From contig JAGXRB010000047.1 in the NCBI GenBank assembly GCA_018336075.1, positions 1-37,912 of the forward strand: 37,912 bases of DNA, read 5' to 3'. Below the pieces are notes generated by a model, which was given only the letters and a program-made list of their open reading frames with translations, had not been told where the DNA came from and did no database searches. This DNA comes from Bacteroidota bacterium (GTDB lineage: Bacteria > Bacteroidota > Bacteroidia > Bacteroidales > F082). Position 1 is the first letter of the stretch, and each line of letters starts with the position of its first letter. Positions 1-37,912 of the stretch are shown here, in pieces. Made by a program: the position numbers and the translations under genes.

Positions 1-1125
1 TTTGCCAAGAACTTTAAATATCCTAAAGTTTTCCGCACTAGTTTAGGAATTGACAAAAAATTACCTTGGGGTCTCGTAGGTACTTTTGAAGCGATTTATA
101 CAAAGAATGTGAATAATGTAATGTATGAAAACCTAAGATTTGTTCAGGATGGCGCTCTGACAGGCACTGGTGATAACCGACCAATTTATCGTCGTCTTGA
201 TCTTGGAAAAGATCCGGTAACAGATAAAAATCGTGCATACACAGATATTATCTTAGGCTCAAACACAAACAAAGGACATAGTTACAACATCACAGCCCAA
301 CTTCAGAAAAGCTTCCAAAATGGCTTTGCAGGAAGTTTGGCTTACACATTTGGAGAAGCAAAATCGATGAACGACGGTGTTTCTTCACAGAATTCATCAC
401 AATGGCGTGTTCCTAACGTACGTGGAAAGAATGACATAGATCTTGCCAGAAGTGATTTCGCAATGGGACATAGAGTCGTTGGTTTTGTTTCTTACAAAAA
501 AGAATACTTTAAATCAATGGCTACCTCGATTTCATTGTTCTATACCGGTCAGTCTGGTGACTTATATTCATTTGGCTATGCTGACGGTGGATCAGTATTC
601 CTTGGTGAAGACAACCAAAGCCTTGAACTGATGTATATACCAAAGGATCAAAACGATATCAATCTTATAAATAAGCTTGACGGAGACGGCAATATCGTTT
701 TATCCGCAGCACAACAATGGGCTGACTTGAATGCATTTATCGAAAATGATAAATATCTCAACGAAAAACGTGGTAGCTATGCAGAAAGAAACAGTTCAAG
801 AGTTCCTTTTATGAATTTGTTTGATATGAGAATAGCTCAGGACTTCTACATGAATGTTGGTGGCAAACGCAACACTTTACAAGTTGCTCTTGACATCTTC
901 AATGTCGGAAATATGCTTAATAAGGATTGGGGAAGAATCTACTATGCTTCAGGTGCATTCTATAACAATTACCCACTCGTAAGATTTGAAGGTTTTGAAG
1001 CTGATAAAACTACACCAAAATATAGCTACACAAAGCCAAAGGGTGATATTTGGGCTATCGACGATTCAGGTATTTTAAGCTCAAGATGGCAAGGACAGGT
1101 TACAATCCGCTACATCTTTAACTAA
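1..1125 (+). CDS. TonB-dependent receptor, C-terminal fragment
   Basis: The frame is open from base 1, so the 5' part lies outside the window; 374 codons and a stop are visible. The fragment has the alternating pattern and aromatic-rich strands of an outer-membrane beta-barrel, with long loops such as the NNVMYENLRF and SMNDGVSSQNSSQWRVPN regions. It ends in a short strand finishing YIFN, an aromatic C-terminus typical of barrels inserted by BamA. It resembles the barrel half of large CarboxypepD_reg/Oar-like TonB receptors of Bacteroidota, which import or bind ligands at the outer membrane using TonB energy. The plug domain and any neighbouring SusD gene are not visible, so the ligand cannot be named. 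A strong terminator follows directly. Confidence 0.85.
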   Translation, partial: FAKNFKYPKVFRTSLGIDKKLPWGLVGTFEAIYTKNVNNVMYENLRFVQDGALTGTGDNRPIYRRLDLGKDPVTDKNRAYTDIILGSNTNKGHSYNITAQLQKSFQNGFAGSLAYTFGEAKSMNDGVSSQNSSQWRVPNVRGKNDIDLARSDFAMGHRVVGFVSYKKEYFKSMATSISLFYTGQSGDLYSFGYADGGSVFLGEDNQSLELMYIPKDQNDINLINKLDGDGNIVLSAAQQWADLNAFIENDKYLNEKRGSYAERNSSRVPFMNLFDMRIAQDFYMNVGGKRNTLQVALDIFNVGNMLNKDWGRIYYASGAFYNNYPLVRFEGFEADKTTPKYSYTKPKGDIWAIDDSGILSSRWQGQVTIRYIFN

Positions 1126-1141
1126 AATAATTGACAAATAT

Positions 1142-1176
1142 AAAGGAGGCTTGTCATGCAAGCCTCCTTTTTTTTT
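1142..1176 (+). terminator. Rho-independent terminator after the TonB receptor gene
   Basis: A perfect 12-bp stem (aaaggaggcttg at 1142-1153 with caagcctccttt at 1159-1170) has a 5-base loop and is followed by T's to 1176. It begins 17 bases after the receptor stop codon and separates it from the phosphodiesterase gene. Confidence 0.93.
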
Positions 1177-1201
1177 AGCTTTACACCTTAAATAAAATCA
1201 T

Positions 1202-2425
1202 ATGAATTATAGAATTTTTATTGTCCTGATTGCAATTTCTTTTGCAACCGTTTCGTGTAAAAACTCCCTAAAAGAAACTGATGACAATTATGTTGTAATC
1301 CTATCTATGGACGGATTCAGATGGGATTATGCATCCCGCACCGAAACACCCAATCTGGATTGGATTGCTGAAAATGGTGTCATTGCAGAAAGCATGATTC
1401 CGAGCTTTCCGACAACTACTTTTGCGAATCATTACACCATGGCAACAGGATTGTATCCGGGCAATCACGGAATTCTTGTGAATCGTTTTTTTGCTCCTGA
1501 TCTTGGCAAACACTTTAACGACAAGAATAACCGAGGATCTGTTGAAGATGGAAGATTCTATGGCGGCGAACCAATATGGGTAACTGCGGAAAATCAAAAT
1601 GTTACAACTGCAACATGCTTTTGGGTTGGAAGTGAAGCTGATGTACAAGGCATCAGGCCGACCTACTGGAAAAGATATGATCACAGTATGCCTTATGGCG
1701 ACAGAATTGATACAGTTGTCTATTGGCTTGGTTTACCAAAAGAAAAACGCCCCAAGTTGGTTATGTTCTATTTTGATGAGCCAGACTCCAGCGGACATAG
1801 ATTTGGCCCTGAAAACGACAGCTTGATGCCTTTGATAACAAAACTTGACAGTCTTGTTGGCGTATTTTTGACAAAAATGCAAGCTTTACCACATGCTGAC
1901 AAAATCAATTTCATCGTTGTTTCTGATCATGGAATGGGACAGTTATCAAATGATAAGCAAATCATTCTCGATCAGTATGTTGACACAAGCATGCTCGCTT
2001 TTGTCGATGGATGGAATCCTACCATGAATATAAAAGTAAAAGATGGTTTTATTGATTCAATTGAGGCTCAACTGCAAAATGTACCCAACCTTAAGTACTG
2101 GAAAAGCGGTGAAGGACCTGAGAGATTGCATCATGGAAATCACGTGCGCACACATGATGTTTCTATCGTTGCCGATAGTGGATACAGCCTTTACTGGTCA
2201 TACGCTATTGCCAATGTGCGTGGAACGCATGGCTATGACAATGCCAATAAGGATATGCATGCAATTTTCTATGCAACAGGGCCTGATTTTAAAGAAAACT
2301 ATGTAAAAGAGTCATTTCAGAACATCCATCTGTATCCTCTTTTGGCAAAGCTTCTGAAAATACAGCCTGCAGCAATTGATGGTAATTTTGACTCTATAAA
2401 GGATGTTCTGAAAGAAAATAAATAG
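1202..2425 (+). CDS. Nucleotide pyrophosphatase/phosphodiesterase (NPP family) lipoprotein
   Basis: This 407-residue protein belongs to the alkaline phosphatase superfamily, NPP branch, which hydrolyses phosphodiester or pyrophosphate bonds of nucleotides and related esters with two zinc ions. It starts with a lipoprotein signal peptide ending TVSC, so Cys19 is the likely lipidated residue. Family motifs are in order: metal-binding Asp37 in SMDGFR, nucleophile Thr73 in TTTFANH, a DEPDSSGHRFGP motif near 192-203, SDHGM near 240-244 and the last metal His in HGYDN near 343. The C-terminus carries the usual IHLYPLLAKLL segment. Length is normal for bacterial single-domain NPPs. The PhoD-type phosphatase starts 30 bases downstream, so the two are probably cotranscribed. 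The exact substrate cannot be read from sequence. Confidence 0.92.
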   Translation: MNYRIFIVLIAISFATVSCKNSLKETDDNYVVILSMDGFRWDYASRTETPNLDWIAENGVIAESMIPSFPTTTFANHYTMATGLYPGNHGILVNRFFAPDLGKHFNDKNNRGSVEDGRFYGGEPIWVTAENQNVTTATCFWVGSEADVQGIRPTYWKRYDHSMPYGDRIDTVVYWLGLPKEKRPKLVMFYFDEPDSSGHRFGPENDSLMPLITKLDSLVGVFLTKMQALPHADKINFIVVSDHGMGQLSNDKQIILDQYVDTSMLAFVDGWNPTMNIKVKDGFIDSIEAQLQNVPNLKYWKSGEGPERLHHGNHVRTHDVSIVADSGYSLYWSYAIANVRGTHGYDNANKDMHAIFYATGPDFKENYVKESFQNIHLYPLLAKLLKIQPAAIDGNFDSIKDVLKENK

Positions 2426-2455
2426 CTTCTTTAAGTAAACTATAAAATCACTCCC

Positions 2456-3784
2456 ATGAATAGGAATAGCATTTTTACAACATCGATTCTCTTATTAATT
2501 TCACTTTTCTTACAAGCCCAGCACCCTTTGCTTCAATCAGGACCAATGCTTGGTTACTCAGAAATGCGCGAGGTTATGTTGTGGGTGCAAACAAATGAAG
2601 AAGCGCAATTACACATTTTGTATTATCCTAAAGATGGGTCGGACATTGCACGAAAAACAAAAACAATTAAAACAGTAAAAGAAAATGTTTTGACTGCGCA
2701 TTTAATTGCAGATTCTGTTTTACCCGGAAAAAAGTATGTTTATCAATTATTCATTAATGGTGATGAGGTTCATCTGCCTTATACTACTGAATTTCAAACA
2801 CAGTCAATCTGGAAGTGGCGAGGAAATCCACCTGAGTTTAGTTTTCTTGCGGGAAGTTGCGCTTATATCAATCAGACAGAGCACGACAGACCCGGAAGAC
2901 CTTATGGAGGTGATTACAGGATTTTTGAAAATATGGCAACACAAAATGCCGATTTCATGCTTTGGCTGGGAGACAACATCTATCTGCGGGAGCCTGATTG
3001 GAATTCATGGACCGGAATAACCCAAAGATACACGCACGGCCGGTCGGTTAAAGAATTGCAGCCTTTTCTCGCCTCCACGCATCACTATGCCATCTGGGAT
3101 GATCATGATTATGGCCCAAACGACAGTGACAAAGGGTTTTTTAATAAAAACCAAACAATGAAAGCCTTTGAGCTTTTCTGGGGAAATCCGACTTACGGAG
3201 TTGGGGATATCAAGGGAGCAATAACAAGTTTTCAATGGGGTGATGCTGATTTTTTTCTCCTTGACAACCGTTGGTATCGTGACCCTGATTTAATCCAAAA
3301 AGACAATAAAACCATTCTTGGAGAATCCCAGCTTGAATGGCTTTTTGAAAATCTTGTTACAAGCACCGCAACCTTCAAAATTGTTGCTTTAGGTGGACAG
3401 TTTCTTAGCGATGCCGCTGTTTATGAACTCTATAGCAATTATGGATTCAATAAGGAAAGGCAGAAAATTATCGATTTCATTCATCAGCATAAGATCAAAA
3501 ATGTTGTATTTGTTACCGGCGATGTGCATTATACTGAAATGTCAGTTTTAACCGAAGAAGGCAAACCTGCAATCTGGGATTTGACTTTTTCAACAATGAC
3601 AGCAGGTCCAAATCCAAATGGAAATGATTGGAAAAATAGTTACAGAGTGCCCGGAACAGTAGTAACTGAAAGAAATTTTGGTAAAGTCAGTTTCAGAGGT
3701 GAAAGCAAAAATCGTGAACTCGTGGTTGAGTGTTTCAACACTGACAACGAACTGAAATGGCATAGAATCATCAAGCAAGAATAA
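2456..3784 (+). CDS. PhoD-like alkaline phosphatase/phosphodiesterase
   Basis: The 442-residue product has a Sec signal peptide (residues 1 to about 21, ending LFLQAQ), an N-terminal fibronectin-like PhoD_N domain (about 27-115) and a metallophosphatase domain. Visible motifs are LAGSCAY with conserved Cys135, GDN at 172-174, DDHDYGPND at 215-223 and GDVHYTEM at 355-362. These match the PhoD family (Fe/Ca-dependent in characterised members), which release phosphate from mono- and diesters outside the cytoplasm. Many Bacteroidota PhoD-like proteins end as this one does, shortly after the last His motif and a beta-rich tail. Together with the upstream NPP it probably forms a two-enzyme set for organic phosphate use. 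No Pho-box-like operator was recognised. Confidence 0.92.
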   Translation: MNRNSIFTTSILLLISLFLQAQHPLLQSGPMLGYSEMREVMLWVQTNEEAQLHILYYPKDGSDIARKTKTIKTVKENVLTAHLIADSVLPGKKYVYQLFINGDEVHLPYTTEFQTQSIWKWRGNPPEFSFLAGSCAYINQTEHDRPGRPYGGDYRIFENMATQNADFMLWLGDNIYLREPDWNSWTGITQRYTHGRSVKELQPFLASTHHYAIWDDHDYGPNDSDKGFFNKNQTMKAFELFWGNPTYGVGDIKGAITSFQWGDADFFLLDNRWYRDPDLIQKDNKTILGESQLEWLFENLVTSTATFKIVALGGQFLSDAAVYELYSNYGFNKERQKIIDFIHQHKIKNVVFVTGDVHYTEMSVLTEEGKPAIWDLTFSTMTAGPNPNGNDWKNSYRVPGTVVTERNFGKVSFRGESKNRELVVECFNTDNELKWHRIIKQE

Positions 3785-3829
3785 AGAATGGATTTCATAT
3801 TAGATCAATATTAATTAAAACCAAAAAAA

Positions 3830-4087
3830 ATGACAAGACATGTAATGCTCATTCTCATCGGATCGCGTCAGGACGCTGCCGAAACTGTTCAAAAAATTCT
3901 GACCGGCTGGGGTTGCTTTATCAAAACACGCCTTGGTTTGCACGATGATGTTCTTGAAAACTGCACACAATCAGGACTTATTTTTCTTGAACTTAAAGGT
4001 GAACTGGAAAAAATGCAGGAACTTGAACGCAAACTCAATCTTGTAAAATCAGTTGATGCAAAGCTGACAAGCCTTACAACTGGCTGA
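3830..4087 (+). CDS. Small ACT-like protein, TM1266 (iron-only hydrogenase regulator)-like
   Basis: This 85-residue soluble protein has a predicted beta-alpha-beta-beta-alpha-beta pattern: RHVMLILIG strand, DAAETVQKILTGW helix, a central FIKTRLGLH strand, GLIFLELKG strand, a LEKMQELERKLNLV helix and a VDAKLTSL strand. The pattern and residues (R.G..., IFLELKG, L..KL..V..V.AK) resemble the small ferredoxin-like TM1266 family, annotated as putative regulators of iron-only hydrogenase systems and related to the NikR C-terminal domain. That match is from memory of the family and is moderate. No hydrogenase gene is present in the window, so the role is unknown. The frame stays open for 19 codons past the TGA stop. 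A terminator follows. Confidence 0.75.
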   Translation: MTRHVMLILIGSRQDAAETVQKILTGWGCFIKTRLGLHDDVLENCTQSGLIFLELKGELEKMQELERKLNLVKSVDAKLTSLTTG

Positions 4088-4133
4088 GAAGCTATTGCAC
4101 CCAAAGCTTCGAAAAAAGCTTATGACGAAAAAC

Positions 4134-4162
4134 AGCAGAGGAAATAAGTCTTCTGCTTTTTT
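4134..4162 (+). terminator. Rho-independent terminator before purK
   Basis: A 9-bp stem with one G-T wobble (agcagagga at 4134-4142 with tcttctgct at 4149-4157), a 6-base loop and a run of T's to 4162. It lies 47 bases after the small ORF's stop and directly upstream of the purK -7 box. Confidence 0.85.
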
Positions 4163-4177
4163 GTTATATTTATGACT

Positions 4178-4185
4178 TATTTTTG
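4178..4185 (+). promoter_or_regulatory. Candidate purKE promoter, -7 box TATTTTTG
   Basis: TATTTTTG followed by C matches the Bacteroidota -7 consensus TAnnTTTG exactly. It is 46 bases before the purK ATG, which gives a leader of about 40 bases. A TTTG lies 14 bases upstream, closer than the usual 17-23, so the -33 element is unclear. Confidence 0.45.
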
Positions 4186-4231
4186 CTGAACGCTTTTAGA
4201 TTTTTTTGAGAACAAAACCGACTTCAAGATA

Positions 4232-5386
4232 ATGAAACAAACCATAAGTTCAAGCTTCAGATTGGGAATATTAGGCGGTGGCCAGCTTGGCAAAATGTTG
4301 TGTCAGGCTGCAAGCAGCTGGGATATAACTACCTACGTTCTCGACCCTGACCCTGAAGCATCTGCTGCAAGCATTGCAACAAAATTTACTGTAGGTTCTT
4401 TTCGCGATTATGAAACCGTTATGAATTTTGCAAAAGATGTAGATTTATTGACAATTGAAATAGAAGGCGTTAATATTGAAGCCGTTGAGGAACTTGCATC
4501 CAATGGATTGCCCGTTTACCCCGAACCTTCCTGTTTGCGAATCATTCGCGATAAAGGACTGCAAAAACAATTTTTCGCCGACTTCAATCTCCCGACTGCT
4601 TCTTTTAAGCTGTTTGAAAATGCAGATGAAATACGGCAGGCACTGGCAATAGGCAGTTTGAAATATCCCTTTGTTCAAAAGACACGCCTTGCCGGATATG
4701 ATGGGCAAGGGGTTTTGGTCGTTAAAGGCGAACATAAACTAAATCAACTTTTTGATGTCCCTTCAATGGTTGAAGATTTTATTGAGGAGGTAGTTGAAAT
4801 AGCAGTCATTGTCTCGAGGAATCAATCAGGTGAAATGGCTTGTTATCCGGCGGTAGAAATGATTTTCAACCCGGTTGCCAATCTGGTTGAATACCTTTTG
4901 TCGCCAGCCAGAATTAATAAGGAACTCGCTGAAGAAGCAAGTCATCTGGCAAGAAAAACTGCTGAAGCGCTAAACATCACAGGTCTTCTGGCTGTAGAAA
5001 TGTTTTTAGATCAGCATCAGAATCTTCTCATCAATGAAGTAGCTCCCCGACCACACAACAGCGGTCATCAAACGATTGAGAGTGCAATGACGTCTCAATA
5101 TGAACAACATCTTCGCGCTATTTTCGGTTATCACCCCGGTTCAACAAAACTGAAAATGCCTGCTGTAATGATAAACATACTCGGAGACGAAGGCTTTTCC
5201 GGCGCTGCTGTTTATAAAGGGCTCAATGAAGTTCTGGCTATCGAAGGCGTAAAACTTCACATTTACGGAAAAAAAATGACCCGCCCTTACCGAAAAATGG
5301 GACATGCTACAATATTAGATCCTGATATAAACATGGCTTTAATTAAAGCGAAAAGGGTTCTCGAAACACTTAAGGTTCAGGCATAA
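4232..5386 (+). CDS. purK: 5-(carboxyamino)imidazole ribonucleotide synthase (PurK)
   Basis: PurK uses ATP and bicarbonate to convert AIR to N5-CAIR in purine synthesis. The 384-residue product has the ATP-grasp layout: an N-terminal dinucleotide-like motif GILGGGQLGKML at 12-23, the IRDKGLQKQFF segment near 105-115, the glycine-rich loop GYDGQGVLV at 155-163, metal- and substrate-binding NEVAPRPHNSGH at 268-279, and a C-terminal domain with HIYGKK and RKMGHAT. One small oddity is Gly79 in EIEGVN, where most family members have His or a related residue. The purE gene follows 26 bases downstream, and the two enzymes act in sequence. The start is supported by the promoter box and by the motif position at the N-terminus. 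Confidence 0.97.
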   Translation: MKQTISSSFRLGILGGGQLGKMLCQAASSWDITTYVLDPDPEASAASIATKFTVGSFRDYETVMNFAKDVDLLTIEIEGVNIEAVEELASNGLPVYPEPSCLRIIRDKGLQKQFFADFNLPTASFKLFENADEIRQALAIGSLKYPFVQKTRLAGYDGQGVLVVKGEHKLNQLFDVPSMVEDFIEEVVEIAVIVSRNQSGEMACYPAVEMIFNPVANLVEYLLSPARINKELAEEASHLARKTAEALNITGLLAVEMFLDQHQNLLINEVAPRPHNSGHQTIESAMTSQYEQHLRAIFGYHPGSTKLKMPAVMINILGDEGFSGAAVYKGLNEVLAIEGVKLHIYGKKMTRPYRKMGHATILDPDINMALIKAKRVLETLKVQA

Positions 5387-5412
5387 TTTATTAAACATCT
5401 AAGAAAAGCTTT

Positions 5413-5922
5413 ATGAGTGAGAAAAAAATTCAGGTTAGCATCATAATGGGTTCAGACTCCGATCTTCCCGTGATGAAAGAAGCTGCAAGCAGTCTTGACC
5501 GTTTTGAAATCGGCTATGAAATAAGGATTGTTTCAGCACACCGAACCCCGGAGTTTATGGTTCAATTTGCGAAAGAAGCTGAATCAAGGGGCATTGATGT
5601 AATTATTGCCGGTGCTGGTGGAGCAGCACATCTTCCAGGTATGGTGGCCAGCCTCACTCCTATTCCTGTGATTGGTGTTCCGGTAAAGTCATCCAATTCC
5701 ATTGAAGGCATCGATTCATTGCTTTCGATCGTTCAAATGCCAAAAGGAATACCTGTTGCCACAGTTGCTATCAATGGTGCCGCCAACGCAGGGCTGCTTG
5801 CTGCCCGCATTCTTGGTGTTGCAGATGTTGCGTTGAGGCAAAAAATGAATACCTTCATAAAAGAGCAAACTGCTCAGGTAATGGAAAAATCAGAAAAACT
5901 TAAGGGAAAATCATCGGTTTAA
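5413..5922 (+). CDS. purE: N5-carboxyaminoimidazole ribonucleotide mutase (PurE, class I)
   Basis: PurE moves the carboxyl group of N5-CAIR to give CAIR, the step after PurK. The 169-residue protein shows the class I motifs [10 protein letters not shown] (12-21), SAHRTPEFM (41-49, catalytic His43), [13 protein letters not shown] and [18 protein letters not shown]. Class I enzymes depend on PurK, which fits the adjacent upstream gene. The gene order purK-purE is the reverse of the E. coli purEK operon. The C-terminal helix ([14 protein letters not shown]) is normal for the family. No clear terminator was found after the stop codon. Confidence 0.97.
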
Positions 5923-6026
5923 GGTTCAAATAATCCAGATAAGCATTAGTTTTCAGTCGTATAGATAATGTCAAAAATATTTTAATGTATTGATATTTAG
6001 TTTATTACATCTAATAAATAACAAAC

Positions 6027-6725
6027 ATGAGAACAAAAGTATTCTTCTTAGCATTGATGGTTTTTCCCTTTCTCACAACAAAAGCCCAGATTGATCTAAG
6101 CAAAAAGATTCCGGGAATTCAATATGAAAGTGCTTATACCTTTTCCGGATCTGTAGAGATGGAATTTGATTTTTATGACCGTAAAGGCAAGCACGAAATG
6201 ATGATTCCTTACTTCAGTTATTTTAACAGCGACTTCACGCATACTTGCATTAAGCATGTTCGTGGCAGGACAGTCTATCAAACAATTTTTGATATGCCCA
6301 ACAACAACTGTTTGATTTTGCTGGGTGAAGAAAACAATCTGACTGGCAGCGCTGCTGTTATGAAAGACAACGAAGGTCGTATCCTGAAAGAACTAAAACT
6401 TATTCATTCAGGAGAAACCAGGCAGATTCTGGATTATCAGTGTACACGTTATACCTTTGAAGCAGAAGAATTTACAGGTGAAATGTGGATCACTGATGCC
6501 ATTGATTTACCGAATGATGTGGGCGTTTTTAAAGCCAGCAAAACAGCTAAGTACTACCAGACACTTTCAGAAAAAGGCTTTGTCATGGAAATTACATCCA
6601 TCACACCTAAAGGTAGAAAAACTGTAATGAAAACTACCGGAACTAGTCCTTCAACCACCTACGCTGTTCAAATTCCTGAGCCTTTTGGCCGTTCGTTGAA
6701 CAAGATAGATTACTTTGCTTATTGA
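6027..6725 (+). CDS. Secreted DUF4412-like protein
   Basis: The 232-residue product has a Sec signal peptide (residues 1 to about 20, ending TTKAQ) and a beta-rich mature part. The order of features, a description of an observed state (VEMEFDFYDRKGKHEM), GETRQILDYQCTRYTFE, then EMWITDAIDLP, resembles DUF4412, a periplasmic or outer-membrane-anchored family common in Bacteroidota with no established biochemical role. Two cysteines (in HTCIK and YQCTRY) could form a disulfide. The gene stands alone, 104 bases after purE, and ends at a hairpin shared with the convergent LruC gene. Family assignment is by pattern recognition only. Confidence 0.7.
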   Translation: MRTKVFFLALMVFPFLTTKAQIDLSKKIPGIQYESAYTFSGSVEMEFDFYDRKGKHEMMIPYFSYFNSDFTHTCIKHVRGRTVYQTIFDMPNNNCLILLGEENNLTGSAAVMKDNEGRILKELKLIHSGETRQILDYQCTRYTFEAEEFTGEMWITDAIDLPNDVGVFKASKTAKYYQTLSEKGFVMEITSITPKGRKTVMKTTGTSPSTTYAVQIPEPFGRSLNKIDYFAY

Positions 6726-6732
6726 TATAAAG

Positions 6733-6767
6733 CAAAACAGAGAACATTGCTGCTCTCTGTTTTGTAT
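6733..6767. terminator. Bidirectional terminator between convergent genes
   Basis: A perfect 11-bp stem (caaaacagaga at 6733-6743 with tctctgttttg at 6754-6764), loop of 10 bases. A T-rich tail follows on the + strand; the A-rich stem base also gives a modest U stretch on the - strand. It sits between the ends of the DUF4412-like and LruC-domain genes. Confidence 0.8.
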
Positions 6768-6785
6768 TTTTCATATTTGAACCAA

Positions 6786-9257
6786 TTATGGTTTCACATA
6801 AACATTTCCCTGATTTCTGTATCCCGTCAAGTTGAGATACCAGTCAGGAAATAGTGTTCCTCCTGATGTGGCCCATTCGGCAAACTTAAGATGTGTTTGC
6901 AAAATATCTACTTTTTCAATTGGATAATCAAAGTTTACGGGTATTTCAATTGCCCATGGCAGATTGGAGTCTGTTTTGTAATACTTTCCTGTCTGAGGCG
7001 TTGAGTTGTCTTCCCACATCCCAAAATAAACCGGATCAACTAAAGCTGTAGGTGGGAAATCAAGTAAATGGATTTCCTTTCCCCGCTCCTGATTCACAAA
7101 GATGAATGGGTTGAAAGGTGCAATCCCGTAATTTGCCTGAGGTGTACTAAGTGTCATCGAAACAGAAATTGTATCTGTCTCAACATAAGCAAGTTCTGGC
7201 ACAGTATTCAGAAAATCAGGGCCCGGGTAAAGATCATTTATGGCATCCATCACAATCCAAACAGTTTGATTTGTGTGACCAGCTTCAAAACCTTTGGCAT
7301 CAAAATTAATTATTGATCCGGCGATAGCACCTCCGCTTACAGACGCAACATGGTCAGGAGCGATGTCAATCGCAACAGCAAAACCATTGTTTAAACTGGC
7401 TCCGGCAGCCATTAACCTGAATTTTCCATTCAAATCAACAAGTTCATTATCGGCATTGGTAACAATTTCGTACTGCATGATTACAACCATATCGTTAAAG
7501 TCAAAATCACCCATACCCGGCCACAAATCCTCAAATGCTATTGTTGAAAAATTATTCTCATTTGGATACCATGAACGGAAGGCTCTGTCAGGGTCGTTTG
7601 GGAATGCATCAAGCTCGTCCGGAACACCGTCACCATCCATATCAGTTACAGAAATACTTCCAAGCCCCTCGGGATTGCAAGCAGTAATGGCCAGAAAATT
7701 CTGCTCCGCGCCAATAGCAACAACAGTTGCTCCATTAATAAAGTGCTGAGAAACCGGCGTACCTGATAAAATATTCAGATTGTTTGTTGATAATTCTATT
7801 GGTCCAGAAACTGTTTGTGATGACATTGTAAACTCAGTTTCAGCCTTTATCGTATTGGTTGAACCTTGTCCGCTGATATTGGTATAAAGGAAATACTTTG
7901 GAGCTGAAATCATGCTTCCATCCTTCAGAATTGTATTGGCACCCCCATTTATTTGAATCCGATCATTACTTCGAAGGTAACCACTTTGGAAAACTATATT
8001 TCCTGAATTGAATTCGGCAAGGCCACCGCAAGTCATCATGCAATTATTTGTTACATTACTTCCAGCGTTAAATTTTATCTGACTTGCAGCGTTAATCGAG
8101 CCATTATTGACAACCGAACCGCTGGAATTCACATTAAAACTCCCTGCCCTCACATCCATATCGCCATTGTTGGTGAAAGTGCTGCCTCCATTGATATTGA
8201 ACCTGGAATTGGTTATAATAAAGCTACCATTGTTGACCATTGAACTTCCATTCAGTTCACTTTGGTCTCCGGCTGTGATTGTTCCATCGTTGGTGATGCT
8301 ACTTCCGGTATTGAGTTTTATAACACCAGCAGCACTGAAAGTTCCACTGTTTAACAAAGTGGCATTGTTCAAATTTACACCTGAACCAACACTAAGCACA
8401 CCGGTATTTACAAAAGGAGTGCTCAGCAATTGAAATGTTGTAAATCCTCCAATTGTCATTGTTCCATGATTTACAAATGTTCCGGTTGTACTCAAACCAC
8501 CACTGATTTGCAGTGAAGAATTTGCATAAACCTTTACACCATTGCCGGATCCCCACATCTGGATGCCATTTATATTGAGGCTTCCACCCTGAGTTACAAT
8601 AATCCAGCTATTCGTTCCAAGTGAAATATTCTGGCTTATATTGGCAGTTCCGCAAATTTTAAGGGTTCCACCACCATTCCAGGTTTGAAAAGTTATTGTG
8701 CCAGTAAAATTATCCTGAACACAGTATGTTTTGCCATTACCAATGTTATAGTTTCCGCTACCGGAAATAACCTGATCACAATCGTTACACTCCGGGCCAA
8801 CTTCCTGAACGGCATTCAAAGATTTAAAAAGCTGTTTGACTTCAGAACTTTCAAATGTGTAGCTCAACTGATTTCCCAAAACTGGAACTTCAACAATTTG
8901 TTGTGTACCTGCTGTTGTTTCCAAATACAAAAAAAGCGAATTCAGATAGGCCGGAATTCTTACTATTTGCTCAAAAGAGCTTTCTTTTGAAACACTGCCG
9001 CTCGCTATCAACAAGCCTCCGGAAAATGGATTTCCCTGATATATCGAAAGTTTAGACGTCAATGGGAAAAAGCCATTCACTGGCAATGAAATCTTTAAAC
9101 CAACGTCCAGCGTAGTTTTCCACTTAAAATCTGTCGGCACTTGCAGTTCAGATGTTTTCTCAGCCTTTTTCTGAATCTGTTCATGGTCTTTCCGGCATCC
9201 TGAAAACAAGCTGATAACTATCAAAACTAAGCTCAAAAGAATAACTTGCTTTTTCAT
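6786..9257 (-). CDS. Large lipoprotein with beta-solenoid repeats and LruC/DUF4842 domain
   Basis: The 823-residue product starts with a lipoprotein signal ending LFSGC (Cys21), followed by the charged segment RKDHEQ, which could act as a surface-export signal. Residues about 40-155 form a beta-rich domain. From about 165 to 480 there is a repeat region of short strands with recurrent NNG/NxG turns, read as a right-handed beta-solenoid. A Ca-binding-like segment DMDGDGVPDELDAFPND (539-555) leads into a C-terminal domain with WPGMGDFDFNDMVV (579-592), characteristic of the LruC/DUF4842 domain first named from a Leptospira lipoprotein. The function is unknown; a surface adhesin or matrix component is a guess. 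It stands alone, convergent with the upstream + strand gene. Confidence 0.85.
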   Translation of the reverse strand: MKKQVILLSLVLIVISLFSGCRKDHEQIQKKAEKTSELQVPTDFKWKTTLDVGLKISLPVNGFFPLTSKLSIYQGNPFSGGLLIASGSVSKESSFEQIVRIPAYLNSLFLYLETTAGTQQIVEVPVLGNQLSYTFESSEVKQLFKSLNAVQEVGPECNDCDQVISGSGNYNIGNGKTYCVQDNFTGTITFQTWNGGGTLKICGTANISQNISLGTNSWIIVTQGGSLNINGIQMWGSGNGVKVYANSSLQISGGLSTTGTFVNHGTMTIGGFTTFQLLSTPFVNTGVLSVGSGVNLNNATLLNSGTFSAAGVIKLNTGSSITNDGTITAGDQSELNGSSMVNNGSFIITNSRFNINGGSTFTNNGDMDVRAGSFNVNSSGSVVNNGSINAASQIKFNAGSNVTNNCMMTCGGLAEFNSGNIVFQSGYLRSNDRIQINGGANTILKDGSMISAPKYFLYTNISGQGSTNTIKAETEFTMSSQTVSGPIELSTNNLNILSGTPVSQHFINGATVVAIGAEQNFLAITACNPEGLGSISVTDMDGDGVPDELDAFPNDPDRAFRSWYPNENNFSTIAFEDLWPGMGDFDFNDMVVIMQYEIVTNADNELVDLNGKFRLMAAGASLNNGFAVAIDIAPDHVASVSGGAIAGSIINFDAKGFEAGHTNQTVWIVMDAINDLYPGPDFLNTVPELAYVETDTISVSMTLSTPQANYGIAPFNPFIFVNQERGKEIHLLDFPPTALVDPVYFGMWEDNSTPQTGKYYKTDSNLPWAIEIPVNFDYPIEKVDILQTHLKFAEWATSGGTLFPDWYLNLTGYRNQGNVYVKP
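8022..8477 (-). repeat. About eight 19-21-residue Asn/Gly repeats (beta-solenoid) within the LruC protein
   Basis: In the protein, units begin at about residues 261 (FVNHGTMTIGG), 282 (FVNTGVLSVGSG), 301 (LLNSGTFSAAG), 321 (ITNDGTITAG), 340 (MVNNGSFIITN), 361 (FTNNGDMDVRAG), 382 (VVNNGSINAAS) and 402 (VTNNCMMTCGG). The period is 19-21 residues, and each unit carries a hydrophobic-V/T-N-x-G turn and a second F/L-N-x-GS turn. The regular spacing suggests one solenoid coil per unit with an Asn ladder. The DNA copies have diverged, so this is a protein-level repeat. Confidence 0.8.
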
Positions 9258-9469
9258 AAATCAATATTTTTATATATAGAATATATCTAAAATCACGCCA
9301 AATTGTATATGTTACTCAATATATGACACTTAGTGGTACTGTAGGTTACAGCTATTATTCCGAATTAGGATGATATTCCAAATTATAGAAATATTCTCAT
9401 TTTACAGCATTTCTTTCATAAAAAACCCTGTCTCTGCTATTGCAAAAACTAGATTTGAAATGCAGAGTT

Positions 9470-10861
9470 TTACTTCAAAACAAGATATCCCCATGCCGGA
9501 AGTGTAGAGGCGCCCGAGGCAAGAATCTCCACTGCCTCGCCAGAAATGAGATCAGTATAAATACCTTCAAAATTCTTGTCAGAAACAGTGAATTCCACAT
9601 TCTCTCCGGTAACATTGATCAAAACAAGGACACGGTTATCATTCTTTTCACGCACAAAAGAAAGAACTTCAGCGGCTTTATCTGTCTCAATCTCTGTGAA
9701 AGAACCACCATTATCAGCATTCCAAAGGCTTTCATTGTCTTTTTTGATTGAATTAAGACAAGCATAAAAAGCAGTAAAGTCATTTTCTTTTGTCCAGTCG
9801 ATTTCATCCTTCTCAAAGAAAAGCAAACGGTGATTCAATGCAACTTCCTGTCCGTTGTAAATCATCGGAAACCCGGGAATAGTGTAACTCATTACAGCAA
9901 AAGCTTTTGCACCCTCGCCCATTCTTTCGAATTCAGTTCCGTTCCAGGAGTTTTCATCATGATTTGAAGTAAACATCATGCGGTAAGCCGAAGGCGCAAA
10001 AATGCTGTCTTCCTTTGCAAAATATTTCCAAACATCTTTTGCTGTTTTTTCACCTTTGGCAATATGATTCATGATATGATGAAATTCCCAGCCATAGTTG
10101 GCATCAAATGCTTTCTGCATAAGGTCGCGCTGACCTTCATCTTCAGCCAACATAAATACTGGTTTGATGGCATCCAACTCAACACGGGCTTTTTCCCAAA
10201 ATGCTGTAGGCACCATTCCTGCCACATCACAGCGATATCCATCAATGTTCGCTTCTTCTACCCAAAATTTCAATGCATCAATCATGGCATCCCAAAGTTC
10301 CGGATTCTCATTGTAGTTCAAGTGCGCCACATCGGTCCAGTCGTAAGGAGAGATTATTTCTCCGTTTTCATCACGGTTATACCAATCAGGATGTTCTGTT
10401 ACCCATTGATGATCAAAGGAAGTGTGATTGGCAACCCAGTCAAGAATTACTTTAAAGCCCATATCATGCGCTTGCTCAACCAGTTTTTTAAAATCTTCGA
10501 AGTTTCCAAATTCAGGGTTGACAGCTTTATAATCCTTAATTGAATAATAGCTGCCAAGACCACCCTTTCGGTTAAGTTCGCCAATAGGATGAATGGGCAT
10601 AAACCAAAGAATATCCACTCCAAGTTCCTTTAAACGTGGCAGATGAGTCGCAAAAGCATCAAAAGTTCCTTCTTTTGTGAATTGCCGCGTATTGACTTCA
10701 TAGATTACTGCATCTTTAGCCCAGGCTGGAGTTACTACTTCTGAAAAAGGCTTTACAAAAGTACTTTCTTCACTTTTCTTGGTTGCGCAGGCAAAAAATC
10801 CCATCGATATAACTACAAGCGAAAGTGCGATAATAATCAGGTGAATCATTGATTTTTTCAT
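9470..10861 (-). CDS. GH13 alpha-amylase family lipoprotein
   Basis: The 463-residue protein has a lipoprotein signal ending GFFAC (Cys25) and a GH13 (beta/alpha)8 domain. The conserved regions are DWVANH (141-146), GYRCDVA with nucleophile Asp212, MLAEDE with acid/base Glu240, and FTSNHDEN with the stabilising Asp302. The catalytic triad is therefore intact. A short all-beta C-terminal domain covers about 385-463. It is the third gene of a same-strand set with a GH31 enzyme and a SusA-like GH13, 39 bases after the GH31 gene. It probably cleaves alpha-1,4 links of starch or maltodextrins at the membrane; the precise specificity is not readable. The 212 bases between this gene and the LruC gene hold no gene that I can support. 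Confidence 0.93.
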   Translation of the reverse strand: MKKSMIHLIIIALSLVVISMGFFACATKKSEESTFVKPFSEVVTPAWAKDAVIYEVNTRQFTKEGTFDAFATHLPRLKELGVDILWFMPIHPIGELNRKGGLGSYYSIKDYKAVNPEFGNFEDFKKLVEQAHDMGFKVILDWVANHTSFDHQWVTEHPDWYNRDENGEIISPYDWTDVAHLNYNENPELWDAMIDALKFWVEEANIDGYRCDVAGMVPTAFWEKARVELDAIKPVFMLAEDEGQRDLMQKAFDANYGWEFHHIMNHIAKGEKTAKDVWKYFAKEDSIFAPSAYRMMFTSNHDENSWNGTEFERMGEGAKAFAVMSYTIPGFPMIYNGQEVALNHRLLFFEKDEIDWTKENDFTAFYACLNSIKKDNESLWNADNGGSFTEIETDKAAEVLSFVREKNDNRVLVLINVTGENVEFTVSDKNFEGIYTDLISGEAVEILASGASTLPAWGYLVLK

Positions 10862-10900
10862 GTTAATTTTGTTTACGTTATTATTTTAATTTGCCAGATT

Positions 10901-13759
10901 CTATTTGGCTAAAATTACTGTTTCATGACCTGGCCAAACAACCCTTATATGCCACTGACCGTTTTCATCCTGCCAAAAACCAGGTTTAATTCCTTGATGG
11001 TCTTCCTTTTCTAATTCACTGAGCTTTTTGCCATCATATTGAATCTCTTTGAGCTTTTTTTCAAGACCATAAACAACAACTTCTAAAAGTCTTGATTCAG
11101 GCATACCCGACCAACCCTTTCCTGTCCGGTTCAGAGCAATAGTTATTTCTCCCTTCTCAAGTTTCCCATCAAAATGCAAAAGTTCATAATCTCCGGATTC
11201 ATAGGCTCCGAAGCTACTGCCATCATCTTCAAACATTTTTCCAGAGAAATTTCCATCAGCGCCCGGAAGATAAGTATGTAAAACCAAATTTCTTGAACTG
11301 TAATAATCTGTTGTATTTACCGATGGTACTCTTGGAATAAAGCTTCCGGCTTTAACAAAAACAGGGATACTTTCCAAAGCTGTTTGAACGAGAATGCTTT
11401 TTCCACCATTGTGTTTTTGGCCTGACCAGAAATGATACCAAAGGCCTTTTGGCAATTCAACCGGCATCTTTTGAACATTACTTTCAGTTACTGGTATGAC
11501 CAAAAGATTGTCTCCGAAATAGTAACTTTCGAATGACTCACTGAATCTTTCATCATCCGGATGGTAAAAGAATAATGGTTTTGTAATTGGTAGCCCGGTT
11601 TGTGAATTTTCCCATGCTGCTGTATAGATATAGGGAAGTAATTCATAGCGCATTTTCATGAAATGCCGGACAATTCGTTTGGTCGTATCATTAAAAAAGA
11701 TTGGCTCAGAAGGAATTACCGATCCATGCGGGCGCAAAATTGGAGTAAAAACAGAAAACTGCAGCCAACGTGTATACAATTCGTCATCTTTCACACCGGT
11801 GGCAAACCCACCTGCATCAGAATGCATATAAGGGACACCCGACATACTCATATTCAGCATAGCGGGCAACTGCGCCTTCATCCCTTTCCAGCTGCGACTA
11901 ACATCGCCGGTCCAGGGCACAATGCCATACCTTTGTGTACCGGCAAAACCGCTTCTTGCAAGAAAAAACAATCTTTTTTCAGGGAAGTCTTTACTGAAAT
12001 TATCGAAAATTGTTTTCGACCAGTAATGGCCGTAAATATTGTGTACTTCGTCAGCCTTACCCAAAACATGAAACATATCGGAAGGATGACTTTCGGGCTC
12101 ACCGAGATCACCCCAAAGGCCTTCAATTCCTATATCAAACTGTTTTCTGTATTCTTTCCATAGCCATTGCTGCGCTTCAGGTTTAAAAATATCTATCAGA
12201 GAACCATTGCCAAAATAAAATTGCTTGTCCACATAGGTCTGTCCTGAACTATCGGTTGCCAGAATTCCTAAATCATTAGCAATTTGCCAGTTAGCAAGCG
12301 TATCAATGATGTATGGTTCAGAAATAGTGATAGTTTTTACGCCTTTATTTCGGAAATTAGCAATCATTTTTTCAGGCTCAGGCCAGCTTGGTTTCCACCA
12401 ATCGAGACGACCCAAATGCCCTAAGATACTATCTCCAAACCAATAGAAATCGAGAATAATTGCGTCAATCGGAAAATCTTCAGCAATCATTTGGTCGACT
12501 ATTTCAGTGGTTTCTTTCTGGGTTCGGTAGGCCATTCTTGATTGGAGATTTCCGAAAGCCCATCTGGGAAGCATTGGTTGCAAACCTGTGAGGGCGCTGT
12601 ATTGCTGCATTAGAAGTGGATAATTTTTTGCAGTTGCAATAAAATAGCGCATTGGGCCGCCGGCAGCTCCAAATTCAAGTACTCCGTCGCCTTTGCTATC
12701 AACATCAAACCATGCTTTGTGTGGATTATCAACCAACAAAAGGTATTTTTCGGATGATACAAGCAAGGGAACCATGTAGTTCAATTCGGTAGCACCAAAT
12801 TCATAATTATAATCAGGCCTGTTGTATAATCCGAGTTTTCGTCCGCGAAGGTTAATTCCGCTTGCACGGCCACCACTTCCATAGAGTTTTTCATCCTGAT
12901 CGAGCTTGAATCGAAATCCATTTCCATCAGTGCGCGAAAAAAAACCTCGTTCCTGAATTAAAATATTTTTTCCATTGCTGAGATAGCTGATTTTAAATGG
13001 TTTTTTCTGCACCAGAACCTGCAATCCAGGTAAATCATACATTATTTTATCTCCAGCTTCAGCGAGAAAAGTCCGGACATCAGAAGGCTGCTTAATGACT
13101 GAGTGAGATGGTGCAAACTTTTCAAAGCCATCAGGATGCCAGCTTGTTTCAACAATGCTGTCACTAAAAGGTCTTACAACAATGGTTCCCTGATCTGTTT
13201 CAATAAAAAGATTTCCCGTTTTAAGCTGATGGTTTTTATAAACTATTTCATTAAAAAGATATGCTGCAGGTTTTGCTTCAAAGGGTTTATAGCCATCAAT
13301 GGGAACATAAATATCAGTATTGGCAGCTGTTTTTCCAACCCTGCCTCCATTCAGATCGCGAAAAACAAACGCAATCATATTCACTTTTATATCATCCGTT
13401 ACGCCAAATAGATCCATTGGCACAAAGCTGGCCTCATAAAGATTATCTGCTTTTTTGATCATCTCAACACGTGCATCATCTGCACCCCAGTTGCCCACTA
13501 CAAATTTCCAGTCGCGCTCATCACGACTTTGATTGGTTATCAGGCCGGCATGGAAATAAACTTTTCCGTAAATATCTTTCAATTCCTGATTTCCCTTTGT
13601 TGCATCAAACAGAATGGTTATTTCATCAGTCATTTTAGGAGAAACAGGACTTACAGTCACCTCCTGAGCCAATAAAGGCATCATCAAAATGAAGGAAAGT
13701 GCAAATGCAACATGCTTTTTTAAAGCAAGAAATGAATGGAAAGTTTTGTATAAAATCAT
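10901..13759 (-). CDS. GH31 alpha-glucosidase family protein, secreted
   Basis: The 952-residue product has an N-terminal signal peptide (hydrophobic core about 17-30, ending PLLAQ). An extra N-terminal Ig/CBM-like domain (about 34-155, with KVYFHAGL and DDARVEM) precedes the GH31 N-terminal beta domain (about 160-390) and the catalytic barrel. The nucleophile is Asp551 in EGLWGDLGEPE and the acid/base is Asp619 in PWTGDVSRSW, both in the classic GH31 setting. C-terminal beta domains, including a DUF5110-like segment, finish the protein. GH31 alpha-glucosidases release glucose from the non-reducing ends of oligosaccharides; some members act on xylosides or as transglycosidases. It lies between two GH13 genes, 18 bases after the SusA-like gene, which supports a maltodextrin substrate. 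Confidence 0.93.
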   Translation of the reverse strand: MILYKTFHSFLALKKHVAFALSFILMMPLLAQEVTVSPVSPKMTDEITILFDATKGNQELKDIYGKVYFHAGLITNQSRDERDWKFVVGNWGADDARVEMIKKADNLYEASFVPMDLFGVTDDIKVNMIAFVFRDLNGGRVGKTAANTDIYVPIDGYKPFEAKPAAYLFNEIVYKNHQLKTGNLFIETDQGTIVVRPFSDSIVETSWHPDGFEKFAPSHSVIKQPSDVRTFLAEAGDKIMYDLPGLQVLVQKKPFKISYLSNGKNILIQERGFFSRTDGNGFRFKLDQDEKLYGSGGRASGINLRGRKLGLYNRPDYNYEFGATELNYMVPLLVSSEKYLLLVDNPHKAWFDVDSKGDGVLEFGAAGGPMRYFIATAKNYPLLMQQYSALTGLQPMLPRWAFGNLQSRMAYRTQKETTEIVDQMIAEDFPIDAIILDFYWFGDSILGHLGRLDWWKPSWPEPEKMIANFRNKGVKTITISEPYIIDTLANWQIANDLGILATDSSGQTYVDKQFYFGNGSLIDIFKPEAQQWLWKEYRKQFDIGIEGLWGDLGEPESHPSDMFHVLGKADEVHNIYGHYWSKTIFDNFSKDFPEKRLFFLARSGFAGTQRYGIVPWTGDVSRSWKGMKAQLPAMLNMSMSGVPYMHSDAGGFATGVKDDELYTRWLQFSVFTPILRPHGSVIPSEPIFFNDTTKRIVRHFMKMRYELLPYIYTAAWENSQTGLPITKPLFFYHPDDERFSESFESYYFGDNLLVIPVTESNVQKMPVELPKGLWYHFWSGQKHNGGKSILVQTALESIPVFVKAGSFIPRVPSVNTTDYYSSRNLVLHTYLPGADGNFSGKMFEDDGSSFGAYESGDYELLHFDGKLEKGEITIALNRTGKGWSGMPESRLLEVVVYGLEKKLKEIQYDGKKLSELEKEDHQGIKPGFWQDENGQWHIRVVWPGHETVILAK

Positions 13760-13777
13760 TGTTATGTCGTTAGTCTT

Positions 13778-15643
13778 TTACTTTTTCAATTCGATAATTC
13801 TTGCAGACATTGCGGGAACAGAAATCATTTTCAATTGGTCGAAATAAGTGCGGTGCAGTAAATCTGTACCAGTTGCGAACCCTTCCAGATTTTCATTAAA
13901 CCGCTCTGTTTTAATGGTTTTACTTTCTTCATTGTTATTGAGAATCACCATAACAGTTTCATCTTCATTGTAACGGAAATAAACATAAACGCCATCTGCA
14001 GGGACATAATGTTTCAGCATTCCATCATGAATTACCTTTTTGTTTTTACGCCACTGCAATAGCATTCGAAGAAAATCACCCGCTTCATTTTGATCTGCTG
14101 TAAGCCCTTGCTTTTTAAATGCATTGATTTCATCACCTGACCAGCCTCCAGGAAAATCCTCTCTGATAAATCCGTGTCCGTCATGCTCCCATCCTGTCAT
14201 CAATATTTCAGTACCATAATAGATTTGTGGAAAACCTCTTACTGTCATTAAAAAAGCCATTGCCATTTTAAATTTACGCATATCCTCCTTCAAAACTGTA
14301 TAAATACGATCGGCATCATGATTGTCAGCAAAAACAACAATATTCTGAGGATTGCTGTAAAGATAATCAAGACTTAATGATTCATAAAGCTTTGAAACCC
14401 CTGAACTCCAGCCATGACCTTCATTGAAAGCACTTCCGATGGCATATTTAAGTGGAAAATCAAACAGATAGTTCAGGTGAGAATTGTACCCATCAGCATT
14501 GCTTGCATCCTCCATCCAATAAGCTACCTGAGGAGCTGTATTAAGCCAAACTTCGCCCACAACTGAAAAATTCGGATATTCAAAGCGTAGTCTCTGCATC
14601 CATTCTTTCATGACTTCCTTACCTGAATAAGGATACGTATCCATTCTTATTCCATCAAGTCCGGCATACTCAACCCACCATATACTATTCTGAATGAGAT
14701 AGTTCGCTACGTAAGGATTTTCCTGATTCAGATCTGCCATTGTTGTGTCAAACCATCCTTTTAACATTAATTTCTTGTCATGCTCCGATGCATATGGATC
14801 AACAAGTGTTCCTCCACGATAATTTGATCGTGTATATTCAGGCCATTGATTAATCCAGTCTTTCATGGGTAAATCCTTCAACCACCAATGACTTGTTCCA
14901 AAATGATTGAAAACCATATCTTTTATGATGCGCAAACCTTTTTTACCTGCTTCTTCGATAAGTAAACGATAATCTTCATTCGTTCCAAAACGGGCATCAA
15001 CTTTATAAAAATCCGTAATTGCATAGCCATGATAAGTTACGGCTGGCATATTGTTTTCGAGTACAGGATTTAACCATAGCGCAGTAACACCCAAATCTTG
15101 AAAATAGTCAAGATTATCTCTGATTCCCTTTATATCGCCACCATGTCGGCCATTAGGATTGCTTCGGTTCAATTTTTCCAACATTCCGTCTACATTATCG
15201 TTCGAAGGATCACCATTGGCAAACCGGTCGGGCATAAGCAGATAAATGACATCACTGTTGTTAAAACCTTGTCGTTCGGCTGAACCTTTGGCTCTTTCAC
15301 GCAATTCATAGTTGAAAGTCAAAGGCTTTTTTTTGCCGGTCTCAAAAACTATCTGAAAAGTCCCGGGCTGCACTTCAGGTGATAAAACAAGATTCAGAAA
15401 AAGATAATTAGGGTTTTCAACCAAAACCGTTTCTTTCAGCTGAATTCCGGGATAGTTAATGCTGACGCGCGTTTTTCCAATGTCTTTGCCATTTACCATT
15501 AACTGTAGTTCAGTGTTTTTCATGCCAGCCCACCAAAACGGAGGTTCAATGCGGTTCAACTCCTGACTATGTAATGAACCCATCGGAATAAAATAAAATA
15601 TTGCCAGAACGGCAAGGATAAAGAGATTGATTTTGTGCTTCAT
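13778..15643 (-). CDS. susA: SusA-like neopullulanase/cyclomaltodextrinase (GH13)
   Basis: The 621-residue length, signal peptide (residues 1 to about 27, ending LHSQ), N-terminal early-set domain (about 30-115) and order of motifs match Bacteroides SusA, a periplasmic neopullulanase of about 617 residues. GH13 regions are visible: a Ca/substrate segment YLLMPDRFANGDPSND (134-149), DMVFNH (242-247), GIRMDTYPY with nucleophile Asp335, GEVW with acid/base Glu364, and FADNHD with Asp443. The C-terminal domain is the usual beta-sandwich. It leads the three-gene glycoside hydrolase set. Unlike the classic sus locus, no susC, susD, susE/F or susR gene is seen next to it. The gene symbol rests on architecture, not on an alignment. 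Confidence 0.87.
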   Translation of the reverse strand: MKHKINLFILAVLAIFYFIPMGSLHSQELNRIEPPFWWAGMKNTELQLMVNGKDIGKTRVSINYPGIQLKETVLVENPNYLFLNLVLSPEVQPGTFQIVFETGKKKPLTFNYELRERAKGSAERQGFNNSDVIYLLMPDRFANGDPSNDNVDGMLEKLNRSNPNGRHGGDIKGIRDNLDYFQDLGVTALWLNPVLENNMPAVTYHGYAITDFYKVDARFGTNEDYRLLIEEAGKKGLRIIKDMVFNHFGTSHWWLKDLPMKDWINQWPEYTRSNYRGGTLVDPYASEHDKKLMLKGWFDTTMADLNQENPYVANYLIQNSIWWVEYAGLDGIRMDTYPYSGKEVMKEWMQRLRFEYPNFSVVGEVWLNTAPQVAYWMEDASNADGYNSHLNYLFDFPLKYAIGSAFNEGHGWSSGVSKLYESLSLDYLYSNPQNIVVFADNHDADRIYTVLKEDMRKFKMAMAFLMTVRGFPQIYYGTEILMTGWEHDGHGFIREDFPGGWSGDEINAFKKQGLTADQNEAGDFLRMLLQWRKNKKVIHDGMLKHYVPADGVYVYFRYNEDETVMVILNNNEESKTIKTERFNENLEGFATGTDLLHRTYFDQLKMISVPAMSARIIELKK

Positions 15644-15958
15644 CGTGATATGGTTAATAATTATTTTTTCGCTGTTTTAAAAACGGACACCCCGATTAAT
15701 AACATATTCCTGTAGTTGGGACTTTCTGAATGTGCTTGAAAAGGGTGAACTTCTATTTTCGATATAAAAATACAATATTCTTACATCTGCTTGACTAAAA
15801 ATCGAATGATTCGAAACCCTGAACCGTGCAAACGATTGAAAAGCAAGTTTATCCTTTAAAGCAGAAAAGAATTTGAGTGTTTTTATTAAGTGTTTTTTAA
15901 GAATCAAAAAAAAAGCTGCACATAATGCAGCTTCAATTTCAATCTCTTATCAAAACGA
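15644..15958 (-). other. 315-base intergenic region upstream of the GH operon
   Basis: The part next to the DUF302 gene is that gene's terminator. The rest is AT-rich and must carry the promoter of the susA-like operon. A near-consensus -7 box (TATTTTTA on the - strand, 15765-15772) is present without a convincing -33 TTG. I saw no tRNA, riboswitch or clear LacI-type palindrome. A 76-codon open frame on the - strand is low-complexity and unlikely to be a gene. Confidence 0.5.
15905..15933 (-). terminator. Rho-independent terminator after the DUF302 gene
   Basis: On the - strand an 8-bp perfect stem (aagctgca/tgcagctt; 15913-15920 with 15926-15933) with a 5-base loop runs into a U stretch corresponding to the A run at 15905-15914. 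Confidence 0.9.
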
Positions 15959-16435
15959 TTAGTTGATAGCAGCCTCAATCATTTTTTCGTTATCTAAAAA
16001 AGCCTCGGACATAACTTTATCAATAATTCCTCCCATTGCACTCGCCATAAGCGAAGAATTCATGCGCGACATATAGACTTTTCCATCCGCTTTTTCATAA
16101 ATTGCCACCCTACACGGCATCATAGAAGATACAATCCGCTCTTCGCTTTCTCTTAATATTTTTTCTGCATGATCAGGATGACAAAGTTCAAAAACCTTTA
16201 CCGGACGAACCGTTTTTCCAAAATTGTGCATCGTAGCCTGAAGGTCGTGCACAGCAGGAATCTTCCAGCCTTGTTTTAATACAGCTTGTTCAAACTTTTG
16301 AACTGTTGTGTCAAAATCAGAGGAACTTGAACTTTCGATCAACATCATGCCTGGCATGAGTTTAAATAAAACAAACCCGGCAATTATCACTCCGGCAAAA
16401 AAGGCAACTAAGCCTGTAAGAATACTTTTTTTCAT
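15959..16435 (-). CDS. DUF302 domain protein with N-terminal membrane anchor
   Basis: The 158-residue protein begins with a Lys-rich start and one hydrophobic segment (about 7-30) that probably anchors it in the membrane with the DUF302 domain outside. The domain shows the family pattern: DFDTTVQKFEQAVLKQGWKIP, the FELCHPDHAEKIL segment and MMPCRVAIYEKADGKVYMSRMN. DUF302 proteins have a compact alpha/beta fold and unknown function; some occur with thiosulfate/sulfur or metal-related genes. Two conserved cysteines (in ELCHP and MPCR) are notable. The gene is divergent from the YciI-like gene. A consensus -7 box lies about 38 bases upstream of the start and a terminator follows. Confidence 0.88.
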   Translation of the reverse strand: MKKSILTGLVAFFAGVIIAGFVLFKLMPGMMLIESSSSSDFDTTVQKFEQAVLKQGWKIPAVHDLQATMHNFGKTVRPVKVFELCHPDHAEKILRESEERIVSSMMPCRVAIYEKADGKVYMSRMNSSLMASAMGGIIDKVMSEAFLDNEKMIEAAIN

Positions 16436-16472
16436 TTCGTTAGATATTAGTTGAATAAATAATTTAATAGCA

Positions 16473-16480
16473 CAAAACTA
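16473..16480 (-). promoter_or_regulatory. Candidate promoter of the DUF302 gene, -7 box TAGTTTTG
   Basis: TAGTTTTG on the - strand matches TAnnTTTG fully, 37 bases before the ATG. A TGTG sits 20 bases upstream, a partial -33 match. Confidence 0.4.
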
Positions 16481-16520
16481 CACTTATTGATTTTCATATT
16501 CACATATAGATATATTAATA

Positions 16521-16540
16521 TATGTTAACAGTATGTTAAC
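16521..16540. repeat. Spaced direct repeat TATGTTAAC in a divergent promoter region
   Basis: TATGTTAAC occurs at 16521-16529 and again at 16532-16540, an 11-base period equal to one helical turn. GTTAAC is itself palindromic, so the pair also reads as an inverted repeat. It lies about 40 bases upstream of the DUF302 -7 box and about 105 bases before the YciI-like start, a reasonable place for an operator. No regulator gene is adjacent. Confidence 0.4.
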
Positions 16541-16644
16541 TGGAACTTCAACTTCTCAGGCATCTAACTATTCTGAGCTATTAATCCTGAACCAAAATGC
16601 CTTTAAAAGAAATAATTTATACTTTCGCACAAATACAGAAAAAA

Positions 16645-17115
16645 ATGAAAAAGCTAAAATTTATAACCTATACCCTTTTATTTCTTTTCACTTGCAATGT
16701 TTTATATTCCCAAACTGTTAACAGTGAATACGATCCGGAATTGGCTGCGGCATTAGGTGCTGATGATTACGGAATGAAATCATACGTTTTCGTGATTTTA
16801 AAAACCGGAAGCGTTATTTTGGAAGATAAAATTCAGCGCGATAGCATTTTTAGCGGACATCTTCAAAATATCGGTCGATTGGCCGAGGAAGGAAAACTTG
16901 TTGTGGCCGGCCCATTAGGAAAAAACGCTTTGAACTACAGAGGAATTTTTATTCTAAACGTCAAAAAAATTGAAGAAGCTGAAATACTGCTTCAGACCGA
17001 CCCTGCAGTTAAAGAGAAATTGCTGGATGCTGAACTTTTTGAATGGTACGGCTCCGCTGCATTGCCCGAATATCTTAAAGTCCAAAACAAAATTGTCAAA
17101 AAGAAGATCGGTTAG
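16645..17115 (+). CDS. Secreted YciI-like protein
   Basis: I chose the ATG at 16645 over an in-frame ATG at 16597 because it gives a clean signal peptide (MKKLKF, hydrophobic core, ending LYSQ at about residue 23). The mature part is a YciI-like ferredoxin-fold domain: KSYVFVILKTG, the FSGHLQNIGRLAEEGKLVVAGPLG segment, RGIFIL, then LQTDPAVKEKLLDAELFEWYGS. YciI proteins have an active-site-like His-Asp arrangement of uncertain function. An exported version with a leader peptide is common in Bacteroidota. The product is 156 residues. The gene is divergent from DUF302 and convergent with the his operon, with a 41-base gap to hisIE. The box TACTTTCG (16620-16627) is a 7/8 match to a -7 element. 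Confidence 0.85.
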   Translation: MKKLKFITYTLLFLFTCNVLYSQTVNSEYDPELAAALGADDYGMKSYVFVILKTGSVILEDKIQRDSIFSGHLQNIGRLAEEGKLVVAGPLGKNALNYRGIFILNVKKIEEAEILLQTDPAVKEKLLDAELFEWYGSAALPEYLKVQNKIVKKKIG

Positions 17116-17156
17116 TCAAACCAAGAATTGAAAGCTAAAATTTGTATCTGCAAATT

Positions 17157-17762
17157 CTAGTTTTTATTTCTGTGTCTTCTTTCCAATTCATTGCTTATAT
17201 CTTTAAGGCTAAGTTTTTTAGCGTGAAGCAAAACCAGAACATGATAAAATAAATCTGCCGTTTCGCCAATCAGCTTATCAGCATCATCATTTTTAGCAGC
17301 AATAACAAGCTCTACGGCTTCTTCGCCAACTTTTTGTACCACCCTGTCGATACCTCTTGCAAGAAGTTTTCTTGTATAAGACTGTTCATCCTTACTTAAA
17401 CTTCTCTCTTCAATAATCATTTCCAGTGATTCAAAAAACAGTTGTTTATTCTCATTCGTTCTATCGAAACAAGTATCAGCGCCAGTATGACAAACAGGTC
17501 CTGAAGGTTCGGCCAGAATAAGGAGGCTGTCGGCATCACAATCAGCGATGATTTCTTTAACTTTTAAATAGTTTCCGGATGTTTCACCTTTTACCCAAAG
17601 CCTGCTTTTTGATCTGCTGAAAAAGCAAACTACACCATCCTCTTCAGTTTTTTGGAGTGATTCCTGACTCATATATCCAAGCATAAGCACTTCACGCGAA
17701 TTTGCATCCTGAATTATGGCTGGAATCAGCCCACCACTTTTTTCGAAATCCAATGTCTTCAT
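17157..17762 (-). CDS. hisIE: Bifunctional phosphoribosyl-AMP cyclohydrolase / phosphoribosyl-ATP pyrophosphatase (HisIE)
   Basis: The product catalyses steps 2 and 3 of histidine synthesis. The HisI half (about 1-108) has [25 protein letters not shown] (47-64), metal-binding DCDADS (74-79) and [11 protein letters not shown] with Cys91 and Cys98. The HisE half (about 110-201) has the helical pyrophosphatase pattern [20 protein letters not shown] (136-155) and [14 protein letters not shown]. The length of 201 residues is normal for the fusion. Its ATG overlaps the hisF stop by 4 bases (17759-17762), so it is translationally coupled and last in the operon. Confidence 0.97.
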
Positions 17763-18511
17763 CGAACGATAATATTTTTAGTTTTTAAATAGCTTTTTAA
17801 TTCGGGAATACCGATCATTCCGTAATGAAACACTGAAGCAGCAAGGGCTGCATCAGCATTTCCCAATAAAAATGTATCGGCAAAATGTTTCATCTCCCCT
17901 GCTCCGCCTGAAGCAATTACAGGGATATTTATATGCTTAGAAAGAATCTTCAAGGCGTCATTTGCAAATCCTGCTTTTGTTCCATCGTGATTCATAGAAG
18001 TGAATAATATTTCGCCGGCTCCACGATCCTGAGCCTCTTTTGCCCAACTGAATAATTCTTTTTCCGTTTTAATTCTTCCTCCATTCAGGAAAACACTCCA
18101 ATGATTGTCTTCCAAATATGCATCAATGGCAACAACAACACATTGAGAACCAAACCTATCCGCAATTTCACCTATTAAAGAAGGCTTTTTAATGGCAGCA
18201 GAATTCAAACTGACTTTATCAGCACCTGCCTGCAAAAGTGAGGCAGCATCTTCAACAGAAGCCACTCCGCCGCCAACGGTAAATGGAATATTAATCTCTT
18301 TCGCAACTTTTAAAACAAGTGCTGTAATCGTACTCCGGTTTTCATGACTCGCTGTGATATCAAGAAAAAGTAGTTCATCAGCACCGGAAGCAGCATATTG
18401 AGCTGCAAGTTCAACCGGATCACCAGCATCAGTGATATTGACAAAATTAATGCCTTTTACTGTGCGGCCATTTTTTATGTCGAGACAAGGAATTATTCTT
18501 TTAGCCAGCAT
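17759..18511 (-). CDS. hisF: Imidazole glycerol phosphate synthase, cyclase subunit (HisF)
   Basis: HisF is a (beta/alpha)8 barrel that uses ammonia from HisH to form IGP and AICAR from PRFAR. The 250-residue protein begins [18 protein letters not shown] with catalytic Asp11. It has [15 protein letters not shown] and GADKVSLNS, the second catalytic Asp in [11 protein letters not shown], and C-terminal phosphate-binding [11 protein letters not shown]. The first 11 bases overlap hisA in another frame (18501-18511). All features are typical. Confidence 0.98.
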
Positions 18512-19235
18512 TTTTTTTGTTTATTTCACGGATTTCGTTCATCAGAATTCTGCCTTCATAAATTGCTTTTCCAACAATTACTGAACGTATTCCTGCATTG
18601 TCAAGGCTAATAATATCGTTGATGCTACCAACACCCCCACTTGCAATAATTTCTATATGAGGCCACTGTTGTTGCAAACTAACATAAAGCCCGGTTGCTG
18701 TTCCACCAAGCATTCCATCCCTATTTATATCAGTTACAAGAACCTGATTTAATCCATAAGGCAAAATACGCTCAATAAGTTCTCTGATTTCTATATTTGA
18801 ATCTTCAGCCCAACCCGAAATCATAACAATTTCATTCAGAACATCTGCCGCCAAAATAATGCGATCTCCTCCAAATTTGATTAAACACTCATGCAACATT
18901 TCAGGCTGTCGAATGGCTGCCGTGCCAATCACAATAGCAGAGATTCCGGATTTTAAAGCGCTTTCAACAAGACTAACCGACTGCATTCCTCCGCCAGACT
19001 GAACCTCAACATTTGCTTGTTGGGCTATCCTGACAATTAAATCAGTTTGTTGCGGAGAGCCTGCTTTCGCACCATCAAGATCGACGATGTGTATTCGTGT
19101 GCAACCTGCGTCAGCGTATGCTTTTGCCATTTCAACAGGATCGGAATCATAGACTTTTTTATCTTCAAAACGGCCTTGTGAAAGACGCACGCATTTACCT
19201 CCCATAAGGTCTATTGCCGGAATTATTTGTATCAT
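18501..19235 (-). CDS. hisA: ProFAR isomerase (HisA)
   Basis: HisA isomerises ProFAR to PRFAR, the substrate of HisHF. The 244-residue half-barrel-duplication protein shows [18 protein letters not shown] with Asp9, [17 protein letters not shown] with Asp131 and [12 protein letters not shown] near 168-178. It overlaps hisH by 4 bases at its start and hisF by 11 bases at its end. The longer overlap with hisF is unusual within this operon, where most junctions are ATGA. Confidence 0.98.
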
Positions 19236-19816
19236 ATTGAAAGAAATTGTTGTAGAAATTTTTCACCTGCGGCACCACTTTTCTCTGGATGAAACTGGCA
19301 ACCAATAAAATTATCTGTATGCATTACGGCTGAAAAGGAATTAATGTATTCAGTTTTACCGATGGTTTGAGAGCTGATTTCAGCATAAAAACTATGTACA
19401 AAATAGTACCATTCTGATAGCTGAAACTCTTCTATAAAAGGAGAATGACTGTAATCCACAGTATTCCAGCCCATATGAGGTACTTTTTGTAAAGGCTCGA
19501 ACTTTTTTACGTGGGCTTGAAAAATTCCCAGTCCCTTTTCATTGCCTTCATCTGTTTTTGTGCACATAAGTTGCATCCCCAGACAAATTCCTAATACTGG
19601 CTGCTTCAAGTTTGGAATCAATGTATCAAGTCCAAAATCTCTCAACTGTTTCATTGCATAAGTTGCATGCCCAACCCCAGGAAAAATCACTTTATCAGCC
19701 TCTTCAATAACATCTTTCTTATTTGAAATGGCAATTTCTTTCACACCTAAACGCTCCAAAGCAAAAGACAAACTGGTGATATTTCCTGCTCCATAATCGA
19801 TTATTGCAACTTTCAT
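19232..19816 (-). CDS. hisH: Imidazole glycerol phosphate synthase, glutamine amidotransferase subunit (HisH)
   Basis: HisH hydrolyses glutamine and channels ammonia to HisF. The 194-residue class I amidotransferase has the triad Cys78 (LGICLGMQ), His176 and Glu178 (CQFHPEKSG). The start MKVAIIDYGAGN and PGVGHATYAM are standard. Its ATG directly abuts the hisB stop codon with no gap (19814-19816 next to 19817-19819). Confidence 0.98.
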   Translation of the reverse strand: MKVAIIDYGAGNITSLSFALERLGVKEIAISNKKDVIEEADKVIFPGVGHATYAMKQLRDFGLDTLIPNLKQPVLGICLGMQLMCTKTDEGNEKGLGIFQAHVKKFEPLQKVPHMGWNTVDYSHSPFIEEFQLSEWYYFVHSFYAEISSQTIGKTEYINSFSAVMHTDNFIGCQFHPEKSGAAGEKFLQQFLSI

Positions 19817-20929
19817 TTACAAAACTCCTTTCGTTGTTGGCAATATTCCTGACTCTAAATCACGTTCGGATGCCATTTTTAAAGCCCTTGCAAACGCTTT
19901 AAAAACAGCTTCAATCGTATGATGACCATCTTTTCCTTTTGCTGATATATGCAGATTACATGCAGAAGCATCGCTAAAAGAACGAAAAAAATGTTCAAAA
20001 AGCCCGACAGAAATCCCCCCAGGCTTTCTGTCGGCACTTTTGAACTTCCATTTAAAATATGGCCTTCCGCCAAAATCTAAAAGCACTTTGGCATTTGCAT
20101 CATCCATCGGCAAACTGAAGCCATAGCGCTGCATTCCGGTTTTTTTGCCGACTGCATTTTTAAAGGCTTCACCTAAAGCCAAACCAGTATCTTCAATGGT
20201 ATGATGTTCATCTATATGAAGGTCTCCATTTGCCTGAAGAAAAAGATCAAAGCCACCATGACGGGTAATCTGGTCCAGCATGTGATCAAAAAAGCCAATA
20301 CCGGTATTGATTTCAGACAGGCCTTGTCCGTCAAGATTGAGTCTGATCTGAATACTTGTTTCATTGGTTTTCCGGAAAACCTTTCCAAAACGATGTTCTT
20401 TTTTCAGAAATTGATAAATCTCCTTCCATGAAGTTGTCTGCAAAGGCGTTAAATGCAATAAATCTTTTGGAAGATCTTCATTGGCATTGAAATAAATACC
20501 TTTTGCACCTAAGTTTTCAGCAAGCTGAATGTCTGTTTTTCTATCTCCGATTACATAAGAATTCTCGAGATCGTAACCCTTTTGAAGAAACTTTGAAAGC
20601 ATACCAATGCCAGGCTTTCTTGTTGGAAGATTTTGGTGTTCAAACGAACGGTCTATAAATACATCTTCGAACACAATGCCCTCATTTGAAAAGATTGTTA
20701 ACATTTTGTTATGCACAGGCCAGAATGTTTCTTCAGGGTATGAGCTCGTCCCAAGTCCATCCTGATTCGTAACCATAACCAGCATATAATCCAATTCTTC
20801 GGCAATACGTCCAAGATTTCTGATCACTCCGGGAATGAACTCGAATTTATCATAACTATCTACCTGCCAATCGATTTCAGGCTCGTGAATCAATGTCCCG
20901 TCTCTGTCAATAAACAGTACTTTTTTCAT
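19817..20929 (-). CDS. hisB: Bifunctional histidinol-phosphatase / imidazoleglycerol-phosphate dehydratase (HisB)
   Basis: The fused enzyme performs steps 6 and 8 of the pathway. I chose the ATG at 20929 because it gives the expected start MKKVLFIDRDGTLI and an ATGA overlap with hisC; a longer frame to 21001 runs into hisC and is not needed. The N-terminal HAD phosphatase has Asp8 and Asp10 (DRDGT), VTNQDGLGTS and IGDRKTDIQLA. The C-terminal IGPD domain (from about residue 186) has TGIGFFDHMLDQ, metal-binding HHTIED (242-247) and a second GHHTIEAVFKA. The length of 370 residues is close to the enterobacterial fusion. Confidence 0.97.
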   Translation of the reverse strand: MKKVLFIDRDGTLIHEPEIDWQVDSYDKFEFIPGVIRNLGRIAEELDYMLVMVTNQDGLGTSSYPEETFWPVHNKMLTIFSNEGIVFEDVFIDRSFEHQNLPTRKPGIGMLSKFLQKGYDLENSYVIGDRKTDIQLAENLGAKGIYFNANEDLPKDLLHLTPLQTTSWKEIYQFLKKEHRFGKVFRKTNETSIQIRLNLDGQGLSEINTGIGFFDHMLDQITRHGGFDLFLQANGDLHIDEHHTIEDTGLALGEAFKNAVGKKTGMQRYGFSLPMDDANAKVLLDFGGRPYFKWKFKSADRKPGGISVGLFEHFFRSFSDASACNLHISAKGKDGHHTIEAVFKAFARALKMASERDLESGILPTTKGVL

Positions 20930-21960
20930 AAGTTGTATTGCTTTAGTTTTTTTATTAAAAGTTTGTTTTGCTGGGCATTGCCAACTGTAATACGTAAACA
21001 ATTTTCAAGCATTGGCTGATTTGAACGGTTGCGAACGATGATGCCATGCTGAGCAAGGAAATTGTATAACTGATTGGAATCATGCACTTTTATTAAAACA
21101 AAATTTGCTTCTGAGGGAAAAACTTTCAATACAAAAGGTAGTTTTCCGAAAGATTTCATCAACTTTTCCCGTTGCCTGATAATGCTTTTTATTTGAACAG
21201 ATAAAGTTTCTTTTTGTTTCAAACGCTTCATTGCAGCTTGCAAACTTAAAGCGTTCATATTGTATGGAAGTTTAATCCTGTCAAGTACTTCGATCACATC
21301 TTTGTGGGCAAATGCCATTCCTACCCTAGCAGCGGCAAGTCCAAGCGCTTTGGAAAAAGTTTGCAAAACTATCAATCGGGGAAATTGCTTCAAAAGTGTT
21401 AAATTTGAAACACCTGCCGAAAAATCAGCATACGCTTCATCAACAACCACGAGACCTGAAAATACCTGAAGGATTTTTTCTAAAATATCAGTTTTGATAA
21501 GGTTTCCAGTAGGGTTGTTTGGGGAACATAAAAAAAGTATTTTGTGCTGATTTGAACTTTGAACCAGCTTTTCAAAATCAGGCTGGAAATTTTCATCCAA
21601 AAGAAGTTCATCTACTTTAATACCATGTGTATTTGCAGCAACAGCATACATGCCATAAGTCGGAGGCATAATCAGAACAGCATCTTTCGCAGGCTCACAA
21701 AAAGCCCTTAAGAGCAAATCAATGGCCTCGTCGCTTCCATTTCCGGTAAAAACACATTCAGGATTTACCCTTTTCCATGCAGCAACAGCATTTCGTAAAA
21801 CTGACTGTTTTGGATCAGGATAACGGTTAAGTTTCAAGTTATACGGACTTTCATTTGCATCCAGAAATAGCTTTGCTTCACCAGCATATTCATCTCGTGC
21901 TGTGGAATAAGGCTTAAGTTGAAGCAGGTGTGGCCGGACCAAAGAGGATATTTCTGTCAT
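20926..21960 (-). CDS. hisC: Histidinol-phosphate aminotransferase (HisC)
   Basis: HisC is a fold-type I PLP enzyme that converts imidazole acetol phosphate to histidinol phosphate. The 344-residue protein has LDANESPYN (33-41), FTGNGSDEAID (71-81), CSPNNPTGN (145-153), VDEAYADF (173-180) and the PLP lysine Lys204 in QTFSKALGLAAARVG. It overlaps hisD by 4 bases (21957-21960) and hisB by 4 bases. Confidence 0.97.
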   Translation of the reverse strand: MTEISSLVRPHLLQLKPYSTARDEYAGEAKLFLDANESPYNLKLNRYPDPKQSVLRNAVAAWKRVNPECVFTGNGSDEAIDLLLRAFCEPAKDAVLIMPPTYGMYAVAANTHGIKVDELLLDENFQPDFEKLVQSSNQHKILFLCSPNNPTGNLIKTDILEKILQVFSGLVVVDEAYADFSAGVSNLTLLKQFPRLIVLQTFSKALGLAAARVGMAFAHKDVIEVLDRIKLPYNMNALSLQAAMKRLKQKETLSVQIKSIIRQREKLMKSFGKLPFVLKVFPSEANFVLIKVHDSNQLYNFLAQHGIIVRNRSNQPMLENCLRITVGNAQQNKLLIKKLKQYNL

Positions 21961-23249
21961 GGCTTATTCAATTTAGCAAGTCGAACTGACACTGCATATT
22001 TATGTGCTTCAAGTTGCTCAGCTTCAGCCATTAATTCTATTGTGTTTCCAATATTTTTCAAGCCTTGGGCGCTTAACTGCTGAAAACTGATTGACTTTAA
22101 GAAGCTTTCGGTTGTAAGCCCGCTATATGCACGTGCAAATCCGTTGGTAGGCAAGGTATGATTTGTTCCGGAAGCATAATCACCGGCACTTTCGGGACTG
22201 TAGTGCCCGATAAAAACTGAGCCGGCATTTTTTACTTTCAAGGCTAAATCTTCGGCTTTGTCGCTAGCCAAAATAAGATGCTCCGGGGCATAAAGATTTG
22301 AAAATTGCATTGCTTCATCAAGATTATGCAGTAAAATTGTCAGACTGTTTTGAAGGGCTTTGGCCGCCACGGCAGCACGGGGGAGCAATTCAAGTTGCTT
22401 TATAATGACTTTATTGACATTATCAACCATTTTCATGGAAGTTGTAAGCAAAATAACCTGACTATCTTCACCATGTTCAGCTTGTGACAGCAAGTCTGCC
22501 GCAACAAAATCGGGGTCGGCTGTCTCATCAGCAATGACAAGCACTTCCGATGGTCCGGCAGGAAGGTCAATCGCGCAGTAAGACCGCGCAGCATACTGCT
22601 TTGCCGAAGTGACATATTGGTTGCCCGGTCCGAAAATTTTATCTACTTTAGGGATGCTTTCGGTGCCTATAGCCATTGCAGCAATAGCCTGTGCTCCCCC
22701 TAATGCAAAAATCTTTGTAACACCAACAAGGTTTGCAGTAAATAGCACAGCCTCATTCACTTTACCATCAGGCCCAGCCGGGGTGCATAAAATAATATCC
22801 TCGCATCCAGCTATTTCAGCCGGAATTGCAAGCATGAGCACAGTTGAAAAAAGTGGGGCCGAACCACCTGGAATGTACAATCCAACCCTTTCAATTGGCA
22901 GTTTGCGCTGCCAGCATTGCACGCCTTTGGTTGTTTCAATAACTTCCGATCCTTTATTGAATACGGAGTGAAAAGTGCGGATATTCCCGGCAGCATCGGC
23001 AATTGCTTGTTTCAATTCATCCGACAAGCCTGCACCAGCAGCATTGATTTCGTCAGAAGGGACTAAAAATGAATTGGTTTCTCTTTTTTCGAAAATTTTT
23101 GTAAAGTTTTTGAGTGCAATATCTCCAAAGAGTTCAACCTGATCAAAAATTTCGTTCATAAGCTGATCCAATTCCCCTGTGTTCAAAACAGGTCGGCGGC
23201 ACAAGTCTTTCCATGCTGCAGTTTCAGGATAATAAATTGTTTTCAACAT
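21957..23249 (-). CDS. hisD: Histidinol dehydrogenase (HisD)
   Basis: HisD is a zinc enzyme that oxidises histidinol to histidine in the last two steps. The 430-residue product shows RVGLYIPGGSAPLFSTVLM (121-139), FGPGNQYVTSAKQY (206-219), DLPAGPSEVLVIAD (228-241), zinc ligands Gln256 and His259 in LLSQAEHGED, APEHLIL and SAGDYASGTNHTLPT with the remaining Asp/His ligands. It begins 46 bases after the hisG stop, the largest gap in the operon. Confidence 0.98.
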   Translation of the reverse strand: MLKTIYYPETAAWKDLCRRPVLNTGELDQLMNEIFDQVELFGDIALKNFTKIFEKRETNSFLVPSDEINAAGAGLSDELKQAIADAAGNIRTFHSVFNKGSEVIETTKGVQCWQRKLPIERVGLYIPGGSAPLFSTVLMLAIPAEIAGCEDIILCTPAGPDGKVNEAVLFTANLVGVTKIFALGGAQAIAAMAIGTESIPKVDKIFGPGNQYVTSAKQYAARSYCAIDLPAGPSEVLVIADETADPDFVAADLLSQAEHGEDSQVILLTTSMKMVDNVNKVIIKQLELLPRAAVAAKALQNSLTILLHNLDEAMQFSNLYAPEHLILASDKAEDLALKVKNAGSVFIGHYSPESAGDYASGTNHTLPTNGFARAYSGLTTESFLKSISFQQLSAQGLKNIGNTIELMAEAEQLEAHKYAVSVRLAKLNKP

Positions 23250-23295
23250 AGATATTTGTTTTATAAGTTCATCTAAATCGATGTTTCATTTTGGT

Positions 23296-24156
23296 TTAGT
23301 AAATCATTTTTTCAATCGGGATGATTAATATTCCCTCAGCCCCATTGGCTTTCAATGCATCGATAATATTCCAGAAATCATCCTCCTGTACAACAGAGTG
23401 CACAGAAACCCATCCTTTTTCGGCTAATGGGAGCACGGAAGGACTTTTCATTCCGGGAAGTATTTTTTTTATAGAATCCAGTTTGTCTTCGGGGCAATTA
23501 AGAAGTACATATTTATAGCTTCTTGCATTCAAAACTGATTGAATCCTGAAATGAAGACTGCTTCTTAAAGCGGCAATTTCAGGTGCCAAGTTCTTATGAC
23601 TTATTAAAATAGCTTCTGATTTCAACAAAACTTCGACTTCTTTCAAGCCATTGCTGAACAGTGTATTTCCAGAACTTACGAGATCACAAACTGCATCTGC
23701 CAGACCAATTGCCGGAGCAATTTCAACAGAGCCATTGATCAAATGCAATTCTGCTTCAATTCCTTTCACCGAAAGATACTGGTTAATTGCAACGGGATAT
23801 GAAGTTGCAATTCTTTTACCATTTAACCAATCAACTCCGGTATATTCAACCTCCTTGGGCACAGCAAGTGAAAGGCGACAGCGTGCAAAACCCAGTTTCT
23901 GAACGATTTCTACATCAGATTGCGCTTCTAAAAGAACATTCTCGCCAATTATACCAAGATGCACAACTCCATCTTCCACATATTGCGGAATATCAGAGTT
24001 TCTTAAAAAAAGAACTTCAAGTGGAAAACCAAAAGCGGTAGATTTCAGCTTATCACCACCATTTTCGACTTTAATGCCACAATCCTTTAGTAGCTTAAGT
24101 GAATCTTCGTTAAGTCGACCCGACTTTTGAACAGCAATTTTTAGTTTATGAGTCAT
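23296..24156 (-). CDS. hisG: ATP phosphoribosyltransferase, long form (HisG)
   Basis: HisG catalyses the first, feedback-controlled step, joining PRPP to ATP. The 286-residue length marks the long form (HisG_L) with a C-terminal ACT-like regulatory domain (about 213-286: RSYKYVLLNCP, SPSVLPLAEKGWVSVHSVV, ANGAEGILIIPIEKMI). It does not need HisZ. The start KLKIAVQKSGRLNEDS is the family signature, and EIAPAIGLADAVCDLVSSGNT (145-165 region) is the PRPP-binding loop. The gene is first in the operon. Its start codon lies 11 bases after the U run of the attenuator terminator, so transcription reaches it only if the attenuator reads through. No Shine-Dalgarno is seen. Confidence 0.98.
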   Translation of the reverse strand: MTHKLKIAVQKSGRLNEDSLKLLKDCGIKVENGGDKLKSTAFGFPLEVLFLRNSDIPQYVEDGVVHLGIIGENVLLEAQSDVEIVQKLGFARCRLSLAVPKEVEYTGVDWLNGKRIATSYPVAINQYLSVKGIEAELHLINGSVEIAPAIGLADAVCDLVSSGNTLFSNGLKEVEVLLKSEAILISHKNLAPEIAALRSSLHFRIQSVLNARSYKYVLLNCPEDKLDSIKKILPGMKSPSVLPLAEKGWVSVHSVVQEDDFWNIIDALKANGAEGILIIPIEKMIY

Positions 24157-24167
24157 AGTTTTAAATT

Positions 24168-24202
24168 AAAAAAAATCCCGCCTGATTTTTTATCAGGCGG
24201 GA
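24168..24202 (-). terminator. Attenuator terminator in the his leader
   Basis: On the - strand a perfect 11-bp GC-rich stem (tcccgcctgat/atcaggcggga; 24192-24202 with 24176-24186) has a 5-A loop and runs into eight U's (24168-24175). It is an intrinsic terminator placed in front of, not behind, the his operon. It ends 11 bases before the hisG ATG and 31 bases after the leader peptide stop codon. Confidence 0.92.
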
Positions 24203-24268
24203 CATTCATGGTTTTGTAAAATATCTTTTAATTTCAGATTATACAATACAACAAGCGATCACCTGACA
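24191..24268 (-). promoter_or_regulatory. Possible antiterminator pairing in the his leader
   Basis: On the - strand, tgtcaggtg (24260-24268), which follows the His codons, can pair with cgcctgata (24191-24199), the loop-side half of the terminator's 5' arm, as 9 bp including two G-U pairs. The same upstream segment can alternatively pair through ggtgat (24258-24263) with atcatc inside the His codons (24281-24286). These exclusive pairings have the logic of a 1:2, 2:3, 3:4 attenuator. They were found by eye without energy calculation. Confidence 0.55.
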
Positions 24269-24311
24269 GGATGTTAAAATGATGATGCCTATGATGTAGT
24301 GTTGAAAACAT
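24234..24311 (-). CDS. hisL: His operon leader peptide (HisL), 25 residues, run HHRHHH
   Basis: Too short for ordinary ORF calling. The - strand ATG at 24309-24311 opens a 25-codon frame ending TGA at 24234-24236. Codons 6-11 are CAT CAT AGG CAT CAT CAT, giving HHRHHH, so five of 25 residues are histidine in a six-residue block. The peptide begins MFSTL, has no other notable motif and ends LLYCII. It lies between a promoter and a terminator upstream of hisG, the position of hisL in Enterobacteria, whose peptide carries seven consecutive His. The inferred role is to stall ribosomes when charged tRNA-His is scarce. The sequence is unrelated to the E. coli leader outside the His run. Confidence 0.85.
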   Translation of the reverse strand: MFSTLHHRHHHFNILSGDRLLYCII

Positions 24312-24331
24312 TTTTCTTTTTGTTTGGGCGG

Positions 24332-24362
24332 CTAAATTACCATTTAATGAGACAATAACAAG
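24332..24362 (-). promoter_or_regulatory. His operon promoter (CTTG-N19-TAATTTAG)
   Basis: On the - strand, CTTG (24359-24362) is 19 bases upstream of TAATTTAG (24332-24339), which matches the -7 consensus TAnnTTTG at seven of eight positions. The spacing is as expected for Bacteroidota sigma factor promoters. Transcription would start near 24325, about 14 bases before the hisL ATG. It lies downstream of the ompH terminator. Confidence 0.6.
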
Positions 24363-24380
24363 AAATTTTAAAAAAAGTTC

Positions 24381-24408
24381 AAAAAAAAAGCAGCAAAAAA
24401 TGCTGCTT
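24381..24408 (-). terminator. Rho-independent terminator after the ompH genes
   Basis: On the - strand an 8-bp perfect stem (aagcagca/tgctgctt; 24401-24408 with 24388-24395) with a 5-base loop is followed by a U run from the A stretch at 24381-24389. It closes the envelope gene cluster and insulates the his promoter. Confidence 0.92.
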
Positions 24409-24432
24409 CTATGTTATTGATCTTAAATTGAA

Positions 24433-24948
24433 CTATTTAAGATTAAGCTTAGTCTTTACAAGTTTGGTTACATCATCAGCATTGGCTCCAACGTGCAGCA
24501 AGACGCCTGTTGCAGCATCAATAATATAAGTGTAGTTATTTTCTTTACCAACATCTTCAATTGCTTTTTTCACCTTGTCGATAAGTGGTGTTAACAGTTC
24601 AACACGTTTCTCACCAAATTCAACGTCAGCATTTTGTTGAAAGTCCTGAATTCTGGTTTGCAGATCAGTTATTTCTTTCTCCTTTGATTGACGAATCAGG
24701 TTAGACATTGTGGAAACGTTGTTCTGATAATCTGCAACTTTAGTTTGGTATTCGCCCATCATAAGACGTAATTCATCTTCTAGTTGTTTCTCAAAATCTT
24801 TGAGATTATTTTCAATTACAGTTCTTTCGGGCATAACGTTCATGATTTCATTTGAATCAATATGACCGATTTTTAATGATTGTGCCTGAGTTGAACCGGC
24901 AAAGACAATCAAAGCGAGGAAGAGGAATGCGCGGGTTAATGTTTTCAT
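24433..24948 (-). CDS. OmpH/Skp-family periplasmic chaperone (second copy)
   Basis: The 171-residue protein has a Sec signal peptide (about 1-22, ending STQAQ), followed by the small beta strand LKIGHIDSNEIMNVMPE and a long coiled-coil stretch (about 45-125) rich in Lys/Glu. It returns to the body domain through ELLTPLIDKVKKAIEDVG and NYTYIIDAATGVLLH. This is the Skp/OmpH layout: a trimeric chaperone that holds unfolded outer-membrane proteins in its tentacles. It is the last gene of the envelope cluster, 98 bases after the first ompH, with its own promoter-like boxes and a terminator behind it. Confidence 0.92.
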   Translation of the reverse strand: MKTLTRAFLFLALIVFAGSTQAQSLKIGHIDSNEIMNVMPERTVIENNLKDFEKQLEDELRLMMGEYQTKVADYQNNVSTMSNLIRQSKEKEITDLQTRIQDFQQNADVEFGEKRVELLTPLIDKVKKAIEDVGKENNYTYIIDAATGVLLHVGANADDVTKLVKTKLNLK

Positions 24949-24981
24949 TTTCTGATTGATAAGTTAAAAAATAATTTTGTG

Positions 24982-25011
24982 CAAATGTAGTATTTTTTTT
25001 ATTTGGCCAAG
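24982..25011 (-). promoter_or_regulatory. Candidate promoter of the second ompH gene (TTG-N18-TACATTTG)
   Basis: On the - strand TACATTTG followed by C (24982-24989) is an exact -7 match, with CTTG at 25008-25011 giving an 18-base spacer. It lies in the 98-base gap between the ompH genes, about 34 bases before the start codon. Confidence 0.55.
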
Positions 25012-25046
25012 GCAAAAAACTGCAGAATGAATACAGTTAAGAGTCT

Positions 25047-25616
25047 TTAACGTTTTTGACGATCTTCACGACGGACAGTTTGCATAACTGATCCAACTTC
25101 ATCAAGGACTTCATCACTTAGGTCGAGTCGGGGATTGGCATAAAGCATGGATGCTCCGGAAGCTTTGTCGAAAATAAATGCATAATTTTTCGTTTCAGCG
25201 ATATCCTGCATGGCGTTGTAAATCTTCTCCTGAATAGGCTGGACAAGTTCACTGCGTTTTGTAAAGAGTTCGCCTTCAGAACCAAAATATTTCATTTGAA
25301 GATCTTTTGCTTCTTTTTCTTTTTTCAGAATATCTTCTTCTCTTTTACGCTTCAGATCCTGAGGCAATAAAACTGCTTCTGTTTGATATTCTTTATACAT
25401 AGCCTCAACTTTTTCAAAGATTGCTTTCACTTCTTTTTCCCATTTCTCGGAAAGAGCGTTAAGTTCATCCTGAGCGTCTTTGTATTCGGGAATATTGGTT
25501 AAAATGTAATCAGTGTCAACATATCCGATACGTTGATTTTGAAGCTGGGCTTGTGCTGTAAACGCTGTTATTGTTAAAATAACAAGCGAAAACATCATCA
25601 TTTTCATAGTTTTCAT
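25047..25616 (-). CDS. OmpH/Skp-family periplasmic chaperone (first copy)
   Basis: The 189-residue product has a signal peptide (about 1-23, ending AQAQ), the body strand RIGYVDTDYILTNIPEYKDA, a long charged coiled-coil (about 45-120, with KRKREEDILKKEKEAKDLQMK) and the return segment LVQPIQEKIYNAMQDIAETKNYAFIFDK. A basic tail RREDRQKR ends it. It is about 18 residues longer than the second copy and clearly divergent from it, so the pair is an old duplication. It follows bamA by 64 bases. A strong Shine-Dalgarno sequence precedes it, which is unusual in this window. Confidence 0.92.
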   Translation of the reverse strand: MKTMKMMMFSLVILTITAFTAQAQLQNQRIGYVDTDYILTNIPEYKDAQDELNALSEKWEKEVKAIFEKVEAMYKEYQTEAVLLPQDLKRKREEDILKKEKEAKDLQMKYFGSEGELFTKRSELVQPIQEKIYNAMQDIAETKNYAFIFDKASGASMLYANPRLDLSDEVLDEVGSVMQTVRREDRQKR

Positions 25617-25622
25617 TGTGTT

Positions 25623-25629
25623 ACCTCCT
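25623..25629 (-). promoter_or_regulatory. Consensus Shine-Dalgarno AGGAGGT before ompH
   Basis: On the - strand AGGAGGT is followed by a 6-base spacer and the ATG at 25614-25616. Bacteroidota mRNAs rarely use such sites and most other starts in this window lack one. It fixes this start over the nearby downstream Met codons. Confidence 0.8.
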
Positions 25630-25643
25630 ATTTTTTTTAGTTT

Positions 25644-25670
25644 GCAGGTTGTTTATACCAAAAAACCTGC
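25644..25670 (-). other. Hairpin in the bamA-ompH intergenic region
   Basis: gcaggtt (25644-25650) and aacctgc (25664-25670) form a 7-bp stem with a 13-base loop, between the bamA stop and the ompH Shine-Dalgarno. On the - strand it is followed by an A-rich stretch, not U's, so it is not a terminator. It could protect or process the downstream mRNA. Confidence 0.45.
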
Positions 25671-25680
25671 CAAAATTTCA

Positions 25681-28338
25681 TTAGTCGATAGATTGATTAA
25701 TTGAAAAGTGGAATTGACTTCCATTTGCACCCGGAATTCCCGGAATTTCATCAAATCCATAACCCCAGTCGAGTCCAAGGATACCGAACATAGGGAGAAA
25801 AACTCTTACCCCAAGTCCTGCAGATCGCTTAACATCGAATGGATTGAAAGAATCAGCTCCAAGCCATGAGTTTCCTGCCTCGACAAATCCCAATCCATAT
25901 ATTGTTGCACTGGGATTAAGAGAGAATGGATACCTGAGTTCGAGGGTGTATTTGGTGAAAATATTACCTCCAATGTTTTTGTCCTGAAAGTAGAAAGGAG
26001 TGATGGTTTCGTTTCCATATCCACGCATTCCGATAATTTCACGTCCGTCAAGGTTATTGTATCCTGACAATCCATCTCCTCCAAGATAAAAACGTTGGAA
26101 TGGAGTAATCCCAATATCGCTGTTATAATCGCCAAGAAACCCAAAACGAACCCTGGTTGCAAGCACAAGTTTATTCACTGTTTCAACATACCATGAAGAA
26201 CTGAATTTCCATTTGTAAAACTCGACCCACTTGTACCTTTCGTTTTCGTCCATCGCTTTATAGTCCTTATTATTCAGGAGAGAATAAGGCGCTGTTGCTT
26301 CCATCGAAAGGGAGAAATCTGAACCTGAACGTGGGTAAATGGGCTGGCTGATAGAACTTCTGCCAAAGACCACATTATAGCTGAAAACGTTGAAAGAGCC
26401 TGTTCCTGTACCAATCCTAAATATCGTAGAATAATTTTTCAGTTCATATCGCATAAGATTCACGCCCTGATAGAAAGTAAAGTAATCATCAGGCCATGTA
26501 AGGCGTTGACCAACACCAACAGTCATTCCGTTGATTACGAATGAGGCTCTTCTGATATCTGATTTGTCAAGGCCGTTAGAATAAAGAGAGTGATAAAGTG
26601 AAACTGTGAGTGAGGTTGGTTTGCGGCCTCCAAGCCAGGGCTCAGTGAAAGATGCACTGTAATTCATGTATCCTTTTCCATACGTCTGAAAACGAAGCGA
26701 TAATTTCTGACCATCTCCAGAAGGTATTGGTTTCCAAGCGCTTTTGTTCAATAAGTTTTTCACAGAAAAATTATTGAAAGACAGCCCAAGTGTACCAATA
26801 ACGCGCCCATAACCCCAACCACCAGATAACTCAATCTGGTCAGCGGAAGTTTCTTCAACCGCATAATCGATATCGACTGTACCGTCGCTCATATTTGGTT
26901 TGATGTCAGGTGCAATCGTTTCGGCATTAAAATAGCGCAGATTGGCAAGCTCGCGGGTAGTTCTGATGACAAGTTCACGGCTGAACATCTGTCCCGGCCT
27001 TGTTCTTAACTCTCTTATTACAACATGGTCGTTGGTTTTTGTATTTCCTTTTACACCAACTCTGCTAACTCTTGCCTGCTTTCCTTCTCTGATTCTTATT
27101 TCAAGATCAATTGAGTCATTTTCCACTAAAACTTCAACAGGTTCTGCATTAAAAAAGAGATATCCATCATCCATATAAATCGAGCTCACATCAAATCCGT
27201 TCGGGTTGTATGAAAGGTTGGTTTCGAGCAACTCTTTATTATAAACATCGCCGGCTTGAATCCCTAAAACAGATGAAAGCATTTTGTCGTCATATTTTGT
27301 GTTTCCTACCCAGTTAATGTTTCTGAAGTAGTAACGATTGCCTTCATTGATTTTAATAACCAATCCAACATTGCTTCCATCGATCTTGTAAACGGAATCA
27401 CTTAAAATCTGGGCATCGCGGTATCCTTTGGCATTATATTTTTTTACAATTTTCTGAAGATCTTCTTCAAGATTTGCTTCAATGTATTTCGAGGATTTGA
27501 AGATGCGAAGGCGATAGTTGTCTGTGAAATAGGATTCGATGCGTTGAATAGCGCTATATGGTTTCAGGCGGATTACATCTGAAGTAAGATCAACAACAAG
27601 AGGTCCAAGCGGTTGTAGTGGATTGAAAATACCTTTCTCTTTTGTTTCCTTCATGGCTGATTTCACTTGTTCAGCTGTTTGCTCCTCATTGCCAATAATG
27701 ATGATCTCCTGAATCTTAACTTTTGCATTCTTTTTAACATCTATCATCAGATCCACATAGTTTTCGCGTGACGGATCTTCTGACTGTGTTATTTCAACTT
27801 CTGTATTGAGATAGCCCTTTTCAGCAAAATGATTCTGTATGATCGTTCTTGTTTTCACAAAGAGATGATCATTGGCAACATCTCCCCTGCTGAGATTAAT
27901 TTTTGTTCTTATATCGTCTGCTTCCGATTTGCGCAATCCCTCGAAAGAAAATTTTGAAACACGAGGTCTCTCCTTTAAGTCGATACTAAGGAAAATAAGA
28001 CCTCCCTGAATATTGCTTGCCGAGATGCTGACATTCTCAAAAAGTCCCTGATCCCAAAGCTTGCGGATAGCTTCTGTAATTCTATCTCCAGGCACCTTGA
28101 TTTTGTCCCCTACATTCAAGCCTGAAAGCATTATTAACACATTCTGGTCTAGGTACTTGACACCATTTACTGTGATTCCGCCTATTTCATAGTCTTTTGG
28201 CCGCGCATAATCAAATGGTGAGAGGTCGGATCCTATCGCAATCTGAGCAATGCTGACTAAAGGAGATGTAATAAACAATCCGGAAACCAAAAGAAAGAAC
28301 AATATCTTCAAACGGCACTTCATTTTTTTCTGACTCAT
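25681..28338 (-). CDS. bamA: Outer-membrane protein assembly factor BamA
   Basis: BamA inserts beta-barrel proteins into the outer membrane. The 885-residue protein has a signal peptide (about 1-32), a POTRA region (about 48-480) and a C-terminal 16-strand barrel of the Omp85 family. POTRA signatures include ITVNGVKYLDQNVLIMLSGL, VSKFSFEGLRKSEADDIRTK and VSRVGVKGNTKTNDHVVIRE. The barrel opens with ELSGGWGYGRVIGTLGLSFN, and the conserved loop-6 motif appears as MRGYGNE near residue 770. The tail ends HFSINQSID. The start overlaps uppS by 4 bases (28335-28338), and the two ompH genes downstream fit the same assembly pathway. Confidence 0.96.
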   Translation of the reverse strand: MSQKKMKCRLKILFFLLVSGLFITSPLVSIAQIAIGSDLSPFDYARPKDYEIGGITVNGVKYLDQNVLIMLSGLNVGDKIKVPGDRITEAIRKLWDQGLFENVSISASNIQGGLIFLSIDLKERPRVSKFSFEGLRKSEADDIRTKINLSRGDVANDHLFVKTRTIIQNHFAEKGYLNTEVEITQSEDPSRENYVDLMIDVKKNAKVKIQEIIIIGNEEQTAEQVKSAMKETKEKGIFNPLQPLGPLVVDLTSDVIRLKPYSAIQRIESYFTDNYRLRIFKSSKYIEANLEEDLQKIVKKYNAKGYRDAQILSDSVYKIDGSNVGLVIKINEGNRYYFRNINWVGNTKYDDKMLSSVLGIQAGDVYNKELLETNLSYNPNGFDVSSIYMDDGYLFFNAEPVEVLVENDSIDLEIRIREGKQARVSRVGVKGNTKTNDHVVIRELRTRPGQMFSRELVIRTTRELANLRYFNAETIAPDIKPNMSDGTVDIDYAVEETSADQIELSGGWGYGRVIGTLGLSFNNFSVKNLLNKSAWKPIPSGDGQKLSLRFQTYGKGYMNYSASFTEPWLGGRKPTSLTVSLYHSLYSNGLDKSDIRRASFVINGMTVGVGQRLTWPDDYFTFYQGVNLMRYELKNYSTIFRIGTGTGSFNVFSYNVVFGRSSISQPIYPRSGSDFSLSMEATAPYSLLNNKDYKAMDENERYKWVEFYKWKFSSSWYVETVNKLVLATRVRFGFLGDYNSDIGITPFQRFYLGGDGLSGYNNLDGREIIGMRGYGNETITPFYFQDKNIGGNIFTKYTLELRYPFSLNPSATIYGLGFVEAGNSWLGADSFNPFDVKRSAGLGVRVFLPMFGILGLDWGYGFDEIPGIPGANGSQFHFSINQSID

Positions 28339-29093
28339 TCTTGTTTCTTTACGTTTTGTATTTGTTCACTTGTTTTTCCGAACCTTCTTTCGCGACATTG
28401 AAAGTCGAGAATGGCTTTGTATAAGTCATCACGCCGAAAATCAGGCCAAAGGGTTGGAGTAAAATAGAGCTCTGCATAAGCAATCTGCCAGAGCATAAAA
28501 TTAGAGATACGCATTTCACCACTTGTGCGGATAAGCAACTCGGGGTCGGGCATATCATGTGTACTTAAAAGTTTTTCTATACACTGCTGATTCACCTCTT
28601 CAGGTTTACATTGGCCAGAATGAATCTGGTCGGCCAACTTCCGCGCAACCTCTACTATTTCCCATCTGCTTGAATAGCTGAGGGCAAGTGTAAGCGTCAT
28701 TCGGCTGTTGTTTGCTGTTTCGTCCATCACTTTTTGCAAATGTTTGCGATTTCGTGGAGGCAAGCTTTCAAGATCACCAATAGCGTGCAGTCGGATATTA
28801 TTTTTATTGAGTGTTGTTACTTCCTGATTAATTGTTTGAAGCAGTAGTTGCATAAGTGCGTTTACTTCAACTCTGGGTCTGTTCCAGTTTTCAGTTGAAA
28901 AGGCATAGAGTGTCAGATATTTTACTCCAAGCTCAGCGGCAGCCTCGGCAGCTTCCCTTACGGCAGTAATGCCATTGCGGTGACCAAAAACACGGAGTTG
29001 CCCGTGTTGTTTTGCCCATCTTCCATTGCCATCCATGATGATGGCTATGTGACTTGGCAGGCGGTCGAGGTCAATTTTTTCTTTAAGGCTCAT
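28335..29093 (-). CDS. uppS: Isoprenyl transferase, undecaprenyl diphosphate synthase (UppS)
   Basis: UppS makes the C55 lipid carrier for peptidoglycan and O-antigen by cis-prenyl chain elongation. The 252-residue protein shows IAIIMDGNGRWAKQ with catalytic Asp21, the FGHRNGITAVRE segment, LTLYAFSTENWNRP, and the C-terminal LLIRTSGEMRISNFMLWQ and ERRFG motifs. It is translationally coupled to bamA through an ATGA overlap. The DUF6089 gene lies 30 bases upstream. Confidence 0.97.
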   Translation of the reverse strand: MSLKEKIDLDRLPSHIAIIMDGNGRWAKQHGQLRVFGHRNGITAVREAAEAAAELGVKYLTLYAFSTENWNRPRVEVNALMQLLLQTINQEVTTLNKNNIRLHAIGDLESLPPRNRKHLQKVMDETANNSRMTLTLALSYSSRWEIVEVARKLADQIHSGQCKPEEVNQQCIEKLLSTHDMPDPELLIRTSGEMRISNFMLWQIAYAELYFTPTLWPDFRRDDLYKAILDFQCRERRFGKTSEQIQNVKKQE

Positions 29094-29123
29094 TACAGCA
29101 AAAGCTATTTTATAATCAATTTT

Positions 29124-29840
29124 TTATCTGTAAACATGATTGTCAAAAGTATTGCACTTATGTTTTTTCTCAAGATTGAACTTGTAAGTAAGCGTCACTC
29201 CAGAGAAATTAAACCAGTCACTTACACCAATATCGTCATACGGTCTTCCATAGATAGTCGGGTCAAGCGGATCCCCGTCTGCAATAGCCTGCAATGCAAC
29301 AGTATTATCAATATCATCGGTGAATGTCTTGTGCATTTTCCACTCAACTGTAAGTCCAAGCCGCTCAGTGAGACTGTATTTGAAACCTACACCAAATGGA
29401 AAACTGATCTGATTGAACGACAAGGATTGGGCAAACCCACCCTCCTGTGCTGCAAAAATGGAGAAACCGCCAAAGATATATGGTGTAGCATATGTCTTTT
29501 CGCTTCCGGTGAAATAGTCTAAGAAATTAAATTCGGCTACAACACCCAAATCAGAAATATTTTTTATAAACGACTGATCTCTAACAGTATTTACACGTGA
29601 AAATTTGCCGTCAGAGGCGATAACTCCTGTGGTAAAACTCATTCGAAAAGCCCATCTTGTTCCCTCACTATAGCGGGCAATAAAACCAAAAGCCTGTTTA
29701 GGCGTATTGTAAGGTACTCCGGGATTTAAATCACCATTGTAATAGGTTACTCCACCAAATAAGCCTGTTTCAAGCATTTGAGCTGAACCGCCAAAAGCTG
29801 TCGACAGAAGAAATAATAGAATGAAGAGTTTCTTATGCAT
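29124..29840 (-). CDS. DUF6089-like outer-membrane beta-barrel protein
   Basis: The 238-residue product has a signal peptide (about 1-20, ending GSAQ) and a beta-barrel pattern: LETGLFGGVTYYNGDLNPG, repeated aromatic-ended strands, and FSGVTLTYKFNLE near the end. The opening motif and the location next to uppS and bamA are typical for DUF6089, a Bacteroidota barrel family of unknown function. The C-terminal tail KKHKCNTFDNHVYR is short and polar and may lie in the periplasm. It could be a structural or envelope-quality protein, but no role is established. Confidence 0.8.
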   Translation of the reverse strand: MHKKLFILLFLLSTAFGGSAQMLETGLFGGVTYYNGDLNPGVPYNTPKQAFGFIARYSEGTRWAFRMSFTTGVIASDGKFSRVNTVRDQSFIKNISDLGVVAEFNFLDYFTGSEKTYATPYIFGGFSIFAAQEGGFAQSLSFNQISFPFGVGFKYSLTERLGLTVEWKMHKTFTDDIDNTVALQAIADGDPLDPTIYGRPYDDIGVSDWFNFSGVTLTYKFNLEKKHKCNTFDNHVYR

Positions 29841-29931
29841 GTTTTTTTATCGCGTGCTTTATGAAAAAATTGCAGGAAGCAGATGTTATTTTATTGACTT
29901 AAAAAAGTTCCGGAACAAATTTTTCAGGGTG

Positions 29932-29939
29932 CAAATTTA
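29932..29939 (-). promoter_or_regulatory. Candidate promoter, -7 box TAAATTTG, for DUF6089-uppS-bamA
   Basis: On the - strand TAAATTTG followed by C is a full TAnnTTTG match in the 127-base gap after nadK, about 90 bases upstream of the DUF6089 ATG. No clear -33 TTG was found at 17-23 bases. Confidence 0.42.
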
Positions 29940-29967
29940 CGTTTTTTTTTGACTATTCTTCACCAGA

Positions 29968-30846
29968 TTAATTTCTGACATCAAGCCCCCAAAGCAACTT
30001 TTCTCTAATGGTCCCAAAGAAGTCTTTATCCTCCATTTTTACCAAATGCATTCCAAAAGGCGCCTTCTGGATTACAATATCGGTTGACTGGTCAATAACG
30101 GCTATTCTTGAGTCCATGCTTACTGTAAAATGGGTATGTCTGCCAACTACTCTTAATCTGACAATGCTTTTGTCGGGGATAACGATAGGACGAACACTTA
30201 AATTGTGTGTTGCAATAGGCGTGATAACAAAGTTGCATGCCGAAGGAACTAAAATAGGACCACCAGCACTAAGTGAATAAGCTGTGGAACCTGTAGGAGT
30301 TGCAACAATCAGGCCGTCAGCCCAATAAGAATTGACGAAAATATCATCAACGAAAACCTGAATCACTATGAGCGAGGTAGCTTCTTTTCGAAAAACCGTG
30401 ACTTCGTTCAAAGCATAATTAATATCCATAAAAAGGCCTTCAGGGCTTTCAAGAAGGAGTAAACTTCTTGTTTCGATGGAGTAGCGTTTTTCAAAAATTG
30501 ATTGTATTGCCTGCCCTATTTCCTGTTTTGAAATGCTGGAAAGAAAACCTAAGCGCCCCATATTAATGCCTAAAACAGGAATCCCTGAGTTTCGCACAAG
30601 CGGCAAGGTATCGAGCAAAGTACCATCGCCACCTACAGAGAACAAAATATCTGTGTCTTTCGGAAGATCGGTGTGATTTTTGAACACACCAATGTGCTCA
30701 GGAAGATCAAGATATGGCTTTACCTGCTTTAAATACGGCTGAAACATTACCAACTCAGCGCCTGCATCAACAAGGCTTTCGAGCATCATTCTGAAGAATG
30801 GAACTCTTTCGCCTGAAAAGTTTTTTCCAAATAATGCAATTTTCAT
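29968..30846 (-). CDS. nadK: NAD kinase (NadK)
   Basis: NadK phosphorylates NAD to NADP. The 292-residue protein has FSVGGDGTLLDTL with the GGDGT motif at 72-76 and catalytic Asp75, LGINMGRLGFLSS, and SYWADGLIVATPTGSTAYSLSAGGPI, the NAD-binding core. The length is standard. In Bacteroidota nadK commonly sits beside a CBS protein and this uppS-bamA group, as here. A perfect -7 box lies 32 bases upstream. Confidence 0.97.
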   Translation of the reverse strand: MKIALFGKNFSGERVPFFRMMLESLVDAGAELVMFQPYLKQVKPYLDLPEHIGVFKNHTDLPKDTDILFSVGGDGTLLDTLPLVRNSGIPVLGINMGRLGFLSSISKQEIGQAIQSIFEKRYSIETRSLLLLESPEGLFMDINYALNEVTVFRKEATSLIVIQVFVDDIFVNSYWADGLIVATPTGSTAYSLSAGGPILVPSACNFVITPIATHNLSVRPIVIPDKSIVRLRVVGRHTHFTVSMDSRIAVIDQSTDIVIQKAPFGMHLVKMEDKDFFGTIREKLLWGLDVRN

Positions 30847-30877
30847 GTGATGCTTTTTACTTGTATCGGCAAGATTA

Positions 30878-30885
30878 CAAATTTA
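30878..30885 (-). promoter_or_regulatory. Candidate nadK promoter, -7 box TAAATTTG
   Basis: On the - strand TAAATTTG is a full -7 consensus match 31 bases before the nadK ATG, giving a short leader of about 25 bases. The -33 region has no good TTG. Confidence 0.42.
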
Positions 30886-30920
30886 TGTTTATACCATTTT
30901 GATTTTAACATAATTTAGTC

Positions 30921-32375
30921 TTAGATCGGTGCCACAAAATGGATAAAAAAACCTGCATTGCCAAACTGATTGACAGAATATTCAAAACGCCAAACCAGAT
31001 CATAATAGGTAACCAAATCAAGTCCCAGACCAGTGCCGTAAAGCATCCTGTTTTGATAATTATTCGTTGGCCCGGCCAGCGTATTGTGCACATAGCCTGC
31101 ATCAAAAATCAAATTGAGGTATGCAGCGTAATGAATTTTCCCAAACTTATCGAACTTGATGTAAGGCAGTTGCCCACTTCTGGGTTCGATCAACGTATAC
31201 TTTATATTGCTTTTTAAAAGGCCATAAGCAGAGCCATCTGCAACAAAAAGTTCATAAGATCTTACAAATTCATTGTTATATCCCAAACCTCGCTGAAGAA
31301 AATAGGGCTCTGGCTCGCCAGCCGAAACTTTTGTTGATAAAGACATGGCCCAATGCAGTCTTTTGCGGATAGGCCTGTATAGATCGAAAGTAGTTTTTAA
31401 TGTAAAATAGTTCGGTTCATCTTTTAAAATGTTAAAGCCTCTTTTATTGATTTCGGCATCAAAATAGTGTCCGTTGAGCGGATAAGGCTTTGAATCTCTG
31501 TAATCGTGTCTGAATTTATAGTTGAACTGAAACAAACTCAAAGACGCATTTTCATTCTTTAAAAAATCCGGATTCAGTGTCAGGATAGTATCAGCAAAAC
31601 GATAAGCCTCGTATCCAATTGTAAGGTTGTGATTGTTATGAATGCCTCGTCTGAAATTTAACTGTACACTTCCATACCACTGACTTCTGGCATAACCATC
31701 CTGATGCCGGTAAAAAATCTGTTTGTTAGATTCTGTGATATACGGAATTTCTCTGCTTTGAGAATGGCCAAGCAGAAAGCCCATGCCAAAATTCTGTTTC
31801 CTGTTGATAGAAGGTATTTCGTAGAGTAAAAAATAGTTTTGGTTATAGCCGGCTCTAAGCAATACTTTCAGCACTTCATTGCGGCCACGAAAATTATTAT
31901 ACGTGAGAAAAACACCATAATTTGCCTTTCGGAAATCTTTTGTTTGCCACCAGGTATTGAAATTTCTTTCTGCAAGTTCAAAAATGGGCAAAGGCCAAAT
32001 ATACCAGCGCTCAATTACAGATATTTCAACATCTTTAATTTCAACCAATTGTGGATTTTGTATTGTGTCGAAATCTACAAAATTAAAGAGAGAGCTGTTC
32101 AAGAGATTCTGTCGGCTTTTTGTTTTTAGGCGGCAAAAATCAAAGTAAGACAAGGTATCTCCAGACTTAAACTCTATCTCGCGCATCAGAATTCTGTCTC
32201 TTGTTCGATTATTTCCTTTTAAAATGATGTCTCCAACAACAATAAATTGATCAACCGGAAGATTTGCGCATGCATCTGAATCGGAACCATTACCATTGAC
32301 TTTCTCATTTTGCGCAAAAGAAAGCTGCACAAAAGAAAGAAACAAAAAAATCAATGGTAACCCGTAATGCCTCAT
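30921..32375 (-). CDS. Omp85-family protein with one POTRA domain (TamA/BamA-like)
   Basis: The 484-residue product has a signal peptide (about 1-21, ending SFAQ) and one POTRA-like domain (about 43-125: FIVVGDIILKGNNRTRDRIL, TLSYFDFCRLKTKSRQNLLNSSLF). A beta-barrel with alternating strands follows and ends NAGFFIHFVAPI. It is far shorter than BamA, so it is probably an accessory translocase or assembly protein of the Omp85 superfamily rather than the essential insertase. It is coupled to the CBS gene by an ATGA overlap (32372-32375), and 74 bases separate it from nadK. Confidence 0.83.
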   Translation of the reverse strand: MRHYGLPLIFLFLSFVQLSFAQNEKVNGNGSDSDACANLPVDQFIVVGDIILKGNNRTRDRILMREIEFKSGDTLSYFDFCRLKTKSRQNLLNSSLFNFVDFDTIQNPQLVEIKDVEISVIERWYIWPLPIFELAERNFNTWWQTKDFRKANYGVFLTYNNFRGRNEVLKVLLRAGYNQNYFLLYEIPSINRKQNFGMGFLLGHSQSREIPYITESNKQIFYRHQDGYARSQWYGSVQLNFRRGIHNNHNLTIGYEAYRFADTILTLNPDFLKNENASLSLFQFNYKFRHDYRDSKPYPLNGHYFDAEINKRGFNILKDEPNYFTLKTTFDLYRPIRKRLHWAMSLSTKVSAGEPEPYFLQRGLGYNNEFVRSYELFVADGSAYGLLKSNIKYTLIEPRSGQLPYIKFDKFGKIHYAAYLNLIFDAGYVHNTLAGPTNNYQNRMLYGTGLGLDLVTYYDLVWRFEYSVNQFGNAGFFIHFVAPI

Positions 32376-33034
32376 ATGTTCAGATAATTCATCAACGAAT
32401 CAAAGCGATCGCGCAAATCTTCCACATCTTCATTTTCACTGAATGAGGCTAATATAGTATAATTGAAACGTGTAAATGTCTGGATAACAGGCGCAATTTC
32501 TTTGCGGTTCAATTTTAAAGTGACTTCAATTTTTGTTGAGTCTTTGTCAGAATGAATAAAGAAGCTCAGAATTTTGGTGTCATTCGATTCTACAATGCGG
32601 GCAATTTCGGAGAGTACAAAATCATTCAGACTCATCTCTAGAACGATCACACCACCCGGCTCTGTTACCGACAACGATTCGGCAAAATGCTCCAAAAGGC
32701 TTTGAAGGGTTACAGAACCCAGGTATTTTTCATGCTCACCCACAACAGGAATCAGCGTAAGATGATTTTGCTGCATGATTCGAAGAACATCATAAATATG
32801 TTGATATTCATTCACAAAAGGTTTAACCAACGACAAAGCATGATTGCCAAGGGCTTCGTCAAAGTCATTATAACTATAAATATCCATTTCGGAAACAAGC
32901 CCCAGAAAGCCCTCATTGTTTACGATTGGAAGATGCATCACTTTAAAATCTTCCATCCAGCTGAGTGCCGTGCGTCCGGTATCGCTTGTTTTAAGCGGCA
33001 AAATGCCATCTGTGATAAGTTGCTTTGCTATCAT
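32372..33034 (-). CDS. CBS-pair protein with C-terminal ACT-like domain
   Basis: The 220-residue protein starts MIAKQLITDGILPL, has two CBS motifs (about 1-60 and 70-122, with HLPIVNNEGFLGLVSEMDI and LTLIPVVGEHEKYLGSVTL), and a C-terminal region (about 127-215: GGVIVLEMSLNDFVLSEIARIVESN, TKIEVTLKLNRKEIAPVIQTFTRF) with the alternation of an ACT-like domain. CBS and ACT modules typically sense adenine nucleotides or amino acids. The gene lies 7 bases after rsgA and overlaps the Omp85-like gene. It may tie energy or ligand status to envelope genes, but this is inference. Confidence 0.85.
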   Translation of the reverse strand: MIAKQLITDGILPLKTSDTGRTALSWMEDFKVMHLPIVNNEGFLGLVSEMDIYSYNDFDEALGNHALSLVKPFVNEYQHIYDVLRIMQQNHLTLIPVVGEHEKYLGSVTLQSLLEHFAESLSVTEPGGVIVLEMSLNDFVLSEIARIVESNDTKILSFFIHSDKDSTKIEVTLKLNRKEIAPVIQTFTRFNYTILASFSENEDVEDLRDRFDSLMNYLNI

Positions 33035-33041
33035 AGCTTTT

Positions 33042-33968
33042 TTAGTTATCGTCAGTAAAATCGTTTCGCAGCATATTGAGATAATTTTTATACCGTGTCG
33101 GGCTTATGGTGCCATTTTCAAAAGCCTTTTTCACTGCACAGTCAGGTTCGTGAAGATGGGTGCAATTAGCAAAACGGCAATCGGGCATGCGCTCTCTCAT
33201 TTCCGGAAACCGTTGGGCTAAAGTTTCAGCCTCAAAGTCATATAGACCGAATTCCTTTATGCCCGGGGTATCTACAATCCAGCCTCCAAAAGCCAGGGGA
33301 TGCATTTCGGCAAAGGTGGTTGTATGTTTTCCTTTGTTGCTGAAGGTAGATATTTCACCTGTACGCAATTTTAAGTTTTTATCGATTGTATTGATAAGGG
33401 CTGATTTTCCAACACCGGAATGACCTGTCAGCAACGAAACTTTGTTTGCAAGCAAAGCCTTCAATTCATTCAGATTTGTGCCGTCCAGCGCCGAAACTTT
33501 CAAAACTGCATAACCGATTGCGTCATAAAGCGACATCAATCTGTTCAATGTTTCGTTGTTTCGGTCATTATAAAGATCCAGTTTGTTGAAAACAATGGCG
33601 GCGGGAATATGATAGGCCTCTGCGGTTACAAGAAAACGATCTATAAAACCGGTTGAGGTTCTTGGATGGTCAATTGTGGCAATGAGCACAGCCTGATCAA
33701 GGTTTGCGGCGATGATATGAGCAGATTTTGAAAGTCTGGTGGCTTTTCTGATGATGATATTGTGCCTGTCGTGAATGTGGGATATTACTGCTGTATCCTG
33801 ATCGGGCTCAATCTGAAAAGTGACTCTGTCGCCAACAGCCAGCGGATTCGTTGTTCGTATACCTTTTAGGCGATACTGACCGCGCAAGCGGCACAAAACC
33901 GTCTGCCCATCGTCGGCATAAACTGTGTACCAGCTTCCGGTCGATCTAATTACAATACCTTCAGGCAT
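33042..33968 (-). CDS. rsgA: Ribosome small-subunit-dependent GTPase A (RsgA)
   Basis: RsgA is a circularly permuted GTPase in late 30S maturation. I chose the ATG at 33968 (308 residues, start MPEGIVIRSTGSWYTV) because the OB-fold signature begins there, a GGAG lies just ahead, and a -7 box sits between it and the alternative ATG at 34022. The order is G4 (VFNKLDL), G5-like SALDG, then G1 (GHSGVGKS) and G3 (DTPG), as expected for the permutation. The C-terminal zinc knuckle is CRFANCTHLHEPDC. It is the first gene of a same-strand run with the CBS, Omp85-like and nadK genes. Confidence 0.95.
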   Translation of the reverse strand: MPEGIVIRSTGSWYTVYADDGQTVLCRLRGQYRLKGIRTTNPLAVGDRVTFQIEPDQDTAVISHIHDRHNIIIRKATRLSKSAHIIAANLDQAVLIATIDHPRTSTGFIDRFLVTAEAYHIPAAIVFNKLDLYNDRNNETLNRLMSLYDAIGYAVLKVSALDGTNLNELKALLANKVSLLTGHSGVGKSALINTIDKNLKLRTGEISTFSNKGKHTTTFAEMHPLAFGGWIVDTPGIKEFGLYDFEAETLAQRFPEMRERMPDCRFANCTHLHEPDCAVKKAFENGTISPTRYKNYLNMLRNDFTDDN

Positions 33969-33997
33969 AAGCTCCTTTGATCTTAAAACATTAGCTG

Positions 33998-34005
33998 CAA
34001 AAATA
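33998..34005 (-). promoter_or_regulatory. Candidate rsgA promoter, -7 box TATTTTTG
   Basis: On the - strand TATTTTTG followed by C fits TAnnTTTG, 29 bases before the chosen rsgA start. A TTTG is 14 bases upstream, shorter than normal spacing. Confidence 0.4.
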
Positions 34006-34059
34006 GAAGTATCCGCTGACAAAAAGGGTCATTGGAAGAAATATAAACCAAAATGGATG

Positions 34060-34083
34060 AAAATACTTGCAATTTTCAAGTAT
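34060..34083 (-). terminator. Weak terminator-like hairpin after the helical hypothetical gene
   Basis: On the - strand atacttg (34077-34083) pairs with caagtat (34063-34069), 7 bp with a 7-base loop, followed by only about four U's. It lies 48 bases after the stop of the 140-residue ORF. Confidence 0.35.
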
Positions 34084-34130
34084 CAGAGAACAATTCTGCA
34101 TCTTTTTTATTGCAGGGTCTGAAGAAGAAA

Positions 34131-34553
34131 TTACATTTTTTGACCTATTTCCACCATTGCATTTTCAATCTTTTTCTGTCGCTCAAATGAAAATGTCTTA
34201 TCAAGGGTGTTGCATAAATCATACAAATTCAAAGCTTTTATAAAGTGCGTTTTTCTACCAGAAGTTAAATCTTTTGCACCAAACTGGTAGATTACATCTG
34301 CCATTAGTTCGATGTTTTGCGTGTTCAAACCTTTGAAACGAGAAATATATTCTTTGATCTGAGATTCCTGCATTGACAAAAAGTAATTCAGGTCAAAGCC
34401 TGTTTCATTGAATAACTTTTCAGTTGTATCATCAAATTTTTTGTCAATTTTGATTGCAAAATTCTCTTCTTCTTTTGTGAAAAGGCTTAAAATTGCTCTG
34501 AGTAACACTCCGATTTTCTCTATTTCACGCAATAAAAAATCCTTTTGTTCCAT
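34131..34553 (-). CDS. Helical hypothetical protein (DUF6483-like)
   Basis: I do not recognise a function. The 140-residue product is predicted all-helical, with charged amphipathic helices and no signal peptide or membrane segment. The start EQKDFLLREIEKIGVLLRAIL resembles the DUF6483 family, whose members begin with a similar D-Y/F-(I/L)-x-R-x-I-E-x-(I/L) pattern. The gene stands alone, with 108 bases to the start of the long rsgA frame and 135 bases to the next gene upstream. Nothing in the context shows a pathway. Confidence 0.7.
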   Translation of the reverse strand: MEQKDFLLREIEKIGVLLRAILSLFTKEEENFAIKIDKKFDDTTEKLFNETGFDLNYFLSMQESQIKEYISRFKGLNTQNIELMADVIYQFGAKDLTSGRKTHFIKALNLYDLCNTLDKTFSFERQKKIENAMVEIGQKM

Positions 34554-34688
34554 TTCAGTTTTATTTATAAAACAACTATATCATTCCTTTCAAAAAAATA
34601 TGAATTGACTAAATTTACAGCAAAGCGAAGTAATCACCTGTCCTTGTGAAGATTATACTGAAATACATCTTGAAAATGATCGATGATC

Positions 34689-35534
34689 TCAGTGAATCAC
34701 AACGATTTTCTTTCTCAAAGTTGCAGAATTATTTTTCACTTCAATGAAATAAACACCTGACTCAGCAATCTCAACATTAGTTACTCTGTCGATATTACTT
34801 TGCTTCATGATTTCTTGGCTGTTTGCATTAAAAATGCGCAATGACAAATTTTCACTAAAAGGCAATTCAGTTGAAATGGTGATTTTGCCGGTTGAAGGAT
34901 TTGGGAAAACTTTTAAATTGTCCGGTTGATTGTTGCTTTCAACAGAATTGTACATATTTTCTGAAAATCCCAGTTCATTTATGGTTATCCTATAATAATT
35001 CTGGCTTGAATAAGGAATGACTTCAATCCAGCCCAGGTTGTTTTCAATTTTTACGGGAAGATACATCTTGTCAACAACTTCGAGCCAGTCGGTTATTACT
35101 GAACTACCCCAGCCCACGAGCTGCAAGCGTCGGTAAACATATACGCTATTAGTACTGAAGTCGGACGAAGATTTAATCGTATCGCCTTGGTTCAGGAGAT
35201 TTGCAACATAAACATAAGGAGTGAAAAAAGTTGTGTCTGCTCGTTTTAGACCAATGCTGCAATTGATTGAAGGAGTAATTTTCACATAAGATTCTACTAA
35301 ACCTAATGCGTCTCCAGGATACCAGTTTCTTACGTAGAATTTTAGATCTTTTGCCCCATCGTTGTTTATGTCGATAGAAAAAGTGTCACTTCTGCTGGAT
35401 ATTGATGTACTCATTATTCTGGCTGGTGAAAATACATGATGATACATCAGGTTTGTATCGCCTGCTATAATAAAATCTTGTGCAAAAGTACCCAGACAAA
35501 GAAAAAATAGTGCAATAAAGGTGAGTAATTTCAT
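34689..35534 (-). CDS. Secreted protein with type IX secretion sorting domain
   Basis: The 281-residue product has a signal peptide (about 1-19, ending GTFAQ), a beta-rich central region of unknown function (about 20-195; DINNDGAKDLKFYVRNWYPG looks like a repeat-type or Ca-binding loop), and a C-terminal type A sorting domain (207-281). The domain shows LKVFPNPSTGKITIS, a SQEIMKQSN turn, and the end SGVYFIEVKNNSATLRKKIV, matching the Por/T9SS CTD. It should be exported through the outer membrane by T9SS and attached or released. The central domain was not matched to a known family. Confidence 0.87.
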   Translation of the reverse strand: MKLLTFIALFFLCLGTFAQDFIIAGDTNLMYHHVFSPARIMSTSISSRSDTFSIDINNDGAKDLKFYVRNWYPGDALGLVESYVKITPSINCSIGLKRADTTFFTPYVYVANLLNQGDTIKSSSDFSTNSVYVYRRLQLVGWGSSVITDWLEVVDKMYLPVKIENNLGWIEVIPYSSQNYYRITINELGFSENMYNSVESNNQPDNLKVFPNPSTGKITISTELPFSENLSLRIFNANSQEIMKQSNIDRVTNVEIAESGVYFIEVKNNSATLRKKIVVIH

Positions 35535-35776
35535 GGTCTATATAATTGATAGTTATTTATTTAACTCTGTTAATTTTTTCAGATCTATAAAAAACATTCT
35601 GATCATTTAAATCAGATTTCAGCTTTTCAGTAATTGATTCTCACATGAATTTTCATCTTCGCACAGCTCTTTACAGTCGTTTCATTGCTGAAGGAAACTT
35701 CCTTTGCATAAATTCAAGCTATTGTGGTTCAGTATCAACTTCAACCTCAAAATGTTTTTGAGATGATTGAACCGTT

Positions 35777-36331
35777 CTAATCATTTAAACTACTGCTTTC
35801 CAAAATATTTTTGAGATTCAATAAGCCTGTTTGCAGGTCATCTCCTATCATTTCTTCAAAGTTCATAAACAAAAACATCAGATTCATGGGGTAGTTCATT
35901 CGTCCGGTAAAACCCCATTTTACCAAAGTCTCGTTTTCTGAAATAATTTCAGTCGACATATAAGCCTGATCTGTAGCTTCAAAAGGTTTTATAAAGCGCA
36001 ATTCGTAATCAATCCTTTCACCATCTGCAATGTTTTTGATTTCCTGCTCACCCACACCAACATCATCATCTTCACTTGCCCATGCAGAAACAAAACCAAC
36101 AGTACCATCGATTCCCGTGTAACTCTTTTCCATATTGGAATCCATGCTTGCCCACTTACTGAAATTATCCTGGTTTTTAAGAAATTTTATGTAATCAAAA
36201 ACTTCTTGTTTTGGCTTGTTGATAACAACTTCCCGTTCTATGGCATAGTCATTTTTTAAAAACAGTGCAATTATGAATGGAATTGCTAAAACTATCAAGA
36301 TTGCCAGAAGGACTTTTTTTAAACTTTTCAT
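35777..36331 (-). CDS. Membrane-anchored SRPBCC (START-like) protein
   Basis: The 184-residue protein starts with a Lys-rich N-terminus and a hydrophobic segment (about 7-25) that is a membrane anchor or uncleaved signal. The remainder fits the SRPBCC/polyketide-cyclase fold: IEREVVINKPKQEVFDYIKF, a central KSYTGIDGTVGFVSAW strand pair, ETLVKWGFTGRMNYPMN, and a C-terminal helix MIGDDLQTGLLNLKNILE. Such proteins bind hydrophobic ligands, but the ligand is unknown. The 242 bases after the gene hold only a 7-bp hairpin without a U run. Confidence 0.85.
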   Translation of the reverse strand: MKSLKKVLLAILIVLAIPFIIALFLKNDYAIEREVVINKPKQEVFDYIKFLKNQDNFSKWASMDSNMEKSYTGIDGTVGFVSAWASEDDDVGVGEQEIKNIADGERIDYELRFIKPFEATDQAYMSTEIISENETLVKWGFTGRMNYPMNLMFLFMNFEEMIGDDLQTGLLNLKNILESSSLND

Positions 36332-36450
36332 AACATGTATATTTTAGGTAAAACGCAAATATTTGATTCATTTAGAGTTATTTAGTAACACCAAATTTAT
36401 TAATAAATCAAAGAAAAGAACTTTTACTGACTTTTATTTTCACAAACAAA

Positions 36451-37212
36451 TTATAGCTTTAAAACTGGTTCGGCCATCAGCATTGCGACATGGGCGAAAA
36501 TGTGTGCAATACATGCACTTTCCAAACCCCTTTTCCAGTAGAGGTAGCCGAAAATTATCCCACCAATAGTGTTGCCAAGCAAAATATAAACCAGCAATGT
36601 CAATGAAGGATTGCCGACCGCATAAAAAGCAACAGGAAAATGTCCGACCGCAAAAATCAAAGCAGAGATTATAATTCCTGTCCAATAAATTTGTGGCCTT
36701 TTCTCTTTTACAATTTTAAAAGCGATCCAAACAATGAAGGTCATAAGGCCGAAACGCATCAAAATTTCCTCCGTTATACCACCATACAAGAATCTGGCAG
36801 CTAAACCCGGTTTCAATTTCTCTCCCAGTTCCAGAAATTCTTCTGGCAACATCGGGTAAAAAACCAAACTGATCAAACTGATCAAAATACCGGCTATCAA
36901 GCCTCCAACAATGCCATGTTTTAATATACTTTTAAAATCCGGCTTAAAATATCTTCTGCTGATCAACCATTCAAAAATTGGTACATGAAGATTCACTTTT
37001 TCATAAAGGAAAATACCTGCCGTTACAGCCACAATCAACATTATTATGGGATTAATCAGCATGAGCAACTTTATCTGCATCGGCGAAAAATCTGAACTCA
37101 AAATGGCTTCAGCTTCAAGTGGAATTGGGATTTCCAGTGTAAGCACTGACATAATACCCGCAAGTCCAAATAAAAACAAGACTAATCCCAAAATCAATTT
37201 ATTCATTTGCAT
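36451..37212 (-). CDS. CPBP-family intramembrane glutamic endopeptidase
   Basis: The 253-residue protein has about six to eight hydrophobic segments and the CPBP (Abi) motifs: EE148-149 with Arg153 in GGITEEILMRFG, FAVGHFP with His191, and ESACIAHIFAHV with His237/His241. CPBP proteases cleave membrane substrates or process prenylated or peptide-type molecules, and some protect bacteriocin producers. No bacteriocin gene is visible nearby, so the substrate is unknown. The gene lies 99 bases downstream of eutC on the same strand. Confidence 0.9.
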   Translation of the reverse strand: MQMNKLILGLVLFLFGLAGIMSVLTLEIPIPLEAEAILSSDFSPMQIKLLMLINPIIMLIVAVTAGIFLYEKVNLHVPIFEWLISRRYFKPDFKSILKHGIVGGLIAGILISLISLVFYPMLPEEFLELGEKLKPGLAARFLYGGITEEILMRFGLMTFIVWIAFKIVKEKRPQIYWTGIIISALIFAVGHFPVAFYAVGNPSLTLLVYILLGNTIGGIIFGYLYWKRGLESACIAHIFAHVAMLMAEPVLKL

Positions 37213-37311
37213 ATGTTTAAGTTTTTAGGACTAAAAATAGTCTCAGTTTTTTATCATCTATCAAAGGCTGTTTTCCAAAAACCAAAAATTAGTTGTTAAT
37301 ATTCTCTTTTT

Positions 37312-37912
37312 TTAGGCTATTGCATTGGCAAACATCCTTTTAAAAATTGTAATGGTTTCTTTTATAGCCTGTTCAGGAGATAATGCAGTATCGGAAATTC
37401 CAGAAACTACGCTTGAAATATCATGATCGACAGTACCTGCCTTTTTCCATTTATTTACAGGAGCAGCGGTAAGGTATGCAGAGAAATTGTGGTGACCTGA
37501 ACCTGGGCGTTCTCCAATGATGTGGATGATACCTCTGACCTTCGTTTCATCTTCTTCATCACCAAACAGCACTTCACCACAGGCATAACCTGCGCGCACT
37601 CTGCCATGCGTAATGACGATATTCTCCTTGCCAACACTAAAATTATTCTCTTTTAATGCATTGGTTAATCCAGTAAGAAAGGGCTCCAAATGGTCTTCAT
37701 CCATTAGAGCTCTTGGATTTAACCCATCTGATATAATGATTTGCACATCAGGCACTTCTCCGCTCCATCGCGCATGCATTTTTTCGAGAAGCCATGTGGA
37801 GTCTTCACTTAAATTTTCGCCTGATTCGGGATGATAAACATAATCTTTTCTATCATCTGAAAGTGTTATTATTGGCAACGAGGCTGGAATACCTGCAATG
37901 AAATCATTGCTC
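37312..37912 (-). CDS. eutC: Ethanolamine ammonia-lyase small subunit EutC, 5' partial
   Basis: The frame is open to the window edge; upstream of residue LPIITLS there are 11 more in-frame codons and no stop, so the N-terminus is outside. The visible part has VQIIISDGLNPRAL, THGRVRAGYACGE, HIIGERPGSGHHNFSAYLT and VDHDISSVVSGISDTALSPE. These match the EutC family, whose subunit pairs with EutB to deaminate ethanolamine using adenosylcobalamin, in the cytosol or a microcompartment. The sequence is divergent from enterobacterial EutC but the motif order is the same. EutB should lie just past the edge if the usual order holds. The 99-base gap downstream has no clear terminator. Confidence 0.88.
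   Translation of the reverse strand, partial: SNDFIAGIPASLPIITLSDDRKDYVYHPESGENLSEDSTWLLEKMHARWSGEVPDVQIIISDGLNPRALMDEDHLEPFLTGLTNALKENNFSVGKENIVITHGRVRAGYACGEVLFGDEEDETKVRGIIHIIGERPGSGHHNFSAYLTAAPVNKWKKAGTVDHDISSVVSGISDTALSPEQAIKETITIFKRMFANAIA

Follow-up and report, generated by a model that had tools for sequence, protein, structure and literature searches.

A probable histidine attenuator with a His-rich leader peptide before the his operon of a Bacteroidota bacterium, and its conservation among related loci

We have found, in a stretch of 37,912 nucleotides from a Bacteroidota bacterium (the whole of which is called here the window), what is very probably a ribosome-mediated transcription attenuator of the his operon, of the classical amino-acid type. 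Judged by NCBIfam matches, the operon is complete, with the order hisGDC[NB]HAF[IE] (24156-17157); it is on the - strand, as are the leader features described below. Its first gene, hisG, codes for ATP phosphoribosyltransferase (24156-23296; TIGR00070, 191.7 bits) and is the single hisG match of the genome. It is followed by hisD (23249-21957; TIGR00069), hisC (21960-20926; TIGR01141), hisNB, the bifunctional hisB (21001-19817; NF003937), hisH (19816-19232; TIGR01855), hisA (19235-18501; TIGR00007), hisF (18511-17759; TIGR00735) and hisIE (17762-17157; NF002747). The family match of hisNB starts at residue 25, so the listed TTG is probably upstream of the true start. The gene preceding the operon (24948-24433) is weakly Skp-like and has a terminator-like site of its own (24410-24386), so that the his operon is probably transcribed from a promoter of its own.

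The leader peptide ORF (MFSTLHHRHHHFNILSGDRLLYCII, 24311-24234) has 25 codons, with an ATG at 24311 and a TGA stop at 24234; its product would not be expected to form a stable protein. Its codons 6-11 (24296-24279, CAT CAT AGG CAT CAT CAT, within segment 1 of the attenuator) specify His His Arg His His His; the ORF and its HHRHHH block had been reported in a preliminary description of this DNA, and the coordinates were found to be right on rechecking. Dinucleotide shuffling of the 300 nt upstream of hisG never produced, in 10,000 trials, a short ORF with at least five His in six codons, and over both strands of the window the leader is the sole short ATG ORF (8-45 codons) with at least four His in six codons. 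The probable promoter (24361-24332) consists of a TTG (24361-24359), a 19-nt spacer and the -7 box TAATTTAG (24339-24332). It had been proposed as TTG-N19-TAnnTT(T)G; the TTG and the spacer stand, but the -7 box has one mismatch with the Bacteroidota consensus TAnnTTTG and the promoter is only near consensus. The box is TACTTTTG in the same-genus relatives L004 and L007, while that of L003 equals the box of the window. We counted promoters at 86 of the 90 loci used for the statistics given below, the other four having too little upstream sequence: TAnnTTTG was found within 60 nt before the leader ATG at 47 of them (against 6.3% of shuffles), and the same box plus a TTG at 18-21 nt spacing at 32 (against 0.7%). 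A generic sigma-70 promoter scan was uninformative (15 sites for 16.7 expected). From the position of the promoter, transcription would start at about 24325.

The intrinsic terminator (segments 3 and 4, 24203-24168) has a stem of 11 perfect pairs, or 12 with an outer G-T pair (24203-24175), a loop of five A and a run of eight T (24175-24168), eight U in the RNA, that ends 11 bases before the hisG ATG; stem length, U run and distance agree with what had been described. Among the five terminator-like sites found between 20000 and 26000 it has the most pairs and the most G-C pairs. As a class such sites are not enriched there (5.3 expected), as would fit a chance His-rich ORF beside an unrelated terminator, with the his operon unregulated in this organism. 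We give next to no credence to that explanation: the upstream gene already has its own terminator-like site, and leader and terminator are conserved together in relatives, with covariation. It is from this conservation, as far as the sequences tell, that the weight of the hisG terminator comes.

A search of named genomes with a HisG alignment gave 579 confirmed matches, from which the best 80 were taken; these are the loci nearest to the HisG of the window and not an even sample, and they belong to Flavobacteriaceae, Chitinophaga and relatives, Marinifilaceae, Saprospiraceae and others. Scanning up to 330 nt from hisG, we detected a His-rich leader at 77 of the 80, a terminator at 75 and both at 73, while the shuffle control gave a leader in 53 and a terminator in 31 of 1600 sequences. 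The true counts, by eye, are slightly above those of the rule. Inspection of L058, L068, L076 and L102 revealed terminators with interrupted or displaced U runs, and L086 has a leader with only two His, like L005 of the window's family; at L057 and L074 no leader was seen on inspection. Within the family of the window, 19 of 100 sampled genomes had a HisG match (E 0.001), and 17 of the 18 loci read upstream, window included, carried a leader with at least three His, the exception being L005. Three other loci were left unused: L001 (the window again), L020 (a weak match) and L021 (the second piece of a broken hisG). The prediction that relatives would keep a His-rich ORF and a hairpin upstream of hisG was thus borne out, and in the loci compared the His codons are kept while the flanks diverge between lineages. 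Among the Bacteroidota loci nearest to the HisG of the window (best 80 of 579), the classical his attenuator is the rule.

Some side observations were made on these loci. L005, which belongs to the genus of the window, has kept the leader ORF and the terminator with only those two His codons, perhaps a decaying or weakened switch. The remaining 81 of the 100 sampled genomes of the family had no HisG match at E 0.001, so many members of the family may be histidine auxotrophs; in the genus of the window, six of nine genomes sampled keep hisG. Between terminator and hisG, L009, L010, L013, L014 and L016-L018 have a stretch, e.g., CCGGTTTACTCAG, that by eye could in several loci pair with the loop of the terminator (CTGAGTAAATCGG) and in some with the start of hisG (ATGAGTAAA); in L014 these sequences change together. 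It is perhaps a second, translational control. With 11 bases between terminator and hisG, the window has no room for such a stretch.

A leader peptide and a terminator become a switch only with an alternative pairing between them, and this element was absent from the preliminary description. We have identified a predicted antiterminator in which segment 2 (TGTCAGGTG, 24268-24260), a part of the leader ORF that lies 10 bases beyond the His block, binds the 5' arm and loop of the terminator at CGCCTGATA (24199-24191). It comprises nine pairs, two of them G-U, with a predicted energy of -14.1 kcal/mol that was equalled in 3 of 5000 shuffles of the region. A further hairpin, 1:2 (24302-24243), joins 24302-24281, where most of the His codons lie, to 24263-24243; it belongs to the minimum free energy fold of the full-length RNA and hides part of segment 2. 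For the whole leader RNA the predicted energy is -38.9 kcal/mol, while shuffles average -23.3 (z -4.61; none of 200 as low). Over the 90 loci, hairpin 1:2 had a mean of -8.8 kcal/mol compared with -6.1 in shuffles, and at several loci (e.g., L107, L118, L083) it was no better than shuffles; in the sequences compared it appears as a group tendency only. By prediction, then, the leader segments can form the exclusive hairpins 1:2, 2:3 and 3:4 as in textbook attenuators.

The ribosome was modeled as a mask of 15 nt on each side, placed on the RNA made before the 3' arm of the terminator, and seven states were tried. With the mask on His6, 7, 9 or 10 the predicted fold was an extended antiterminator of -18.6 kcal/mol, and on His11 one of -15.8. 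At the stop codon the extension was gone and the core (-10.2) stayed the best fold of this RNA; the full-length fold with the ribosome there was hairpin 1:2 plus the terminator. The stop codon is 23 nt beyond segment 2, so a ribosome at the stop would leave this segment uncovered. Without a ribosome, the RNA lacking the 3' arm still favored the antiterminator (-19.0) and not hairpin 1:2, and the full-length RNA favored the terminator in all seven states. Since the folding model alone does not separate the states, the choice between terminator and antiterminator would have to be kinetic and depend on timing, as is usual for attenuators.

The statistics of the antiterminator were obtained from 90 of 98 loci, after dropping those that failed the rule for the leader (at least three His) or for the terminator (L057, L058, L068, L074, L076, L086, L102 and L005). 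When the terminator arm was paired as well as possible with the stretch downstream of the His block, the mean was -13.2 kcal/mol, against -6.8 when the stretch was shuffled (standard deviation of 30 shuffle means, 0.19). Two main kinds of terminator arm were found, CCCGYYTGAG-like (type I, 72 loci by a simple rule that wrongly placed at least L085 and L090 there) and GGCTTACC-like (type II, 18 loci). When leaders and arms were paired over all combinations, same-kind pairings gave -10.3 (I/I) and -12.7 (II/II) and swapped ones -7.5 and -8.8, the best value being that of leaders with their own arm (-13.2). We also counted pairs in an alignment of 50 first-kind sequences, taken from a non-redundant set of 52 by excluding L085 and L090, the arms of which are of another kind. 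In the terminator 99.1% of the cells were paired, with changes on both sides in five of nine pairs. The seven-pair core of the antiterminator had 96.0% of its cells paired (92.8% in shuffles), 23 cells with both partners changed (2.3 on average in shuffles) and a covariation score of 0.280 (0.206 in shuffles), and sliding it by 1-3 columns left only 20-50% paired. Changes on both sides affected only two of the seven antiterminator pairs, a number reached by 43 of 500 shuffles, and the tally of pair types did not stand out, 436 of 500 shuffles having as many. We therefore rely more on the swap test. In the loci aligned, terminator and antiterminator covary, also between lineages with different arms. 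Together with the conservation of leader and terminator, this predicted covarying antiterminator supports the attenuator interpretation proposed before.

The device would work as follows, where we infer the translation of the leader ORF, the stalling, the timing and the response to histidine. RNA polymerase would start shortly before the leader ORF. With ample histidyl-tRNA the ribosome would read past the His codons to the stop, and the terminator 3:4 would then form, aided by hairpin 1:2 hiding segment 2, so that transcription would end before hisG. If histidyl-tRNA ran short, the ribosome would halt on the His codons and cover segment 1, and the freed segment 2 would pair with the 5' arm of the terminator before the 3' arm exists. 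Once this antiterminator had formed, the polymerase would continue into hisGDC[NB]HAF[IE].

A terminator with an alternative pairing would also fit control by a trans-acting protein, or by a metabolite or tRNA aptamer (riboswitch, T-box), the ORF being secondary. The Rfam search argues against it: no family reached its gathering score in the window, including RF00514 (His_leader), RF01692 (Bacteroid-trp), T-box and riboswitches, and 20 related loci gave three tRNA genes only. The weak matches in the window up to E 10 were all below the family cut-offs and scattered over unrelated families. Besides, the feature common to divergent loci is the block of His codons. We therefore regard control by a protein or aptamer as very unlikely indeed. 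The absence of RF00514 even among the matches up to E 10 agrees with the earlier statement that the leader is unrelated to the enterobacterial one.

There are similar leaders in the same genome. A Trp-rich leader, MNVNFWWWHYLSTPALMN, precedes a trpE-like gene (PF04715; L174, contig C203), a Phe/Tyr-rich one, MNAQTSFYYYFYFGSASKGGGSCV, the prephenate dehydratase gene pheA (PF00800; L175, contig C316), and a Thr-rich one, MMLTTGTTFTTTTTTTGNGKRRFCIK, a frame of 820 codons with homoserine dehydrogenase (PF00742; L176, contig C2), the start of which looks like an aspartokinase. By eye, each of the three leaders has a terminator-like hairpin with a T run after it. No Thr-rich leader was seen at the second homoserine dehydrogenase locus of the genome (L172), the search of the genome for ilvD gave no match, and Rfam had no match at L172-L175. 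With the his operon, this makes four amino-acid genes or operons with leaders of this kind in one genome. These leaders bear on another possibility, that the ribosome is arrested by the peptide itself or by free histidine (as in TnaC) and not by uncharged histidyl-tRNA. Downstream of the His block some leaders do have conserved residues, SGD in most members of the genus of the window and QAS or QAR in many Flavobacteriaceae. This conservation can be explained by the overlap of the leader tail with the antiterminator segment that it encodes, the flanks differ between lineages over a constant His block, and the matching Trp, Phe/Tyr and Thr leaders fit the sensing of codons. Arrest by the peptide or by histidine is thus very unlikely, and the sensing of charged tRNA by a translating ribosome is the reading that we keep.

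Over the phylum, hisG was found in 252 of 296 genomes. A His-rich leader was present at 14 of 20 loci from 17 other families, and 20 further loci had it in all 19 from family f24 and not in the one from f18; the seven loci without a His-rich leader are from f15, f18 (two), f19, f20, f26 and f29. Short leaders, MIYTTTHHHHSPDE and MKYILSHHYHLFPDEQLGGRG, together with a terminator of the second kind, were found in two genomes from another family of the same order. As a separate observation made by eye, the leaders upstream of hisG in family f10 (L024, L025, L050) end in HHFHHSS; a short hairpin spans their stop codon, and no terminator with a clear U tract was apparent.

Family f24 belongs to another class of the phylum, and 31 of its 35 genomes with hisG were read (L026, L031, L034, L036-L039, L043, L045-L047, L049, L152-L170). 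The His-rich leader was found at all 31 loci, against 97 of 930 shuffles, and an intrinsic terminator, by the rule used, at none. TAnnTTTG is located no more than 16 nt before the chosen start codon in 19 of the 31. Where long flanks were available (12 loci), C exceeds G by 10-18 in the 70 nt that follow the stop, a surplus equalled by 0-4% of other sequence windows. A hairpin, GRTGTCC/GGACATC, lies inside the ORF in 13 of the 31 loci, and variants of it, plus a short hairpin over the stop codon, were seen by eye in several others. A leader with no terminator and followed by a C-rich, G-poor stretch suggests Rho-dependent termination, and the sequences point to these loci as candidate Rho-dependent his attenuators. 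A Rho-dependent reading has been proposed for Mycobacterium cysteine leaders without terminators (PMC1262725). Tentatively, as an idea that we entertain rather than favor, the sensor may have been kept across much of the phylum while the termination module was exchanged. The class of the window would have an intrinsic terminator with a lineage-specific arm that the antiterminator follows, and f24 a leader close behind the promoter, no intrinsic terminator and Rho-dependent attenuation of a biosynthetic operon. If so, a ribosome that stalls in f24 when the peptide is almost complete would shield a Rho-loading site.

The RF01692 motif, which we take to be a Trp leader attenuator, fell below its cut-off both at the his leader and at the trpE-like locus of this genome. 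In its source this Bacteroidetes motif, Bacteroid-trp RNA, is marked as a likely cis-regulatory RNA (PMC2864571). The transcriptome of Flavobacterium psychrophilum provided clues of leader-peptide attenuation at amino-acid biosynthesis operons, and a structured 5' element of hisG, conserved in other Flavobacteriaceae genera and with no Rfam hits (PMC9723704). That element precedes the same gene in the same phylum as the leader studied here, and we liken the two by description and not by alignment; in the accessible part of the report it is described without leader sequence or antiterminator, and not explicitly as of the leader-peptide kind (PMC9723704). The preliminary description had considered the leader as unannotated and perhaps undescribed: the first holds in that no Rfam family reached its cut-off, while these clues and the conserved hisG element weaken the second. 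Small ORFs reminiscent of leader peptides have been noted in B. thetaiotaomicron (PMC7366714), and short leader genes, Bacteroidetes included, have been treated statistically (PMC4833913). As of 2010, according to the account in PMC2965389, the leader peptide systems that had been shown were confined, ermC excepted, to Proteobacteria and Actinobacteria, and that work added Firmicutes. Our literature search, which had most subscription journals outside its scope so that earlier reports may exist, gave no description of this leader in the lineage of the window.

The device is of a well-known type that, judged by related genomes, is widespread in this large phylum but seems little described there, and what is added here is the antiterminator, its covariation and the spread of the system among the sampled loci. 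This gives a predicted histidine switch for a large bacterial group, one that is hard to annotate because the ORFs are short and there is no Rfam model, and it provides material for asking how switches change their parts and yet keep their function. A close parallel in kind is the enterobacterial his attenuator (hisL), in which a His-rich leader peptide and alternative hairpins come with an intrinsic terminator before hisG; the window has the same layout, its alternative hairpins being predicted. The gene order hisGDC[NB]HAF[IE] is also common to the enterobacterial operon and that of the window (PMC8305728). In contrast to the enterobacterial attenuator, the His block of the window is interrupted (HHRHHH), its promoter is of Bacteroidota type and the terminator arms of its group vary between lineages.
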